Assembly (NCBI GenBank): GCA_003215725.1
Contig: QCJX01000005.1
Coordinates: forward strand, 1-64,000
Direction: 5' to 3'
DNA length: 64,000 bases
Source of the DNA: Prochlorococcus sp. AG-409-I11
GTDB taxonomy: Bacteria > Cyanobacteriota > Cyanobacteriia > PCC-6307 > Cyanobiaceae
The position numbers and the translations under genes were made by a program. This document shows, in pieces, positions 1 to 64,000 of this stretch (position 1 is its first letter; each line of letters opens with the position of its first letter). The notes below the pieces were generated by a model that was given only the letters and a program-made list of their open reading frames with translations, was not told where the DNA came from and did no database searches.

Positions 1-101
1 TGGATCAAAGATATTTAATTAGTTGCATGCCATTACTATTCTAATCTAGAACTAGATTTACGTTTTACTCCTGTAGACTAAAGAAATTTAAGACATGTTT
101 G

Positions 102-407
102 ATGGAACATTTAGCTGAATACTTTAAGGTTTTATCTGAGCCGAATCGGTTAATTGTTTTAGAGGTCTTAGCAGAAGGTGAGCTTAATGTAACTGCTGTT
201 GTTAAAAAGACAGGTTTGTCTCAGGCACTGGTATCTAAGCATCTAAAGTTGCTTACTATTGCAGGCTTTGTTAAAAGAAAGCCAAAGGGCAGCTTGGTCT
301 TTTACAAAGTTGTGAACAAAGAGGTTTTTAGCCTAATTGCACAAGCGCAGAAATTGATAATTTCTGCACAAAAAAAACAACTCCAGGGAATTAATCCAAA
401 TCTTTGA
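102..407 (+). CDS. ArsR/SmtB-family winged-helix transcriptional regulator
   Basis: About 101 residues forming one compact winged-helix domain. The early segment around EHLAEYFKVLSEPNRLIVL is the typical ArsR N-terminus, and the recognition helix region SQALVSKHLKLL follows near residues 43-55. The wing is near KRKPKGSLVFYKV. The metal-binding CxC pair seen in SmtB/ArsR helix 3 is absent, so the ligand may not be a metal. I chose ATG 102 over the TTG immediately before it; neither has a clear ribosome binding site. No target gene is obvious nearby, since the next gene is on the other strand. Family assignment is firm; effector and regulon are unknown. Confidence 0.85.
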   Translation: MEHLAEYFKVLSEPNRLIVLEVLAEGELNVTAVVKKTGLSQALVSKHLKLLTIAGFVKRKPKGSLVFYKVVNKEVFSLIAQAQKLIISAQKKQLQGINPNL

Positions 408-681
408 TGGTTAATTCTTTAGGGAAAGATCTTCTTTTAGCGAAAACTTAATACCTTAGGCTTTTAATATTTATGAAAGTATGAAGGCTTCTAAATAACC
501 CACTGCAGCGTTTGAATGTTTGATTCAAGTTCTTTTGATTTCTGAATCCATTTACAAATTAATATACATGTTTTGGGTTATGACTATTTTCTATTTATAT
601 CCCTAGGCTCCCTTTAAAAATGTTTGAGAAAACACCTATTTATTTACAAACGTGAGGTAACTCTCCTCTCGTCTTTCCCAA

Positions 682-852
682 TCAGTCTGCATACCCATCG
701 TCATCCTCGCAGGAAACGCTCTGGGGATTGTTACCCGTCTGTTCGTACCATGGGTGAACGAACGATTCCGGGTCAGAGTAAACTTCACTCTTTAATTCAG
801 TGAGTAATGATTCAAGATTTTGAATAATCCTTTTCAAATTTTCTTTTTTCAT
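682..852 (-). CDS. small hypothetical protein (56 aa)
   Basis: A short acidic protein beginning MKKENLKRIIQNLESLL, with a predicted amphipathic helix followed by an acidic tail ending CEDDDGYAD. I chose the internal ATG at 852 rather than the ATG eight codons upstream, because the longer N-terminus looks like leader sequence. No membrane segment or signal peptide is visible and I do not recognise a domain. The only notable neighbour is the inverted repeat at 1013-1050, about 160 bases upstream of its start. Confidence 0.55.
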   Translation of the reverse strand: MKKENLKRIIQNLESLLTELKSEVYSDPESFVHPWYEQTGNNPQSVSCEDDDGYAD

Positions 853-1541
853 TATGAAATGGAAGTTTAATAGCATATTAGGATTTTAAAAGATTTTGGT
901 TCTAAGTAAATATTGAACTTTGATCTCTGATTTATAAGATTTAGTAATAGAGAGAAAAACTGAATGCACTTCGTCTTAATACCTTGGAGTTATTGAGAAC
1001 ACGATGCTTTTTATTTTTACTGTAATAATGCTAATTATTACAGTAAAAATGCTTAGAGGGGATATATTCCCTACATTTCTACATTAAGTAAAAAGTCTTA
1101 TGATTTTGTACGATTACTTAAGATTACTTGCTATAAATAACTTAGACTGGATGGTTGCCTGCCGAGTTAGTATTGATAAATAGTGATTATAAAATTATGT
1201 AATTTTGGGCTTGAGAACCTCTTGAATGAGAGCCCAGCTTAAAATCCCGCGTGTACTTACTAAAAGAATAGATAACAAAGCTAGAGCTACGCATAAAGGA
1301 CAGTGTGGGAACCCCATGTGAAATTTATCCTCAAAGCTTATGTCTATTTCTAATGGGGTTGAGAACTTTTGTACAGACGGTGTTCACAATATCTGTACTT
1401 ACTAGTGGAAAAGACCACAAACATGCTAGATAATAAGCTTTTTTGAACTGGATTATTAGGTAATGTTGCGATTGTAAGCTAATAAGCTAACTTATTGGTT
1501 TTGATATTACTCTTCTATTGTCTTTATAAATTTTGAATTGA
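853..1541. other. gene-free spacer with two inverted repeats
   Basis: No convincing open frame on either strand. It holds the 17-bp inverted repeat at 1013-1050 and a second complementary pair, AACCCCAT at 1310-1317 and ATGGGGTT at 1353-1360. A small RNA around 1200-1400 is possible but not demonstrated. Confidence 0.5.
1013..1050. repeat. 17-bp perfect inverted repeat, Fur-box-like
   Basis: Two 17-base arms (1013-1029 and 1034-1050) are exact reverse complements around a GCTA spacer. The core AATAATGCTAATTATT matches about 14 of 19 positions of the classical Fur box (GATAATGATAATCATTATC). It could be an operator for the 682-852 gene or a very AT-rich hairpin. It lacks a GC-rich stem, so it is not a typical terminator. 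Confidence 0.55.
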
Positions 1542-1709
1542 ATGATGGACTGGGACTCTGCAAAGCAGCACTGCAAAGATCGTAATTGGGATTGGTCATT
1601 GGCTTTAATAAATAAAGCACAAAAAGAGATGGAAGAGTTAGAGGAAAAGATCAAAAAGCTAGAAGATCAAGAGAAAGCACAACGGTTATACAATGCTTGT
1701 AATTACTAA
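1542..1709 (+). CDS. small coiled-coil hypothetical protein (55 aa)
   Basis: Starts MMDWDSAKQHCKDRNWDW and continues into a charged helix rich in K and E (KEMEELEEKIKKLEDQ, about residues 29-44) that looks like a short coiled coil. The stop TAA (1707-1709) directly abuts the ATG of the next gene at 1710, so translation is probably coupled. No known domain is recognised. The codon pattern is sensible for its length, but homologs would be needed for certainty. Confidence 0.5.
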   Translation: MMDWDSAKQHCKDRNWDWSLALINKAQKEMEELEEKIKKLEDQEKAQRLYNACNY

Positions 1710-1874
1710 ATGGAATCATTTAAATGGGAACCAACTAAACAAGAACGGGAAGTTATGGAAGCAGTCTGGCTTCAAATTAAGGCAGCTTGTGCAAAGTTAA
1801 AAGAAGAAACTAATGCTCAAGACTCACACATTCGCAGGATGCTAATTGAGATGTCAGAACGTTATTACTCATGA
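1710..1874 (+). CDS. small hypothetical protein (54 aa), coupled to the gene before it
   Basis: Begins MESFKWEPTKQEREVMEAVW and is helical and charged throughout, ending SERYYS. Its start follows the upstream stop without a gap, which suggests a two-gene unit. No membrane segment, signal peptide or metal-binding pattern is visible. Function unknown. Confidence 0.5.
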   Translation: MESFKWEPTKQEREVMEAVWLQIKAACAKLKEETNAQDSHIRRMLIEMSERYYS

Positions 1875-1980
1875 TGCAGAGCATAAATAGTGGATATATG
1901 ACTCTTGAAGTTTGGTAGTTAGATTTGTTTGACCATAATAATTCTTAAAACTGTAGACAACAAAATTATCAAAAACTTCA

Positions 1981-2085
1981 ATGCTTGATAGCAAGAACCT
2001 ATGTTCTATGAAGGAAGATAACGATAAGCGTTTTGAGCTTTGCAGAAAATATCAAGAAGAGATTCCACTTTACAAAATTGCGTAA
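1981..2085 (+). CDS. possible 34-aa peptide
   Basis: An ATG-started frame reading MLDSKNLCSMKEDNDKRF and ending YKIA. Short, with no clear ribosome binding site. It may be part of a decayed gene together with the frame at 2211-2408. Confidence 0.2.
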   Translation: MLDSKNLCSMKEDNDKRFELCRKYQEEIPLYKIA

Positions 2086-2210
2086 CTACTATGGGATTAT
2101 TCAGATAGATTTGATTGATGATGATTTACTCCAATGTATGAGTCAATAGATGAGAAGTCTTTTCATATAGCTTGGCGTTGCAAGCTTTAAAATCAATTAG
2201 TTAAAAGTAA

Positions 2211-2408
2211 TGCTCAAATGACAATTCAAAAAATATCAAGCTTCTCAAAGAAAATCCTAAGACAGTTGGTGGTGACCAAAGAGGGGCAAAAGAACTTATA
2301 AAACTCCTAGAAGGGCTAAGTGATGACGATGTTTGGGAAGTCGCTAATGCGATTGCTGGCTTATCCATGGAAGAAGCAATATCAACTATTAATTTGAAGA
2401 GGGTATAA
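2211..2408 (+). pseudogene. open frame without start codon, probable gene remnant
   Basis: This frame is open for 65 codons after a stop at 2208-2210 and reads NIKLLKENPKTVGGDQRG and later WEVANAIAGLSMEEAI, which looks like real protein. It has no ATG, GTG or TTG near its 5' end. A truncated or frameshifted small gene is the simplest reading. The 2086-2210 stretch before it holds nothing else that I can support. Confidence 0.35.
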
Positions 2409-2543
2409 ATTGGTCTTTAATAATATTGTCATTCTTAGAACTTTCTTATAAACTCAAATTTGTTTAAATCTTATCTATTAGGCTAGTTATTTTTTGACTT
2501 AATCAATAACAGTTTTACCTTTCTATGGGCCTTAGTAGCGGTT

Positions 2544-2825
2544 TCACAATTGTTCAGCATCTGATACATATGCCACACCTCCATAATAGTTTAGTAGTGG
2601 TTGAATATATATCTTAATTTGTTCTAATAGCGCTTGGTCGCAAAAAACTATTACGTGTGCATTTGCACCAAGACCTGTAAATTCCATATCCTCAGACACT
2701 ACTCTTTCAGGCCCTCTACCTGTGACATGCTTTGTGACTGTATAGCCTGGAACTTTTGCTTTTTCAAGAGACTTGAGCATTTGATCAAGCTCTCGTTCGC
2801 TAAAGATTAAATCTAATCTTTTCAT
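2544..2825 (-). CDS. sbtB: SbtB, PII-like regulator of bicarbonate transporter
   Basis: A 93-residue PII-like protein directly downstream of sbtA (4-bp gap), which is the conserved operon arrangement. SbtB trimers bind adenyl nucleotides and control SbtA at the membrane. The GRGPERVVSEDMEF stretch (about 36-49) sits where the nucleotide-binding T-loop lies, and the beta strand HVIVFCDQALLEQI follows. The protein stops at YVSDAEQL, so the C-terminal redox R-loop with paired cysteines known from Synechocystis SbtB is missing. Assignment rests on fold-like sequence plus the sbtA neighbour. Confidence 0.85.
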   Translation of the reverse strand: MKRLDLIFSERELDQMLKSLEKAKVPGYTVTKHVTGRGPERVVSEDMEFTGLGANAHVIVFCDQALLEQIKIYIQPLLNYYGGVAYVSDAEQL

Positions 2826-2829
2826 TTAT

Positions 2830-3825
2830 TTATCCTGGAGTAGGGATGAGGTTGTTAACTAATCCCATGTATACAGGTATTCCAACCACAACATTAAAAG
2901 GGAAAGTAACTCCTAATGTAGTTGAAATGTAATAACTTGACTTTGCTTCGGGTACTGTCATTCTCATTGCAGTAGGAACTGCAAGATACGAAGCACTTGC
3001 ACATAAGACGGTAAATAGCAAGGCATTACCAGGTTGAAGACCTAGGGCTCTGGCAACAAATACACCTATCAAAGCATTGAAAATTGGCATCAAAACCGCA
3101 AAGCCGATGAGGAACGAACCAGCTTTTTTTAGACTTGGTAAGCGTTGTGCTGCAACGATTCCCATGTCAAGTAGAAAGAAACATTCCACTCCATAAAAGA
3201 TTTTGCCTGTAAAAGGCTGCATTTTTGCAACGCCTGAAGGGTTGAATGCACCTGTTAAAAGGCCGATAAGCAAACTACCTAATAGCAAATAAACAGAACC
3301 ATTGAGCATTGACTCATGCAATATTTCTTTCCAGCGCATTTTCCTTTCAATAGGCCTTTCCTTGGGGGCTCCTAATTTGACAAGGAGAAGACCAACAATG
3401 ATTGCAGGTGACTCCATAATTGCTAAGGCTGCAACCATAAAACCATCAAAAGGGATACTTTGGCTTTCTAAAAAACTCTCTGCTGTTATAAATGTCACTG
3501 CACTAATTGAACCGTAAGCGGCCGCAATTGCTGCAGAGTTAAAGACATTTAGCTTTAATCTCAGTACAACAAAACAAATTAATGGAATTAAAAGAGACAT
3601 TAATATTGAGGCACATACTGTAGGTAAAACTGGGCCTCCCATTCCGCTTTTTTGTAGCTCAAGTCCACCTTTAAAACCAATGGCTAGAAGAAGGTAAAGA
3701 GAGAAGAGTTTTGGAAGTGGTGCTGGAATCTCTAGATCTGACTTTAGAAAAACAGATATTGTCCCTAGGAAGAAGAAAAGAACAGGGGGCGTTAAAACGT
3801 TTTGAAGGATTAGACTTGTATCCAT
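2830..3825 (-). CDS. sbtA: SbtA sodium-dependent bicarbonate transporter
   Basis: A 331-residue, very hydrophobic inner-membrane protein with about ten predicted transmembrane segments in two inverted halves. It takes up HCO3- with Na+ to feed the carboxysome. The N-terminal stretch NVLTPPVLFFFLGTISVFLKSDLEIP, ending in the acidic turn, and LLLAIGFKGGLEL are typical of SbtA. A hydrophilic cytoplasmic linker (GAPKERPIERKMRWKE, about 150-167) separates the halves. It forms an operon with sbtB immediately downstream. Length is slightly below Synechocystis SbtA (about 370 aa). No regulatory site was identified upstream. Confidence 0.92.
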   Translation of the reverse strand: MDTSLILQNVLTPPVLFFFLGTISVFLKSDLEIPAPLPKLFSLYLLLAIGFKGGLELQKSGMGGPVLPTVCASILMSLLIPLICFVVLRLKLNVFNSAAIAAAYGSISAVTFITAESFLESQSIPFDGFMVAALAIMESPAIIVGLLLVKLGAPKERPIERKMRWKEILHESMLNGSVYLLLGSLLIGLLTGAFNPSGVAKMQPFTGKIFYGVECFFLLDMGIVAAQRLPSLKKAGSFLIGFAVLMPIFNALIGVFVARALGLQPGNALLFTVLCASASYLAVPTAMRMTVPEAKSSYYISTTLGVTFPFNVVVGIPVYMGLVNNLIPTPG

Positions 3826-4680
3826 GTCAGCTTTAACTTTGCTTGAGTAAAAAAAACTTAATTATGAGTAAATATATCATTTCTTTATTTGAGCTTGCTT
3901 CATCACCGGTTACCCACCCCTTTCATCCTAAGGCTGAATCGCTAGCTCTTGCCAGCTTATTCAATAGATGGCAATGAGGGGGAAATAATTAGATGAAGTA
4001 ATTTTTCTTTAAACACTTTTGCCCTTAGTAAGACCACTTATCTAAGCGACGGTGAGCAATTTTTTAACGTTGGGGTTGAAGAACTTCCCCCCAGTATCTA
4101 AGTGTCATAAATAAGAATTAAAATGGATTGCATTTAACATCTCTTGTTGCAAAACAGATTTATATCCTCAAGGAGGTCTTGATGGGCGATACTCCGTCCG
4201 ATGATGTATAGCAGTTGCTTAGCTCAATATCCCTCCCTAACAGTCATACTTAACAAGTAGGTTGGCCACTCCTGAATCTCTGGAACTTCCCTTCGTCGTC
4301 TAAGGTTTGCCCCTTATAGAGTTTTGTCATCCTTATCCCTTTACTCTTTGTACCAAAAGCCTCAGCTAGAAATTTCTTGCCTATAAGTAAAAAAGGTGAC
4401 TTTTCAATGCATTTAAAAATTGGATTATCGCTTCTTTTTATTTATATATATCAATCACTTTTCATTAGTTATTTACTAATACCAGGCAGCAGATGAGCTG
4501 TGATCATTGTTTAGGTAAACTATAAAGGTACTTTATAATTAGAAGTAAATTCAGTCATAGTGTTATTTATGCCCTTTAAATGCCCGACATATACGTTGGA
4601 AATTATGACTAACAATCTACTCTCTTTTGGTTTTTATGACGAATCGTATGTTTTTGGAGGATTATTTAATGCTTATCAAA
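3826..4680. other. 855-base spacer with one orphan ribosome binding site
   Basis: No supported gene. A perfect AAGGAGG at 4170-4176 precedes an ATG at 4182 that opens only nine codons (MGDTPSDDV, stop 4209-4211), so this is either a micro-ORF or a leftover from a lost gene. A small hairpin-forming GGGGTTGAAG/CTTCCCC lies near 4074-4092. Confidence 0.4.
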
Positions 4681-5589
4681 CTAAAAGTCAGTGCCTAATT
4701 TTATATGAAAAATATTTTCGTTATTAGGTTGTTTCATGTGATCATATATATTTTCATAGCTTAGAGATGTATATAAATTAGATTCACTTGATGGGTAGAA
4801 CTTTACTGCAGAGGAAAATTTGTTGCTAATAGATATACTCTCTGATAGTTGTCTATTAAAGGTATTATTTATTAACAGCTTTAATCCTTGATTAATATTC
4901 CATTCAAAGTCTGCACCTAATGATACACCTGGATTTATTTCCCCACAGTGTTCATCTTTAGAACATTCACTACCGCCATCAACCCATTCGATTGATGGAC
5001 CGGCTGATAGACGAACAGTAGTTTCAGAGTTCTCTATTGGTTTATAAGCAATGCCTGCCGAGGAGCTAATGTCATTCATTCCTATCTTATTTAAAGCATT
5101 GTATTCATAATTTGTAGATATGTAGGAGGTAAATGACTTGCTAATTGCTTGATCAAATCTAGCCTTTGTAGTTGATTTATTGATTCCTGTAATAGTATTT
5201 CCTCCAGATTTTGACGTCTTTTTGAAAGCATACTTAGTTCCAAGATTGAACTCCTTTTTTTTTGTTTTGTATTTTGTATTTACTTCTAATAGATATCCCA
5301 TTGAATTGCTTGATGATGTACTTGAACCATCAAGACCTAACTCGAGATTGCTATACCAATCTTTTTCTTTTGGATTAAAAATTGAAGAAGACTTTAACTC
5401 TATTTTTCCTAGATACTTATGCATAATTACTTTTGTATGACTATTACTCTCTTCTTGTATTAACTCACCTGAAATTGAATCACCATTTATTAGCTTATAT
5501 TTAACTGGCTCACCGCTCGCCGAACCAATTGAAATGCAATAGAAAACTGATGAAACCGTTAAACTCAATAATTTTTTTAGGTTTTTCAA
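4681..5589 (-). CDS. DUF481-type outer-membrane beta-barrel protein
   Basis: 302 residues with an N-terminal signal peptide (hydrophobic segment about 8-24, cleavage near ASG). A short conserved region follows, YKLINGDSISGELI (about 31-45), of the type seen before DUF481 barrels. The rest is alternating beta-strand sequence rich in S, T, N and Y, and it ends in phenylalanine (KLGTDF), the usual outer-membrane insertion signal. Two cysteines (SECSKDEHCGE) probably form a loop disulfide. DUF481 includes YdiY-like salt-induced proteins. The exact role is unknown. It stands alone, with long spacers on both sides. Confidence 0.75.
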   Translation of the reverse strand: MKNLKKLLSLTVSSVFYCISIGSASGEPVKYKLINGDSISGELIQEESNSHTKVIMHKYLGKIELKSSSIFNPKEKDWYSNLELGLDGSSTSSSNSMGYLLEVNTKYKTKKKEFNLGTKYAFKKTSKSGGNTITGINKSTTKARFDQAISKSFTSYISTNYEYNALNKIGMNDISSSAGIAYKPIENSETTVRLSAGPSIEWVDGGSECSKDEHCGEINPGVSLGADFEWNINQGLKLLINNTFNRQLSESISISNKFSSAVKFYPSSESNLYTSLSYENIYDHMKQPNNENIFHIKLGTDF

Positions 5590-5807
5590 GAAAATTTTGC
5601 TACTTCTTTATAAGGATGCAATATTCACTCTCTAATGGCTAGGTTTATTTCCAAAAATACTATGAGGTTTATGTTTTGTAATTCAAATAATTTTTATAAG
5701 ATTTGGTAGGTCGATTTTTTAGAATTGTTCTATTCCATGTTTTCTTTTGTGATTTTGACTTGTTTTGATAGTTTTTGTCTCATAATTAAGTTCATGAAGT
5801 TGATTGA

Positions 5808-6935
5808 ATGAGACGTTCTGATTTCACCATTACTCCTTTCCTTCAAAGGAGTAATGCAAGAGCCTTGTGGCAGATTCTTTCTACACTTCTACCAATAGCA
5901 AGTCTTTGGTACTTGCTCGCACGAATAAACGAAACTTCTTTAACTGTCTTTCAAAAGAGCTTTTTATCTCTTCCTAGTATTTGCCTTTTAGCGTTATTTT
6001 CCTCTCGTGCCTTTTCATTAATGCATGATTGTGGACACAATTCACTTTTCCGTTGGCGTTGGTTGAATCGTTCAATGGGATTCTTTTTAGGGGTGTTGAA
6101 TGCAATTCCTCAATACCCATGGTCGCTAGATCATGCTTTCCATCATCGCCACAATGGAAACTGGGAGATATATAGAGGCCCTGTTGACGTCTTGACACTC
6201 AACTCATATCAAAGTCTTTCTGAGCGGGGCAAATTATTTTATGAAATTAGTCGTCATTGGTTGATGTTGTTTCCAGGTGGATTTTACTATCTAATTATTA
6301 AACCAAGACTTGCACTTGTGAAGGCATTTGCTGATTTCATTTTTTCAGTTATTGCTGAACTTATAGATAAACTTCATAATAAAAATTTCTCCACTATCCT
6401 TACCATATCTTCTAGGTTCAAGTTAACTGATTCAGGGTATGGTAATTCTTTTTGGGAAATATTTGACCTAATACTCAATAACTTCCTTGTTATCACTAGT
6501 TGGATTTTGATGAGTAAATGGCTTGGACTTTCCTTCTTTTTGATTTGCTATTCAATTGTAATGACAGTTTCAGCGGCTATTTTTATTTGCATATTCTTTA
6601 TTCAGCATAACTTTAAAGGATCTTATGCGCATAGCTCAGATGATTGGGACTCATTCTTAGGTGCTATTAATGGCAGTAGTAACCTAGACTTGCCAAACTG
6701 GCTGAATTGGTTCTTTGCAGATATTTCTTTTCATAGTGTCCACCATTTATGTGATCGTATTCCTAATTATAATTTGAGAGCTTGTCATTTTCAAAACCAG
6801 CACCTTTTGAGGAGTTCGACTATTTTGAAAATGCAAGATATACCAAATTGCTTTAGATATATTCTTTGGGATTCAAAATTACTAAAACTAACAACAATCA
6901 AGAAAGCTAAGTTGGTTGAGAGTTTTGAATCTTAG
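5808..6935 (+). CDS. membrane fatty-acid desaturase family protein
   Basis: 375 residues with all three histidine boxes of the di-iron membrane desaturases: HDCGH (73-77), HAFHH (109-113) and HSVHH (309-313), the last followed by LCDRIPNYNL as in DesA-like omega desaturases. Hydrophobic segments lie on both sides of the boxes. The family introduces double bonds into membrane lipid acyl chains using ferredoxin as electron donor. The middle part (about 130-230) is longer and less conserved than in DesA, so substrate and regiospecificity cannot be stated. It is a single gene on its own. ATG 5808 is preferred because no other start lies before the first hydrophobic helix. Confidence 0.85.
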   Translation: MRRSDFTITPFLQRSNARALWQILSTLLPIASLWYLLARINETSLTVFQKSFLSLPSICLLALFSSRAFSLMHDCGHNSLFRWRWLNRSMGFFLGVLNAIPQYPWSLDHAFHHRHNGNWEIYRGPVDVLTLNSYQSLSERGKLFYEISRHWLMLFPGGFYYLIIKPRLALVKAFADFIFSVIAELIDKLHNKNFSTILTISSRFKLTDSGYGNSFWEIFDLILNNFLVITSWILMSKWLGLSFFLICYSIVMTVSAAIFICIFFIQHNFKGSYAHSSDDWDSFLGAINGSSNLDLPNWLNWFFADISFHSVHHLCDRIPNYNLRACHFQNQHLLRSSTILKMQDIPNCFRYILWDSKLLKLTTIKKAKLVESFES

Positions 6936-7279
6936 TGTAAGCTAATATCAATTTTTAGGGTTTAAAAGTGAATACAATCAACAGAGGATTCTCTTTGAAT
7001 CATTAGCCATTATTTTAGATTCTTTATTAAATAATTTGAAAAAAATATTTTCATTTTAGTTTTATATATAAATCATTTAGGGTGATGGTGTTTAACTGTT
7101 AATTGTCATTACTGGATTCTTTTTCAGGAGTGTGATTTATGGATCTAAGTATAGGAAGAATTGATTCCATTAGAATTTATATTATTTTCTCTTTGTCTGG
7201 CGACTTGTCATAGATCTCCTAGCAAATTAGGTAATTTTCACCAAAGGCTAAATTTGGTATCTATTGCTACAGTTTTATC
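6936..7279. other. AT-rich spacer, probable promoter of the leader RNA
   Basis: No coding frame is supported. The right end must hold the promoter of the 7280-7607 unit. A weak minus-10-like TATCTA at 7258-7263 is the best candidate I can see. Confidence 0.35.
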
Positions 7280-7346
7280 ACGTTCGTCCCTTCCCGGGAT
7301 GCATGTTTTGGTGGCAGGGAACGGGGCTACCATTTCGGAGGAACGT
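7280..7346 (+). promoter_or_regulatory. structured 5' leader: three-way junction with complementary hairpin loops
   Basis: GC-rich island inside AT-rich DNA. P1 pairs ACGTTC (7280-7285) with GAACGT (7341-7346). P2 pairs GTCCC (7286-7290) with GGGAT (7296-7300), loop TTCCC. P3 pairs GGTGGC (7310-7315) with GCTACC (7326-7331), loop 7316-7325. The P2 loop TTCCC is exactly complementary to GGGAA (7317-7321) in the P3 loop, so the hairpins can kiss. The P1 3' strand begins at the last base of the Shine-Dalgarno GGAGG (7337-7341) of the gene at 7348, so folding could gate translation. The closing stem CGTTC/GGAACG recalls the cyanobacterial glutamine riboswitches, but their GGAAGTAGG signature is missing. 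Riboswitch or protein-binding leader: inferred. Confidence 0.6.
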
Positions 7347-7347
7347 C

Positions 7348-7527
7348 ATGAACACTCTCCCCTTAATTCGGTCTCACATCAAAAGAGCCCAACGAATCCA
7401 AAAGGCACAGCTCCTGTCAACGGCTAGAGGAAGTAAGTATCAGGATCAGACTTCTTTAAATGCCAATACTGCAGCAAGGAAGGAGAAGGCTAAACGTTTA
7501 CATAATGCTCAATTAATGGCTTTTTGA
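7348..7527 (+). CDS. small basic protein downstream of structured leader (59 aa)
   Basis: Starts MNTLPLIRSHIKRAQRIQ with a strong ribosome binding site (GGAGG, six bases before ATG). It is rich in R and K, with RGSKYQD in the middle and a helical basic C-terminus (ARKEKAKRLHNAQL). The RGSKY fragment is reminiscent of DUF4278 (YRGxxY), but the match is too short to assign. A small basic protein under a riboswitch-like leader also recalls glutamine-synthetase inactivating factors, which is only a hypothesis. A longer frame from 7264 would run through the leader and is rejected. A strong hairpin follows at 7564. Confidence 0.65.
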   Translation: MNTLPLIRSHIKRAQRIQKAQLLSTARGSKYQDQTSLNANTAARKEKAKRLHNAQLMAF

Positions 7528-7563
7528 ACGCTCATGTAAATACAGAGTTAAGTTTTAAAGCTC

Positions 7564-7607
7564 TATTGACAATGCGAGAAGAACTTGACCTTCTCGCATT
7601 GTCAATA
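7564..7607 (+). terminator. 18-bp perfect hairpin, probable terminator
   Basis: Arms 7564-7581 and 7590-7607 are exact reverse complements with an 8-base loop, 36 bases after the stop of the 59-aa gene. The following T tract is weak (AATTCCTTTT), so efficiency is uncertain. Confidence 0.7.
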
Positions 7608-7765
7608 ATTCCTTTTGGGATTTAATTACTTTACTACTTAATTTCAAAGCCTTATCCATACTCTGGTTTTGAGAAAGCCCTCGCTTTTAATATGTGATTT
7701 GATAACATTTTTTTTGGAAGTGCTAATCTAAATCCAGCTATTTTAAAACTTTTGAAGAAAATTAA

Positions 7766-8713
7766 ATGACTTGGTCTATAGATTTAATACCAGAACAAAA
7801 AGGTAGGATTGCTCTTGTTACTGGTGCTAATAGTGGACTAGGTTTTGAAACAGCAAAAGCTTTACTCGAAAAAGGTGCGATAGTTATACTTGCTTGTAGA
7901 TCTTTGCAAAAAGCTGAAAAGGCAAGAGAGAAACTTCTTGCTGAAATTGCTTGTAGAGATATTGAAATACTTAAGATCGATCTTTCGGATTTGGAAGAGG
8001 TTAATTTGGCAGCAGATGAAATAACTGTTAAATATAAAAAATTAGATCTTTTAATTAATAATGCAGGTGTAATGGCACCACCTTTGACGTTGAGTAAGCA
8101 AGGCTTTGAGCTTCAATTTGCAGTTAATCATTTAAGTCATATGGCGTTAGCTCTTAAGTTATTACCTATACTATCTAAGCAAATTCATAGCAGAATTGTC
8201 ACCGTTTCTTCTGGAGCTCAATATTTAGGGAAAATAAATTGGGACAACCTCCAGGGAGAAAAATACTATGACCGCTGGGCCTTTTATTCTCAAAGTAAGC
8301 TGGCAAATGTCATGTTTGCTTTAGAATTAAATGAAAAATTAAAGCGATCAAATATTGGCCTTGTTTCTCTTTCTGCACATCCAGGGTTGGCTAGAACAAA
8401 CTTGCAATCGACATCAGTAAAAGCTAATGGATCTTGGCAAGAAGCTATTGCTTATAAGTTAATGGATCCAATGTTTCAAAGTTCTTTAAACGGATCTTTA
8501 CCTCAATTATTTGCAGCAACTGATCCAAACGCTCAAGGTGGAGAACAATATGGACCACGTTTCAATTTCAGAGGTGCTCCTAAACTTTGTCGATTAGCCC
8601 CCTTTGCTTTGAATAGCAAAGCCAGAGAAAAGTTATGGGAAGTGAGCAAGGAACTCATTGGAGGTTTTGTTGACATAAGGAAAGGGAATCAACTATTGAT
8701 TAGTGATATATAG
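7766..8713 (+). CDS. short-chain dehydrogenase/reductase, retinol dehydrogenase/POR-like
   Basis: 315 residues of a classical SDR. The cofactor motif TGANSGLG is at 19-26, NNAGVM at 98-103, the catalytic serine near VSSGAQY (148-153), and YSQSK with Tyr174/Lys178. Arg in ACRS (about 43-46) suggests NADPH. The spacing and the insertion after YxxxK resemble the retinol-dehydrogenase/protochlorophyllide-oxidoreductase subgroup, but this does not look like the main POR enzyme. Substrate unknown. It stands alone, and ATG 7766 is the first in-frame start. Confidence 0.85.
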   Translation: MTWSIDLIPEQKGRIALVTGANSGLGFETAKALLEKGAIVILACRSLQKAEKAREKLLAEIACRDIEILKIDLSDLEEVNLAADEITVKYKKLDLLINNAGVMAPPLTLSKQGFELQFAVNHLSHMALALKLLPILSKQIHSRIVTVSSGAQYLGKINWDNLQGEKYYDRWAFYSQSKLANVMFALELNEKLKRSNIGLVSLSAHPGLARTNLQSTSVKANGSWQEAIAYKLMDPMFQSSLNGSLPQLFAATDPNAQGGEQYGPRFNFRGAPKLCRLAPFALNSKAREKLWEVSKELIGGFVDIRKGNQLLISDI

Positions 8714-8831
8714 TTATAACTTTTATTTTTTTATTGGTTATAAGATTAGAGGATTCAGCGATTCAAAGCTTCTAAGAACTTTATTTTCATGTGGACCATA
8801 ACTAATATTCCATATTTTTTTGTAGAAACTT

Positions 8832-9086
8832 TTACGTAAGCCCCATTACTTTAATTCCATAAACGATCAACCCACATCCCACGAGGCAAATATTTAGTAA
8901 TCCCATTCCAACAGCACTAATAGTAAAGATTCCCATTGAAACTGCTCCTATAGAAATAATTCCCATTGGTATTAAACCAATCGCAATAATGCCACGAGGT
9001 GCAATGCCAATAGCAATTATTTTGGACATGTTACTAACACTTTCATTGGTTTTCAGAGGATTTGTTGTTTGATTGTTAGATGTCAA
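8832..9086 (-). CDS. hydrophobic decapeptide-repeat protein
   Basis: 84 residues. After a polar N-terminus (about 1-20) come six tandem ten-residue units of the form IGIAPRGIIA, IGLIPMGIIS, IGAVSMGIFT and so on, with glycine at fixed places. The pattern would give a regular glycine-spaced membrane or beta-type stack. A related repeat is found in the neighbouring broken gene at 9118-9532, so the two are probably paralogs. No enzyme motif is present. Function unknown. Confidence 0.65.
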   Translation of the reverse strand: MTSNNQTTNPLKTNESVSNMSKIIAIGIAPRGIIAIGLIPMGIISIGAVSMGIFTISAVGMGLLNICLVGCGLIVYGIKVMGLT

Positions 9087-9117
9087 AACTATTGACCTTA
9101 ATTAGTGGATCGGAAAG

Positions 9118-9532
9118 TTAATTCTTAACTCCATGGTTTGAGCAAGGCATCCATAAATCTCCCATTTTGTGTACCCCAAAACATCCGAGTTTTTTGGCAT
9201 TTGCTTCTGCTTGAGATTTGGTGGTGTAGGCGTAGATGTTCTTTGAAGAAGAAGAGTCTTTGTTCTTAATAGTTTGTTGAAGGGCGGAGCTTTCTGGGCT
9301 CCATACTTTAAGCCCCATAGTTGTTAATCCTGCAGCAAATATTCCCATACCTACTATTGAGGCATTTATTACTCCCATAGCTACAACTCCAAGGGACACT
9401 ACCCCCATTGGAACTATTCCAATAGAGACCAAATCCAAGAGGGGCGATACCAATACCAACTTTTTTTGGTTTACTTCCGCAATGAGAGGGACCTTCCGAC
9501 TGTTGCTGAGTAGAACTATTAAAACTGTTCAT
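9118..9532 (-). pseudogene. frameshifted decapeptide-repeat protein with C-terminal DUF3721 domain
   Basis: The first 30 or so codons (MNSFNSSTQQQSEG to GIGIAPLG) are in one frame and the rest in another. Removing one T near 9431-9436 (plus-strand AAA in CCAAATCC) joins GIAPLG to LVSIGIVPMG and restores an exact ten-residue repeat register. Five repeat units are followed by a linker and a DUF3721-type end (TKSQAEANAKKLGCFGVHKM, then WMPC). The part after the shift is fully open to its stop at 9118. It could be a true mutation, a sequencing error or recoding. Confidence 0.65.
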
Positions 9533-9535
9533 TTA

Positions 9536-9754
9536 TTAATGGTTGTGGTGATGATTGTGATTGCTGTGTTTTTTACAAGGCATCCATTGGTCACCCATTT
9601 TATGAGCACCATTACAGTTGAAATTTTTTGCTGCCTTTTCTGCTTCTGCTTTGGTATTGAAAAGAGCAGGAGTCTTGCTTTCTTTAGGTTGACTTGAGCA
9701 ACCAAGTAAAAGGACAGTGGTAATAATGGATGATATTAGAAGGTTGCGATTCAA
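9536..9754 (-). CDS. DUF3721 lipoprotein with histidine-rich tail
   Basis: 72 residues. A signal segment ends in the lipobox-like LLLGCSS (Cys19), so it is probably lipid-anchored outside the cytoplasm. The body carries the DUF3721 pattern AEKAAKNFNCNGAHKMG followed by WMPC, also seen in the broken gene just downstream. The C-terminus is HSNHNHHHNH, a likely metal-binding tail. It lies 3 bases before the start of the broken gene, suggesting co-transcription. Domain assignment is from motif memory; metal binding is inferred. Confidence 0.75.
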   Translation of the reverse strand: MNRNLLISSIITTVLLLGCSSQPKESKTPALFNTKAEAEKAAKNFNCNGAHKMGDQWMPCKKHSNHNHHHNH

Positions 9755-9993
9755 TTTCTTAGGTATTTTGATCTAAACAAGGTTTAGCTTGGTTTTTGGG
9801 AAGCTACAAGAGATATTGATTTGTCTTTAAATAGAATGCAGGAGTTAGTATATAACTATTATGAACTTTTTCTTTTCCATTTGAGTACAACCATTCGACA
9901 AAAAGTTTTTATTTGGAATAGAGGTGGTTTTGACTTTTGTACTTCCGTTCCAAAGACTTGTTGTTATTTTGATAGACCTTTAATCTTAAAGAG

Positions 9994-10413
9994 GTGATTG
10001 CTTTGAATACGAACAAAGCAAAGATTACTTTGCTCTTTGATGGTGCATGTCCTCTTTGTCAAAGAGAGGTTTCCTTTCTTCGGGCTAGAGATAGCCATAA
10101 CAAAATCTTATTTATAGATATTGATTCACCTGGCTATCGCCCAGAACTTTTTCAAGATATAAGTTATCGAAAGGCGATGGGGAGAATCCATGCGATCACT
10201 TCCTCTGGCGAGGTCCTCAAAGATGTTCGCGTTTTTAGAGAGGCGTATCGATTAATTGGATTAGGTTGGGTTTATGCCCCAACAACATGGCCAGTAGTTG
10301 GGTCTTTAGTGGATCAGTTGTATTTGCTATGGGCGAGTTGGCGTCTTCGCCTTACCTTGCGCCCATCGCTAGATCAACTTTGCAAGTTGAAAGAAAAAGA
10401 TAAGAAGAATTAG
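9994..10413 (+). CDS. DCC family thiol-disulfide oxidoreductase-like protein (DUF393)
   Basis: 139 residues with the defining motif LLFDGACPLCQREV near residues 13-26, a CxxC site in a thioredoxin-like setting, followed by the RVFREAYRLIGLGW region typical of the family. The frame opens with GTG 9994, but GAGGTG (9991-9996) is well placed as ribosome binding site for TTG 10003, which may be the true start. A second family member lies at 19005-19379. Redox partners unknown. Confidence 0.8.
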   Translation: MIALNTNKAKITLLFDGACPLCQREVSFLRARDSHNKILFIDIDSPGYRPELFQDISYRKAMGRIHAITSSGEVLKDVRVFREAYRLIGLGWVYAPTTWPVVGSLVDQLYLLWASWRLRLTLRPSLDQLCKLKEKDKKN

Positions 10414-10811
10414 ACTTTATTCCCACAAGGCTTATTTCAGAAGTTTTCTGAAGGACTTTAAAAGATTTATTTTAGAAATTATTATATATTTAATATCTAA
10501 ACTTCTAAATGAAATCATTTTATTTGACCTCTTTATTGGTTTTGAATAGAGTAGGAATCCTTGGGAATTCATGGTCAATTTGATGATTTCAGTGAAAATG
10601 ATTAGGAGTAGATAATTGATTAGATAATGTATCAGGCTTTTTTTAGTAAAATAACATCAAGAGCCGTAAGATATTGTAATGGGAATTTTATTTAATGATA
10701 ATCTAAAGAGTAAAGAGATGCTCAAATATTGATATCATAATCAATATAAATGATTATTTTAGATGATATTTAACTTGATAAGTCTATGGAACCTGATACG
10801 AAAATCATAGC
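10414..10811. other. AT-rich spacer, nothing recognised
   Basis: Only frames under 25 codons are seen, and no clear hairpin with a T tract. Confidence 0.4.
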
Positions 10812-11048
10812 CTACTTTACTTGGTAAACTTTTGACCTGCCATTACATTTCCTGACACCCCAGGAAATGGGTGCTTGAGATTTTATTATTTCCTCCTCAA
10901 CACAGATGTTCTGATTATTGGCCCATTGAGAAACAGGTCGCAAACTGATAGCAATAAAAAGCAGGCATAATGCACACAACAAGAGTGCAACTACATTGAT
11001 GATTGGTAACCATTCAAAAATTTTTTTGTTCGTAGATGTGTCAGCCAT
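10812..11048 (-). CDS. small single-pass membrane protein with LRPxxxWAxxQNxC motif
   Basis: 78 residues. One transmembrane helix (about 15-37) follows a short cytoplasmic start, then LRPVSQWANNQNIC and a C-terminal KCNGRS, so two cysteines could form a disulfide outside the membrane. The same C-terminal arrangement (LRPLIEWARTQNEC, then TCNGGHS) ends the larger protein at 40347-40856. This defines a small paralogous family I cannot name. Confidence 0.65.
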   Translation of the reverse strand: MADTSTNKKIFEWLPIINVVALLLCALCLLFIAISLRPVSQWANNQNICVEEEIIKSQAPISWGVRKCNGRSKVYQVK

Positions 11049-11261
11049 TAATACTTAAACCCATAAGCTTATTAATTAAACACAATATTTTGGTAAACAT
11101 GGTTTTGCAACTTAAGCAAGCTTATTTTTAGCAATGCTGCAACTATCTCGAGACTTTTTACGTGTATGGGATAGATATTGCCTATGAGTTTTGTTTTGGA
11201 CGCCTTGTTAAATCAATCCTTAAAGCGACAAACTTAGAAAGATAGCTCGAAATTAATCGAA

Positions 11262-11783
11262 ATGCCTTCTTTAGTTACTCTGCTTCTATACCTTCTTGCA
11301 GGAGCAGGTTTGGGTTCCGTAATGCTTCTTACTGGGGTCCCTGCAGCTCCTCTTTTGGGGGCAATATTAGGAGCTGGTTTTTTAAGTGTTAGCGGTCAGC
11401 TTGATGTAGCAGCATGGCCTTTAGGTACGAAAACAGTTCTTGGTATTGGGATAGGAACCGTTATAGGAACCGGAATTAATAAAGAGACATTAGGTGAATT
11501 GCAATTGCTTTGGAAACCTGCATTAATTATTACTATCACCCTGCTTTTAGCAGGGATTTTGGTTGGATTACTAATTAGTCGCTTCTTAGGAGTAGAAAAA
11601 ATAGTGGCTTTGCTGGGTGCTGCACCTGGAGGGACTATAGGGATGAGCCTTGTAGGAGCAGAGTTTGGAGTTGGAGCAGCTGTTGCAGCGCTTCATGCCG
11701 TCAGATTAATAACAGTACTTCTTTTGATCCCTGCCATAGTCAACTTCCTTGCACCAGGTAGTGGAGTTGACATCTCAAAATAA
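11262..11783 (+). CDS. AbrB-type membrane protein, single-repeat form
   Basis: 173 residues, almost entirely membrane-spanning, matching one copy of the duplicated domain of AbrB-family (formerly 'ammonia monooxygenase') membrane proteins. Recognisable parts are the glycine-rich N-terminal helix LLTGVPAAPLLGAILGAGF and the later LLGAAPGGTIGMSLVGAEFG (about 123-142). Typical bacterial members have two such repeats (about 350 aa), so this is a half-length version that may dimerise. Transport substrate unknown. ATG 11262 is the first start. Confidence 0.75.
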   Translation: MPSLVTLLLYLLAGAGLGSVMLLTGVPAAPLLGAILGAGFLSVSGQLDVAAWPLGTKTVLGIGIGTVIGTGINKETLGELQLLWKPALIITITLLLAGILVGLLISRFLGVEKIVALLGAAPGGTIGMSLVGAEFGVGAAVAALHAVRLITVLLLIPAIVNFLAPGSGVDISK

Positions 11784-11848
11784 TCTTCTCTTTTTATTGC
11801 TCAGCTTTTCCTGTGTTTATTTTGTGTGAGCATATTTAGATCTAGTTG

Positions 11849-12757
11849 TTAATGACAGTGTGTTTTCCTTCTATTTTTACTTTCTCCATAGTGGAGAGTT
11901 TTTTCAACAGCTTTCTGCCATTCTCCTGGCTCGAACTTTTTTGCATATCCATGGCCTGGTAACAGCCAACTGACCTCGAGCCCTAATAGCTTCTCCACTG
12001 ACTTTAATTGTTCATTCCAATCCCACCAGCAATATTCTTTTGAGGCTACTAATACTTTCTTTTTAGGATTCCACCACAGGTGATCTCCGCTAAAAACTAT
12101 TTGTTCCTTGTCGCCAAGTACTGAGACCATTGATCCTGGTGTATGTCCTGGTGTGGGGATCAACTTAAATTGCCTCCCAATTTGTAGTTCTGTTTTTCCG
12201 GTTACTTTTGTTTCTGAAGCAGGTGCTGCATCTGAATCGTCTATGTGAATCCACCTATTACATTTAAAAGTTTTTGCCCAATAGTGATGGTCGGCAACAT
12301 CATCTCGATGAGTAAGGATCATCTGATTAATACCTCCCATTTTTTTTATTTCCTTAGCAAGTTCAGGACTGGATCTAGGGGAATCTATAAGTATGTTTCC
12401 TTCTGGTCTTGTTATGAGCCAACTACTAGCGCCATAACTAAGCCTTGAACTCCAGCCACAGTAAAAGACTTCTCCTGCAGGATGCTTGGTTATGGGTATT
12501 GGGAAAATATCAAGGGCGCAATTTTGAGTGATTGTTTTGGGAGCACCTATTGCTCCTACAGGACAATCAATTAGCGCTAAAAGAGCTTGGTAAACCTCTT
12601 TGCTCCCTTTAGGCTGGTTAAAAACATAAGCATTGTTTCCTGCTGGTAAAAAACTTTGAGGATTAATTTGCCAGCAGCTACCACAATTAATACAGCTTGA
12701 ATCGACATAAAAAGGCCCATCTTTATTCTGAATCAGACGTGTTTTTTTTTTGGCCAT
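11849..12757 (-). CDS. ferredoxin-domain / metallo-beta-lactamase fusion protein
   Basis: 302 residues. An N-terminal 4Fe-4S-like ferredoxin segment (SCINCGSCWQINP at about 21-33, later IDCPVGAI) is fused to a metallo-beta-lactamase fold hydrolase. The metal-site motif is the variant THRDDVADH, and later positions TPGHTPGS, SGDHLWW and PGHG supply the other histidines and the aspartate. I start at MAKKKTRL (12757) because the 16 codons before it look non-coding. The fusion suggests a redox-linked hydrolase or oxidoreductase (flavodiiron- or glyoxalase II-like chemistry). The exact substrate cannot be read from sequence. Confidence 0.82.
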   Translation of the reverse strand: MAKKKTRLIQNKDGPFYVDSSCINCGSCWQINPQSFLPAGNNAYVFNQPKGSKEVYQALLALIDCPVGAIGAPKTITQNCALDIFPIPITKHPAGEVFYCGWSSRLSYGASSWLITRPEGNILIDSPRSSPELAKEIKKMGGINQMILTHRDDVADHHYWAKTFKCNRWIHIDDSDAAPASETKVTGKTELQIGRQFKLIPTPGHTPGSMVSVLGDKEQIVFSGDHLWWNPKKKVLVASKEYCWWDWNEQLKSVEKLLGLEVSWLLPGHGYAKKFEPGEWQKAVEKTLHYGESKNRRKTHCH

Positions 12758-13056
12758 ATAAATATAATAATCACAAGAGGTAATTGGTCCTAAAGGTAAA
12801 GACAAGAGTTATTACCTATAAACTTTCAAATATACTTTTAACTATATAGATACTTTAGGGCCTATTTTAATTTCTGCTTAGATAAAACCTGAAAAAATAA
12901 ACATTTCATCGTATTTTTTCTTGAAAGTCTGATTTTGCAAGGGCTTAACTAATTTAGGCCTTGGCAGTTGAAGGCATTTATTTTTGATTTGAAACATTGT
13001 CGCAATTTATACGTCATTGGTTCATTTCTTAGCTAATTTATCATTAGTTTCATTAC

Positions 13057-13067
13057 GGAGGTGATCC
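13057..13067 (+). promoter_or_regulatory. extended Shine-Dalgarno, 11-base match to 16S 3' end
   Basis: GGAGGTGATCC is the exact complement of the conserved 16S rRNA tail GGATCACCTCC. Its GGAGG core ends seven bases before TTG 13069, which decides that start. Confidence 0.65.
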
Positions 13068-13068
13068 A

Positions 13069-13170
13069 TTGTCGTATCTACCGATCGGTCAAGAGTCAAT
13101 GGAAATCAAATTAGTTGATTTCTCTTTTTCTCCTACCTTGAAAGGTTTTATAATTAACAGGTTTATATAG
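13069..13170 (+). CDS. 33-aa peptide with TTG start and very strong ribosome binding site
   Basis: Reads (M)SYLPIGQESMEIKLVDFS and ends FIINRFI. Three facts support expression: the unusually long Shine-Dalgarno just upstream, correct spacing, and an intrinsic terminator 22 bases after the stop. The peptide has no signal sequence and no recognised family. It may be a short functional protein or a regulatory peptide on an otherwise non-coding transcript. Confidence 0.5.
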   Translation: MSYLPIGQESMEIKLVDFSFSPTLKGFIINRFI

Positions 13171-13192
13171 GTTTTCTTGAGACCTGTTAGTT

Positions 13193-13229
13193 AAAGGGTC
13201 AAGTTACATAGTAACTTGACCCTTTTTTT
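13193..13229 (+). terminator. intrinsic terminator
   Basis: A 15-bp perfect stem (13193-13207 with 13211-13225), 3-base loop ATA and a run of seven T. It closes the 13069-13170 unit. Confidence 0.9.
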
Positions 13230-13283
13230 GTGTTTTAGTTAGATGATAGGATTCTAAGTCTTCTAATCAAGTTTTAGAGATTG

Positions 13284-13439
13284 ATGAAAAGCTTTATTTC
13301 AGTATTTTTTGTGCTTTTGACTTGTGCAACTCCTTCACTTGCTTGGTCTTCTCAAGATTGCCCATACTCTAAGAAGGAAGGTAATGGTAATGCCTCGTCC
13401 GAGAAAGTTGAAGAATCTAAAGTTTCAAAAGACCAATAA
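13284..13439 (+). CDS. small secreted protein (51 aa)
   Basis: A clear signal peptide (MKSFISVFFVLLTCATPSLA, cleavage after SLA at about residue 20) is followed by a short mature part starting WSSQDCPYSKKEGNG that is rich in S, K and E. Mature length would be about 31 residues with one cysteine. No family recognised. It lies between the terminator at 13229 and another secreted protein gene. Confidence 0.5.
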   Translation: MKSFISVFFVLLTCATPSLAWSSQDCPYSKKEGNGNASSEKVEESKVSKDQ

Positions 13440-13569
13440 GTTTTTTTGTTTTTCAACTTCAAAACAGCTGCTTACTTGAACAATCAGCGTAACACTATTC
13501 TTTCATTAACAGATGCACTAATGTTGATTACTTTGAAATGGAAAATCCTTTTACGCTATTAATATAACT

Positions 13570-13941
13570 ATGAATCCACTAGTACTTTTTCTAAGTCTTT
13601 TTATAGCGATAACGCCATCTTCAACTTTTGATTGTAATGGTGAAGTTTTAACAGCAACAATAAGAAATAATTTGAATGGAGATTTTGCTTTGGTTAATGA
13701 TTTGGAGAGAATTGATCAAGGTTCTTTTGTGGTTCTTAATTGGAAAGATTTTAACCTAATGCTTCCTGTTTCTTTTCAGAAAGGAGAAATTAGCTTTACT
13801 GATAAAAGTTGGTTATGGAGTTATAAAGATAATAAAGCTGGCCTTCATGAAAATAATCCTAGGCTTGCTCATCGCTTGCCGAGTGGAAAAATTGTTGAGT
13901 ATGAATGCAAAGTACCAACATATTCACCACTTGATGGCTGA
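13570..13941 (+). CDS. secreted hypothetical protein (123 aa)
   Basis: An N-terminal hydrophobic signal (about 1-18) precedes TFDCNGEVLTATIRNN; a second cysteine sits near the C-terminus (VEYECKVP), so one disulfide is likely. The core is predicted beta-rich with several tryptophans (KDFNLMLPVSFQKGE, SWLWSYKD). I do not recognise the family. Probably periplasmic or lumenal. Confidence 0.6.
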   Translation: MNPLVLFLSLFIAITPSSTFDCNGEVLTATIRNNLNGDFALVNDLERIDQGSFVVLNWKDFNLMLPVSFQKGEISFTDKSWLWSYKDNKAGLHENNPRLAHRLPSGKIVEYECKVPTYSPLDG

Positions 13942-14218
13942 TCTTTCATTATTCTGAATAACCTTCCTAGGTTCAAACTTGTTGATATACCTTCTAACAT
14001 GTGTTTTGTAGAAATCTGTGTAATGAATTATATACTTAACTTAAATTCAAGGATTTATAAATCAAGTCAAATCATTGCTACTTTCCATAAAGACTTTATT
14101 CAAGGTTTGTCTATTTAGCTAGTTAATGATTAATGGACATTATAGAAACCTGAATAATTACCTATTGCACATTGCGTATTCTTTTGGCTTATTTTAAGGA
14201 GCTTCGTAAATTAGTAGC

Positions 14219-14380
14219 TTGGAAGAATTTAATAATGTCACTTCTGATCAAGTGCTGACCATCTCTCAAAAGAAGAGGATTCTTGAACGAGTCAGGGCTC
14301 TTACCTCAAAAGGTAGACATCTGGAAGCCCATACTCTTTATTCAAAATTCTTTCTAAATGAAGAGTTAGACGCTGCTTAG
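14219..14380 (+). CDS. small helical protein (53 aa), start uncertain
   Basis: The frame reads LEEFNNVTSDQVLTISQK, then KRILERVRALTSKGRHLEAH, and ends NEELDAA, a convincing two-helix soluble protein. TTG 14219 is the nearest accepted start. The AAGGAG at 14196-14201 is better spaced for the ATT at 14210, which would be a very rare initiation codon. An upstream stop at 14207-14209 limits the choices. Function unknown. Confidence 0.5.
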   Translation: MEEFNNVTSDQVLTISQKKRILERVRALTSKGRHLEAHTLYSKFFLNEELDAA

Positions 14381-14590
14381 TAAGTTATAACTTTTATCCT
14401 TAAAAATTAATTGGTAAAAATTTGTCTTTTATAATTGTCAATTTTAAGTTACCTAAATACTTCATGACACTTACTTGTAAGTTTGATTATGGTCTTCAAC
14501 TTAGATTTTCTGTTATAACTTTCATTTATTAGAATTATTTTTTAATGCTACACCTAGACTTCATAAGGTTTTTTATTAAGCTTAATTTAT

Positions 14591-14929
14591 TTAAAGTCTA
14601 CCTAGTCGTTCTGATAATTCTAAGATTTGAAGGAAGAAGATAGCACTGAGAGAAGTCATTACAATAATCACTGCTCCACCAAGTTTTACTACTTTTTGGT
14701 TAGTGTTAATTTGGCATGCCTTGATTGAACTATCAGTAGCTCCGAAGGGGAGAAATATTATTCCAACAAGTATGACTGCCATTATGCCAATGATGATTTG
14801 CTCGCTAACGGTGCCACTTGTGATTTCTAGGGCCGGAATATTGTTGACTAGACTTTGAGTAGAGCTGTTGAGCTGTTCGAACGCTCCTTCTTGGTGAAGC
14901 TCCCACAAGGTTCTGAATTCAGCTGCCAT
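14591..14929 (-). CDS. two-helix membrane hypothetical protein (112 aa)
   Basis: Starts MAAEFRTLWELHQEGAFEQL with an amphipathic N-terminus, then two hydrophobic helices (around IIIGIMAVILVGIIFLPFG and GGAVIIVMTSLSAIFFLQIL) joined by a short polar linker. I chose ATG 14929 over GTG 14938 because AAGGTG sits eight bases before it. No domain recognised. Confidence 0.6.
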   Translation of the reverse strand: MAAEFRTLWELHQEGAFEQLNSSTQSLVNNIPALEITSGTVSEQIIIGIMAVILVGIIFLPFGATDSSIKACQINTNQKVVKLGGAVIIVMTSLSAIFFLQILELSERLGRL

Positions 14930-16247
14930 AGCAAACACCTTATCTATAAACTCACTTATAGCCTCTGTTTTTGGTGATTTCTAGGTTTTAGACACACTTT
15001 GGATTAGAACAAACCATTTTTTTTAGCATTGATTCATAGCTTTGGTATTTAAGCCTGCTGGCATTACCCCTTTTAAGTAAAGGAACTGTGTTGAGTTGCT
15101 TTTAAACTTTTAAAAATTAAATGTCGAAAATATGCCAAAACAATTTTTTTGGTAACTGAGTGGCTAGTACTAGGTAAGTGAATTTTTAGTCAATGAAAGA
15201 CAAGCCAACCAAAAAAACTTGGATCAAGAGTCTATATAAGGCTTTCTCCAGTGTTGGTAGAATCCTGAATTATCGATTGCCAGGCCAGTTTTAGGTTGTT
15301 CAGAGAGAATAACTATTTAAGCAAAAAGATTCATGGTTGCTAAAACTGTAAAAATCCAAGCCACTGCTTTTTTTTGCTTGGCACTAGTTTGGAATAAAGG
15401 CTTAAAAGGGTTTAAATCCATAGCTTAGGCATAAATACTTAAACCATTTTATCTTTCAAGAGTTCGTTGACGCTGGTTTTTTCGATGGTTCTTGATTAGA
15501 AGAATTTATATCGAGCTTTAGGAAATCTTTTCATTGGCATGATGATTAAAAGATTAAAACGTGAACTTAGTATAGTTTGAGTTAATAAGGTCTTTAAATT
15601 ATTACCTGAGAAGGAGCTCGTTTAATATCTTGATGATAATCATATTACAATCAGTTTTTAATTATGAAGAATTGGCCATCAAGCTTTTCCCTCATCTGGA
15701 CCTCTTTGATGTAAAAGCTTGATAAATTCTTATTTATTGAACCCACGCTTGCTAAGTGCGTATTATATTTATAATTTTACAATTGAACTTAAAAAATGAT
15801 TTTATAGCTAGTTTTTAAATAAAATTAAAATATTATCGTCTCATATTCCCCTTATTCCAAAGAGTTACTCTTTTTGTTTGCTGTCATGAGAAACGATGTA
15901 TTTTCTTAAACTTAGTCTTCTTGACAGGAAAGCGGAGGTTCGAGGAAATAAGTGTCTAGTTATTTCCTCTCGGGAAGTTAATTGACTCCTAAAAAGAGCT
16001 TTCTAGTGCAATTGGTTTGAATTGAATTAAAAAATTAAAGAAATAATCCTTTAATAATTAATATAAAAAATATTAGCGTTGTATTTTTTGTCTCTTAATT
16101 TTAGATATTTCAATCTACCTTTTATTTATGAGGCAAGTTGATTTTTGTCAATAGCATATATTTCTTTACAGGATCTGATGTCGAAATTTTCTGAGCTTGT
16201 CGCGCTAGGTTGATACCTTGTCTAGGATGTCGTTTTTATTAATGTTT
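14930..16247. other. 1.3-kb gene-poor region with hairpins and two micro-ORFs
   Basis: Two ATG-started frames are possible but weak: 15193-15294 (+), a basic 33-aa peptide beginning MKDKPTKKTWIKS, and 15333-15428 (+), a 31-aa peptide with a short hydrophobic middle (MVAKTVKIQATAFFCLALVW). Two inverted repeats stand out: ATCAAGCTTTT (15678-15688) with AAAAGCTTGAT (15713-15723), and GAGGAAATAA (15942-15951) with TTATTTCCTC (15960-15969). Neither has a T tract. Non-coding RNA is the most reasonable use of this space, but it is unproven. Confidence 0.45.
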
Positions 16248-16706
16248 ATGGCTTTAAAAGTAGGAGACCAGGTGCCTAATTTTTCTTTGTTAGACCAGTC
16301 TGGGATATCCAGAAGCAACAAGCAATTAAAATCTAATCCACTTATATTATTTTTTTATCCAAAAGATGATACTCCTGGGTGTACGGCTGAGGCTTGTGGC
16401 TTTAGGGATAAATACGACTTATTTAGAATTTTTGGAGCAGAAGTTTGGGGTGTAAGTAATGACAATGCAGAAAGTCATAGGAAATTTGCTGAGAAAAATA
16501 AACTTCCATTTCCTTTGTTGTGTGATGAGAAAAACCTGTTAAGACAGGCATTTGGAGTGCCAAAAGTTTTAGGTTTACTGGATGGCAGAGTTACTTATAT
16601 TATTGATTCCAAAGGAGTTATTAGACATATTTTTAATGATTTATTGAATGGTCCTGCTCATGTCACTGAGGCATTAAGAATTCTTGATGAGATTAGAATG
16701 GCTTAA
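16248..16706 (+). CDS. bcp: thioredoxin-dependent peroxiredoxin, Bcp/PrxQ type
   Basis: 152 residues of the PrxQ/Bcp subfamily, which reduces hydrogen and alkyl peroxides at the expense of thioredoxin. The motif DDTPGCTAEACGFRD carries the peroxidatic cysteine (45) and a resolving cysteine five residues later (50), diagnostic of this subfamily. FFYPKDDTPG precedes it. I start at ATG 16248 (MALKVGDQVPNF) since homologs begin there; in-frame starts at 16227 or 16242 would add a short non-conserved tail. It is a single gene with a 290-base spacer before znuC. Confidence 0.9.
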   Translation: MALKVGDQVPNFSLLDQSGISRSNKQLKSNPLILFFYPKDDTPGCTAEACGFRDKYDLFRIFGAEVWGVSNDNAESHRKFAEKNKLPFPLLCDEKNLLRQAFGVPKVLGLLDGRVTYIIDSKGVIRHIFNDLLNGPAHVTEALRILDEIRMA

Positions 16707-16950
16707 ACTTTTTTTGCTTGAAAATTCTTTAGATAAGCTTTTAAGGAATTTCATTTTTATTGCCCTGAGACTTATGTGATTGTTCCATAAACAAATTTGT
16801 ATGGAATACTTAGCTAGTTAAAAAAATAGAATTCTCATCAACAAAACTATTTGATTTGGAACCATCCCATTTGCCTACTAAATAGGGGCAACTATTTATT
16901 TCCAGGATTTCTATTTAAGAAGAAAAAAATAGATACTAGTACAATGGATA

Positions 16951-16965
16951 TGATAACCGTTATCA
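16951..16965. promoter_or_regulatory. Zur-type operator
   Basis: TGATAACCGTTATCA is a perfect 7-1-7 palindrome, as expected for a cyanobacterial Zur/Fur-family box, 37 bases before the GTG of znuC. With a zur-like gene two bases away from znuC's end, zinc-dependent repression of this promoter is the natural reading. Confidence 0.75.
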
Positions 16966-17001
16966 TTGTTTACGACTTCTTCTGTCTTTTGAGCTTTCAG
17001 A

Positions 17002-17700
17002 GTGAGCAGTCTTGTTGCCAAAAACTTATCCTTTTTTTATGGACAACAGTGTGTTTTAAAAGATATTTCTTTTGAACTTACGCCAGGAAGCTTGACCGCT
17101 CTTGTGGGACCCAATGGCGCCGGTAAATCAACTCTTTTGCGTATTTTGCAAGGACAGAACTCACCTCAGCAAGGGAACGTACTACTAGAAGGAGACCCTG
17201 TAGGCAGGAGTAGAAATAAAGTTGCTTTGATGCCTCAGCGTAGTTCAATTAACTGGAACTTTCCCATTACTGTTGAAGGATTGGTATCTCTTGGAAGGGG
17301 TGTTGGTGGTTCAAGTCCTGCATGTTGTAAGACAGAAGCTTCTCTTCAAAGAGTTGGTTTGTCTGCAATGAGAGGAAAACGTTTGGATTCATTGTCTGGA
17401 GGACAGCAACAAAGGGCATTGCTTGCAAGGACTCTTAGGCAATCAGCTTCGGTCTTCCTTTTAGATGAGCCTTGTGCTGCATTAGATCCTCCAGCAAGAG
17501 AGAAGTTTTTATCTCTTGTTCGGCAACTTGCTGATGCAGGATTGACATTAATGGTCAGTAGTCATGACTGGGGTGATTCTTTGAATGCCTATGACAAGGT
17601 CATTGCACTCGATAGGTCTGTTATGGCTTTTGGGACACCAAATGAAGTTCGTCGGCAGCTTGAATCAATAAGCAGTATGGGCAATCAATGTTGTGACTAA
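17002..17700 (+). CDS. znuC: zinc/manganese ABC transporter ATP-binding protein
   Basis: 232 residues of an ABC ATPase: Walker A GPNGAGKST (36-44), signature LSGGQQQRAL (131-140), Walker B LLDEP (153-157) and the switch histidine in SSHDWG. It powers metal import together with the permease at 18172-18960. Start is GTG 17002. A Zur-like box lies upstream and a Fur-family gene lies in between on the other strand, which favours zinc over manganese. No substrate-binding protein (znuA) is in the window. Confidence 0.88.
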   Translation: MSSLVAKNLSFFYGQQCVLKDISFELTPGSLTALVGPNGAGKSTLLRILQGQNSPQQGNVLLEGDPVGRSRNKVALMPQRSSINWNFPITVEGLVSLGRGVGGSSPACCKTEASLQRVGLSAMRGKRLDSLSGGQQQRALLARTLRQSASVFLLDEPCAALDPPAREKFLSLVRQLADAGLTLMVSSHDWGDSLNAYDKVIALDRSVMAFGTPNEVRRQLESISSMGNQCCD

Positions 17701-17701
17701 A

Positions 17702-18118
17702 TCACAGTGTGACACTAGGAAGTTTTTTTTGTTCAGAACAATTTTTACACAAACCAAAGAATTCAAGAGTATGAAACAACAAGTCGAAGTTTTTGGTTTG
17801 AGCTTTAGGCAGCTCGATATTTTTAAGTGGGCAATATCTCAATACCATTGTTTGCCCACAATTAACACATGTCAGATGATGCTGATCCCTTTCAACAGGA
17901 GCATAAAGAACTTCTCCAGTAGGCAAGTTTCGGCAACGCACCATACCTTTTTGTTGAAGCCCACGAAGGTTGCGGTAAACCGTTGTCAAGCCCATGCTGA
18001 AAGAGCGATCTTGCAATGCACGGTGAAGTTGTTGGCCGCTCATCTCGTCATCACAATCTCCCAGCTCTTTCAAGATTTGCTTTTGACGAGGCGAAAGCTC
18101 AGGTTTGTGGTTGACCAT
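17702..18118 (-). CDS. zur: Fur-family regulator, probably Zur
   Basis: 138 residues. An N-terminal winged helix (LTTVYRNLRGLQQKGMV at about 44-60 is the Fur recognition region) is followed by a metal-binding domain with HH (80-81), CVNC (84-87) and a second CKNC pair (124-127), the structural zinc site of Fur proteins. It lies head to tail inside the zinc transporter locus: its stop is one base from the end of znuC and its start 53 bases from znuB on the opposite strand. Context plus the palindrome at 16951 argue for Zur rather than Fur or PerR. Confidence 0.85.
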   Translation of the reverse strand: MVNHKPELSPRQKQILKELGDCDDEMSGQQLHRALQDRSFSMGLTTVYRNLRGLQQKGMVRCRNLPTGEVLYAPVERDQHHLTCVNCGQTMVLRYCPLKNIELPKAQTKNFDLLFHTLEFFGLCKNCSEQKKLPSVTL

Positions 18119-18171
18119 TCTCAGTGGTTTGATTTAACACCTCTTCCAAACCCTAATCAATTAAGTGTGTT

Positions 18172-18960
18172 ATGCCATTAAGTCTTTCTTTCTGGTGGTC
18201 CATACCGCTTTTGATGACAATGTTGGTGGGGATAATTTGTCCAGCGACCGGTGCAATATTGATTACACATAAACGACTGTTACAGGCGAATTTAATTTCA
18301 CACTCGGTCCTTCCAGGGCTGGCACTTGCAATTGCCATAGGCGTAGACCCAGCTTTTGGAGGAGTAATTAGCGGATTAGTTGGTGCGCTTATTGCAGAAA
18401 AGCTCGCTTTGAAAAAGAGTGAAAATAATGATGCAGTTATTAATACTGTTTTAGCAGGATCACTTGGCTTAGGAGTTTTACTTATCCCTTTATTAGGCAT
18501 AAGGATTGATTTGGAAGCAGTCTTGTTTGGAGATTTGCTGACTGCATCATTGGGTGATCTTTTTCGGATGATTATCGCTGCAATTATATTGATAGTTTTT
18601 GTGAAGTGTTCTTATATGAATTTGATATATATAGGTTTGGATCCTGATGGTGCCGAGGCTATTGGATTAAATGTTTCTTTATTTCGAATCATACTTGGTT
18701 TTGTAACCTCTTTCGTTGTTGTTAGCTCTATGGCTGCTGTAGGAATTGTTTTGGTTATAGGTTTACTTTCAGCGCCAGCAGTACTGGGTTTAAATCAAGC
18801 AAAGAGTTTGGGTTCAGCAATGCTTCGCTCATCAATAATAGGAGTCCTCTTGTCAATGATAGGATTCTTTTCCTCTATTTCTTTTAACCTTTCTCCAGGC
18901 CCACTTATTAGTATTCTTTGTATAATTTCTTTAGCTTTCTGGCAAGGTGAAATAAATTAA
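18172..18960 (+). CDS. znuB: zinc/manganese ABC transporter permease
   Basis: 262 residues with about eight membrane helices of the ABC-3 permease family. Typical pieces are SHSVLPGLALAIAIGVDP (about 44-61) and the later GLDPDGAEAIGLNVSLFRI cytoplasmic coupling segment (160-180). The start ATG 18172 follows a 53-base gap shared with the divergent zur gene. It partners with the ATPase at 17002-17700 although zur separates them, so either one transcript runs through the antisense gene or znuB has its own promoter. Confidence 0.9.
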   Translation: MPLSLSFWWSIPLLMTMLVGIICPATGAILITHKRLLQANLISHSVLPGLALAIAIGVDPAFGGVISGLVGALIAEKLALKKSENNDAVINTVLAGSLGLGVLLIPLLGIRIDLEAVLFGDLLTASLGDLFRMIIAAIILIVFVKCSYMNLIYIGLDPDGAEAIGLNVSLFRIILGFVTSFVVVSSMAAVGIVLVIGLLSAPAVLGLNQAKSLGSAMLRSSIIGVLLSMIGFFSSISFNLSPGPLISILCIISLAFWQGEIN

Positions 18961-19004
18961 TTTTGCTATGGAGTGAGTGACTGTGAACTAAAGGAGTGGT
19001 GAAA

Positions 19005-19379
19005 TTAATGCAGAAACTTTCTAGGGACACCTTTTAAAATAAGTGTAACTCTTCTAGCAATTAGCAGATAAGGGAATAATAAATTAGTACGTGATTTAGA
19101 CTTAAAAAAAGTTCTTAGAATTTGTAATAATGTACTAGAAGGCTCATTTATTTGAGAGCAAATCCAATTAATTGCATTTGCTCCAGAAAGAATTTCATCA
19201 TCTTTGATTAAAAGGGCTCCTTGAATATCCATGTCATAACCTTTGGGGACTTCAGGGGGATTACTTCTTGCGTTCTTTATTTGTATGTCAGGAAGATTGC
19301 TTTTAAGCTCTAACAGCTCTGCAAATTGATTGCAAAAAGGACATTCTCCATCATAAATGAAAATAAGATTTCTACTCAT
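19005..19379 (-). CDS. DCC family thiol-disulfide oxidoreductase-like protein (DUF393)
   Basis: 124 residues with the hallmark LIFIYDGECPFCNQFAE near residues 5-21 (CxxC). The remainder, including DIQGALLIKDDEILSGANAI and an amphipathic C-terminal half ending RKFLH, follows family length. It is a paralog of the protein at 9994-10413 but clearly divergent. It stands alone downstream of and convergent with znuB. Probably handles thiols or acts as a redox adaptor; no partner is evident. Confidence 0.8.
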   Translation of the reverse strand: MSRNLIFIYDGECPFCNQFAELLELKSNLPDIQIKNARSNPPEVPKGYDMDIQGALLIKDDEILSGANAINWICSQINEPSSTLLQILRTFFKSKSRTNLLFPYLLIARRVTLILKGVPRKFLH

Positions 19380-19618
19380 TTTAAGTGAATGAAAAACGTT
19401 GATTTTAATGGCTTTGCCAATTAATCATATATTCCATCATTCTCTTGATTGACCAATTTTTTTATTGACTATTGAAAGGGGTTGAGATGAACAGTCCTAC
19501 AAGTTAATAAAAACAGACTGCTTGACTAAAAGCTTTCTTGAAAATTGGCCGGTTCTTTCGCCACGCAGGTAGATCATAAGTTTATTAGCTTCTTTTGACC
19601 TGTGAGTACAAGGTTCAA

Positions 19619-19735
19619 ATGGCTCAACGAATTTCCGTTGCCTTAAGTAAAATCCCTACTTCTACAAGGGATTTGTTGGAGTTTGCTTTTTTTTGTGTAG
19701 TCGGCATAACTGCTGGATCATTAGGGTTGCTTTAA
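19619..19735 (+). CDS. tiny single-helix membrane protein (38 aa)
   Basis: Reads MAQRISVALSKIPTSTRDLL and then a hydrophobic helix (EFAFFCVVGITAGSLGLL) to the C-terminus. AAGG lies seven bases before the ATG. Its stop is only three bases before the next ATG at 19739, so the two genes are probably one operon. No family name known. Confidence 0.55.
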   Translation: MAQRISVALSKIPTSTRDLLEFAFFCVVGITAGSLGLL

Positions 19736-19738
19736 GTT

Positions 19739-20146
19739 ATGAGCCAATTTTTTGCAGTAACTCTTGCTTTATTGTTGTTAGTGCTTAATAGCACATCTGT
19801 ATTTGCAAAGGGAACAAGCAATGAACTTCCTGAGTGCATAGTTGTTACTCATTGCGCTCGAGAGGATTGGCCTGTGAGTGACGTTGAAGATTCATTTTCT
19901 AAAGTAGTTGAGGCGGTTTCTAATACTCCAAGAACGAAGATTATTGAGAGAACTGACTCTTATATTCACGCAGAAGCTAAGACTAAATGGATGAGGTATG
20001 TAGATGATTTATTGGTCAAAGCATTACCTGAAAAAGGTGTTATTCAGGTTAGGTCAGAATCAAGAGTGGGCATTGGTGATAATGGAGTGAATAAGAAAAG
20101 AGTTGAAGAATTGGCATACCGCTTGACAACTAATCAAATTCATTAA
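19739..20146 (+). CDS. DUF1499 family secreted protein
   Basis: 135 residues with a signal peptide (hydrophobic 4-20, cleavage after VFA). The rest fits DUF1499: an early CAREDWPVSD segment, the conserved strand IIERTDSYIHAEAKTKWMRY, and the end pattern IQVRSESRVGIGDNGVNKKR. The family is widespread in cyanobacteria and plastids; its function is not established. Probably lumenal or periplasmic. Coupled to the 38-aa gene before it. Confidence 0.82.
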   Translation: MSQFFAVTLALLLLVLNSTSVFAKGTSNELPECIVVTHCAREDWPVSDVEDSFSKVVEAVSNTPRTKIIERTDSYIHAEAKTKWMRYVDDLLVKALPEKGVIQVRSESRVGIGDNGVNKKRVEELAYRLTTNQIH

Positions 20147-20255
20147 ATTAATGTAACTTACTTGGGAAATCAAAAATTATTTTTAAATTGGATTATTTAG
20201 GTTTTCAGAAGCTTTAATGCAGTTAATATTTAATTGATTATGAAATCCAAAAAAG

Positions 20256-20429
20256 GTGCTTACTCTTACAAGGGAAACTCGTATAAGACTTGAAGAGATT
20301 ATTCAAAGAATAGAGAATGATCAGCTAGTAAGTTTAGAAGAAAGAATTCAATTAAAAAAATATTCACTTCATGTCCCATTTATTGCAGGAAAGTTAGTTC
20401 AGGCACAACGCAAAAGAAAAGCAAAGTGA
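20256..20429 (+). CDS. small basic helical protein (57 aa)
   Basis: GTG start, reading (M)LTLTRETRIRLEEIIQRI, then EERIQLKKYSLHVPFIAGKL and a lysine/arginine-rich end (AQRKRKAK). Strongly amphipathic and basic, consistent with a nucleic-acid or ribosome-associated peptide, though no family is known. A stop in frame at 20241-20243 limits the start to GTG 20256. Confidence 0.5.
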   Translation: MLTLTRETRIRLEEIIQRIENDQLVSLEERIQLKKYSLHVPFIAGKLVQAQRKRKAK

Positions 20430-20640
20430 CTCTTGCTCACTTATATCTATATCTTTTTAGTGATAAAAAGGCTAAAGGCCCTATTTTATTAACTCGATCA
20501 CCAGCTCAATTGTTTTTTAGTTAAACACTAGAAAAATCAACTATTGGCAAGTAAGAGCTCTTTAGCTAACGCTTAGTTCTACATTCCTGATATGGAAATT
20601 TGATTAGATGAACTAGCCTGCTATTGAACTTAACTCTTTG

Positions 20641-20943
20641 CTAGCTTGCCGCCGACCTTCTGCGAACAGTTCGTCTACCATCTTGTCCCTCCTTATCGCT
20701 TGATCTGTCGTTAATACCATCATTTTTTTTCTCAGTCGTGGCCTCTTCATTGCCCTCTTCCATTTCTAAGCAGGTCCCTACTACCATTGCTGCTTCAATA
20801 GGGTTTGGAAGGTCTCCAATAGTGATTAGCGCTTTTAGGACAAGCTGCATGCGAGCTTCCTTTGGCAGTCCAGGGCGGAGTTTCTTAACTGATTGCCAAA
20901 GCTCTTTTGTCACTTCTTTGAGCAGTTCTTTGTCAGTAACCAA
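20641..20943 (-). CDS. conserved-looking hypothetical protein (100 aa)
   Basis: A helical N-terminal domain (MVTDKELLKEVTKELWQSVK to about residue 65, with LPNPIEAAMVVGTCLEMEEG) is followed by a low-complexity charged tail ending RRTVRRRSAAS. No signal peptide or membrane helix. The helical part looks like a folded domain; the tail is probably disordered. Confidence 0.65.
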   Translation of the reverse strand: MVTDKELLKEVTKELWQSVKKLRPGLPKEARMQLVLKALITIGDLPNPIEAAMVVGTCLEMEEGNEEATTEKKNDGINDRSSDKEGQDGRRTVRRRSAAS

Positions 20944-21346
20944 AACAATTCTCTTGTGAATGATTACTTAACTCTATTGGTCCGTCAGAACTGGTGTTCT
21001 TTATTTGTTGAGATCACCAGGAATTAGATTTTTGATTAGGTTGCTTTTATCAGGAAAACCTCCTTAGTGAAGGCCTTTGGACAATTGAGCATCCAACACC
21101 AGATGCGAGTCTTGATAAGCGATCCTGCTGAGATAAGCAATCAATGAGAAGCTACGCAAGCAGTTATCGAGTTTCAGCAAGCCTTGAATTTCATTTAAAA
21201 AAGGACCTAACCAGTTATGAGCAAAAAAATTTCTTCACTTGATACAAGCCTATGCAATAGATTGTTAGAAATCACAATAGATCTGCATAAAAGTCATTTC
21301 TTTTAACTGCTTTAATATAAGATAGCAAAGAATATAAATAAACAAA
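20944..21346. other. spacer, only a weak 29-codon frame
   Basis: An ATG frame at 21217-21306 (MSKKISSLDTSLCNRLLE) is possible but too short to support. Nothing else is recognised. Confidence 0.35.
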
Positions 21347-21733
21347 ATGAATAATCTATTCATTCAGCTAATACTATTACTTGGTGGCTTAATAGTAACA
21401 GTTATATTTTTTCGTTATTTATTTTCCAGCGGCAAGAACAAGAACTCTAATAAAGCATTTGTTGCTGTTGATGGAACTGAATTTTATAACCTAGACGCCT
21501 TTAAAGAATATGAGTACTTGTATGGAAAGTTTAGATCTTTATATGATGAAGATGCTTTAAGTAAGACTAGAAACAAAAAAGAGATTTTGGGATTAAGTAA
21601 AATGTTTCTCCAGAAGCTTAAAGAAGAAGCATTTGTTGATCCTAAAACTTTGATAAGTTATAAGGATGACTTTATTAAACTTTCTGAATTGTTTTCTTAC
21701 CAAGAAGAAATGACTAATCCTTCTAAGAAATAA
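21347..21733 (+). CDS. N-terminally anchored hypothetical protein (128 aa)
   Basis: One N-terminal transmembrane helix (about 5-27, QLILLLGGLIVTVIFFRYLF), then a soluble, lysine-rich helical domain with AVDGTEFYNLDAFKEYEYLY near 40-60. No catalytic motif recognised. Likely a thylakoid or plasma-membrane anchored protein facing the cytoplasm. Confidence 0.65.
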   Translation: MNNLFIQLILLLGGLIVTVIFFRYLFSSGKNKNSNKAFVAVDGTEFYNLDAFKEYEYLYGKFRSLYDEDALSKTRNKKEILGLSKMFLQKLKEEAFVDPKTLISYKDDFIKLSELFSYQEEMTNPSKK

Positions 21734-21831
21734 TAAGTTTCAACATTTGTTTAATTGCTTACTCTTAAGAATCAAGGAAAAGCAAAAGAGAATTTAACTT
21801 TTTTGAACTTATTACTTCAAACAGATATCTC

Positions 21832-22230
21832 CTAAAAATCTAAGCCGTAAAACAATTCCTTATGAACTACAAAAGTATGATATTGAGTTGTTCCTGCTTC
21901 TGGGCTTAATCGTTCGCCATCGCAATTCCAGGCGGTACTGCAAATTAGATTCGCATCCCAACAAACCCCATATTCACTTTGACTTACAGACCAGCTTTGA
22001 ACATCTTTAAAATGTTCTGGCATATGGCGCCCTATTTTCTTGCATATCTTGCATAAAATTGAAAGTGGAGGGGGCTTGCTATTAAGGCGAAGATCTTTAG
22101 TTAAAGAAACTTGATTGAAAACACCTGTAAACCTTATATATTCGATGATCTCTTTCTCTTTTAGAGAAAGCTCTGCTTTCTCTAAGGATAAATCAAATAA
22201 TTTTATTGGAGTAATCGGTCTTTTCTTCAT
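21832..22230 (-). CDS. hypothetical protein with cysteine pairs (132 aa)
   Basis: Starts MKKRPITPIKLFDLSLEKAE, a helical N-terminal region that may bind nucleic acid. A cysteine-containing core follows (ILCKICKKIGRHMPEHF, then GVCWDANLICSTAWNCDGER). CKIC plus the later cysteines could form a zinc site or disulfides. It ends with LFYGLDF. I do not know the family. Confidence 0.6.
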   Translation of the reverse strand: MKKRPITPIKLFDLSLEKAELSLKEKEIIEYIRFTGVFNQVSLTKDLRLNSKPPPLSILCKICKKIGRHMPEHFKDVQSWSVSQSEYGVCWDANLICSTAWNCDGERLSPEAGTTQYHTFVVHKELFYGLDF

Positions 22231-22867
22231 GTTTTTTGTGCGAGTATTATCATGTTTTGTTGTAAAAATAGTCTTGCTTAATTAAGCCATTATAAGGTTA
22301 GTCCTTACGAGTATGAATTGATAAAAAAAATTTCTCTAGACGAATTTGTATTGCATACATTCTTGTCCTGTTAAAAAATAACCTTTCCCCTCTTCCATTC
22401 CGAAGTCTTGAACTTAAGCTTAATAGCTGCAAGACAATGATCAAAATGCTAGCAGGGATAAGAATAATCATGATATTTGCCAGTGTAAGTTATTTTTAAT
22501 GGTATTAATTGCTAGCTAGACTAATAGACGCTTCATCCTTTTGTATCCCAATGATTTGATATGGATGGTTGGCTTTCTTGAAAAGCTATTTAGCTACTGG
22601 GATTTCTAAAGGTTGCTTTACATTACACGTAACCAATCAGTTTGCAGCTGCTTGCAAATGCGAAAAGAGTTGTTTGGGTCAGAATCTTAACGAAAGCCAA
22701 GTTATCTCCAAGTTTGTTCTTAGCTTCCAATCATAATCCAATTTGACAAATCTTTTTTTAGTTTGGGCATCTTTTTAAGATCCCTAAAAATTGTTATTTG
22801 AGATCACTTCTTTTATTTTAATGGTCTAGATCTGAGTAAACTTAGACCTCTCTTTACTTTAATTACT
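22231..22867. other. 637-base spacer, nothing convincing
   Basis: The only start-to-stop frames are about 20 codons, for example MIKMLAGIRIIMIFASVSYF at 22438-22500. No clear terminator or repeat. Confidence 0.35.
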
Positions 22868-22960
22868 TTGACGCACTGGTTGGCTGATTTCCTTTTGGTG
22901 ATTATGTTTGTGGTTTTTGCTGTAACTCTTTGTTGGCAATTGCTTTATGGAGAAAAATAA
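22868..22960 (+). CDS. possible 30-aa single-helix membrane peptide
   Basis: TTG-started frame LTHWLADFLLVIMFVVFAVT, ending LCWQLLYGEK: one transmembrane helix with a charged end, the shape of small thylakoid subunits. I cannot match it to a named photosystem or cytochrome b6f peptide. The start codon and expression are uncertain. Confidence 0.3.
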   Translation: MTHWLADFLLVIMFVVFAVTLCWQLLYGEK

Positions 22961-23153
22961 GTAAAAGAGCACTCGTAACCTTACAAAGACATTTGGTGAA
23001 TTGAGCCTTAGGTAATCAGCTCTTAATAAGAGTATTCTTTAGGTGCTTTGCATGTGAAGCACCTCATCCTATAAATGGTGTTTAAACTTATATAAGGGTG
23101 AATTAGAATCTATATCTAGTGTTACACTTTCACGATTATTATATAACCTTGCT

Positions 23154-23202
23154 ATGCTTTCCCGTGGCTGGGTGATGGGGATTACTCGCCTTTTTATTTT
23201 TT
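23154..23202 (+). ncRNA. candidate small RNA ending in an intrinsic terminator
   Basis: A minus-10-like TATAAC at 23142-23147 is followed, about 20 bases on, by a 9-bp hairpin (23166-23175 with 23182-23190, one bulged T, two or three G-T pairs) and a T-rich tail to 23202. No supported gene lies between the minus-10 and the terminator, so a roughly 50-base transcript is the simplest reading. It lacks the ACTCCTCACAC motif of Yfr1. Confidence 0.35.
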
Positions 23203-23282
23203 AAAGTGACTATAAGCAGTATCTCATAACCTTTATCATAATTAAGATGTTTTAATTATGATAAAGCTTATTTAAGAGATCA

Positions 23283-23543
23283 ATGCATAGTTTTGGGATA
23301 ACCAGCTTAATTTGTTTTTTGTACTTTACTTTTGTATTTTTACCTGCCGCCAATGCTTACCCTGAAGAGCAACTTAAGGAATGTATAGCAAGTGCAATGC
23401 AGAACCCAAATATAACAGGGGTCTCTGAAGAATCAGTAAAGAATTACTGTGACTGTGCTCTTGATTTGATAGTAGATCAAGGAAAAGAACGTAGGGAGTC
23501 AGGTTACGAATGTGCCTTAAATTCCTTCAAAAATTTAAATTAA
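23283..23543 (+). CDS. secreted cysteine-containing hypothetical protein (86 aa)
   Basis: A signal peptide (hydrophobic about 7-20, cleavage after ANA at about 25) is followed by a 60-residue helical mature domain with four cysteines, LKECIASAMQ, NYCDCALDLI and YECALNSF. The spacing suggests two disulfides in a small periplasmic helical protein. Family not recognised. Confidence 0.65.
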   Translation: MHSFGITSLICFLYFTFVFLPAANAYPEEQLKECIASAMQNPNITGVSEESVKNYCDCALDLIVDQGKERRESGYECALNSFKNLN

Positions 23544-23822
23544 TTAAATGACTTACGTATTGATCACTTCGCCTTTAGCTTCTTTATTAAATAAGTGTAA
23601 TAAGTGGAACATATGAAACTACTAGAACTTAGGGCTCTTAACTCTTAAAAATAATTTAACAAACAAGAGTCAATTTAAATTTACCTTGCGATCTACTTCG
23701 TCTTTTTTTTAAGGCTTTACGATTCCAGGAAGATACTGTTTAATGATAAAAACTTAGCATTATAGGATACTATTCGAAACTACTATTGATTCTTAACCGG
23801 AAAACCTGTAAGGCTTTTTTCA

Positions 23823-24683
23823 ATGATAATTGGATTCATTGCTGCACTTTTTGCAGCATTTTCTTGGACTGTTGCATGCTTTATTTGGAGGTTAGAAGTT
23901 AGGCACCTCTCAGCAATTCAACTAAATCTTTTTAAGAATTCTTTTGCAACGTTATTATTTTCCCCTGTTATTTTTATTATCGATTGGACATCTGAAATTA
24001 GTTTTATTGGGCTACTTTTCTTAAGTGGTGTTGTAGGGATTGCTTTAGGAGATTCATTTTATTTATCTGCACTAAAAAGATTAGGTACTCGTAGAACTCT
24101 TACAGTGGAGGCATTCTCTCCAATATTGGCTAACTTTTTAGGAACATTTCTAATTGGAGAGCATTTCTCTTTTAACTCTTTGTTAGGAGCTTTTATGGTT
24201 ACTACTGCTTTAGTACTTTTAGCTAAACAAAAGATTAGTAATGTTGATAATCATACTCAAAAGTCTGTTGGCTTGATTTTTGCATTCTTGTCAGTTCTTT
24301 GTGCAGTTTGTGCCGCAACTATTTCAAGATATGTTTTGACAAACTCAAGTTTTACACCATTGGAAACTACAGAGATCAGATTAATAGCAGCGATTATTAT
24401 TTTGATGCCACTCTGTAGAATTCACTTTTTCGAATTGCTTAAAACTATATCCAAGGAGAGTATAAATAAGCTTTTTATTGCAACTCTTTTGGGGACAAAT
24501 CTTGGGATACTTTTGCAGCAAATTGTATTTCAATCTATGCCTATAGGTATAGGTTGGACATTGTTAAGTACATCTCCTATCTTTTCTTTATTCTTAGCTC
24601 GATTTGAAGGTGAAACTATCTCTAGACAAACAATACTTATCTCTAGCTTAGCTTTCCTTGGAGTTGGGGTAGCACTTTTTTAA
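23823..24683 (+). CDS. EamA/DMT-family transporter
   Basis: 286 residues, ten predicted membrane helices in two repeated EamA halves. It begins MIIGFIAALFAAFSWTVACF. The glycine-rich SGVVGIALGDSFYLSALKRL (about 63-83) and the repeat-two counterpart TLLGTNLGILLQQIVFQSMP (about 217-240) are typical of drug/metabolite exporters. Substrate unknown. First of three transporter or channel genes on this strand (with 25683 and 26689). Confidence 0.88.
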   Translation: MIIGFIAALFAAFSWTVACFIWRLEVRHLSAIQLNLFKNSFATLLFSPVIFIIDWTSEISFIGLLFLSGVVGIALGDSFYLSALKRLGTRRTLTVEAFSPILANFLGTFLIGEHFSFNSLLGAFMVTTALVLLAKQKISNVDNHTQKSVGLIFAFLSVLCAVCAATISRYVLTNSSFTPLETTEIRLIAAIIILMPLCRIHFFELLKTISKESINKLFIATLLGTNLGILLQQIVFQSMPIGIGWTLLSTSPIFSLFLARFEGETISRQTILISSLAFLGVGVALF

Positions 24684-24716
24684 TTAAAATATCACTTCTA
24701 TTCTGCTTTTTAAAAT

Positions 24717-24944
24717 CTATATAGAGTTACTCTTTAGCGTATTAATCTTATTCTTAGCTTTTTGCAGAACTGATAAGAAAATATCTTCATCTATTTCCCT
24801 TACGTCATATTCGACAGGCCTTACTCCGTGCAAATGCTCGTGAACAGCTATCCAGCAACAACGTTCTATCTCTTGAAATTGCTCGCCAGAAATTTTTATT
24901 GCTTTTAAAGCAAGGCTATTGATCAGCTCATGATTCTCTTGCAT
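24717..24944 (-). CDS. small hypothetical protein (75 aa), divergent from the oxygenase gene
   Basis: The reading MQENHELINSLALKAIKISG, then CCWIAVHEHLHGVRPVEYDV, is a plausible compact helical protein. The frame is open further upstream to 25082, but that part overlaps the oppositely oriented oxygenase gene and looks non-coding, so I start at ATG 24944. Its start faces the ATG at 24987 with 42 bases between, so the two share a promoter region. Confidence 0.6.
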   Translation of the reverse strand: MQENHELINSLALKAIKISGEQFQEIERCCWIAVHEHLHGVRPVEYDVREIDEDIFLSVLQKAKNKINTLKSNSI

Positions 24945-24986
24945 TTGCAAAAATGGAATTCGAGAAAAAACTTTGCTTAAATTCGA

Positions 24987-25628
24987 ATGTCTGTGAACTT
25001 GATTGCTGCCTATCGCAATAGTGGATTTGAAGCTGTTTCTGATGGGATCATGGCATTTTTTGATAGAAGAGTTGATTTGCAACGTGATGGTCTGACATTT
25101 GGTAATGATTTTTTTGAAGGTTCTGAACCAGCAAAGGTCTCAACTGACATTAGCCTTGTAGCAATTGATAATTCTGATCCAGAAGCATTTGCACTTTCTG
25201 AAGTAATTATCCGTGGAGTAACAGCAGCACTCAATCAATATCTTCAGGAACGCCCTCTTTTTAAGGAATGCGCTCCAGAAAAGGCATTATTTGTGAATCC
25301 AATTTTTAATATTCAACGTTATTCACCCGGTGAAGGATTTAAAAAGTGGCATTGCGATTGGACTTTGAGTGAAGATGCGACAGAACCTACTCATAGAGTC
25401 CTTGCTTGGATTATTTACTGTAATGACGTTGATGATGCTGGTACCGAGTTCCATTGGCAAGAACACCATGAATCAGCTGAAAAGGGAAAACTAATCATTT
25501 TCCCTGCTGGTTTATCTCATATTCATCGGGGAAGAGTCAGTCAAATAAATACAAAAACAATTGCAACAGGTTGGATTAATGCAGGTAGCAGAGATTCTTA
25601 CATTGCTCGATTAGCAAATAATAGTTGA
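24987..25628 (+). CDS. 2-oxoglutarate/Fe(II)-dependent oxygenase
   Basis: 213 residues of the prolyl-4-hydroxylase-like 2OG-Fe(II) superfamily. The iron triad is visible: His and Asp in KKWHCDWTL (about 126-132), the distal His in GLSHIHRGRVSQI (about 175-188), and the Arg that binds 2-oxoglutarate in the same segment. QRYSPGEGFKKWH is the conserved strand before the first histidine. Similar proteins are common in marine cyanobacteria and cyanophages. Substrate unknown. It is divergent from the small gene at 24717-24944. Confidence 0.85.
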   Translation: MSVNLIAAYRNSGFEAVSDGIMAFFDRRVDLQRDGLTFGNDFFEGSEPAKVSTDISLVAIDNSDPEAFALSEVIIRGVTAALNQYLQERPLFKECAPEKALFVNPIFNIQRYSPGEGFKKWHCDWTLSEDATEPTHRVLAWIIYCNDVDDAGTEFHWQEHHESAEKGKLIIFPAGLSHIHRGRVSQINTKTIATGWINAGSRDSYIARLANNS

Positions 25629-25682
25629 TGATTTATAGCTATAGGGTTGTTATTGATTTTCTTTACCCTACTTACGTATGAA

Positions 25683-26588
25683 ATGAATATTTTTTCTTTC
25701 TTTAATGTACTGATTCCATCTCTTTTATTGGGTTATTTTCTGGGGAAATTTAAACCAAGAATCTCCTCAATAAGTGCTAAATTCATTGTTAATTTTGGAG
25801 TACCTATTAGCCTATTAGGCTTGTTATTAGAGTCAGGCTTGTCTTGGAAAGTTTTGGCTTCAGGAGGAATTGCATGTACAGCTATTTTGCTAACAATACT
25901 ACTAATTAAGACTATTGCAAAATATCAAAATAAACCAACTTTACTATTAGGAAGTGTCTTTGGGAATTCAGGTTATTTTGGAATACCTATTTCATTAGCA
26001 TTATTACCAAAGGAAGCTTTTAGTTTTATCATTGGTTATGACTTGGGATCTACATTATTAATATGGAGTATTGGCCCAATCTATCTTTCAATATCGTCTC
26101 ATAATATAAATAAAAAAATTGAATGGGAAAAAATATTCATCAGCTTAACGACTAGTCCAGCTATAAAAGCTCTTTTAGGATTTTTCTTGATCAAAATAAC
26201 CCCTTGGAGTCAATCAATTACTTCCGCACTTTGGCTCCCCTCCAAAATGGTGATCTCTTTAGCACTTGTAATTATTGGGATGCGTCTTGCGGCATTGATT
26301 CCTTCGGAAAACTTAATTACTAGAAGGATGATTTTGTTAATTCAACCAAGCTTGTTAATAAAGCTTTTTCTCCTTCCTCTTCTAATGTGTGGCCTTTCTA
26401 TGTTTTTAGGATTACCAAGTTTGATGCGTAACTCTCTTGTGATACAGGCGTCAACACCTACTGCTATTTCTGTACTATTATTGGCTGAATCAAGAAACCA
26501 AGATCAAGACTTGGCAACTTGCCAAGTGGTATGGAGTACATTAATAGCAATAATTACAGTTCCTATTTGGTCAATTTTATTACCTTAA
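25683..26588 (+). CDS. AEC-family (auxin efflux carrier-like) transporter
   Basis: 301 residues with about ten helices in two five-helix halves. Starts MNIFSFFNVLIPSLLLGYFL. The first conserved loop FGVPISLLGLLLESGLSWK and the substrate-loop GNSGYFGIPISLALLPKEA (about 106-124) are family hallmarks; the second half has QASTPTAISVLLLAES. I prefer ATG 25683 to the upstream TTG 25647. In bacteria AEC proteins export dicarboxylates or similar anions; the substrate here is unknown. Confidence 0.85.
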   Translation: MNIFSFFNVLIPSLLLGYFLGKFKPRISSISAKFIVNFGVPISLLGLLLESGLSWKVLASGGIACTAILLTILLIKTIAKYQNKPTLLLGSVFGNSGYFGIPISLALLPKEAFSFIIGYDLGSTLLIWSIGPIYLSISSHNINKKIEWEKIFISLTTSPAIKALLGFFLIKITPWSQSITSALWLPSKMVISLALVIIGMRLAALIPSENLITRRMILLIQPSLLIKLFLLPLLMCGLSMFLGLPSLMRNSLVIQASTPTAISVLLLAESRNQDQDLATCQVVWSTLIAIITVPIWSILLP

Positions 26589-26688
26589 AAAAGGTTTTAA
26601 TGAATAGCAGCATGACTTATTCAGGTTGTTTAGGATTGTCTAATCTTATTGATATTGATGATATGCCCAATATCAAATACTGGTTTTG

Positions 26689-27744
26689 ATGAAAAGACGA
26701 ATCTTTTTTAGTTTAATGCTGAGAGACCTGGCCAAACCTTGGCTTGGCCCTAGTTTCTCTTTGGCATTATTGCTTTGTTTAGGAGCCTTTGGCTATCGAC
26801 TTACTGAAGGTTGGGATTGGGGTGATTGCCTTTGGATGGTTCTTATAACAATTAGTACGATTGGTTTTGGAGAAGTCGAACCATTGAGCGCGGCAGGAAG
26901 GGTGGTAACAGTCTTGATAATTGGAGGTGGTCTTGTTGTTGTTCAATTGACGATCCAGAGATTAATTCGTCTTTTTGAGTCTGGATATTTCAGGAGAATG
27001 AGTGAGTTAAGGTTTCGTCGAATACTTAGAAGCATGCAAGATCACGTAATCCTTTGTGGATATGGTCGTATCGGTAAAGAGATTGCTGAACAGCTGCAGG
27101 CTGAGAAAATTTCAATATTGGTTGTTGAATTGGATGCTGTCCGTAAAGATGCTGCGGAAGAAAAGGGCTTTAATGTTTTATTAGCAGATGCAACTCTAGA
27201 TGAAACTTTGCTTCTTGCAGGTATAAAGCAATGTAGAAGCCTTGTGGTGACTTTACCTAATGATGCATCCAATCTTTATGTGGTTTTAAGTGCAAGAGGC
27301 CTAAGTCCAAAATGTCGTTTGATTGCAAGGGCTGAAAGCGAGGAAGCGGCCAATAAGCTCAGGCTGGCTGGTGCAAGTGTTGTAGTTAGCCCTTATGTTG
27401 CAGCTGGAAGAACAATGGCAGCCACTGCTTTGAGACCAATTGCAATGGATTTTTTGGACTTATTGGCAGGTTCGCAATGTGAAATTGAAGAGTTTCTATT
27501 AACCAACGATTTAAATAAGTTTCACGAGTTTGAAAACCGTAGTTTGTCAGGGTTGGAACTCGGAAGGCAGAGTGGAGCAATGGTATTAGCTATTCGTGAT
27601 GGAGCAAACTTAATAACAAATCCAAGTAGTGATGTAGAGATAGGACCTGGTCAGCTTTTGATTGCTTTAGGGAACAAAAGTCAGTTATTACGCTTAAGAG
27701 AATTACTTGGCGATGCTTTGATGAATGTAGAGAAAATTAATTAG
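26689..27744 (+). CDS. potassium channel with RCK/TrkA-N domain
   Basis: 351 residues: two membrane helices flanking a pore loop with the filter TIGFGE (57-62, close to TxGYGD), then a Rossmann RCK domain beginning HVILCGYGRIGKEIAEQLQ (about 117-135) and a C-terminal TrkA-C-like part (LLIALGNKSQLLRLREL). This is the MthK-like architecture for ligand-gated K+ flux across the membrane. ATG 26689 directly follows an in-frame TTG and is taken as start. It ends 6 bases before the convergent dehydrogenase gene. Confidence 0.88.
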   Translation: MKRRIFFSLMLRDLAKPWLGPSFSLALLLCLGAFGYRLTEGWDWGDCLWMVLITISTIGFGEVEPLSAAGRVVTVLIIGGGLVVVQLTIQRLIRLFESGYFRRMSELRFRRILRSMQDHVILCGYGRIGKEIAEQLQAEKISILVVELDAVRKDAAEEKGFNVLLADATLDETLLLAGIKQCRSLVVTLPNDASNLYVVLSARGLSPKCRLIARAESEEAANKLRLAGASVVVSPYVAAGRTMAATALRPIAMDFLDLLAGSQCEIEEFLLTNDLNKFHEFENRSLSGLELGRQSGAMVLAIRDGANLITNPSSDVEIGPGQLLIALGNKSQLLRLRELLGDALMNVEKIN

Positions 27745-27750
27745 AAAGTA

Positions 27751-28641
27751 TTACCTTATTGATTTAATTGACCGTCTTAATACCGAGAGATCTTCATCTT
27801 GATAACCTTTACCTATAAGTTCTTCTTCTAATTCTTTTACCTGCATTGTAATGGGCAATTTTATCCCTAACTCTTGAGCTGTTTGTAATGCAATACACAA
27901 GTCTTTATGATGCAATTTGAGTTTAAAACCTAATGGATAACTATCTTCGATCATTGCTTTTGAACGATTCTCAAGGGCCCAAGAGTTAGCGGCTCCTTTC
28001 GTCAAGGCTTCTACAACAAGATCCATCGGTAAACTTAAACTTTGTCCTAATGAAATGGCTTCTGCTAATGCGGCATAACTTCCTGCAACTAGTATTTGAT
28101 TGATTGCTTTTACTTCTTGGCCTTTACCTACTTGACCAAATGAATATATGTTCTTAGCGATGGAGTTGAGTATTATAGAAACCTTTTTCAGATCTTTTGT
28201 ATTCCCACCAAGGAAAATTGTTAGAGTACCTGCCTTTGCACCTTCAGTTCCTCCAGATACTGGGGCGTCTATATAAGTTACTTTTTTTTTTGCAAGTTTC
28301 TTGGCAATTAATTTTGCTTTGCTTGGGCTAATTGTTGAGAAGTCAATCACATAAGTACCTTTAGAAAGGCTATTTTCAATTCCTTCAGGGCCAAATAAAA
28401 TCATTTCAACAGCATTTTCATCACTTACGCAAAGTAATAAAAAATCAGAACCAGTAGCAACCTCAATAGGACTAGCGCAAAGAGTAGCTCCCTTGAGACC
28501 AGATTCTAGTTCTAAAGACTTTTTTCTGGAAAAAACTTTTAAAGTGAAGCCAGCTTGAATTAAGTTTGATGCAATTGGTAAACCAATAGCACCGAGGCCA
28601 ATAAAACCTATAACTTTTGAACTTTTGGTGGAACTGCTCAT
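27751..28641 (-). CDS. 3-hydroxyisobutyrate dehydrogenase-family reductase
   Basis: 296 residues of the beta-hydroxyacid dehydrogenase family. The cofactor motif GFIGLGAIGLPIASNL is at about 12-27, the substrate site DAPVSGGTEGAKAGTL at about 115-130, and the catalytic lysine region GQVGKGQEVKAINQIL at about 163-178. In cyanobacteria and plants related proteins act as glyoxylate/succinic-semialdehyde reductases, but the substrate cannot be fixed here. It faces the K+ channel gene and has a long upstream spacer. Confidence 0.85.
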   Translation of the reverse strand: MSSSTKSSKVIGFIGLGAIGLPIASNLIQAGFTLKVFSRKKSLELESGLKGATLCASPIEVATGSDFLLLCVSDENAVEMILFGPEGIENSLSKGTYVIDFSTISPSKAKLIAKKLAKKKVTYIDAPVSGGTEGAKAGTLTIFLGGNTKDLKKVSIILNSIAKNIYSFGQVGKGQEVKAINQILVAGSYAALAEAISLGQSLSLPMDLVVEALTKGAANSWALENRSKAMIEDSYPLGFKLKLHHKDLCIALQTAQELGIKLPITMQVKELEEELIGKGYQDEDLSVLRRSIKSIR

Positions 28642-29097
28642 TTTTATTTTTCAAAGAGTTGTAGGGACAAGCTTTCTATGATTTATTGGATGAACATCAA
28701 TCTAATGCAGATTACATAATTTAACTTCTTTAGTCATTAAAAATATTTTAAGGTCAAAGATTTTTGGGCAAGGATCAATTATATAATTAGTAACCCTTTG
28801 TTAGGTTTACTATATTAATCAACGATCTTTTTTTGTTGATAATTGAGATGTCTTATAAATACTAACTTTAGTGCCAAAGTATCCAGAAATTGAATTATAA
28901 AAATGATTCACTAGGAGTAAATGCTGGAGCTAAAACACTGAGGCATAAACACTCCAGCGTTAACACGGGTTTACATGATCTAGTCTGATTGGTTATACAA
29001 GAGATATGGTCGTGGCATAAATCCTTTAGGATTAGTTCATGACTTTAGGCAGGCTTTCTTGTAAGAAGCTTGCCGCAAAAAACAAGGAGACAGTCAA
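28642..29097 (+). promoter_or_regulatory. long, foldable leader before the 81-aa gene
   Basis: No coding frame. Two complementary pairs lie in the right half: GCTGGAG (28924-28930) with CTCCAGC (28953-28959), and a hairpin around 29052-29080 with arms containing GGCTTTCTT and AAGAAGCTTGCC. A ribosome binding site AAGGAG precedes ATG 29098. The leader may be regulatory; no known riboswitch class is recognised. Confidence 0.4.
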
Positions 29098-29343
29098 ATG
29101 AATAAAGAATCATCAGGAATACAAGGAAAAATCAATTCATACCAAAAACCATTTAAATTCAATGAAAAGCAAGATTTTTATGACAGGAGACGTCAGGAAA
29201 TGAAGCGAAGATTTGTAATACTACAATCAAGGCGAAATCACTTGGAGCGTGAATTAGAGGCTATTAAAGCTTGTCTTATTTCATTGGACCAACAAATGAG
29301 TAATTATGGAGTTTATAAACAGCTGAAAATTACAAAAACTTAA
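29098..29343 (+). CDS. coiled-coil hypothetical protein (81 aa)
   Basis: Strong AAGGAG ribosome binding site before the ATG. After a polar start (MNKESSGIQGKINSYQK), residues about 27-70 form a charged helix (RRRQEMKRRFVILQSRRNHL, ELEAIKACLISLDQQMS) with heptad-like spacing. Basic overall. No family known. It ends 64 bases before the HEAT-repeat gene on the other strand. Confidence 0.6.
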   Translation: MNKESSGIQGKINSYQKPFKFNEKQDFYDRRRQEMKRRFVILQSRRNHLERELEAIKACLISLDQQMSNYGVYKQLKITKT

Positions 29344-29407
29344 TTCATCTTAATATATTGACTATCTTCTTTCTATCTTATATGAATCAATATCTATCTC
29401 TAAAGTT

Positions 29408-30127
29408 TTAAGTTTTTCTATATTGCATAGCAAGTTGTTTTTTGACGATTTCCTTACGCTCGCCTGCCTTGAGGTTTCTCTCAATTTCTCTCAAGGCTTC
29501 TACACTATGAATATTCCCTATACATCCAAGTGCAATTAGGGCAGTTTTTGCAGTGCTTTCAGATGCTCCTAAAGCTAAATTGGCAATTTGATCAATAATT
29601 AACGAACCATCTCTTTTTTGTAAGATTCGAATGGTTTTTAATACTATAGGTTCTCGAAAATCGTTTAATAGATCTTTTGTTAGATCCAATAGAATTTCAT
29701 CACTCAATTGATGAGCTTTGAAATTTAATAATTCAAGTCCAGCCAGTAGAAAGTCTTGTGAATTTTCTTGCAAGATTTTTTGTAAAAAAGATACCGACAG
29801 ATCAGCGCCCCAGCAAGACAAGGCTTTTAAAATATCTAATTTGTATATTTGATTACTATTAACTAGGCTTAATAACCATTTTTTTGCTTCACTTTGATGA
29901 CTTAAACCTGCGGCAAGTATTAATTCTGATTGAACTCCATTTTTATTAATTAATGACTTTATAATTGGCCAACCTTTCTTACCCATCCATCCAAGACGTT
30001 GTGCAATAGAGAGGCGAAGATCTGAAGGTAAGTTTAAGGAGTAAACCTGACCCAACCACAAAGGATCTTGAGAATCCTTTGTTGGCTGGGTAAGCTTTTC
30101 CCAGATCAAATTTTTATGTTCTAGCAT
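29408..30127 (-). CDS. HEAT-repeat-like protein in the nitrite operon
   Basis: 239 residues built of short paired helices with the alternating hydrophobic pattern of HEAT/armadillo repeats, for example DEILLDLTKDLLNDF and AKTALIALGCIGNIHSVEAL. Such scaffolds in cyanobacteria include bilin lyases and regulatory adaptors. It lies 10 bases downstream of the nitrite transporter gene, so it is likely co-expressed with nirA. A TTG start at 30151 would overlap that gene; ATG 30127 is preferred. Direct role in nitrite use is inferred from position only. Confidence 0.7.
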   Translation of the reverse strand: MLEHKNLIWEKLTQPTKDSQDPLWLGQVYSLNLPSDLRLSIAQRLGWMGKKGWPIIKSLINKNGVQSELILAAGLSHQSEAKKWLLSLVNSNQIYKLDILKALSCWGADLSVSFLQKILQENSQDFLLAGLELLNFKAHQLSDEILLDLTKDLLNDFREPIVLKTIRILQKRDGSLIIDQIANLALGASESTAKTALIALGCIGNIHSVEALREIERNLKAGERKEIVKKQLAMQYRKT

Positions 30128-30137
30128 AGTTATTTGC

Positions 30138-31049
30138 TTAACGAGCACCAAGCTCTGCGGCGAGCTCTCTTTCTAATTTTTCATCATGAAGAGTGGGCAG
30201 AACATTCGACATTTTGGTGCGATGAGTGCTGTAGAAAAGCATTCCTATAAAAACCATTCCCCCAATAACATTTCCTATAGTAACTGGCAGAAAATTCCAG
30301 AAAATAACTTTTGTGAATGGAACTCCTGACCCTAAGAGTGGGCCAGCTGTATGTAGAAACATATTCACAACAATATGCTCCATGCCCATTGTCTGGAATG
30401 CGGTAATTGGTAACCAGCAGGCCAAAAGTTTCCCCGGTACACTTTTACTAACTAGAGCCATTGTGACTCCTAGGCATACTAACCAATTAGCAATTACACC
30501 TCTTAGAAAAGCTAGAAAGAGTCCAGTTGTCCCTAGTGATTCATACTTGGTAAGCACATTTGCCTTGTTAATAGTAATAATCTTTGCAGCTACAACTGCC
30601 CATCCTTTGCCGCCAGCGGCAGCTGCCAAAGGTTCAACTGTACCTGCACTTGTCAAGCTAATGGAGAGCAATATTGCGACGAGTGAAGTCCCTAAGAAGT
30701 TACCTATCCAAACCCAAATCCAATTACGGAATGTAGCTCTCCAAGAGGATTTTCCTGCCCATGTGGCCATAGGCAAAAGAGCAAAATTTCCTGTGACCAA
30801 TTCCATCCCAAAAAGCACGATGCTTGCAAAACCAAAGGGAAAGATGACTGATCCCAAAAAAGGCATACCTGATTGAATGCCAACTGTTATGGCCAGACAA
30901 GTCGCTAACCCAAGGATTGCTCCTGAGTAGAAACCCCTTACAACAAGGTTTTTGATGCTTACAGTTGACTTTTTCCCTCCAGCAGCAATCATTCCGTCGA
31001 CTAATTCATTGGGTAGGACATAGTCCATTTGTGAGGCGCTTGAATCCAT
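30138..31049 (-). CDS. focA: formate/nitrite transporter (FNT) family channel
   Basis: 303 residues, six membrane helices of the FNT fold. Seen are LVVRGFYSGAILGLATCLAI (about 31-50), the helix FGFASIVLFGMELVTGNFAL (about 76-95), and MGMEHIVVNMFLHTAGP (about 220-236), a variant of the FNT central-histidine region. It sits in a run nirA, 47-aa gene, this gene and the HEAT protein with gaps of about 10-40 bases, which points to nitrite as the physiological substrate. Its C-terminal cytoplasmic tail is charged. Confidence 0.88.
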   Translation of the reverse strand: MDSSASQMDYVLPNELVDGMIAAGGKKSTVSIKNLVVRGFYSGAILGLATCLAITVGIQSGMPFLGSVIFPFGFASIVLFGMELVTGNFALLPMATWAGKSSWRATFRNWIWVWIGNFLGTSLVAILLSISLTSAGTVEPLAAAAGGKGWAVVAAKIITINKANVLTKYESLGTTGLFLAFLRGVIANWLVCLGVTMALVSKSVPGKLLACWLPITAFQTMGMEHIVVNMFLHTAGPLLGSGVPFTKVIFWNFLPVTIGNVIGGMVFIGMLFYSTHRTKMSNVLPTLHDEKLERELAAELGAR

Positions 31050-31084
31050 TTGTTTATTAGGTTGTGTTGGAGAATGAGATTGAT

Positions 31085-31228
31085 TTAGCCGCTAATACGG
31101 TTCATCAATTTTGAGAAAAAATCTTGACTGCCATCTTGACGATTGATCTCTGGCTTGTCATTACCTAAGTCACTTAGCCAGTTGACAAGTTTAGAGAAGA
31201 CATCTTTTGATTTAGGTTGCATAGTCAT
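31085..31228 (-). CDS. small protein inside the nirA operon (47 aa)
   Basis: Reads MTMQPKSKDVFSKLVNWLSD, then a polar linker, and ends DFFSKLMNRISG. Two short amphipathic helices of similar form (VFSKLVNWLS and FFSKLMNRIS) suggest an internal repeat. It lies 37 bases after nirA and 35 before the transporter gene, so it belongs to the operon. Function unknown. Confidence 0.55.
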   Translation of the reverse strand: MTMQPKSKDVFSKLVNWLSDLGNDKPEINRQDGSQDFFSKLMNRISG

Positions 31229-31265
31229 TTTGAATTTAAATAAATTGATTTGAAGTAAAAGCAGC

Positions 31266-32870
31266 TTATGAATATTTGCTGCTTTTACTTATTTGAAATA
31301 TCCATCTTTTTAAAGAATTCAATCCATTAAAGAATTTGAAGAATTTTGTTTGCTTAGGAACAGCAGAAAAGTTTTCTATTAATTCATTTTTTAAAACATC
31401 TTTTAACCTATTAATAGGAACTCCTTTATGCTTTAGTGTTCCTATTTTTGTATTTTGACCTTGCTCTCCACCAATACTTATATCAAAAGCTTCCACGATC
31501 TCGCCCTTGCTATTTTTTGCTTTTGTTCCTGTTAGACCTATGGCACCCATATAAGCTTGTCCGCAACTATTCGGACACCCAGTCCAATGTATCTTGATCT
31601 CTTCTTTTAAATCAATTTCTGAGTCAAGCTCTGATGCTATTTTAAGAGCTTGATCTTTTGTATTTGTCAGTGCAAAGCTGCAATAAGTATTACCTGTACA
31701 TGAAACAGTGCCAGCAGTAATTGGATCAGGATTTAATGGAAAAAGTTTTAAGAGAGAGGATGATTGAAAACTATCTAATTTATCTTCAGAAATATTAATT
31801 ATTATTATATTTTGATCTTCTGTAAGCCTTACTTCTCCACTTCCATAGCTTATAGCAAGGTTTGCTAGGTCTTGAATGTTTTCTGCAGTTAACCGGCCTA
31901 CCGGAATATGGATACCAGCATAGTAAAGGCCATTTTGTTTCTGTGAATGGATACCAAAAAAGGATCTTTGTTTTTGAGAAAAAGTGGATCCGGGATCTTT
32001 TGTTAATTTACCAAATCTAGATTCCACTTGCTCTCTAAAATTGTTTATTCCAATGTTATTTAAATAGAACCTAAATCTACCTTTATTTCGTTTTGCTCTT
32101 TCTCCAAAGTCTCTCCAAATAGAAATAATTGTATCGGTTAAATGACATATTTCATTAGGCTTAATCCATACATTAAGTGGAATTGCATAGTCGTTTAGTT
32201 GTGAAGATAGAATGCCTCCAACCCAAACACCAAATCCAATCTCACCTTTATTTTTAACTGGATGAAAGATAAGATCGTTGTGAAGTAAGAAATTATCATA
32301 AGACCCTGCAACAGCAGTATTCCATTTTCTTGGCAGGTTGGAAAAATTAGGATTACCTTGCTCTTTTTTAGTGAGAAAATCATCTAGCTCTTTGGTATAT
32401 GGTCTTGTATCTAGTATTTCTTGAGGATCTACACCTGCTAAAGGGTTGCCAGTAACATTCCTGGGATTATCAAATCCAGATTGTATTGTTCTAAGGCCAG
32501 CTTCTTTTAATCGCCTAAATATTTCAGGAATATCATTAATAAGAATTCCACGTAATTGAAGATTTTGCCTTGTAGTTATATCGCAACTTCCATCTTCTCC
32601 ATATCTTGCAACGATAGATGCGATTACTTGTAGTTGGTATGAAGTAAGAGTTCCATTAGGAACTCTTAACCTGAGCATGAATTTCCCTGGGGATTTTGGT
32701 CGCCAGAAAACCCCATACCATTTTAAACGTAACTCTAAATCAGATTTATCTATTTGTTCCCAACCAATCTTTGCAAACTCTTCTATTTGAGGACCTACTA
32801 AGAGACCATCTTTTTCAGCTTTCTTTTCTTCGATCTTATTTAGTTTTTTACCTTCTAGGTACTTTTTCAT
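31266..32870 (-). CDS. nirA: ferredoxin-nitrite reductase
   Basis: 534 residues of the assimilatory nitrite/sulfite reductase family, which reduces nitrite to ammonium with six electrons from ferredoxin. Two ferredoxin-like half-domain repeats are present. The siroheme/4Fe-4S cysteines are in TGNTYCSFALTNTK (preceded by SC) and HWTGCPNSCGQAYMG (about 408-440). Length is normal for cyanobacterial NirA. It is the first gene of a likely four-gene operon, with a hairpin and an NtcA-like site upstream. No nitrate reductase is in the window. Confidence 0.93.
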   Translation of the reverse strand: MKKYLEGKKLNKIEEKKAEKDGLLVGPQIEEFAKIGWEQIDKSDLELRLKWYGVFWRPKSPGKFMLRLRVPNGTLTSYQLQVIASIVARYGEDGSCDITTRQNLQLRGILINDIPEIFRRLKEAGLRTIQSGFDNPRNVTGNPLAGVDPQEILDTRPYTKELDDFLTKKEQGNPNFSNLPRKWNTAVAGSYDNFLLHNDLIFHPVKNKGEIGFGVWVGGILSSQLNDYAIPLNVWIKPNEICHLTDTIISIWRDFGERAKRNKGRFRFYLNNIGINNFREQVESRFGKLTKDPGSTFSQKQRSFFGIHSQKQNGLYYAGIHIPVGRLTAENIQDLANLAISYGSGEVRLTEDQNIIIINISEDKLDSFQSSSLLKLFPLNPDPITAGTVSCTGNTYCSFALTNTKDQALKIASELDSEIDLKEEIKIHWTGCPNSCGQAYMGAIGLTGTKAKNSKGEIVEAFDISIGGEQGQNTKIGTLKHKGVPINRLKDVLKNELIENFSAVPKQTKFFKFFNGLNSLKRWIFQISKSSKYS

Positions 32871-32902
32871 GATAGATGAATGGTATTTAGATATATGAGA
32901 TC

Positions 32903-32934
32903 GAAGTTATTCAGAGAAGATAGTGAATAACTTC
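32903..32934 (-). repeat. 11-bp hairpin in the nirA leader
   Basis: GAAGTTATTCA and TGAATAACTTC are exact reverse complements with a 10-base loop. The hairpin ends 32 bases before the nirA start codon, so it lies in the mRNA leader if transcription starts upstream of it. No T tract follows, so it is not a standard terminator. Confidence 0.6.
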
Positions 32935-32988
32935 AGCATATTTAGAGGCTTCGAAATTTTCAAAGAAAACTGTTGAATTGCTTTACTG

Positions 32989-33002
32989 GTTACTATTAAT
33001 AC
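32989..33002 (-). promoter_or_regulatory. NtcA-like site upstream of nirA
   Basis: Read on the minus strand: GTATTAATAGTAAC, that is GTA-N8-AAC, one base from the NtcA consensus GTA-N8-TAC. Located 119 bases before the nirA start codon. NtcA activation of nitrite genes is well known in cyanobacteria; this particular site is a candidate only. Confidence 0.5.
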
Positions 33003-33118
33003 CTATAGAGGTGTCCCTACTCTGTATCCAATAGAACAAAAATAGACTTTTCTTTGTTTGTAATTTTGGTCTAAATGGATACATTAAGTTTCATCGATTT
33101 GTTGTTTAGCTTTTACCA

Positions 33119-33376
33119 TTAATATTGACGCCCTATTTCTCCGATCCACCTTGTCGATCCCTCCTTTAGCATTTCCCAAACCTTTTTCATTGCAGCAAGA
33201 TCTCGCTCAAGGTTATTATTAAATCTTTTAGATCCCCTCCCTTCTATTGAGATTCGTTTGAATCTTCCCTTTCTTCTTGAGTGCCTATACAATCTGGTAT
33301 TTAAATATACCATTTTAAAGAGACTGAAAAAACTTCTACTATTTCTCCACAAGTAGGGAACCAATATCCGTTTCAA
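33119..33376 (-). CDS. basic hypothetical protein (85 aa)
   Basis: Very basic: RLYRHSRRKGRFKRISIEGR in the middle, then a helical end with KKVWEMLKEGSTRWIGEI. No signal peptide or membrane helix. Nucleic-acid binding is possible on charge grounds alone. No family recognised. Confidence 0.45.
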   Translation of the reverse strand: MKRILVPYLWRNSRSFFSLFKMVYLNTRLYRHSRRKGRFKRISIEGRGSKRFNNNLERDLAAMKKVWEMLKEGSTRWIGEIGRQY

Positions 33377-33493
33377 TTGATACTGAATAACCTTTTAATA
33401 ATTATTTTTAGGTCTTTAGGAATAGTTGTCTCTTTATATCAACTAACCAAAAGGCTTGTTCATTTGCTTGTGTTTCTTAAGAATTTAGTGTAG

Positions 33494-33886
33494 TTATGAT
33501 TGTTGTTGAAAAGCACAATCGATTTCAATCATACTTTTCTCATCTTCAGGGTATGAGCAATTATACATAAGATTAATTACACGTCTAGGGTCTATATTAC
33601 GTGCTCCCACTTCATTCCATAATTGATCAGTTAGTTGATCATTCCCAAGGATGAACTGTGCACGAATGATTTTACGAGCTAAGGAGAAAATAAGGTTTTG
33701 ATCATGATCATTTGACTTATTAGATAAATATTTATTTCCCCTGTAGGTTAAATCCCGACTTTCCTTGGAAAGCTGGTTTTTTTTCTTTATATAAATGTTT
33801 CGTCGATAAGTTAATTTGACAACTTTTATGGAAGCTGAATTATTGCTTTTTATATATTTTTTCCCTCGATAAAGAAGCTTAGTCAT
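33494..33886 (-). CDS. DUF4278 triple-repeat protein
   Basis: 130 residues. Three copies of the DUF4278 signature are in the first half: LLYRGKKY (about 4-11), LTYRRNIY (about 25-32) and LTYRGNKY (about 46-53), spaced 21 residues apart. A separate helical C-terminal part follows (SLARKIIRAQFILGNDQLTD). I start at ATG 33886, which gives MTKLLYRGKKY as in family members. The family is common in cyanobacteria; function unknown. Confidence 0.75.
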   Translation of the reverse strand: MTKLLYRGKKYIKSNNSASIKVVKLTYRRNIYIKKKNQLSKESRDLTYRGNKYLSNKSNDHDQNLIFSLARKIIRAQFILGNDQLTDQLWNEVGARNIDPRRVINLMYNCSYPEDEKSMIEIDCAFQQQS

Positions 33887-34266
33887 GGTTACTTTCTTGG
33901 AAGAGTGAAAACACACCACTTCATGCAGTGAAGTAAATACTTACTTGTTACAGAAGGGGTGCTTAAGTATTTATCTTTTTCTAGCTACTCTGGCTTAAGG
34001 GTGTAGTTCACGAGGGAACAGTCTTTTATCTCTTTATTATTTTTTAGCTTCCTAAGCATTTGGTTTGTTTAATGCGATTTTTCTTTGATAGGCAAGGTTT
34101 TGCTACCTGTCAGCATTATTGCCGCTATGACTAATTCCTTTATTTGGAGATGAGGCGTTGTTTCTTGAATAATGCAATCTATAAAAAGTCGGAAAAATGA
34201 GCGTTAATGCCCATTGATCTTTGTAGCTTTTGATATAAAGATCTCTAAAACGCATATGAAAAGTTA
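33887..34266. other. spacer, nothing recognised
   Basis: No supported gene, hairpin with T tract or repeat. It contains the divergent promoters of the genes at 33886 (-) and 34267 (+). Confidence 0.35.
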
Positions 34267-34419
34267 ATGCTGAACTCTCAGAGACAACTTTTTTGTGAAG
34301 AAGATCAAGACGCTATCGACTCTTATTTTGATTGCATTAATGCATGTTCTTTTAATGAACAACATGTTGAGTGCGTGACTCAATGCGTACATATACACCT
34401 AAAAGGTGAGTGTATGTAA
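34267..34419 (+). CDS. small cysteine-rich protein (50 aa)
   Basis: MLNSQRQLFCEEDQDAIDSY, then FDCINACSFNEQHVECVTQC, ending LKGECM. Six cysteines, four in the CxxxC plus CxxxC arrangement of small CHCH-like helical hairpins. Soluble and acidic. Its stop TAA overlaps the ATG of the next gene by one base (TAATG), so translation is coupled. Confidence 0.6.
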   Translation: MLNSQRQLFCEEDQDAIDSYFDCINACSFNEQHVECVTQCVHIHLKGECM

Positions 34420-34814
34420 TGCTTGAAAGAAAGATTTTTCTTACAACGAATAAGCTAAATGCTTTTCCCTACTTGCGTTTTGATAGGGAGATTTTATCTA
34501 GATCTGTTATAGAGACTAAATATAATTACTATGCTGACTTTATATTTTTACAGGCACTTCTGGAGCATATGGAATTAAAACAAAATATACAATTTAAAAC
34601 GTTTGATGTTAAGCCTCCTACTCGACATGAAATTACTTTTATGATGGAGTCGTCTGAAAATTTTTTTGCCTTATGGATAGTAAGAGCTTTAGATTTATTT
34701 ACTTTAATTGAACTTAGAGGACTTCAGCTGTCTGGTTTCCTGCAACTATCAAGCTTTCAAAACAGAGGTTTCTTAAACTTAGGAAGTATTCCAGCTAGCA
34801 GCTGGCTACCTTGA
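34419..34814 (+). CDS. hypothetical protein (131 aa), coupled to the cysteine-rich gene
   Basis: Starts MLERKIFLTTNKLNAFPYLR, mixed alpha/beta with a hydrophobic helix near FFALWIVRALDLFTLIELRG, and ends IPASSWLP. ATG 34419 overlaps the upstream stop; GTG 34410 would lengthen the overlap without benefit. No domain recognised. Probably acts with the protein encoded just before it. Confidence 0.6.
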   Translation: MLERKIFLTTNKLNAFPYLRFDREILSRSVIETKYNYYADFIFLQALLEHMELKQNIQFKTFDVKPPTRHEITFMMESSENFFALWIVRALDLFTLIELRGLQLSGFLQLSSFQNRGFLNLGSIPASSWLP

Positions 34815-35001
34815 TATAGTCAACCTATCATTAATATTCAAATTAATAACTTATCTAATCTAATGAATTTAATTTTCTAAAACTATTTTAATTTGTGCTA
34901 GGCAAAAAGGACTGAACTGCTTGAACTTATTAAGAAAATTAAGAATCACATTGATGTTTAAACGCTTGTTTATATATTTTTTGTGTGATTGCTAGTGAGG
35001 G

Positions 35002-35112
35002 ATGAAATGTATTACTAGCATTCCTACTCCAGCAGCAAAGACCATGGAAACAGCGATTGCAATTAAGGCAGATGCCATGAAAACTATGATTGAGTTGCAT
35101 TATAAAATCTAG
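35002..35112 (+). CDS. possible 36-aa peptide
   Basis: Frame MKCITSIPTPAAKTMETAIA, then IKADAMKTMIELHYKI, with GAGG a few bases before the ATG. Alanine- and methionine-rich helix. The rest of 34815-35221 is empty. Confidence 0.3.
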   Translation: MKCITSIPTPAAKTMETAIAIKADAMKTMIELHYKI

Positions 35113-35221
35113 TCGCTTTTCAAACTTTTTTTCTTTATTACCTAACTGCTTAAGAAACTAGAAAGAATTGACGCATGACATATGAGTTTTGCCAGGTTGT
35201 ATAAATAAAGCCTTATTACTT

Positions 35222-35404
35222 ATGTCAACTACAATCATTAAGAGAAGGTACCAATGTCGTGATTGTATTTATTCCTATAACCCTGCCGTAGGTGATTTGA
35301 CCCAAGGTGTGCAACCTGGGACTAGCTTTGAGGACCTCCCTGAGTCTTGGGTTTGTCCAGTGTGCAAGGTTGGTAAGAAGCGGTTCAAACCCTTTAGACA
35401 TTAA
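35222..35404 (+). CDS. rubredoxin-like protein
   Basis: 60 residues with both iron-binding cysteine pairs, CRDC (12-15) and CPVC (45-48), and the typical YNPAVGDLTQGVQPGTSFED followed by LPESWVCPVCKVGKKRF. The usual glycine after the first pair is replaced by isoleucine. Small soluble one-electron carrier with a single Fe(Cys)4. This is not the membrane-anchored RubA of photosystem assembly, as no transmembrane tail is present. Start is ATG 35222. Confidence 0.85.
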   Translation: MSTTIIKRRYQCRDCIYSYNPAVGDLTQGVQPGTSFEDLPESWVCPVCKVGKKRFKPFRH

Positions 35405-35556
35405 AAGATATTCTAGATTAACCAACTTAATTGTCTTATCAGCCCTTGATGCTGAATAATTTGCTCTAAAAAGTCATAATAATGTTTGGAGTTAAAGACA
35501 ACTGCTGGCGCTAGTAAAGACTTATTTGCTGAAGTAGTGATATCTACGAAAAACTC

Positions 35557-35643
35557 ATGAAAAAAATCACTTCCATAGGCTTAGCTATTAGTGCAAATAT
35601 CGTTCTCTTTGTTTGGGGTGTCCTTAACAGTTCTATTGGTTAA
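35557..35643 (+). CDS. 28-aa single-helix membrane peptide
   Basis: MKKITSIGLAISANIVLFVW, then GVLNSSIG: one transmembrane helix with positive N-terminus. Its size and shape are like small thylakoid subunits, but it matches none I can name. Confidence 0.4.
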   Translation: MKKITSIGLAISANIVLFVWGVLNSSIG

Positions 35644-36305
35644 CTTTCTATTCTTGAATTATTACTGAATTAGGCAGGTTAAATTCAAATAAAAAAAGCG
35701 AGGTGAACAAAGATGTCCTACCACGCTTTTAGAGACTTGTTTAAATAAAAACTGTTTTAACAGCTGAAGATTCTTTGGAAAACTACTTTCAATGATGGCA
35801 TTGAAAAGTCTTTCATGTAGCTAGAAGTGAATCTATTGAAAAAGGGTGGTAGACACTCAGGTGCCATAACATCCAACATATAATTTGAGAGAAACCCTCT
35901 GGTGAAGGCGGCCATCAATTCAAAAAGCAATTCGAATATACAATCGCAATTATTTTCATTTCGTCAATTCCAATCGTGTGCGAAAGGAAACATTTAGCTG
36001 TTTCCGAGCTTTGGCAAAAGTTTGATACGAATCTGTCAAGTTTGATTGTGGCTTTCGAGATTTCATAAATACTCTTTATTTTTGTTTGTGGTTGAATTCT
36101 CAATGAATCAATTAAGAAACTTCTTTTCAAGAAGAATTAGATTTTATTTGATACTTACGATTTTCTTGCTTTTTCAGACTGCAAGTTGGTCCCAATTGGC
36201 AATAGTTTTTGCTTGACCTGGCGTTTAAGTAAAAAAATCCTGCAATATACTTCTCTCTTTTTCAATTCTGTCTCGCTATTGTGATGTATTGAATATGTAG
36301 GCCTC
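35644..36305. other. 662-base spacer, nothing supported
   Basis: An 11-codon frame (MSYHAFRDLFK at 35713-35748) with GAGGTG upstream sits between AAAAGCG and CGCTTTT. A minus-strand frame at 35915-36130 is not convincing. No other signal. Confidence 0.35.
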
Positions 36306-36794
36306 ATGTTTTTAGGTGTTGTCTTGACTCCTGCCCCTACTCAAAGCGCACTTGTTGCCTATGCTCACTATCTAAGCTTTATGCTTTGCTTTGGTGCTTT
36401 GGTCTTTGAACGTATTCGTATAAAAGTAGAGCCCAATAGAGGGGAGGCAATAGCAATGGTTATTGCAGATGTAATTTATGGCTTGGCTGGAATTGTACTT
36501 TTACTCAGTGGAATTTTAAGAGTTCGATATTTTGGCCAGGGAGGTGACTTCTATACACATAACCCAGTTTTCTGGATTAAGATCGCTGTATTTATTTTGG
36601 TAGGTTTACTATCTCTTTATCCCACTATTACTTATATTCTTTGGGCTATACCTCTTAGCAAAGGTGATTTGCCTACAGTTAATACTAATTTGGTTTCTAG
36701 ACTTCGCACTATTATTAATATTGAATTAGTTGGGTTTGCTTTCATTCCCTTGCTAGCGACCTTTATGGCGAGAGGTGTAGGACTCTCTCCCTAG
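36306..36794 (+). CDS. DUF2214 family membrane protein
   Basis: 162 residues with four membrane helices. YAHYLSFMLCFGALVFERIR (about 18-37), the acidic helix MVIADVIYGLAGIVLLLSGI and RVRYFGQGGDFYTHNPVFW in the loop match DUF2214, a family of predicted inner-membrane proteins in cyanobacteria and proteobacteria. Function unknown. Start ATG 36306 puts the first helix near the N-terminus. Confidence 0.8.
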   Translation: MFLGVVLTPAPTQSALVAYAHYLSFMLCFGALVFERIRIKVEPNRGEAIAMVIADVIYGLAGIVLLLSGILRVRYFGQGGDFYTHNPVFWIKIAVFILVGLLSLYPTITYILWAIPLSKGDLPTVNTNLVSRLRTIINIELVGFAFIPLLATFMARGVGLSP

Positions 36795-36882
36795 ATTGAA
36801 CTTTGATTTAAACAATTAATTTGACTTAGATTAATGAGATTTTTTTAATGAGGCGAATCCTTGTATTCAAAGGGTTAGAAAA

Positions 36883-37284
36883 TTAATCATTATTGTTTTC
36901 ACTGAATGAATATTGCTTAAGTAATTCTATATTAATGATTTTTAGCGCTCCAATAGAAGTTGCTTTTAGATCAACCATTGGTGCCATTCCGTCTTCATAG
37001 GCTTGCAACCACCTAGATGCGCACAAGCACCAGTGATCTCCTTGATTAAGTCCTGGGAAACCATATTGAGGCATTGCAGTTGAGAGGTCGTTCCCTTGAG
37101 CTTTGCTATAGGTAAGAAAGGACTTTGTCATTACACAGCAAACTATATGTTCACCCAAGTCTGAATCGTCGCTATGACAAAATCCGTCTCTATACCATCC
37201 AGTCATTGGCTCACAACTGCAAAGTTGCAATGGTGTTCCAAGTACATTCAAAGTTTTTTTAGAAAATTGCTGTTCAGAGCTCAT
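36883..37284 (-). CDS. DUF2237 family protein
   Basis: 133 residues. The pattern GTPLQLCSCEPMTGWYRDGF with the following HIVCCVMTKSFL and the WCLCASRWLQA motif is the DUF2237 signature, a small soluble family with conserved cysteines. MSS at 37284 is a good start. Function not established. Confidence 0.82.
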   Translation of the reverse strand: MSSEQQFSKKTLNVLGTPLQLCSCEPMTGWYRDGFCHSDDSDLGEHIVCCVMTKSFLTYSKAQGNDLSTAMPQYGFPGLNQGDHWCLCASRWLQAYEDGMAPMVDLKATSIGALKIINIELLKQYSFSENNND

Positions 37285-37516
37285 GTCACCTGATAATTAG
37301 TAGTTGTCTTCACTTTGTTTGGTAGTAGAAAGAATAAGGGCATTTAAATCTTCTAGAAAATTCGGTAAATAATAATCACAAGAAAAATTATCTAAAGGTT
37401 GATTTTGTATTCTAATTGCATTAATGATTTTAATTTTTCCTACATTGTTAGTTTCCTAACTATCTTGTCTCATAAGAGAAAGATTTAACTATGTTGTTTG
37501 GAATCGGATTGCCCTT

Positions 37517-37948
37517 ATGTCAAAACCAGTTGAGTTTGGCGAATTCTATAAGCTTCTTCAAGCTGTAAAGGGCGGTGATCAAGAAAAGAATAAAGAATTA
37601 GAGTGGATTTTGGCAGAGTATGAACATGCTAAAAATGCCACTAGTTCATATGATGAACTAGGACAAATTTTTTGTCATCATGGAGTAATGGAATTATATG
37701 AATATACAGGTTTGGATAATATAAAACTTATTAGTTCTCTGGAGAAATCTGTTTGGATTTACCTAGAAAGAAGAATGGGAATTGCATTGTCTAAGTATAT
37801 GGTTGACTCAATGGTGGCCCATGCTAAAGAGCATGAACTGGCAATTAAAATGTCTCAAAAGTGGGATAACTCATCTCAGGAGATAGAGGATAACATGGAA
37901 GGATTGGCAAATTATGTTGTGGAGGGGATAATAAGTATAATTAATTGA
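37517..37948 (+). CDS. hypothetical helical protein (143 aa)
   Basis: Acidic, all-helical sequence with LGQIFCHHGVMELYEYTGLD in the middle and a C-terminal helical stretch ending ANYVVEGIISIIN. It contains an HH pair but no wider metal-site pattern. No signal peptide. Family unknown. Confidence 0.6.
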   Translation: MSKPVEFGEFYKLLQAVKGGDQEKNKELEWILAEYEHAKNATSSYDELGQIFCHHGVMELYEYTGLDNIKLISSLEKSVWIYLERRMGIALSKYMVDSMVAHAKEHELAIKMSQKWDNSSQEIEDNMEGLANYVVEGIISIIN

Positions 37949-38052
37949 ATATAAAGCTAATAAATTAAATCATTGATTTAATCAAACATTGATTTAATCA
38001 AAAATCTAGTAATAGATTCAACTCTCTTTTTGTACATAAGTTAATTTAGCCT

Positions 38053-38328
38053 TTATACATTCTTAGGGCAATTCCAGTCGCTAGGAAGTGCCCATACTTC
38101 ATTATTAATGTCCTGTTCAAGCCATTCTTGATATTCATGAAAAATCGATAATTGATCCAATGGATTTTTTAACTCTTCCATTCTTGATATAGCATTGGAA
38201 ACTGTTATAGCAAGTGTATCTTTTAATTGACTGTCAGCATCCATTTCAGGGTTAAGAAGTCCCATAAAATCAAGGGAAACTCTTCTATCACAATTAATAG
38301 CAACTGATTCTTTTGCTTGCCTAAGCAA
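38053..38328 (-). CDS. hypothetical protein (91 aa)
   Basis: Helical acidic sequence with MEELKNPLDQLSIFHEYQEW followed by LEQDINNEVWALPSDWNCPK. Start codon not certain (an internal ATG at position 22, MGLLNPEMD, is possible). No domain recognised. Confidence 0.5.
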   Translation of the reverse strand: MLRQAKESVAINCDRRVSLDFMGLLNPEMDADSQLKDTLAITVSNAISRMEELKNPLDQLSIFHEYQEWLEQDINNEVWALPSDWNCPKNV

Positions 38329-38418
38329 AACTACTCTTACTTCTTATAAATTGTTTGGCTTGACTCGAAGTGATTTTTGATAGAAGCTCTCCATCTAAAT
38401 AAGTGACCTTAGATAATT

Positions 38419-38607
38419 ATGAAAACTGTTCTAGTAGAGCTCGTCAAAGGGCAAAGGTTTAAAAAAAGGGCATGTATAACAAGTTTGATCTCTTTTGGGC
38501 ACTTCACTGATGATGGCTTGTCAAGGTCTTATCAAGTAGGTCAATTGCCGTACTTTCACATGAAATCAGTCAAATCCAGACCTGAAGAAGGTTCTGAGCG
38601 AATTTAA
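38419..38607 (+). CDS. hypothetical protein (62 aa)
   Basis: MKTVLVELVKGQRFKKRACI, beta-like N-terminus, then a basic C-terminal part. It lies 102 bases before the antenna gene, which leaves little room for both its end and the pcb promoter. Moderate doubt whether it is translated. Confidence 0.4.
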   Translation: MKTVLVELVKGQRFKKRACITSLISFGHFTDDGLSRSYQVGQLPYFHMKSVKSRPEEGSERI

Positions 38608-38709
38608 CTAACGAGTTAGATATCACTAAATAAAGACCTTTAACTATTCTGAGCATATGAATTGAGCTGATTGTAGCCTTCGCATATTCCTTCAAATTAA
38701 AATCTTTTT

Positions 38710-39750
38710 ATGCAGACCTATGGAAATCCAGATGTCACCTATGACTGGTGGGCTGGTAATTCTATGGTCACCAACCGCTCAGGACGATTCATTGCCTCAC
38801 ATGCTGCGCATACAGGGATGATCGCTTTTGCGGCCGGTGCAAATACTCTTTTTGAGCTTTCTCGTTATGACCCTTCATTACCAATGGGGAGTCAAGGGAT
38901 GGTTACTCTTCCCCATTTAGCCTCTATTGGTCTTGGCTTTGATGAGGCAGGAGTCTGGACAGGTGTAGGTGTTGTCACTATGGCAGTACTCCATCTAATG
39001 ATCTCTATGGTTTATGGAGCTGGGGGGCTATTGCATGCGATCTACTTTGATGAGGACATGCAGCAAAGTGAAGTTCTCCAAGCTAGAAAATTCAAGTTGG
39101 AATGGGGGAATCCCGATAACCAGACATTTATCCTTGGTCACCATTTGATTTTCTTTGGTGTCGCTTGTGTTTGGTTCGTTGAATGGGCCAGAGTTCATGG
39201 TATTTATGACCCCGCAATTGGTGCTGTTCGCCAAGTTAATTACAACCTTGACCTTTCAGCAGTTTGGAACCATCAATTTGATTTCCTGACTATTGATAGT
39301 CTTGAAGACGTAATGGGAGGCCATGCCTTCTTAGCGTTTGCAGAGATAACAGGTGGTGCATTCCATATTGCAACTAAGCAAATTGGTGAATACACCAAAT
39401 TTAAAGGTGCAGGACTTCTTTCTGCTGAAGCAATTCTTTCCTTCTCTCTTGCAGGGATTGGATTTATGGCGATTGTTGCTGCTTTTTGGTGCGCAACAAA
39501 TACCACTGTTTACCCAACAGAATGGTATGGCGAGCCTTTGGAACAAACTTTCCTTATTGCACCTGCGTGGGTCGATACCGTTGATTACAACAATGGCATT
39601 GCTCCACTAGGACATTCAGGACGTTGTTTCTTAGCTAACTTCCATTACATAGCTGGATTCTTAGCTCTTCAAGGGCATCTCTGGCATGCGCTTCGTGCAA
39701 TGGGCTTTAACTTCAAAGACATTCGCAAGAGGCTTGTTGTAGCAAGTTAA
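38710..39750 (+). CDS. pcb: Pcb chlorophyll a/b-binding antenna protein
   Basis: 346 residues of the CP43/IsiA-like Pcb family, the divinyl-chlorophyll antenna of Prochlorococcus. Six membrane helices carry chlorophyll-binding histidines, for example in IASHAAHTGMIAFAAGANTL (about 28-47), FILGHHLIFFGVACVWF, VMGGHAFLAFAEITGGAFHI and ANFHYIAGFLALQGHLWHAL. The large lumenal loop of CP43 is missing, as expected for Pcb, and the length matches the shorter (CP43'-like) class. It has its own terminator, so it is probably a single-gene unit. Which photosystem it serves cannot be decided from one copy. Confidence 0.93.
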   Translation: MQTYGNPDVTYDWWAGNSMVTNRSGRFIASHAAHTGMIAFAAGANTLFELSRYDPSLPMGSQGMVTLPHLASIGLGFDEAGVWTGVGVVTMAVLHLMISMVYGAGGLLHAIYFDEDMQQSEVLQARKFKLEWGNPDNQTFILGHHLIFFGVACVWFVEWARVHGIYDPAIGAVRQVNYNLDLSAVWNHQFDFLTIDSLEDVMGGHAFLAFAEITGGAFHIATKQIGEYTKFKGAGLLSAEAILSFSLAGIGFMAIVAAFWCATNTTVYPTEWYGEPLEQTFLIAPAWVDTVDYNNGIAPLGHSGRCFLANFHYIAGFLALQGHLWHALRAMGFNFKDIRKRLVVAS

Positions 39751-39775
39751 CTATTTCCTTACTAATCAATTTACT

Positions 39776-39804
39776 AAGCCTCGTTTTTCACGAGGCTTTT
39801 TTTT
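39776..39804 (+). terminator. intrinsic terminator of pcb
   Basis: AAGCCTCG and CGAGGCTT with a 7-base loop and a run of eight T, 25 bases after the pcb stop. Confidence 0.92.
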
Positions 39805-39849
39805 ATCAATTTTTTGATACCTGTTGAGTCTTCAAATAATTCTGAATAT

Positions 39850-40017
39850 TTAGTTTGAGCGCAAAATATGATCAATGGAATTGGGATGCTCATGCACAAA
39901 TTTGACCATTTCCATTGCGACTTGCCTTGCCTCATAGGAGTCATTTGCATATGCGCAAAACTCACATTTTTTTCTTTCTCCATCGCGATAGCTGATGGTA
40001 TAACCATGTCGGCTCAT
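39850..40017 (-). CDS. small conserved-looking protein (55 aa)
   Basis: Reads MSRHGYTISYRDGERKKCEF, then CAYANDSYEARQVAMEMVKF, ending HPNSIDHILRSN: a basic beta segment with CxxC-like cysteines (18 and 21) followed by one long helix. This frame is far more protein-like than the longer overlapping minus-strand frame at 39774-40007, which would run through the pcb terminator. It is convergent with pcb. Confidence 0.65.
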   Translation of the reverse strand: MSRHGYTISYRDGERKKCEFCAYANDSYEARQVAMEMVKFVHEHPNSIDHILRSN

Positions 40018-40346
40018 TTTCGTAGCCATATGTGTGATGATTCAATCCTTGCTTAATGTGATGCCGTGACGCCACAAAATCATCAATTCAGTGAGCGTAT
40101 CAACAAGAATCAAAAACTTTCTAGGGACTTTTAAGGAATGTTCAAAATAATATGGGATGGATACAAAAAAATTTTGGAATGTATGAGAACACTTCTATGA
40201 CAATGCCTTAGCGGTCTTGATGTTTAGATATTTTGTTGCTTGATTTAGTAATAAGCTCATCAGTTAGGAGTATTTAGGATCTAAAAAAGGGTTGAATCTA
40301 TTTTTGTTTGTTCTGCATTCAAGACAGGGTTTAACTCTGGATAAGC
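40018..40346. other. spacer, nothing recognised
   Basis: AT-rich, no open frame of note and no hairpin with a T tract. Confidence 0.4.
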
Positions 40347-40856
40347 TTATTGAGAGTGTCCACCATTGCAAGTCATAACTTTTGTCGAGAGAGGTAGAGG
40401 TGTTTTGCCATCAATACCTTTTGTACTTTGAATACATTCATTTTGAGTTCTTGCCCATTCAATAAGTGGACGTAGCTGAACCACTCCTGTGACAAGAGCT
40501 GTAGTGCTTATTGCAGCTAGAAAGGGGTAAAGAATGCTTTTGATCAACTTAGGGAAAATGTTTTTGGTGTTTTGTCCTTCTATTTCTATATCAATATCTA
40601 CTGCCTGAGGGTTTGTGCTTTGAGTTGTTTCTTCAAAAAACGATACAGGCTTTCTTTGTGGACGAGCTTCATTGCTCCTTTGATAAGAGGTTATAGATGT
40701 CGACTTAGGCTTTTCTCTCAATGATGTTGCAATGTTGATACCTAAGGCCACCGCTGCTACTAATAATTCTTTTATCCCTTGCAATCCTTCACGAAGATCC
40801 TTCTTAAGAAGGATCTTCTTCTCTCCAAATGAGTTGTTTGTTTTCTCTTTACTCAT
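40347..40856 (-). CDS. membrane-anchored protein with LRPxxxWAxxQNxC tail
   Basis: 169 residues. A basic N-terminus (MSKEKTNNSFGEKKILLKKD), a first hydrophobic helix (LLVAAVALGINIATSL, about 31-46), a long polar linker and a second helix (LYPFLAAISTTALVTGVVQL, about 108-127) lead to LRPLIEWARTQNEC and TCNGGHS at the C-terminus. The last 45 residues match the small protein at 10812-11048 in layout. I take ATG 40856; an ATG three codons upstream is also possible. Function unknown. Confidence 0.65.
   Translation of the reverse strand: MSKEKTNNSFGEKKILLKKDLREGLQGIKELLVAAVALGINIATSLREKPKSTSITSYQRSNEARPQRKPVSFFEETTQSTNPQAVDIDIEIEGQNTKNIFPKLIKSILYPFLAAISTTALVTGVVQLRPLIEWARTQNECIQSTKGIDGKTPLPLSTKVMTCNGGHSQ
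40793..40818. repeat. 26-bp perfect palindrome inside coding DNA
   Basis: Two adjacent 13-base arms (40793-40805 and 40806-40818) are exact reverse complements with no spacer, inside the codons for KKILLKKDL. The symmetry arises partly from lysine/leucine codons, so it may be incidental. Confidence 0.6.
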
Positions 40857-41357
40857 ATCTCTCATATGGAGATTGGTTTGAGGAGGGGGTTTGCAAACTA
40901 GTTTGTTTGATGAATTTTCGTTTAGGTATAAAACTAAACTAAAGCAAAAATATCGTACAGTTTATGATTTGACGGTAATAAATTAACGTATGTATAAATA
41001 AGCTTTTGTATATTTCTTGACTCAACGATTTTTTTTGAATAAATCAAAATCAATAAAACTTCCTTTAATCAAGAAAAGCCTTGCCGAAATTGCTACCAGT
41101 AAATACTTCTCAGCCCCTAGGTAAAGAACTTAAGTAGAAGGACTAGTCATCTCAAGGCATGTATTTTTTAAGGCTTTAGCTTGTAAGCATAGAAGTCAAT
41201 CCATCTCTCAAATGAGTTTTTTGGTGGTTTTTTTGCCAAAACTCTGCCTCTCTAATCAATTTTTTGATTTTGTGGCAATTTACATTGCCAGCTATGGGTC
41301 TTATTGCTTATTGCAATTGAGCTGAATGTAAGCATTCTTTAAGAAAATAATTTAAGA
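40857..41357. other. 501-base spacer with one weak frame
   Basis: An ATG frame at 41212-41325 (37 codons, MSFLVVFLPKLCLSNQFFDF) is possible but unsupported. Nothing else stands out. Confidence 0.35.
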
Positions 41358-41495
41358 ATGAGCTTTATCACGAAGCATAAGAGATTTATCTCTTGGTATC
41401 AGAAAAAGCTTGGGCTAAGTGATTACGCTTTACTTTGGCTTGTTTTTTTTAAAGGTGTTTTCATTACTTTGATTCTACAGAGAATATTGTTTTGA
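41358..41495 (+). CDS. small membrane protein (45 aa)
   Basis: MSFITKHKRFISWYQKKLGL, then SDYALLWLVFFKGVFITLIL and QRILF. A basic cytoplasmic N-terminus and one transmembrane helix; this is the classic layout of a small membrane peptide. Family unknown. Confidence 0.5.
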   Translation: MSFITKHKRFISWYQKKLGLSDYALLWLVFFKGVFITLILQRILF

Positions 41496-41752
41496 AATAA
41501 ATTTTTTGCTTATGATGAAATTGAATTGAGATCTGGACCTTTTTATCATTATAAACATTTGTATTGTTTGGAAAAGATGCAACGAAAATATCTTGAGCCA
41601 TATTCACGACCTTCCTGTAAAATTTTTAGTTACTTGATATTTACTTTCCTTTGAAACCATTGTTTCAATATACAAGCCGCATGTAACTTCAATAGCCTGA
41701 AAAAGTAATATGTTTCTAGTCTAGGCAGAATTTATAAGTTGCTAAATTGATT

Positions 41753-41950
41753 ATGATTACTGTATTTGCTTTACTTAACTCCCAGGCAAAGCTTCTTCTT
41801 GTTTCTTTTATTGTTTTTGGCTCAATCGTTGCTGGAGTATTGGTTCTATTGCTAAGGAAAATGTTAAATGATCAAATTAATGAACAGTTGGCTAAAAAGA
41901 TTCCAAAAAGTTTAAGGAGGTTCGTTGATTTTAAGATAAAGTGGCGTTGA
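41753..41950 (+). CDS. single-pass membrane protein (65 aa)
   Basis: N-terminal helix (MITVFALLNSQAKLLLVSFI, continuing through VLVLLLRK) followed by a basic soluble tail, INEQLAKKIPKSLRRFVDFK. ATG 41753 taken over TTG 41747. No domain recognised. Confidence 0.55.
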   Translation: MITVFALLNSQAKLLLVSFIVFGSIVAGVLVLLLRKMLNDQINEQLAKKIPKSLRRFVDFKIKWR

Positions 41951-42037
41951 AACTTATATTTTTATTCCAAACCGTTTTTTTTCTATTTCAGTATTCCTGA
42001 CTATCTTTTTAGTTAAAAGTTCAAGGCTTTAATCATT

Positions 42038-42265
42038 ATGATCAAAGATTCTTCTAAGCTATATAAAGGACAAAATCTTCGGGTGGACCTAAATAGAGTT
42101 AGAGATCGACTGCCTGCAAAATTGATTGATCAGTTGAGTTCCGATCCTCTTGGCCAGTTGATTGGCTACAAGATGGTTGACGGTAATCAGTTTGGACTAG
42201 CGATTCAATTTAGCAATGGCAAGGTTGCATGGTTTTTCGAAGATGAGCTGCTTACAGAGGATTAG
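42038..42265 (+). CDS. DUF2862 family protein
   Basis: 75 residues fitting DUF2862: YKGQNLRVDLNRVRDRLPAK near the N-terminus, GQLIGYKMVDGNQFGLAIQF, and the diagnostic end VAWFFEDEL. The family is nearly universal in cyanobacteria, small, soluble and of unknown function. Confidence 0.82.
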   Translation: MIKDSSKLYKGQNLRVDLNRVRDRLPAKLIDQLSSDPLGQLIGYKMVDGNQFGLAIQFSNGKVAWFFEDELLTED

Positions 42266-42448
42266 TTAGTGGCTGGAGACCTTATTGCATGGATATACTT
42301 ACCGGTAAAGCTATTTATTTAGAATATTGCAAATATACATAGCTTTACATGCTGCAAAACTAGTTATTCAAAGGCTTTTTTGCACATATCTCCTGATAAA
42401 AAAATCTTAGGGTTATTTTTGAGGCTGGTGATGGTGTTTAATTTATAT

Positions 42449-42631
42449 ATGGATAAATCAAAGAAAGAGTTTTTTAAGCTTGCATCTAAAGTGAAAGCAG
42501 AAAAAAAATCTCGACAATTCACTTTTGGATCACATCTTGAAATAGAAGGTAGCGGTCAAAGGAAGAGATACTTGAGGTCGCTGAAATCATCAGATTATGT
42601 TTCTTCTGACGCTGCTGTGATAGATAGTTGA
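42449..42631 (+). CDS. small basic hypothetical protein (60 aa)
   Basis: MDKSKKEFFKLASKVKAEKK, then FTFGSHLEIEGSGQRKRYLR, ending AAVIDS. I use ATG 42449; the frame is open to 42380 but the extra residues are hydrophobic and unlike the rest. No family recognised. Confidence 0.5.
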   Translation: MDKSKKEFFKLASKVKAEKKSRQFTFGSHLEIEGSGQRKRYLRSLKSSDYVSSDAAVIDS

Positions 42632-42850
42632 TTCATAAAAGACCTTTGTCCGAGTCTGTTCATCAGTTATCACAATTAAGAAAACTCCGAAATATTTCAT
42701 AGTAACGAGTAGTTTGAATAACGAATTAATGATGGACTTTCATCTTAAAAAGATCTAGAGACGCATTTAAAAGATTGCATAAAGTATGAACAGGCCCTTG
42801 TGCTTTGTATTGATGTCTGTTGACATAACGACAATACTTCTAATCAAATA

Positions 42851-43012
42851 ATGAATCTCCTTAACGATGCTTTCGATGACTTTGTTGATGAGTGTCTCTT
42901 GGAAGATGACTCTCTTTGTCATTACGAAAGCAAAGATTTAGACCAGGTTATTCAGAGTTTGGTTTCAATTAACCCTAAAGAATGGCAAGTTTATGAAGAG
43001 TTAGCTGCTTGA
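42851..43012 (+). CDS. small acidic protein (53 aa)
   Basis: MNLLNDAFDDFVDECLLEDD, then HYESKDLDQVIQSLVSINPK, ending EELAA. Strongly acidic two-helix protein with two cysteines. Its composition contrasts with the basic neighbours. Function unknown. Confidence 0.55.
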   Translation: MNLLNDAFDDFVDECLLEDDSLCHYESKDLDQVIQSLVSINPKEWQVYEELAA

Positions 43013-43102
43013 AACGACTTCTTTAAGTTAGATTGTTAGAGAACTTACATTAAAGACTAGACATGTGCGTTAAAACTTTTATATGGCATATTTATTGAAT
43101 TA

Positions 43103-43351
43103 ATGGCTCACGAAAAATATCCCGCCAGTTGTCCTTGGGACCTTGGACCAAATCAGAAACAATCACACCAGAATGAGTGGATTCTTGTGAATGGTGATGA
43201 GTTTGTGAAATTCTCAAAAAATAAAGATGATCAAAATTGGTTCAATATAAGTAGAAATGACGAGGTCTTTGAACAGTTTCTGTCTTATCAGGCAAGGCTG
43301 ACTTATCAAAAGCTCTTAGATAAGGGGTTCAAGTTGCAAGGTCCTAAATAG
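43103..43351 (+). CDS. hypothetical protein (82 aa)
   Basis: MAHEKYPASCPWDLGPNQKQ, a beta-like core (EWILVNGDEFVKFSKN) and a helical end (LSYQARLTYQKLLDKGFKLQ). Soluble, no signal. Not recognised. Confidence 0.55.
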   Translation: MAHEKYPASCPWDLGPNQKQSHQNEWILVNGDEFVKFSKNKDDQNWFNISRNDEVFEQFLSYQARLTYQKLLDKGFKLQGPK

Positions 43352-43488
43352 AAGGAAACTAGGCTGCATATATAGGTTTTAACCCAGGCAGAATGTTGCT
43401 ATAGCCTATTGGCTTCAAGATCTTTAGCCTAGATTTATAGTTCTTCTAGTATTGGCTTCTTTCAATAGAAAGAACTTGCGAAGCTGAT

Positions 43489-44073
43489 TTATCTCTTTTC
43501 TTGTTTGTAAATAAGACTTTTAAACCTATAAAATAAATATCCAGTATGTTCATATAGATGATTTCTTTTTCGTTTGACCTCTATATTATATGGATTAGTA
43601 AATATTGAAAATAAGATTCTTGCGAATCTCATACTGTTGTTTTTTTTAGGAGCCTTTATTTCATCATTTGAATTCATTATTTCAACCATCCCTTCATTTA
43701 ATAAATTCTTAGACATTAGAAATTTAATGGTCTTGCCTTTCTCCTCTTCATTAAGCATTTCCATTAAAACCTTTAACCCTTTAAGAGACTCTTGATCCCC
43801 TCGGTTAACTTCTTTTAAAATAGATTGAAATAAAATTTCCCATTTGTAGGGTTCTTTGTTAAACAGTACTTTTGCTGTATTCGTGTTGCTTGATTTTAGT
43901 AACCTGTTTTCTTCTTGAGTATTGCTTTGCTCTGAGTTCCAATAGGAAAATAATGGAGAACTTTCTTCAATTGCTCTTGTATGTTTTCTCATATTTACGG
44001 AAAGGTAAAGTTGATAGAACTTAATAAATAAATTATTTACTCTATATGTTGATTGAGGTTTTTTAGGTATCAA
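43489..44073 (-). CDS. hypothetical protein (194 aa), start uncertain
   Basis: Helical, with a central region KEVNRGDQESLKGLKVLMEM and a basic C-terminus (VKRKRNHLYEHTGYLFYRFK). The second ATG at 43992 (MRKHTRAIEESSPLFSY) is the likelier start, since the preceding 27 residues differ in character. The gene at 44109-44417 lies just upstream on the same strand (35-base gap), so they may be one unit. Confidence 0.55.
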   Translation of the reverse strand: MIPKKPQSTYRVNNLFIKFYQLYLSVNMRKHTRAIEESSPLFSYWNSEQSNTQEENRLLKSSNTNTAKVLFNKEPYKWEILFQSILKEVNRGDQESLKGLKVLMEMLNEEEKGKTIKFLMSKNLLNEGMVEIMNSNDEIKAPKKNNSMRFARILFSIFTNPYNIEVKRKRNHLYEHTGYLFYRFKSLIYKQEKR

Positions 44074-44108
44074 TAGAAAGTTTAATAATGTATTGACACA
44101 TGGCTAAA

Positions 44109-44417
44109 TCAATTTATTTCTGATGACTCATATGCTTTTAATGCCATTTTGAGATAAGCCTCCATGGCGCCTAAGGCTAGAATCGATTCAGAGCTTTTTG
44201 GGTCAATCCAATTAGTAGACTTTTGACTAAGTTCCTTCAGAATCTTTTTACTTATTTCCTGCCATGAGGAAAATAGTTCAGAAGGAATATTCTCTCCTTT
44301 AAAAGATTCCTCTGACTTCTGTATACTTGATTGATTCTTTGAGCTTGAATGTTTAAGTAAAGCGTTAAGCTCTTTGTAACTTATTGATGAAGGAATCGAA
44401 TTAAAAGAATTGTCCAT
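44109..44417 (-). CDS. hypothetical protein (102 aa)
   Basis: Serine-rich N-terminus (MDNSFNSIPSSISYKELNAL), then a helical domain with SWQEISKKILKELSQKSTNW and a C-terminal helix LGAMEAYLKMALKAYESSE. Soluble. No domain known. Probably co-transcribed with the 43489-44073 gene. Confidence 0.55.
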   Translation of the reverse strand: MDNSFNSIPSSISYKELNALLKHSSSKNQSSIQKSEESFKGENIPSELFSSWQEISKKILKELSQKSTNWIDPKSSESILALGAMEAYLKMALKAYESSEIN

Positions 44418-44579
44418 TTTGAATCTTAACTAAACTATTTTAACCAATTAATTATATTATATATGTTTTTGTTTTAGAACTATGTTGAATGGGTTGATTG
44501 CCGACCTGAAAATTTAACCTTGCCTGAACTATATTTGATAAATTGAGTTGAAAAATTACTTAATTAACCTTCACTGCAA

Positions 44580-45980
44580 TTAAGGGACTAGTGTTTTCTG
44601 AAGAAGGTTATTCATGACCAACTTTCGAAAATGATCGCCTCTCTCTTCAAAATCTTTGTATTGATCAAAACTCGCGCAGGCAGGTGAAAGTAAAATACTT
44701 TTAACTTGTGACCTTAGTCCAATTTCTATAGCTTTTTTAGTTGCTTCTTCTAGCCCTTCAAAGCAAAAAATTTCCCCTTTAAATCTTGAATTATCTATAT
44801 AACTTTTTAATTCATACTTACTTTCTCCAAAAAGCAAAATAGAAGAAGCATTTTGTTCTAGAAGCTTTAGCCATTCTTTAGGATCTCCGTGCTTTGCTTG
44901 TCCTCCGGCAATAACAACTATTGGTGATGCTATAGCTTTTAAAGCCATACATGCAGAATCATAGTTTGTAGCTTTGCTATCATTAAAAACTTCTATTCCA
45001 TTTGATTCTCCTAATTTTTCTAATCTATGTGCAACACCTTTAAAGGAACTTATTGCGCGCTCAATATCTTTTGGTGATAGTCCAACTTGCCTAGCAGCGG
45101 CGGTTGCGAGTAATAGATTTTGTAGATTGTGAGCCCCAGGGACTTTCAAGGCAGATTTGTTAAAAAGAGCTGTGCCTTTTTCCATTATTAAGCCTTGTTT
45201 ATTTAACCAGTAATCAGCTTTTAGATTCGAATACCTTTCACCTTTTGTACTTACCCAAACTCCATTTTCTAATTGTGAATAATGACTCATTAAACATTCA
45301 TCATCCATGTTATAAATTCGTACTTGAGAGTTTTTAAGGAGCCTATGCTTGATTTTGAAGTATGCATCAAGAGTCTTATGACGTTTTAAATGATCTGGAG
45401 TTAATGTTGTCCAAATCCCAATTTTTGGAGAGATATTAGGTTCTGTTTCTAATTGATAGCTACTCAACTCCATAATTGCCCAAGATGGATTTATATCATC
45501 TATTGATTGGAAACTCATTGCTAATTCTGTTGCTGAATTTCCGATATTTCCTCCCATAAGTGTTTGGCGATTATTTTCACTTAAAATATGATTAACCATT
45601 TGCGTGACAGTAGTTTTACCATTTGTTCCTGTAATGCCAATCCAAGGTATTTTTTTTAGCCTTTGCCAGGCTAGAGATATTTCTCCTTGTATTGTTATAC
45701 CTTGATCTCGCAATTCATTAAGTGTTGGATGATCCCAAGGAATCCCTGGGCTTATAACAACTGACTGAACTCTATTTAACCAAGGCTTGAAACTGGATAT
45801 TTCTAATGGCTTATCAAGTTCTACTATCACCCCTTTCTTTTGAAAATTTGCTGTTAGCTCTTTGAATTTTCTTTCAGCAGATTGTTCAAGAATAACTACT
45901 TCTTTACCTTCCGAATGCAAAAGGTTCGCTGCACCTATTCCAGAGCGTCCAAGCCCTACGACGATTGTTATAGGTTTCAA
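44580..45980 (-). CDS. murD: UDP-N-acetylmuramoylalanine-D-glutamate ligase
   Basis: 466 residues. MurD adds D-glutamate to UDP-MurNAc-L-Ala in the cytoplasm during peptidoglycan synthesis. The N-terminal Rossmann domain begins TIVVGLGRSGIGAANLLHSE; the ATP site ITGTNGKTTVTQM is at about 116-128; the Mur ligase central domain has LTPDHLKRHKTLDAYFKIK, and the C-terminal domain has HRLEKLGESNGIEVFNDSKA. Length is normal. It lies just downstream of the tRNA-Val gene on the same strand. Confidence 0.95.
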   Translation of the reverse strand: MKPITIVVGLGRSGIGAANLLHSEGKEVVILEQSAERKFKELTANFQKKGVIVELDKPLEISSFKPWLNRVQSVVISPGIPWDHPTLNELRDQGITIQGEISLAWQRLKKIPWIGITGTNGKTTVTQMVNHILSENNRQTLMGGNIGNSATELAMSFQSIDDINPSWAIMELSSYQLETEPNISPKIGIWTTLTPDHLKRHKTLDAYFKIKHRLLKNSQVRIYNMDDECLMSHYSQLENGVWVSTKGERYSNLKADYWLNKQGLIMEKGTALFNKSALKVPGAHNLQNLLLATAAARQVGLSPKDIERAISSFKGVAHRLEKLGESNGIEVFNDSKATNYDSACMALKAIASPIVVIAGGQAKHGDPKEWLKLLEQNASSILLFGESKYELKSYIDNSRFKGEIFCFEGLEEATKKAIEIGLRSQVKSILLSPACASFDQYKDFEERGDHFRKLVMNNLLQKTLVP

Positions 45981-46003
45981 AGACGTTTTTGCTGCAATGT
46001 TTA

Positions 46004-46075
<72 letters not shown>

Positions 46076-46149
46076 GAAAGGAAACATTTCCTAGATGACT
46101 CTAAAAAATTTCCTGCCGTAAATGAAAGTAGCAGTAGATGTGTCGTTAT

Positions 46150-46938
46150 TTATTGACGTAAGAGTTCAATTCGCCATCTTTGTCTTTTCGTTAGTTCAAG
46201 GTTGAGCACTTCTAAAGATCCTTTCCCTTCAAGTTGGATTCTATCTCCTGCTGACAATTCTTTACTTGCTTGTTTTATTTGTATCCAGTTGAGCCTAAGT
46301 CGCCCTTGTTTGATTTGGTTGACAACTTTTGCTCTAGATAGTCCGAACCCTGCGGAAGCAATAGCATCTAACCGTTTTGAAGCTTCAACCGTACTTAGCT
46401 TTTTTGGCATTCGTTGATTAGGAAAACGTAGTTCCTTTTGGTCTATTACTTCGAAGTGAACTTCTACATCTCTGACCATATTGGTGAGGCCATTTATTGC
46501 TGATGCAGCTTCAGGAGTACACAATCCTTGGGCACCTCGATCGCCCACTATCCATAGATCACCCAAATGCTCTAAAGCAACTCCTGTTTGCATTAGGGTT
46601 TCATAGAAGTCATGAGGTGTGACTGGATCAAATAGGAAGTTTCCAGTGATTTGAAGCCCAGATATTGGAGCTAATTCCTCAGACGGTGTGTCTTGAATTG
46701 AATAGTGTCTAAACCCTACTCTTTGGCGTTCAGCATTTTGATATCCACCATCTGCAAAACAGTAAAGATCAATTAAGGGAGTAAAAATTCGAATTGCTTC
46801 TTCTCGTAATGGGGCAGAAATAAATTTGCTCCAATTAGGTTGCCTTGTCCTTAAAACCTCTTCGGCTTGAACTATTAAAGCCTCTATCTCTTTTGGCTGC
46901 TTACAGCCTTTTAAAAGATCTTTTCTAGATAGTTTCAC
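46150..46938 (-). CDS. S4-domain RNA-binding protein (PSII_S4/YlmH type)
   Basis: 262 residues. The N-terminal part carries ADGGYQNAERQRVGFRHYSI typical of YlmH-like proteins, and the C-terminal S4 RNA-binding domain is at about 180-245 (STVEASKRLDAIASAGFGLS, then VVNQIKQGRLRLNW). In cyanobacteria this family is known as the photosystem II S4-domain protein. Its start overlaps the stop of the upstream gene at 46935 by four bases. Confidence 0.85.
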   Translation of the reverse strand: MKLSRKDLLKGCKQPKEIEALIVQAEEVLRTRQPNWSKFISAPLREEAIRIFTPLIDLYCFADGGYQNAERQRVGFRHYSIQDTPSEELAPISGLQITGNFLFDPVTPHDFYETLMQTGVALEHLGDLWIVGDRGAQGLCTPEAASAINGLTNMVRDVEVHFEVIDQKELRFPNQRMPKKLSTVEASKRLDAIASAGFGLSRAKVVNQIKQGRLRLNWIQIKQASKELSAGDRIQLEGKGSLEVLNLELTKRQRWRIELLRQ

Positions 46939-47519
46939 AAGCTGTCCAGTTTTACAATTTCAATTGGATTTACTTCATTAATTAATTTCTTCAAGGAATC
47001 AATTTCATATTGTGTTTCAAGAATAAGAAGCCATCTGCCATCATTACTTTGTTTTTTAAGTCTGCTGATATCAATACTCTCTTCTGGATTAACACTTGCT
47101 GTTGCAACAACACTTCCAATTAAGCCAGACAATAAACCTAGTAAACCACTAATTAAAGGTTGGCCTATGCTCCCTAAACCAATATTTGAGAAGGTATTCA
47201 GGCCAGTCATCTTGGAAAAGGTTAATCCTGCGAGGAGCCCAAATGGCATCAGCCAAAAAGCCATGTAGCGTTGTCGAATTTTCTTGGCAAGCTTTGGGTT
47301 TAATGATTTAACACTATCTATTCCTATTGATTGCAGTGAATAGGAATCATTGTGAATCTTTGATGATGTATCTGTCTGAGAAAACGGCTGCATCTCTTTG
47401 TTGGTTGAGTTTGGTTGTATTAATTCGCATGTTTTTAGGGGAAAAGCTTTCTCGCGCAGCTTTTCTGCTAATTCAAGAGCAGATTGACTTTCGCTCAACA
47501 CCACAACGCAAATTGGCAC
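46935..47519 (-). CDS. hypothetical membrane protein (194 aa)
   Basis: N-terminal alpha/beta part (PICVVVLSESQSALELAEKL), a polar linker, two hydrophobic segments (AFWLMPFGLLAGLTFSKMTG and LISGLLGLLSGLIGSVVATA), and a C-terminal alpha/beta part (RWLLILETQYEIDSLKKLIN). GTG start 47519. The four-base overlap with the S4 gene implies translational coupling. This is a cyanobacterial conserved-type protein I cannot name. Confidence 0.7.
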   Translation of the reverse strand: MPICVVVLSESQSALELAEKLREKAFPLKTCELIQPNSTNKEMQPFSQTDTSSKIHNDSYSLQSIGIDSVKSLNPKLAKKIRQRYMAFWLMPFGLLAGLTFSKMTGLNTFSNIGLGSIGQPLISGLLGLLSGLIGSVVATASVNPEESIDISRLKKQSNDGRWLLILETQYEIDSLKKLINEVNPIEIVKLDSL

Positions 47520-47622
47520 AATTAGATTTTTCGATTATTTGAATTCTGACCCCTATTGTGCAAAAAAAATGAATCAGGACGTTTAGCTCACTAAAGTTCT
47601 TATAGGCATTTTTGCGCCTTTA

Positions 47623-49209
47623 ATGACGAAAGTTTTAGTCTCCGACGCGATTGATCAGGCAGGGATTGACATCCTGAGCCAGGTTGCACAAGTTGATCAA
47701 CGATTAGGTCTTTCACCTCAAGACTTAAAAAAGATCATTTGTGAATATGATGCGCTAATGATTCGGTCGGGTACTCAGGTAACGGCTGAGGTTATTGATG
47801 TAGCGGACAAGTTAAGAATTATCGGTCGAGCAGGTGTTGGTGTGGACAATGTTGATGTGTTGTCTGCGACTAAAAGGGGGGTATTAGTAGTTAATTCTCC
47901 TGGCGGCAATACCATTGCAGCTGCAGAACATGCTATTGCTTTATTGCTTTCTCTTTCTCGACACGTAGCTCATGCACATGCCAGCACAATCTCTGGAGGA
48001 TGGGACCGCAAGAAATATGTAGGCAATGAGCTGTATAAAAAAATATTAGGTGTTGTAGGCCTTGGAAAAATTGGATCTCACGTAGCAAAAGTTGCCAATG
48101 CTATGGGGATGGAAGTTATTGCTTTTGATCCCTTTATTTCGGCGGATAGAGCACAACAAATGCAGGTCCAGTTAATGGATATTGAAGACCTTTTTAAGAA
48201 ATCAGATTATGTAAGTCTTCATCTCCCAAGAACTCCAGATACTGAGAATTTAGTTGATAAAACTTTATTATCCAAGATGAAACCCACAGCAAGACTAGTT
48301 AATTGTGCTCGTGGGGGAATCATTGACGAGCCAGCACTTGCGAATGCTCTTGACTCAGGTGTTATTGCAGGTGCTGCTCTTGACGTTTATGCATCAGAAC
48401 CACTAAGCAAGGATTCACCGCTTATGTCAGTCAAGAACGGGTTAATTCTGACGCCACATTTAGGGGCTTCTACGACTGAGGCTCAAGAGAATGTCGCCAT
48501 AGATGTTGCTGAGCAAATTCGCGATGTTCTTCTAGGTTTGCCAGCTCGCAGTGCCGTCAATATTCCTGGATTAAGTGCTGAAATTATGGATAATCTCAAG
48601 CCTCATTTGCAACTTGCAGAAACTCTTGGTTTGCTTATTAGCCAACTTTCTGGTGGCCAGATCCGTAAATTAGAAGTTCGCTTGCAAGGTGAATTTGCTC
48701 AACACCCTTCTCAGCCACTTGTGATTGCAACTCTTAAAGGTCTCTTGTCAACAGCTTTAGGGGATAAAATCAACTATGTAAATGCTTCTTTAGAGGCAAA
48801 AGGTAGAGGTATACATGTACTTGAAGTAAAAGATGACTCAACGCCTGATTTTGCTACTGGCTCGCTTCAACTTATTACTACTTCGGATAATGGCGGACAT
48901 AGTGTGACAGGAACAGTTTTTACTGATGGAGACTTGAGAATAACCACTATTGATGAATTTCCTGTAAACGTATCTCCTAGCAGGTATATGCTGTTTACAA
49001 GGCATCGCGACATGCCAGGAATTATTGGAAAACTTGGCTCACTTCTTGGAGAACACAATGTCAATATTGCTTCTATGCAAGTTGGTAGAAAAATAGTAAG
49101 AGGTGAGGCCGTTATGGTATTGAGTATTGATGATCCAATTCCATCTGAATTACTTGTTTCAATACTTTCTATAAAAGGTATTACGGAAGCTCATCCTGTC
49201 ACTTTGTAA
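47623..49209 (+). CDS. serA: D-3-phosphoglycerate dehydrogenase
   Basis: 528 residues of the long SerA form, which oxidises 3-phosphoglycerate to 3-phosphohydroxypyruvate at the entry to serine synthesis. The NAD motif GVVGLGKIGSHVAKVANAMG is at about 145-164, the catalytic Arg in VNCARGGIIDEP at about 226-237, and His in LTPHLGAST near 285. An allosteric substrate-binding domain and a C-terminal ACT domain (MLFTRHRDMPGIIGKLGSLL) follow. Start ATG 47623. prmA follows after 30 bases. Confidence 0.95.
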   Translation: MTKVLVSDAIDQAGIDILSQVAQVDQRLGLSPQDLKKIICEYDALMIRSGTQVTAEVIDVADKLRIIGRAGVGVDNVDVLSATKRGVLVVNSPGGNTIAAAEHAIALLLSLSRHVAHAHASTISGGWDRKKYVGNELYKKILGVVGLGKIGSHVAKVANAMGMEVIAFDPFISADRAQQMQVQLMDIEDLFKKSDYVSLHLPRTPDTENLVDKTLLSKMKPTARLVNCARGGIIDEPALANALDSGVIAGAALDVYASEPLSKDSPLMSVKNGLILTPHLGASTTEAQENVAIDVAEQIRDVLLGLPARSAVNIPGLSAEIMDNLKPHLQLAETLGLLISQLSGGQIRKLEVRLQGEFAQHPSQPLVIATLKGLLSTALGDKINYVNASLEAKGRGIHVLEVKDDSTPDFATGSLQLITTSDNGGHSVTGTVFTDGDLRITTIDEFPVNVSPSRYMLFTRHRDMPGIIGKLGSLLGEHNVNIASMQVGRKIVRGEAVMVLSIDDPIPSELLVSILSIKGITEAHPVTL

Positions 49210-49239
49210 TCAAGTATTAGATTGTTTTTTTTATGAAGT

Positions 49240-50142
49240 GTGTATTCAAAAATTAGATCTTGGTGGAAGCTTGAATTGCTAATTCCTTTTGAATTAGAGG
49301 AAACACTTGCTTGGAAACTTGAAAAACTTGGTATTAATAGCTTTGCATTTCAGCATGCTCCAGATAGACCATTTGAGAAAGCTCTGGTTGCTTGGTTGCC
49401 TTCAAATGAATGGACTAGATCTAATCGAGAAAGACTAGAAGATTGTTTTAAGCCATTAGCCTTAACTTTTGGAGTAACTCTTTTACCTGCTAAGTGGGAA
49501 GAGATTAATGATGAGGATTGGAGTTTAAGTTGGAAGAAACATTGGAAACCTGACCCTGTAGGGCAAAAACTTTTAGTTTTACCTGCTTGGTTAGAAACTC
49601 CTGCTCAATATTCAAATCGCACTGTTATACGTTTAGACCCAGGGAGTGCATTTGGTTCTGGTAGTCATCCCACAACACGGTTGTGCTTGAAAGCATTAGA
49701 GAAGTTCTGTTTAACTGGATTAACAGTTGCTGATCTTGGCTGTGGTAGCGGAATTTTAAGTTTGGCTGCAATGCGACTTGGTGCTAGAAAAGTATTAGCA
49801 GTAGACATAGATTCTTTAGCAATAATTTCTACAGTTCAAAATTCTCATTTGAATAGCATTGATCAAGTTGACTTAAAAGTTGCTCTTGGCTCGATAGATG
49901 AACTGGAAGAAGCTCTTGAGGGGAAGTGGGTTGATTTACTTGTTTGCAATACTCTTGCTCCAGTTATCAAAAAAGTAGCCCCTAGCTTTAGCAAGGTTAT
50001 TGGCCCTAAGGGGAGTGCACTATTAAGTGGGTTGTTAGTCGACCAAGTTCCTGAAATTAAATCCATTTTGGCGTCCTTGGGCTGGCAAGTTGTTCATGAA
50101 ATCCAAGAAGAGAACTGGGGTTTACTGGAAATTCGAAGGTGA
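49240..50142 (+). CDS. prmA: ribosomal protein L11 methyltransferase
   Basis: 300 residues. PrmA trimethylates ribosomal protein L11 using S-adenosylmethionine. The SAM site VADLGCGSGILSLAAMRLGA is at about 164-183, with LDPGSAFGSGSHPTTRLCL just before it, a PrmA hallmark. The start is GTG 49240, 30 bases after the serA stop, so they may be co-transcribed. The C-terminus is full length. Confidence 0.92.
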   Translation: MYSKIRSWWKLELLIPFELEETLAWKLEKLGINSFAFQHAPDRPFEKALVAWLPSNEWTRSNRERLEDCFKPLALTFGVTLLPAKWEEINDEDWSLSWKKHWKPDPVGQKLLVLPAWLETPAQYSNRTVIRLDPGSAFGSGSHPTTRLCLKALEKFCLTGLTVADLGCGSGILSLAAMRLGARKVLAVDIDSLAIISTVQNSHLNSIDQVDLKVALGSIDELEEALEGKWVDLLVCNTLAPVIKKVAPSFSKVIGPKGSALLSGLLVDQVPEIKSILASLGWQVVHEIQEENWGLLEIRR

Positions 50143-50147
50143 AAAGC

Positions 50148-50190
50148 CAATCTACTTATATATAAGTAGAACTTATGTATAAGTAGATTG
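50148..50190 (+). repeat. 13-bp inverted repeat after prmA
   Basis: CAATCTACTTATA (50148-50160) pairs exactly with 50178-50190; a third partial copy of TATAAGTAGA lies in the loop. It begins 5 bases after the prmA stop. No T tract, so a terminator role is only possible. Confidence 0.55.
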
Positions 50191-50316
50191 CTATTGGCGT
50201 GCTTGCATATGCTCAAAGAATTCGGCAGAAGTGCCCTTCGCCGATGTAAAAAGGATCCATCTTGAGGTGATATTTTTTACCTCCGGTTTCCAGACCATTC
50301 CTTCTAAATTAATTCC

Positions 50317-50616
50317 ATGGCTTCTTACAAAGTCACCCTCATAAATGAAAGTGAGGGTTTAAACAAGACTATTGAGGTTCCTGACGATCAGTACATCCTT
50401 GATGCTGCTGAAGAGCAGGGCATTGATTTGCCATACTCTTGTAGAGCAGGTGCTTGCTCTACCTGTGCAGGTAAGATCACTTCAGGAAGTGTTGATCAAT
50501 CTGATCAGAGCTTTTTAGATGATGATCAATTGGAAGCAGGCTTTGTTTTGACTTGTGTGGCTTACCCAACTTCTGATTGCTCAATTAAAACGCATGCAGA
50601 AGAAGAGCTCTATTAA
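50317..50616 (+). CDS. petF: plant-type [2Fe-2S] ferredoxin
   Basis: 99 residues; cysteine ligands at 42, 47, 50 and 80 in [12 protein letters not shown] and LTCVAYP. This soluble electron carrier accepts electrons from photosystem I and serves FNR, nitrite reductase (nirA in this window) and others. Length and motif are exactly those of cyanobacterial PetF. It ends with an intrinsic terminator at 50681. Confidence 0.95.
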
Positions 50617-50680
50617 ATCTGATAGATGATTTTCTTCCTAAGATTTTCTATTTAAGACTTGCTAAGTCGATACTTTTCAG

Positions 50681-50707
50681 CCACCCTCATGGGGTGGTTT
50701 TTTTTTG
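50681..50707 (+). terminator. intrinsic terminator of petF
   Basis: CCACCC and GGGTGG with a 5-base loop and a run of nine T. It directly precedes the next open frame. Confidence 0.88.
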
Positions 50708-51115
50708 GTGCTATTTCTAGCATCATCTTTATTTGTGAGTTCTTTCTTGCTTGCTGAAAAGAAAGCCAATGCTTTGATGGAGCATGGCAGTATTTATCCA
50801 AGTGTTGGTGGTCAGTTCAGTTTCCGAGTTATAGGACCTTGTTGTCGGCTTTTTGATCGCGAAGAATTACCTTGGCCTTGTTCTCGTCTTGCTTGGAAAA
50901 GTAAGGAGCCTAGTTGGAGGAGAATAGGTCGACGTTTTGTTCCTGATATTGCTGCTCGCCGTTGTCCTTCTTATTCAGTAGAGCTTCTTCAGCCAGGGTT
51001 TAAACCCACTTCAACTGTTTTGACCCTTTTCTCTGACAGATTTAATCCAACCATGCAGGAATGGTGGTATAGCAAGCAGCCTCGTTCTAAGCATTATTCA
51101 AATGTTTCTCCATAA
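50708..51115 (+). CDS. secreted hypothetical protein, 5' end overlapping the petF terminator
   Basis: About 135 residues. An N-terminal hydrophobic signal (VLFLASSLFVSSFLLAE, cleavage near ANA) precedes a mature part with conserved-looking cysteines, FRVIGPCCRLFDREELPWPC and AARRCPSYSVELL. The frame opens immediately after the T tract, so its mRNA must start inside it or use petF read-through. A later start (GTG at 50735 or the ATG in ALMEHG) is possible. Function unknown; the frame itself is clear. Confidence 0.6.
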   Translation: MLFLASSLFVSSFLLAEKKANALMEHGSIYPSVGGQFSFRVIGPCCRLFDREELPWPCSRLAWKSKEPSWRRIGRRFVPDIAARRCPSYSVELLQPGFKPTSTVLTLFSDRFNPTMQEWWYSKQPRSKHYSNVSP

Positions 51116-51305
51116 AAGTGAGTAGCTGACTTCTTCATATATTTAAGGGTTTAGGCTTTATGCCTTCAAATTCAAGGTTAGTTTTGAGGGAGGCTTGCCT
51201 TGCTTTTGCTCTCATAAGATGAAGATATTACGCAGCATTGACGTTGATATATCCATTATTTGACGGTTTGCTGAGATACTGGCGTGGTAAGAGTCAATCT
51301 TAAGG

Positions 51306-51500
51306 ATGAACTTCGACTACCATGCTGTTGCAGCCCTTTTGCATACAGCTATCCCTCTAGCCGCAGGAGCAGCTGGTGTTGGTTACTACATATTGCGATC
51401 TAAAGGCGTTGGTTTCGGCGGCTCGCATTTGCTTGTAGGTGTTCCAATGTTTGCAATAGGAGCAGCTGCAGCTGTTTTCTATTACGTAACTGCTCCTTGA
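51306..51500 (+). CDS. two-helix membrane protein (64 aa)
   Basis: MNFDYHAVAALLHTAIPLAA, a glycine/alanine-rich first helix, a short GVGFGGSH loop and a second helix ending FYYVTAP. Conserved-type small cyanobacterial membrane protein with no named family in my memory. The double inverted repeat at 51521 begins 20 bases after its stop. Confidence 0.65.
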   Translation: MNFDYHAVAALLHTAIPLAAGAAGVGYYILRSKGVGFGGSHLLVGVPMFAIGAAAAVFYYVTAP

Positions 51501-51520
51501 TTGCTTAAGGGTTAATCAAT

Positions 51521-51581
51521 TAACCCCAGGCAAAGAAAAAGGCATGAGTTCTTCTCATGCCTTTTTCTTTGCCTGGGGTTA
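51521..51581. terminator. 28-bp perfect inverted repeat, bidirectional terminator
   Basis: Arms 51521-51548 and 51554-51581 are exact reverse complements around a 5-base loop. A-rich and T-rich blocks inside the arms give U-tracts in both directions, fitting a terminator between the convergent genes at 51306 and 51650. Confidence 0.8.
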
Positions 51582-51636
51582 AGAATGTAAAGGGAAGAGG
51601 AGATTAAGCCCCTTTCCTTTACATTCTTATTTTTTT
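51581..51636. terminator. second inverted repeat, about 20 bp, directly adjacent
   Basis: Arms 51581-51600 and 51609-51628 match with two positions that can be wobble-paired, 8-base loop, followed by a run of seven T. With the preceding repeat it forms a tandem hairpin block between convergent genes. Confidence 0.7.
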
Positions 51637-51649
51637 GAAGGCTTTTTAG

Positions 51650-52201
51650 TTAAGTGCCAGGATTGAACTTGTTTTCGCCTTCAGAAGCTGGAACGTAACC
51701 ATCGCTGATTGAGCCACATTTAAGACTTTCAGCTGTGCTGCCAGTAGCTCTATCACAAAGAGCCTTTTGTTGAGATCTGTCAAGGACAGCGTCTGTGAAA
51801 TTGGTTCCATCAATTTCAGCGCCATCGAAACGACTCTTTAAGAGTTCTGCTCCACTCAGATTTGCACCTGATAGGTCAGCATTGTCAAAACGAGTTGCGT
51901 ATGCAATTACATTTTGCAGATTTGCACCACTGAGATTGGCGTCTTGCAGATTAGATACGCTGAAGAAAGACCCACTGAAGTTGGCCTCCCCCAGGTCTCT
52001 GCCTGAAAGATCGTATTTGACGTATTCAGTGTTTTGAAGATTTTGACCATGGAGACTCGTATCAAGTGAATCCACGGAAGATGGATCACTTGGATATAGA
52101 GCCCCTACAGAGACTGGATTGAAAGTAAGGCCCACTATTACTGGTAACAAGATAAGCAGTCTTGTAAGGGACCGTTTCAGAGAAGAAATAAGAGAGGCCA
52201 T
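51650..52201 (-). CDS. secreted pentapeptide-repeat protein
   Basis: 183 residues. A twin-basic N-terminus and hydrophobic signal (RSLTRLLILLPVIVGLTFNP, cleavage near VGA) precede tandem pentapeptides A(D/N)LXX: RDLGEANFSGSFFSVSNLQD, ANLSGANLQN, ADLSGANLSGAELLKSRFDG. These form a right-handed quadrilateral beta-helix, as in lumenal proteins of cyanobacteria and plastids. The C-terminal 40 residues contain two cysteines (ALCDRATGS, LKCGSIS). Probably lumenal or periplasmic. Confidence 0.85.
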   Translation of the reverse strand: MASLISSLKRSLTRLLILLPVIVGLTFNPVSVGALYPSDPSSVDSLDTSLHGQNLQNTEYVKYDLSGRDLGEANFSGSFFSVSNLQDANLSGANLQNVIAYATRFDNADLSGANLSGAELLKSRFDGAEIDGTNFTDAVLDRSQQKALCDRATGSTAESLKCGSISDGYVPASEGENKFNPGT

Positions 52202-52276
52202 TTAGGACGTCAGCGTTTGACGGAAGCACCACACAACACCATTCTTTCACGGTGTGGGAGTCCAATCGTCAAGGAA

Positions 52277-53233
52277 TCACGAACTGTTGCAGCCTTGTTT
52301 TATATCAATTTCAAGAAAGTCTTTGGCTAAAAGGGTATTTGGGAAAATCGACCTTGCTTCGGCAAGCAGGTCATTAGCTGTCACACGGTTGCCTGGAGTG
52401 TATCTAGGACTTAAATGTGTGAGGATTAGTTGCCCTACTTTTGCTTCCGCTGCGGTTTGTGCTGCCATTGTGCTGGTTGAGTGTTGCCTCTGATATGCCA
52501 TTTCAGCGTCTTCATGAGAATAAGTAGATTCATGTATAAGCATGTCTGCACCATTAGCTAGCTCTATTGCGGCTTCGGAAAAAAGCGTATCTGTGCAATA
52601 AACCAAGCTTGAACCTCGCCTTTTCGGACCACAAAAATCTTTACCTTCTACAACCCTCCCATCATCCAAACGAACTTTTTTGCCGCGCTGGAGTTCTGCA
52701 TAAATCGGACCTGGTGGAATTTTTAGAGCTTTTGCACGTTCAAGGTCAAAACGACCTGGTTTTTCTTTTTCGTCAATTCTGTAAGCAAAGGCAGGGACCC
52801 TATGGTTTAAGGAGGTGCATCGCACAATGAAATCTTTATCTTCAAGAAGAATTAGGTTTTCTTGAGCTGCTTTTCTTACACGATGGATTTCTATTGGATA
52901 GCTAGTTCGGCATGAACAATTATTCATAACCCCAGACAAATAATTTTCTAAGGGGTCTGGCCCATAAAGATCAATACCTTCACTATTTCCAGCTAAACCA
53001 AGACTTGCTAAAAGACCTGGTAATCCAAACACATGATCACCATGCATGTGAGTAATAAAAATTCTCTTTAGTTGTGAAAGACGAAGGTTGCTCCGAAGAA
53101 ATTGGTGTTGCGTTCCTTCTCCACAATCAAATAGCCATAATTCAGATCTCTGTGGAAGTCTTAATGCCACTGCTGAAACGTTACGTGCTCGAGTTGGAAC
53201 CCCTGAGCTTGTGCCTAAAAAAGTGACCTGCAA
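52277..53233 (-). CDS. rnz: ribonuclease Z
   Basis: 318 residues. RNase Z cuts the 3' trailer of pre-tRNA. The metallo-beta-lactamase motif [13 protein letters not shown] (61-73) is present, with GTSSGVPT near the N-terminus (about 7-14) typical of tRNase Z, and later [12 protein letters not shown] and [10 protein letters not shown] plus the final [12 protein letters not shown] for the remaining metal ligands. Full length for the short form. Start ATG 53233. Confidence 0.93.
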
Positions 53234-53329
53234 GGCTATTTGCTCTCAAAAAATATGCTGTCGTTACTGATTCTGCCCTCTGGCATTGATATCGTCTTCA
53301 AGGCAAACTGATGTTGAAATTCAATTTTC

Positions 53330-54706
53330 ATGTTGTTAGACCGATTAATCATATTGAGAGTGTGTTCAGCAAGTTCGTTTGGGATTTTTCTTTTTTGCTC
53401 AGGATCTCAAGCTTTAGCTGCTCAAGAACCTGTTTTGCGTGTTTTGATTAATGAAGGGAAGCAAGTTCGATTGCGATCAGATGGTGATATACCTCTTTTA
53501 ATAACTGGTGTAGGACCAGGGATCAAGAGAGTTAGTTCTTTAAGACTACGTAAAAAAAATGGTCAATTAAGGTTTACTATTGAAGGTTCTAATCGCAAAT
53601 GGTCTTACCTTTCTCCAAATTCTAAAGTTAGAGTTAGAAGTAATGATCCTAGAGGGATTTGGCTTGGTAAAAGAAGATATGGAGGGGAGTTAAGGGTTGA
53701 TTTAAGAGGCTCTCGACTCAGAGTTATTAATCATTTGGGAGTGGAAAGGTATTTAGCCAGCGTTGTAGGTAGTGAAATGCCTAAATCATGGCCTATTGAG
53801 GCTTTGAAGGCTCAAGCTGTTGCAGCTAGGACATATGCATTGCAACAGTTAGGGAATCAGAAGGCTTTTGATGTCAAATCGACAGAATTAAGTCAGGTTT
53901 ATCTTGGAATTGAGTCTGAAACTAAAAGTACAAAAAAGGCTGTTAATAGCACTCGTTCTTTAGTTCTTACTCACAAAGGTAAATTGATAAATGCTGTTTT
54001 TCATAGCAGTTCTGGTGGGCAGACTGAAGCAAGTGGAAAAGTTTGGAAAAAAAACCTCCCATACTTAGAAAGTGTTCCTGATTATGACCAACACAGCCCT
54101 TGGTACGAATGGGAAAGGGAATTTAGCTATCAGGAATTAAAAGAATTTTTCCCTGATATAGGTGAGTTTAAAAAAATTCAGATATTAAAAACCAGTCCTA
54201 CAGGAAGAATTATGGAGGCAAAGCTTTCTGGTGCGCAAAAAGATCTTTTGATCTCGGGAAAGGAATTAAGAAGAAGGTTGGGATTAAAGAGTACTTTGAT
54301 GAAATTTAAGATAATTCATAATTACAATGATCCAGATCAAGATTATACAAATTACTCGCCTTTCTCTTTGAAAGCTAAGAAGCAAAAATCTTTCTTAAAT
54401 GAGGAGAATAGATATTTGCTTTCTAATCCTTCTTCTTCTCAAATAAAGAATATATTAAAACCGGTACCACCATTACCCCCATTACCTTTGTCAAAAGATA
54501 AAATGATAATTAGCTTACCTTCTCCTCCACCTTTGCCTTCCATGCCAGGTCAATTTATTTTATTAGTGAGAGGGTTTGGTGCAGGCCATGGTGTTGGATT
54601 GAGTCAATGGGGGGCTCATGGAATGGCGAAGAAAGGAGCAAATTACCGTCAAATATTGCGTCATTATTATCGAGGAGTAAATATTACTCAGTTTGTCTCG
54701 AGTTAA
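53330..54706 (+). CDS. SpoIID/LytB-domain protein
   Basis: 458 residues with an N-terminal signal (about 10-31, ending ALAAQ). The SpoIID domain follows: GVERYLASVVGSEMPKSWPI, EALKAQAVAARTYAL (about 145-165), then VFHSSSGGQTEASGKVW and the C-terminal RGFGAGHGVGLSQWGAHGMA, the glycosidase-like signature. SpoIID proteins are lytic transglycosylases acting on peptidoglycan. An insertion of about 85 low-complexity residues with proline runs (PPLPPLPLS, PPPLPSMPG) lies just before the last motif. Located in the periplasm or anchored to the membrane. Confidence 0.88.
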   Translation: MLLDRLIILRVCSASSFGIFLFCSGSQALAAQEPVLRVLINEGKQVRLRSDGDIPLLITGVGPGIKRVSSLRLRKKNGQLRFTIEGSNRKWSYLSPNSKVRVRSNDPRGIWLGKRRYGGELRVDLRGSRLRVINHLGVERYLASVVGSEMPKSWPIEALKAQAVAARTYALQQLGNQKAFDVKSTELSQVYLGIESETKSTKKAVNSTRSLVLTHKGKLINAVFHSSSGGQTEASGKVWKKNLPYLESVPDYDQHSPWYEWEREFSYQELKEFFPDIGEFKKIQILKTSPTGRIMEAKLSGAQKDLLISGKELRRRLGLKSTLMKFKIIHNYNDPDQDYTNYSPFSLKAKKQKSFLNEENRYLLSNPSSSQIKNILKPVPPLPPLPLSKDKMIISLPSPPPLPSMPGQFILLVRGFGAGHGVGLSQWGAHGMAKKGANYRQILRHYYRGVNITQFVSS

Positions 54707-54811
54707 TAATTGAAAATTGTGGAAAATATTAGATAAATATACATAGGCTTATGTCAATGATTAATATTTTGACGCCTATTAGAAATATCCGGTTGATAAA
54801 AATTCTTTCGA

Positions 54812-55747
54812 TTATCCGATTGCATTGAAGACAATTTCTGGCTTAATTATTTCTTTTTCAATACAACGACCTATGCCTATTAATTCGTTCTCTAGCCCAA
54901 TAACGGCTATAAAATTGAAGAGTTTTTTATCATCATCACTTTGAAGATTAAGGCTAGATTTATTTTGACTTACCCTCCCATTTATATTTCGACCAGTCCT
55001 CCAATCCTTAAGTTCCTCTTGTTGCCTAATTTTGAATTTATTTAAGTGAGCTAGGGCTTCTAGCGGTTCGACTATTTCAGGAACTTCATATTCATTATTG
55101 TTATTAAGATTAGGCAACTTTATACATTGCTCCTCCTGAAAACCTAGTGCTTGAGTTCGCCTGAGCTGTGCGAGACATCCTCCACAACCTAAAATTTCAC
55201 CTAAGTCTCTAGCTAAAGAACGTATATATGTGCCTGATGAACAATTTACTTTTATCTCTAGCTGCCCTACATCTTGATTCCAATTTAGAAGAAGCAATTG
55301 ATGAATGACTATTTCTTTAGAACTTAGTTCAAACACTTCACCCCTATGTGCTCTTTTGTAGGCACGCTCTCCTTTGATATGTACGCTTGAAATTCGTGGA
55401 GGTTTTTGTTTGATATTCCCAGTAAATTTTCTTAGAACCTTATTTAGATAAATACTGTTGAGTTGAGGCCAATTCTTATCAGTGAGTATTTCCCCGTGGA
55501 TATCATCAGTTGACGTGGTTCTCCCTAACTGGATTATCCCTTGATAAGCCTTAGTGCCTGGTAAGAATTGCAGTAGCCGTGTCGCCTTCCCAATTGCGAT
55601 AGGAAGAACTCCTGTAACCGCAGGATCTAATGTCCCTCCATGGCCAATACGCTTTATGCCAAAGACCCTTCTTAGTCTGTTTACGCAATCATGAGAGGTT
55701 AATCCTGTGGGCTTATCAATCACAACGAAGCCAAAAGGATTATTCAC
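54812..55747 (-). CDS. truB: tRNA pseudouridine(55) synthase
   Basis: 311 residues. TruB makes pseudouridine 55 in the T-arm of tRNAs. The catalytic aspartate lies in GHGGTLDPAVTGVLPIAIGK (Asp41), preceded by KPTGLTSHDCVNRLRRVFGI and followed by the GTYIRSLARDLGEILGCGG motif (about 177-195). The C-terminal part is extended and low in conservation. Full length. Confidence 0.93.
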   Translation of the reverse strand: MNNPFGFVVIDKPTGLTSHDCVNRLRRVFGIKRIGHGGTLDPAVTGVLPIAIGKATRLLQFLPGTKAYQGIIQLGRTTSTDDIHGEILTDKNWPQLNSIYLNKVLRKFTGNIKQKPPRISSVHIKGERAYKRAHRGEVFELSSKEIVIHQLLLLNWNQDVGQLEIKVNCSSGTYIRSLARDLGEILGCGGCLAQLRRTQALGFQEEQCIKLPNLNNNNEYEVPEIVEPLEALAHLNKFKIRQQEELKDWRTGRNINGRVSQNKSSLNLQSDDDKKLFNFIAVIGLENELIGIGRCIEKEIIKPEIVFNAIG

Positions 55748-55843
55748 GATTAATTAATTTGGTTTGATAGTTTACGTTCTGGACATAATGCTCTATTCAG
55801 GTTGAGCATTTAAGTTGATATTGCCAAAAAATTTGTTTTTTTA

Positions 55844-56602
55844 GTGAAAGACTTGTTTGATCGAGAAAATGAATTTTCAACCTTCCTAGAAACAGGCCTT
55901 GATTTGAAGGATCATTTGGCCAAGTTTCTTCAACTATCTGTTGAGGAAATAGAGGCAAGACTTCCAAATAGCAAAGATGATTTAGCATCTTTGCACCCAG
56001 GTTCATTTCAACCTGAAGAAGTTGCTTCTTTTTATGAGGACAAGGTTGGCAATGCTCATCTACTTGAACTTGCCTCGTGGCATTTAAGTAGTGCTGATTA
56101 CATAGCTGAAACTCTTCGACTTCAAAAAATGTTTGCAAGAGGTCAAGTCCTTGACTTTGGAGGAGGAATTGGAACTCATGCATTAGCAGCAGCGAGCCTT
56201 CCATTAGTAGATCATGTTTGGTTCGTTGATTTAAATCCGATTAATCGTGAGTTTGTAGAATTAAGAGCAAATGAACTTCAATTAAAAGAAAAAATTTCTT
56301 TTTGCAGAGACTTAGAATCAACTGGAAAAATCAAGTTTGATACTTTAGTTTGTTTAGATGTTCTGGAACACTTGCCAGATCCTTCGGCACAACTTTTGGA
56401 GTTTCTGCAGCGCCTATCCGTTGATGCTATTGCAGTTATGAATTGGTATTTCTTTAAAGGTAACCAAGGTGAGTATCCATTCCATTTTGATGATCCAGTG
56501 CTTATTGAGAAATTTTTTCAAACTCTTCAAAGTAAATATATAGAAGTATTTCACCCTTTACTTATTACTGCACGTACGTATAGACCATTGTTAGAAAATT
56601 AA
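55844..56602 (+). CDS. SAM-dependent methyltransferase (class I)
   Basis: 252 residues. A helical N-terminal domain (about 1-95) precedes the SAM-binding GQVLDFGGGIGTHALAAASL (about 101-120) and the DLNPINREFVELRANE and CLDVLEHLPDPSAQLLEFLQ post-motifs. Start is GTG 55844, preceded by an AT-rich spacer. Substrate not determinable; the family includes small-molecule and protein methylases. Confidence 0.82.
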   Translation: MKDLFDRENEFSTFLETGLDLKDHLAKFLQLSVEEIEARLPNSKDDLASLHPGSFQPEEVASFYEDKVGNAHLLELASWHLSSADYIAETLRLQKMFARGQVLDFGGGIGTHALAAASLPLVDHVWFVDLNPINREFVELRANELQLKEKISFCRDLESTGKIKFDTLVCLDVLEHLPDPSAQLLEFLQRLSVDAIAVMNWYFFKGNQGEYPFHFDDPVLIEKFFQTLQSKYIEVFHPLLITARTYRPLLEN

Positions 56603-56639
56603 TTTAAAATTAAAATGTTTAACTATTAAATATAAAAAA

Positions 56640-56906
56640 TTAACTTAATGCTGCAACGTTTATACGTTTTCGATTGCGAAGTCCTCGCTTAATACTATCA
56701 AAATCAACAACTCCATCTTTTAATGCAAATAGAGTGTCGTCTTTACCTCTCCCAACATTTATTCCTGGGAGAACGGAAGTTCCCCTTTGCCTGATAAGTA
56801 TTGAACCAGCAGTGACTTTTTCACCTCCATAAGCTTTTACCCCAAGCCTTTTGGAGTTTGAATCCCTACCATTTCTTGTAGAGCCAGTACCTTTTTTATG
56901 TGCCAT
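56640..56906 (-). CDS. rpmA: 50S ribosomal protein L27
   Basis: 88 residues. [20 protein letters not shown] and GQ-type central motif ([20 protein letters not shown]) are diagnostic of bL27, with the short N-terminus that needs no cleavage. It lies 39 bases downstream of rplU, the universal rplU-rpmA pair. Confidence 0.97.
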
Positions 56907-56945
56907 TGGTTTGGGAAGAAGATTGTTGTGGTGAAATTGACTTGA

Positions 56946-57341
56946 TTAGTCGCTTGCCTCTTTCGGTTTGGCAGCTGTTTTTGTCGAGGTTGTAATTGAT
57001 TTAACCATAACTCTGGTAAGTTCTTGTCGATGTCCATTTTTTCTTCTGGTCTTCTTTTTGGGCCTCATTTTGTAAACGATTATTTTCGGTCCTCTTCGGT
57101 GCTCTAAAACTGTTAATTCAACACTTGCACCTTTTATATAAGGTTTCCCAATAGTGGTTTTTTTACCGTCATTAATTAGAAGAACTTCTTTAAGAGTTAC
57201 CGAATCATTTACCTTGGCATTGATTCGATCAAGGTCATAGTAGCGATTTTCTTTTAACCAAAACTGTTGGCCAGAAGTTTCAACGATTGCATAAGAAGCA
57301 TCGTCGGTTTCTTTGGTTGAGCTTGCTTTTGCTTTAGGCAT
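56946..57341 (-). CDS. rplU: 50S ribosomal protein L21
   Basis: 131 residues. The core YAIVETSGQQFWLKENRYYD and the KIIVYKMRPKKKTRRKNGHR region are characteristic of bL21, with an N-terminal extension (about 15 residues) and a lysine/threonine/alanine-rich C-terminal tail. First gene of the rplU-rpmA operon. Its start faces kaiB with 174 bases between them. Confidence 0.97.
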   Translation of the reverse strand: MPKAKASSTKETDDASYAIVETSGQQFWLKENRYYDLDRINAKVNDSVTLKEVLLINDGKKTTIGKPYIKGASVELTVLEHRRGPKIIVYKMRPKKKTRRKNGHRQELTRVMVKSITTSTKTAAKPKEASD

Positions 57342-57515
57342 GTATCTGAAGACGTGAACAGGCTCGGGATAACGTGTGAAGTGAAGACTTCAAGGTTAAT
57401 ATCCGATTAGGCCTGCTTTCACATTCGAATTAAAACCAATTTTCTATCTTTGAGGGCGATTTAGTCAAGTTTGGAAGCTGGTAGGCCCTTTCTCAAAATC
57501 TTCTGGAGTTGTTTA

Positions 57516-57866
57516 ATGAGTCCTAGAAAAACTTATATTTTGAAACTGTACGTTGCAGGGAATACTCCAAACTCCATGAGGGCTTTAAAGACATTGCGAG
57601 ACATCCTGGAGACAGAGTTTCGTGGTGTTTATGCCTTAAAGGTTATTGATGTTTTAAAAAATCCTCAACTTGCGGAAGAGGATAAAATTCTTGCTACTCC
57701 TACGTTGTCAAAGATCCTTCCACCTCCTGTCAGGAGAATTATTGGAGATCTTTCAGATAGAGAACGAGTTTTGATAGGCCTTGACTTGCTTTATGACGAA
57801 TTGACTGAACAAGATCTTCATGGTGCATCGTTTGGAGATGAGGACATTCCAAGGACAGATTCTTAA
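57516..57866 (+). CDS. kaiB: circadian clock protein KaiB
   Basis: 116 residues, thioredoxin-like fold-switching clock protein: [20 protein letters not shown], then [20 protein letters not shown] and [20 protein letters not shown] are hallmark KaiB. I use ATG 57516 because the in-frame residues upstream are not KaiB-like. kaiA is absent between rplU and kaiB. kaiC follows after 78 bases. The C-terminal tail ([20 protein letters not shown]) is acidic. Confidence 0.97.
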
Positions 57867-57944
57867 GGCTCACGGTGCACCTGATGGTTACTCAATGATT
57901 TTTCACTAGCTTTATTTAGTAATTAGAGACTATGCGGCTTTCCA

Positions 57945-59468
57945 GTGACATCTTCTAACTCATTAAATATGCAAGTGCAAAAATTACCTACTGGAATTGA
58001 AGGGTTTGATGATGTTTGTCAGGGAGGGTTACCAAATGCTCGAAGTACTTTGGTGAGTGGGACATCAGGAACAGGTAAGACAGTTTTTTCCCTTCAGTAT
58101 TTGCATCATGGTATTTGTCACTTCGATGAACCAGGGATTTTTGTGACTTTTGAAGAGTCACCTGTAGATATTATTCGTAACGCAGCAAGTTTCGGATGGG
58201 AACTCCAAGAACTAATAGATCAAAATAAACTTTTTATTCTTGATGCATCTCCCGATCCAGATGGTCAAGATGTAGCAGGTAATTTTGATTTGTCGGGACT
58301 TATTGAAAGGATTAGCTATGCAATAAGGAAATATAAAGCAAAGCGAGTTGCTATTGATTCAATCACAGCTGTGTTTCAACAATATGATGCTATTTATGTT
58401 GTTAGACGTGAAATTTTCAGGTTAATAGCTCGCCTTAAAGAAATTGGTGTAACTACTGTTATGACGACTGAAAGAATTGATGAATATGGGCCAATTGCTC
58501 GTTATGGTGTGGAAGAATTCGTTTCAGACAATGTAGTGATTTTGAGAAATGTTCTTGAGTCCGAGAAAAGAAGACGAACAGTAGAGATATTGAAGTTAAG
58601 AGGAACAACACATATGAAAGGCGAGTTCCCCTTTACCATGGGCAAACAGGGGATTAGTGTTTTCCCCTTAGGTGCAATGAGATTAACGCAGAGATCATCA
58701 AATATTCGTATAAGTTCTGGAGTCTCTGATTTAGATGAAATGTGTGGAGGAGGTTTTTTTCAGGACTCCATAATTCTTGCTACTGGTGCAACTGGGACAG
58801 GCAAAACAATGTTAGTTTCTAAATTTATTGAGGATGCCTATTTTAATAAGGAGAGAGCAATCTTATTTGCTTATGAAGAATCCAGAGCACAGTTACTTAG
58901 AAATGCAACTAGCTGGGGAATTGATTTTGAAAAAATGGAAAGTGATGGCCTATTAAAAATTATTTGTGCATATCCAGAATCAACAGGTCTTGAAGATCAT
59001 CTGCAAATAATAAAAACTGAAATTACTCAATTTAAACCATCAAGACTGGCGATTGATTCGTTATCCGCGCTTGCAAGAGGAGTAAGCCTAAATGCATTTA
59101 GGCAATTTGTTATAGGGGTCACTGGTTATGCAAAACAGGAAGAAATTGCTGGTTTTTTCACAAACACAGCTGAGGAGTTTATGGGCAGCCATTCAATTAC
59201 TGACTCTCACATCTCTACAATCACTGATACTATCTTGTTGCTTCAGTATGTAGAGATAAAAGGTGAGATGGCTCGTGCTGTGAATGTATTTAAAATGAGA
59301 GGTTCATGGCACGATAAGAGAATTCGAGAATTTGTAATTACTGGTGATGGTCCTGAGATTAAAGATTCGTTTTCTAATTTTGAGCAGATTTTTAGCGGAG
59401 CTCCTCATCGAATTACTTCCGATGACCAAATGCCTGGGGTATTTAAGGGCTTGGATTCATCTAAATAA
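57945..59468 (+). CDS. kaiC: circadian clock ATPase KaiC
   Basis: 507 residues (499 if ATG 57969 is used). Two RecA-like domains: CI Walker A GTSGTGKT (39-46) with catalytic FVTFEESP, and CII Walker A GATGTGKT (281-288) with FAYEESRAQ. The CII phosphorylation pair Ser-Thr in SHISTITDT is at 424-425 and the T426-like residue is present. The C-terminal A-loop and KaiA-binding tail are shorter and divergent (RITSDDQMPGVFKGLDSSK), in line with the missing kaiA. The protein should act as an hourglass timer with KaiB. Confidence 0.96.
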   Translation: MTSSNSLNMQVQKLPTGIEGFDDVCQGGLPNARSTLVSGTSGTGKTVFSLQYLHHGICHFDEPGIFVTFEESPVDIIRNAASFGWELQELIDQNKLFILDASPDPDGQDVAGNFDLSGLIERISYAIRKYKAKRVAIDSITAVFQQYDAIYVVRREIFRLIARLKEIGVTTVMTTERIDEYGPIARYGVEEFVSDNVVILRNVLESEKRRRTVEILKLRGTTHMKGEFPFTMGKQGISVFPLGAMRLTQRSSNIRISSGVSDLDEMCGGGFFQDSIILATGATGTGKTMLVSKFIEDAYFNKERAILFAYEESRAQLLRNATSWGIDFEKMESDGLLKIICAYPESTGLEDHLQIIKTEITQFKPSRLAIDSLSALARGVSLNAFRQFVIGVTGYAKQEEIAGFFTNTAEEFMGSHSITDSHISTITDTILLLQYVEIKGEMARAVNVFKMRGSWHDKRIREFVITGDGPEIKDSFSNFEQIFSGAPHRITSDDQMPGVFKGLDSSK

Positions 59469-59472
59469 TAAT

Positions 59473-61542
59473 TTAATCGACTTTAATTAGCTGACTTGTA
59501 GCCCACTCTCGATCTTTGCGCTCTGACTCCAGCTTTAATTCGTCTTGATCAGCTAGCTCTAATGGGAGATCAAACCAAAATGTTGTTCCTACATTGGGTT
59601 CACTAACCATGAAAACTTTCCCTCCATGTTTCTCTACTATTTCTCTAACGATTGCAAGCCCTAGACCTGTTCCTGCTTGTGTATGAACTGCATTCTCTAC
59701 ACGATAAAACCTCTCAAAGATGCGTCTTTGATCAATCTCATTTATCCCGTAACCTGTATCAGAAACTTCTATCCGTAATTTTGGGAGCGGAGAAAAGAAT
59801 TCACAATGAGGAGCTTGATTGTCTTTTTGTAAAGGAGAAGCTTTGCAAATATCCGGCCAAGTGTAAGCCCTAATAACTAAATGTCCTTCAGTTCGATTGA
59901 ATTTGATCCCATTACCAATGAGATTATCTAAGACTTGTAGAAGTAAGTCCAAATTGCCAAGTACTAATGGGATTGACTGCTCTGCTTCTAGAGAAAGAAA
60001 AACGTTTTTTTCTTCTGCATTCAGTTTGTAGTTCCTTAAAGTTTGTTGTATTGATGGGAGTAAACTTATTGGTTCAAACTTAACTTTTCTTTTGGACTCT
60101 AAGCGCGATAGGTCAAGTACGTCGTTGACCAGTCTGGTCAGTCTATCAGTCTCTGAATTAGCAATTCCAAGAAATTCTTTTTGCTCATCATTGCTTAGTT
60201 GATCTCCTAGGTCGTGAAGTGTTTCGATATAACTTTTGATATTAGATAGAGGTGTCCTCAATTCATGAGATACATTTCCTATAAATTGATTTTGAGCAGA
60301 ATTAAGTTCTACTTCTCTTGTTAGATCCTGAATGGTGACAGCTATACCTTTGAGTTTTTCTCCAGAGCTATCTTTTACTGATTGCAAGACGATTCGAAGA
60401 GTTCTAGCAGGCTCACCAATACTGCAACGAAGATCATCATTTTCTATGTTTTTATTTAAGAGCGCATTTATTGGTTCATCTAATTCACTTTCTAGTGAAC
60501 TTGGTAATTCATCAATTAGTTTTTGCCCCTCTAATTTTCGTCCTTCCCAACGAAAAATTCTTTGAGCAGTTGGATTAGCTAAAACTATTTCTCCTTTTGA
60601 ATCTAGAAGAACAGCGCCGTCTGCCATTGTTGCTATTAGTGATTGTTGTTTTACTTGAGCTGCTTGTAGTTCTTCTATATTTGCAGCTTCATAATTTTCA
60701 AGTTGCGATGCCATTGCATTGAATCCATTTAATAATTCTCCAAGTTCCCCGTTCATTGGAAGTGAAATTCTTGACTTGAAATTTCCTCTAGCGATTTCTC
60801 TCACCCCTTGCACTAATTCCTTGAGAGGTTGAGTAATAGTAAGTGCATTAAATACAGCACCTAAGATGACAAGAATCCAAATAGAAATGAATACAGCTAT
60901 TGTTACTTCTCTTGTTAATGATGCTGTTGCTAAAGCTTTCTTATTTGGAGTTACTCCTAGTGCAAGTGTTCCTAAATAGTCTCCCTTCCAAAGCAGGGGT
61001 ACAAATACATCTGTAACTTGCCCTTGTGGAGTTAAGTGTTGTCTAATTAATGGGAATTGAGGCCTTTGTTTTAATTCTGCTGGTAGTTCTAGCTTGCGGG
61101 TTAGTTGAAGCTCACTTCCTTTTTGATCAGAAGTTGCACTTACAGGTATCCCTAATTTGATAAACCCATCTGGGTCTGTGAAGAAGATATATCTCAAGTT
61201 CCTGCTTGATCGCCAAAACTTTTCAGACACATATGCCAACTCCTTATTTTGTCCATTTGCTATTAATTCAGTGACATTTCCAGAAAGTAATAGCCCAAGG
61301 TCTCGTGCATATCTAGTGTCATTCATTCCTGCATCTCGTTGGATGCTACTTAAGGCAAAAAAAGTAATGCCAGTCATTATCAAGCTCACTACAAGAGTTG
61401 CTATTGCAAGCAACTTGCTTCTTATGCTGAATTCTGCCCACCAAAGATTTGTTCTTTCCCACCAACTTTTTCTAATTTTAGGATGACTATCCTCCATAGG
61501 TTTAGAACTTTTAGCTATAGGTTTTGATTTTGAGTTTTTCAT
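59473..61542 (-). CDS. nblS: NblS/DspA-type sensor histidine kinase
   Basis: 689 residues. A periplasmic sensor domain (about 70-210) lies between two membrane helices, then HAMP (about 236-290), PAS (about 300-400), the phospho-accepting HisKA box NVSHELRTPLSNI (His near 425) and HATPase_c with DNLIGNGIKFNR, GYGINEIDQ and GTGLGLAIV. This is the light- and nutrient-stress kinase conserved in all cyanobacteria (Hik33/NblS), which pairs with RpaB or NblR. Position next to purD and kaiC matches the picocyanobacterial layout. Confidence 0.92.
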   Translation of the reverse strand: MKNSKSKPIAKSSKPMEDSHPKIRKSWWERTNLWWAEFSIRSKLLAIATLVVSLIMTGITFFALSSIQRDAGMNDTRYARDLGLLLSGNVTELIANGQNKELAYVSEKFWRSSRNLRYIFFTDPDGFIKLGIPVSATSDQKGSELQLTRKLELPAELKQRPQFPLIRQHLTPQGQVTDVFVPLLWKGDYLGTLALGVTPNKKALATASLTREVTIAVFISIWILVILGAVFNALTITQPLKELVQGVREIARGNFKSRISLPMNGELGELLNGFNAMASQLENYEAANIEELQAAQVKQQSLIATMADGAVLLDSKGEIVLANPTAQRIFRWEGRKLEGQKLIDELPSSLESELDEPINALLNKNIENDDLRCSIGEPARTLRIVLQSVKDSSGEKLKGIAVTIQDLTREVELNSAQNQFIGNVSHELRTPLSNIKSYIETLHDLGDQLSNDEQKEFLGIANSETDRLTRLVNDVLDLSRLESKRKVKFEPISLLPSIQQTLRNYKLNAEEKNVFLSLEAEQSIPLVLGNLDLLLQVLDNLIGNGIKFNRTEGHLVIRAYTWPDICKASPLQKDNQAPHCEFFSPLPKLRIEVSDTGYGINEIDQRRIFERFYRVENAVHTQAGTGLGLAIVREIVEKHGGKVFMVSEPNVGTTFWFDLPLELADQDELKLESERKDREWATSQLIKVD

Positions 61543-61559
61543 TAATTTATTCCCTTGCT

Positions 61560-62882
61560 CTAAGGATTAACTTTACGTACTTGGTTACCTATGTCTTGAC
61601 GATATCTGATGCCCTCAAAGTCAACCATATTCATACCCTTATAGGCTAATTCGAAAGCATCATCAAAGCTTTTACCTTGCGCTACTACAGCTAAAACTCT
61701 TCCTCCATCAGTGACTAATTGCCCTTTAATATTCTTCTTGGTTCCTGCATGAAATAGTTGTAGCGATTTTTTAAACTCAAGATTGATGAATAGTTGGTCT
61801 CCTTTTCTTGGAGACTCTGGATAACCTGACGAGGCGGCAACAACACATGCACTGCAGCTATTCTTTATAGATAAACTAGGTGCAATATCTAACCTTCCTA
61901 TTGCACAAGCCTGTAAAACACGAGCTAACTCTGGGCCTAAAAGAGGCATCAGAGTTTGGCATTCTGGATCACCGAAACGACAATTAAATTCAATTACTTT
62001 TGCTCCTGTATTAGTGATCATTAACCCTGCATAAATCACTCCTCGGTAATTTATTCCTCTTTTGTTTAGTTCTTTTAAAGTTGGGTTAAGGATAGATCTT
62101 TGAATATCAACAAGGTCCTTTTTTGAAAGGAGTGGTGCGGGTGCATAGGCGCCCATTCCCCCTGTGTTGGGGCCTTTGTCTCCTTCTTTTAGTCTTTTAT
62201 GATCTTGTGCAGTAGGTAAAAGGACAAATCTCTCGCCATCACAAAGTGCAAAAACAGAAACTTCTGGACCATTTAAACGCTCTTCTAAAACAACTGTTTC
62301 CCCAGCAATTCCAAATTTCCCGTCAAAGGCTTCTTGAATAGCTTTCTTTGTTTCTTCTAATGTTTCTGGGACGGTGACACCTTTGCCAGCAGCCAGACCG
62401 TCGGCTTTTACAACGAGTGGTTTTTGTACTTTGTTTAGAACTTTGATGCCTGATTCAATTGATGTGATAGTCCAGTGGTGAGCAGTTGGAACACCTGCTT
62501 TGCTCATTAATTCTTTTGCCCACTCTTTACTTGCTTCTAGAAGAGCACCATTAGCGTTTGGCCCGAAAACTGATAATCCAGCTGCTCGCAACTTGTCTGC
62601 AAGCCCTGCTGCCAATGGTGCTTCTGGACCAATAACTATCAAGTCAATATCTTTATCGAGACTGGTCTTAATAAGTTGTTCTACATCTGTTTCTTTAATG
62701 TGAAGTTGAGTACATCCTGAGTGAAAGGCTGTGCCTCCATTCCCTGGTGCTACAAAAACAGCCTCAACTCCAGTGCTTTTTTGTAAAGCCCACGCAAGGG
62801 AATTCTCACGACCTCCATTGCCCACTACAAGAATTTTCTTTAACCTTGGAAGTGATTGCTCAAAAGTCTCTGTGATATTCAT
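61560..62882 (-). CDS. purD: phosphoribosylamine-glycine ligase
   Basis: 440 residues of the ATP-grasp fold. PurD joins glycine to phosphoribosylamine, step two of purine synthesis. KILVVGNGGRENSLAWALQK is the N-terminal motif, VVKADGLAAGKGVTV (about 154-168) the ATP-grasp glycine loop, and EFNCRFGDPECQTLMPLLGP (about 291-310) the metal-binding strand. It is oppositely oriented to purC, with 186 bases between their starts. Confidence 0.95.
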   Translation of the reverse strand: MNITETFEQSLPRLKKILVVGNGGRENSLAWALQKSTGVEAVFVAPGNGGTAFHSGCTQLHIKETDVEQLIKTSLDKDIDLIVIGPEAPLAAGLADKLRAAGLSVFGPNANGALLEASKEWAKELMSKAGVPTAHHWTITSIESGIKVLNKVQKPLVVKADGLAAGKGVTVPETLEETKKAIQEAFDGKFGIAGETVVLEERLNGPEVSVFALCDGERFVLLPTAQDHKRLKEGDKGPNTGGMGAYAPAPLLSKKDLVDIQRSILNPTLKELNKRGINYRGVIYAGLMITNTGAKVIEFNCRFGDPECQTLMPLLGPELARVLQACAIGRLDIAPSLSIKNSCSACVVAASSGYPESPRKGDQLFINLEFKKSLQLFHAGTKKNIKGQLVTDGGRVLAVVAQGKSFDDAFELAYKGMNMVDFEGIRYRQDIGNQVRKVNP

Positions 62883-63068
62883 TGAAGGAAAATGCTTTTG
62901 CTGAGTTGGGAGTGAAAAAGTGCTTCGTTCAGTTGGTTTTAATGCTGTCTATCAATTTTGTTGAATTTAAGGGGAATACATTTTGGCTCCCTAACTATTT
63001 TTTTGCTTGGGTTCCCAAAACTTGCTTGTAGTACCAAGCTAGGGCTTAGTAGTTTTTCCATCTAATTC

Positions 63069-63812
63069 TTGAAAAGGGTCCTAATGAAACCAGATCACGG
63101 TCCCCTGATATACGAAGGCAAGGCCAAAAGGATTTTTTCAACAGCTAATCCTGACCAGGTATTAGTTCACTTTAAGAACGACGCTACAGCTTTTAATGCT
63201 CAAAAGCATCAGGAGTTTGATGGCAAAGGTGCTTTGAATTGCCAAATTTCATCAGCTATCTTTGAAATGCTAAAAGCAGAAGGCGTTCCTACCCATTACT
63301 TGGGATTAATTTCAGAGGATTGGTTGCTTGCTCAAAAAGTTGATGTCATTCCCCTTGAAGTTGTTATTCGCAATGTTGCCACTGGATCTTTATGTAGAGA
63401 GACCCCAATCAATGAAGGGATTGAGCTGTCTCCGCCTTTACTGGATCTTTATTATAAAGATGATCAATTAGGAGACCCTTTACTTACGGAAGCGAGATTG
63501 AAGTTATTGCAATTGATAACTTCAGATCAAAGGAAAGGAATTGAGAGTCTTGCTCGTAGGGTTAATGAGCTTTTGACGAGTTTCTTTCTTAATATTGATT
63601 TGCTTCTAGTGGATTTCAAGTTGGAATTAGGGGTTAATTGCGAAGGCCAATTGTTGATCGCTGATGAAATTAGTCCTGATACTTGCAGGATATGGGATAA
63701 ACGCAATCTAGACTCCGAAGCTCGAATCCTTGATAAGGATCGCTTCAGGAAGGGACTTGGTGGGTTAACCGAAGGCTACGGTCAGATCTTAAAACGTATA
63801 CAAGGTGTCTGA
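63069..63812 (+). CDS. purC: SAICAR synthase
   Basis: 247 residues. Phosphoribosylaminoimidazole-succinocarboxamide synthase in de novo purine synthesis: [20 protein letters not shown] (about 11-30), [37 protein letters not shown] and [10 protein letters not shown] are all present. Start ATG 63087 ([12 protein letters not shown]) is an alternative, because the frame from 63069 (TTG or ATG) only adds six residues. Confidence 0.95.
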
Positions 63813-63879
63813 GCTAAATCACAAAACTGCAGTTAATGTCAATGCAAGTTTGCGGCATCAATAGTCGGACCTTTTATTT

Positions 63880-64000
63880 ATGACAGGACTTTCTTCTCAA
63901 GCTGCAATAGGATTATTTCGTAAGGGAGCATATGGCTTGGCTGTATTGCTTCCTTTGGCTGCAAGTGCTGTTGAAGCAAAGCCTATCTTTTATCAAGAAA
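63880..64000 (+). CDS. N-terminus of an Omp85/BamA-like outer-membrane protein (partial)
   Basis: Only 40 codons are inside the window: MTGLSSQAAIGLFRKGAYGL, then a hydrophobic signal-like stretch LAVLLPLAASAVEAKP. The assignment to Omp85/BamA rests on the usual purC neighbour in picocyanobacteria and on the signal peptide; no domain is visible yet. It runs off the right edge. Confidence 0.4.
   Translation, partial: MTGLSSQAAIGLFRKGAYGLAVLLPLAASAVEAKPIFYQE

Follow-up and report, generated by a model that had tools for sequence, protein, structure and literature searches.

A predicted glutamine-II riboswitch, slightly divergent in sequence, in the leader of a small basic protein gene of Prochlorococcus

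The RNA encoded at positions 7278-7333 of the 64,000-nucleotide stretch of Prochlorococcus sp. AG-409-I11 DNA analysed here (the window) is, judged from its sequence, a glutamine-II riboswitch, that is, a slightly divergent copy of a known class. The full switch model, in which a glutamine-II (type 2 glutamine) riboswitch lies in a short leader ahead of one small gene, is given a probability of roughly 0.93. A ligand-sensing riboswitch governing the translation of a small basic protein had been proposed by a first-pass annotation of the same DNA; that proposal was of the right kind, and the sequence features it described are borne out by the letters, whereas the architecture and the class it favoured are replaced here.

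Class assignment and anatomy of the aptamer

The covariance model of RF01704, the Glutamine-II family formerly called Downstream-peptide, matches 7278-7333 on the forward strand over its full length (positions 1-60); the score of 36.0 bits is only 3 bits higher than the gathering threshold of 33. The E value of this match is 3.9e-5 when the whole window is scanned with all Rfam families, 1.8e-7 when the scan is restricted to 7150-7450, and 1.9e-7 in a search of the genome. Folding energy alone is unremarkable (z = 0.30), and it is the Rfam match, not the folding energy, that sets the element beyond chance. Glutamine-I (glnA, RF01739) is absent from the matches at E up to 1 in the Rfam scan of the element region; its ligand site is nearly identical to that of glutamine-II (PMC6698751), but it is built as a three-way junction with an E-loop and no pseudoknot, unlike this element. 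An Ocean-VII match at 7434 was dismissed as chance, its 14.5 bits being far below the cut-off of 53.5. By considering glnA and Downstream-peptide RNAs as relatives, the first-pass annotation had named the right family, yet it set that family aside for a possibly distinct class; the RF01704 match lies above the gathering score, the very outcome that it had foreseen as speaking against a new class.

Positions are numbered here as in the crystal structure of the Prochlorococcus sp. RS01 RNA (PMC6698751), so that A33 corresponds to 7316, G35-G42 to 7318-7325 and the C19:G41 pair to 7302:7324 (Table 1). In that structure G18 forms a triple with G2:C39, and C19 pairs with G41 (PMC6698751). All the binding-site nucleotides that could be placed, C1, G2, G18, C19, A33, C39, G40, G41 and G42, are present in the window (7281, 7282, 7301, 7302, 7316 and 7322-7325), and the glutamine-riboswitch core that had been declared missing is found as CAGGGAACGG, which matches UAGGGAACGG of the crystallised Prochlorococcus RNA (PMC6698751). 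The element has in common with RS01 the P1-PK-P2 order (PK, pseudoknot), the CGUUC:GAACG helix, G18, C19:G41 and A33:G42 (PMC6698751), and both lead small peptide genes in marine picocyanobacteria. It differs in carrying G6-U17 where RS01 has A6-C17, in its short P1 with a loop of 5 nt, and in its low score; the RS01 RNA resembles the leaders of those members of the 59-aa protein family that have A6-C17, such as L060.

Table 1. Features of the riboswitch locus (window coordinates)
Feature	Position	Strand	Remarks
NtcA-type box GTA-N8-TAC, GTATCTATTGCTAC	7257..7270	+	24 nt upstream of aptamer core
Glutamine-II aptamer (RF01704), predicted	7278..7333	+	36.0 bits, gathering 33, model 1-60
PK 5' strand CGUUC (C1-C5)	7281..7285	+	partner 7319-7323; 139/140 cells paired
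P1 hairpin	7286..7300	+	stem 7287-7290/7296-7299; loop 7291-7295 UUCCC; G6 (7286) opposite U17 (7300)
Linking strand G18, C19	7301..7302	+	invariant in the 28-leader alignment; roles from PMC6698751
P2 stem enclosing pseudoknot loop	7310..7331	+	7310-7315/7326-7331; 100% of cells paired
PK 3' strand GAACG	7319..7323	+	pairs with CGUUC 7281-7285
Shine-Dalgarno GGAGG overlapping GAACGU	7337..7346	+	possible alternative partner of 7280-7289
59-aa basic protein	7348..7527	+	pI 11.7; two KRxxRxxxAQL-like repeats
Long inverted repeat after the ORF	7564..7607	+	18-pair stem, near-perfect, terminator-like; weak T-rich tail only

The glutamine-II structure is paired in 98.5% of the cells of a MAFFT alignment of 28 homologous leaders (alignment A1), against 42-56% for versions of the structure slid along it. 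Six aptamer pairs, three in P1 and three in P2, have changed on both sides, where shuffling gives a mean of 2.6 and reaches six in 1 of 500 trials; the P1 counts are rough, MAFFT having placed part of P1 wrongly in several divergent rows. The PK helix together with C19:G41 is paired in 167 of 168 cells (columns 7-11/53-57 and 36/58). It is nearly invariant, and the support for it comes from conservation and from homology to the crystal structure, not from covariation. The loops differ widely in length and sequence among the relatives.

Two of the three stems described earlier are real and covary in the 28 homologues: those then called P2 (7287-7290/7296-7299) and P3 (7310-7315/7326-7331) are the P1 and P2 of the aptamer. 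The closing stem then called P1, which joins ACGTTC at 7280-7285 to GAACGT at 7341-7346, is complementary and adjoins GGAGG at 7337-7341 as described, but it has no compensatory change in any of the homologues and is lost in several, and this distal stem is rejected as part of the aptamer in favour of the pseudoknot, in which CGUUC pairs with GAACG inside the loop of the former P3. The loops TTCCC and GGGAA had been proposed to dock. They are complementary in this copy, and across the 28 leaders 66% of cells pair, whereas controls slid along the alignment reach 42-65%; since this is no better than sliding gives, and the loops of relatives vary widely, the docking is a coincidence of this copy. 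A distinct riboswitch class, made of a three-way junction with docked loops and recognising another ligand, could call on the complementarity of TTCCC/GGGAA and ACGTTC/GAACGT in this copy, but the RF01704 score above the cut-off, the docking pairs no better than their controls, the closing stem without double changes and the complete set of glutamine-II binding-site nucleotides make it extremely improbable. A reading that is blind to pseudoknots can make a known switch look like a new one.

The coplanar A6-C17 of the crystal, which lies at the P1/PK junction without hydrogen bonds (PMC6698751), is not seen in the glutamine-II element of the window, where G6-U17 takes its place, as it does in 26 of 28 leaders in all. 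The reported glutamine contacts do not include positions 6 and 17 (PMC6698751), and A6:C17 was for that reason not taken as defining the class. Pattern searches found G6-U17 also before the DUF4278 peptides of L099-L103, while other, otherwise standard members have A6-U17 or G6-C17; these searches match unrelated DNA as well, and, with the A6-C17 majority outside the counts, no formal association is claimed. The rule that these sequences suggest is a purine at 6 and a pyrimidine at 17, and the exchange to G6-U17 therefore looks structurally mild. It could be argued that an RNA derived from glutamine-II has drifted in specificity towards a related ligand through this exchange next to the binding site, as G6-U17 is found in all low-light-type orthologues of the 59-aa protein gene; given that both positions fall outside the glutamine contacts, and that G6-U17 also precedes DUF4278 peptides while A-U and G-C occur too, so that the exchange looks structurally neutral, such a drift is very improbable. 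What is new on the RNA side is modest, namely a low-scoring member with G6-U17 instead of A6-C17, added to a riboswitch class of solved structure.

Control of translation and transcription

A Prochlorococcus glutamine-II element is reported to turn expression on with glutamine (PMC6316151, PMC6698751), and PK formation has been proposed to compete with a fold in which the ribosome site is hidden (PMC6698751). Selective glutamine binding has been shown in other members of the class and is predicted for this copy; the ON direction, likewise, is known from the literature on other members and would hold here by analogy. Plentiful glutamine would bind at the PK helix (CGUUC:GAACG plus G18, C19 and A33:G42) and stabilise the pseudoknot, which would withhold CGUUC from the GAACGU overlapping the Shine-Dalgarno sequence, so that the 59-aa protein would be translated.

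The masking helix that this scheme calls for, between 7280-7289 and 7337-7346, is plausible only and at best a clade-specific alternative. Pairing of ACGUUC-G-UCC (7280-7289) with GGA-G-GAACGU (7337-7346) has an energy of -14.3 kcal/mol against a shuffled-site mean of -7.2 (p = 0.003), such duplex p-values being unreliable in the rows with GGAATGTTATG, where the ribosome-site stretch is cut short. This helix would span the whole Shine-Dalgarno sequence and share CGUUC with the aptamer. In the 28 leaders the former closing stem, extended by UCC/GGA, is paired in 86% of cells with no double change, and the helix is missing in leaders of the DUF4278 type and in many more distant relatives. Imposing the aptamer does not leave the Shine-Dalgarno sequence freer (0.54 against 0.47) in Vienna ensembles, which consist of nested folds without pseudoknot or ligand. 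A glutamine-II switch with another expression platform, for example one in which the Shine-Dalgarno sequence pairs with an early coding CUCUCCC or in which a folded leader blocks ribosome entry, would compete with this step of the mechanism only and not with the identity of the RNA. It is a serious contender, somewhat short of an even chance: the ensemble folds pair GGAGG with CUCUCC at the coding start, and the masking helix is unconserved outside the clade, while in this copy no duplex to the ribosome site is stronger than ACGUUC/GAACGU plus UCC/GGA (by the energies just given), and the minimum-energy fold of 7270-7370 contains ACGUUC/GAACGU.

The consensus of NtcA binding sites is GTA-N8-TAC, and a box of this form lies upstream of the element (Table 1). 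Of 59 related loci, 53 have such a box at most 80 nt upstream, compared with 2% of shuffled upstream sequences, and it stands at exactly -24 in 25 of the 28 loci of the 59-aa protein family. Two loci about 6 kb apart in one genome (L034 and L062, G031) are paralogous copies of riboswitch and protein, one of them without the NtcA box at -24. A search for sigma-70-like promoters gave no match on the forward strand. The start of Yfr6, an RNA belonging to the same group, precedes the motif by about 20 nt (PMC2864571, PMC1242208); transcription would by this spacing start around 7260, on top of the NtcA box. If the Yfr6 spacing holds, the box lies on the start site and NtcA would therefore repress, its position suggesting a repressor acting when nitrogen is scarce. 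An NtcA motif before a riboswitch-controlled DUF4278 gene has already been noted for PMM1846 (PMC6316151), and the arrangement points to a double logic of known type, in which transcription is controlled by NtcA and translation by a glutamine ON switch. The transcript probably ends at the inverted repeat at 7564-7607.

Distribution of the element and the 59-aa protein

Two further RF01704 copies are found in the same genome (1.33 Mb, 74% complete), with 75.2 and 73.2 bits, and the peptides behind them are DUF4278 proteins by Pfam match. RF01704 occurs in 203 of 300 genomes of the same family and in none of 14 control genomes, and, as is known for the class, the element serves as leader to a small ORF of marine picocyanobacteria. 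The two DUF4278 peptides of this genome share the leader type and the NtcA box with the 59-aa protein; as YRG-repeat peptides, they have no similarity to its KAxRLHxAQL repeat.

The 59-aa protein contains 12 K/R against 2 D/E and has no Pfam or NCBIfam family match, DUF4278 (PF14105) included. Its KRxxRxxxAQL-like repeat has a shuffle p of 0.0075 in this copy, and in three relatives none of 2000 shuffles reaches it. Some 20 orthologues, 73-81% identical and preceded by the same riboswitch element, are found in genomes of the family, and the named relatives come mostly from Prochlorococcus single-cell genomes. They carry one, two or three repeat units with varying tails, the proteins being 33 aa long in L088-L090 and 92-94 aa in L091 and L098. 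Among 242 genomes of the class, a profile of the protein finds matches only within the family to which the window belongs; no relatives were found in phages or viral contigs, and a search of solved structures gave a chance match only. Its AlphaFold model is one long helix (pLDDT 78, pTM 0.34). The KAxRLHxAQL-repeat proteins (7348-7527 and L088-L098) seem to form a modular family that has no name, lies behind glutamine-II riboswitches and is distinct from DUF4278. One orthologue (L054) follows this type in its leader and N-terminal half and the L058/L060 type in its C-terminal half, as if recombined, and another (L049), with AAG in place of the ATG start codon and one in-frame TGA, is possibly decaying. 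Elsewhere in the window, ORFs of the reverse strand at 8832-9459 carry MGIISIGAVSMGI-like repeats and probably encode repetitive membrane or structural proteins.

The glutamine synthetase inactivating factors gifA/IF7 and gifB/IF17 are small like the 59-aa protein and under NtcA control, as it would be, and gifB is also under a glutamine riboswitch (PMC6316151). Homology of the 59-aa protein to IF7 was considered and rejected, hhalign giving a probability of 0.05% over 1 column. Ten genomes of the same family, tested with a query that we take to be IF7, yielded no IF7-like genes; the family it represents is a real one, with matches in 64 of 116 genomes.

Because of its NtcA and glutamine controls, the 59-aa protein would be made under nitrogen sufficiency, and it is probably an effector of that state that binds another protein or a nucleic acid. 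Marine picocyanobacteria are reported to be without full-length IF7/IF17 and PirA (PMC6316151, PMC8092223). A more specific proposal, speculative and rather unlikely as it stands, is that marine picocyanobacteria have in the KAxRLHxAQL protein a regulator of their own, induced by glutamine and controlled by NtcA, that stands in for the absent IF7/IF17 and PirA, for instance as an inhibitor of glutamine synthetase or a partner of PII. Given the reported lack of those full-length factors, this protein, which is small, basic, conserved and encoded behind both an NtcA box and a glutamine riboswitch, makes a concrete candidate for a part in the nitrogen-sufficiency response of these organisms.
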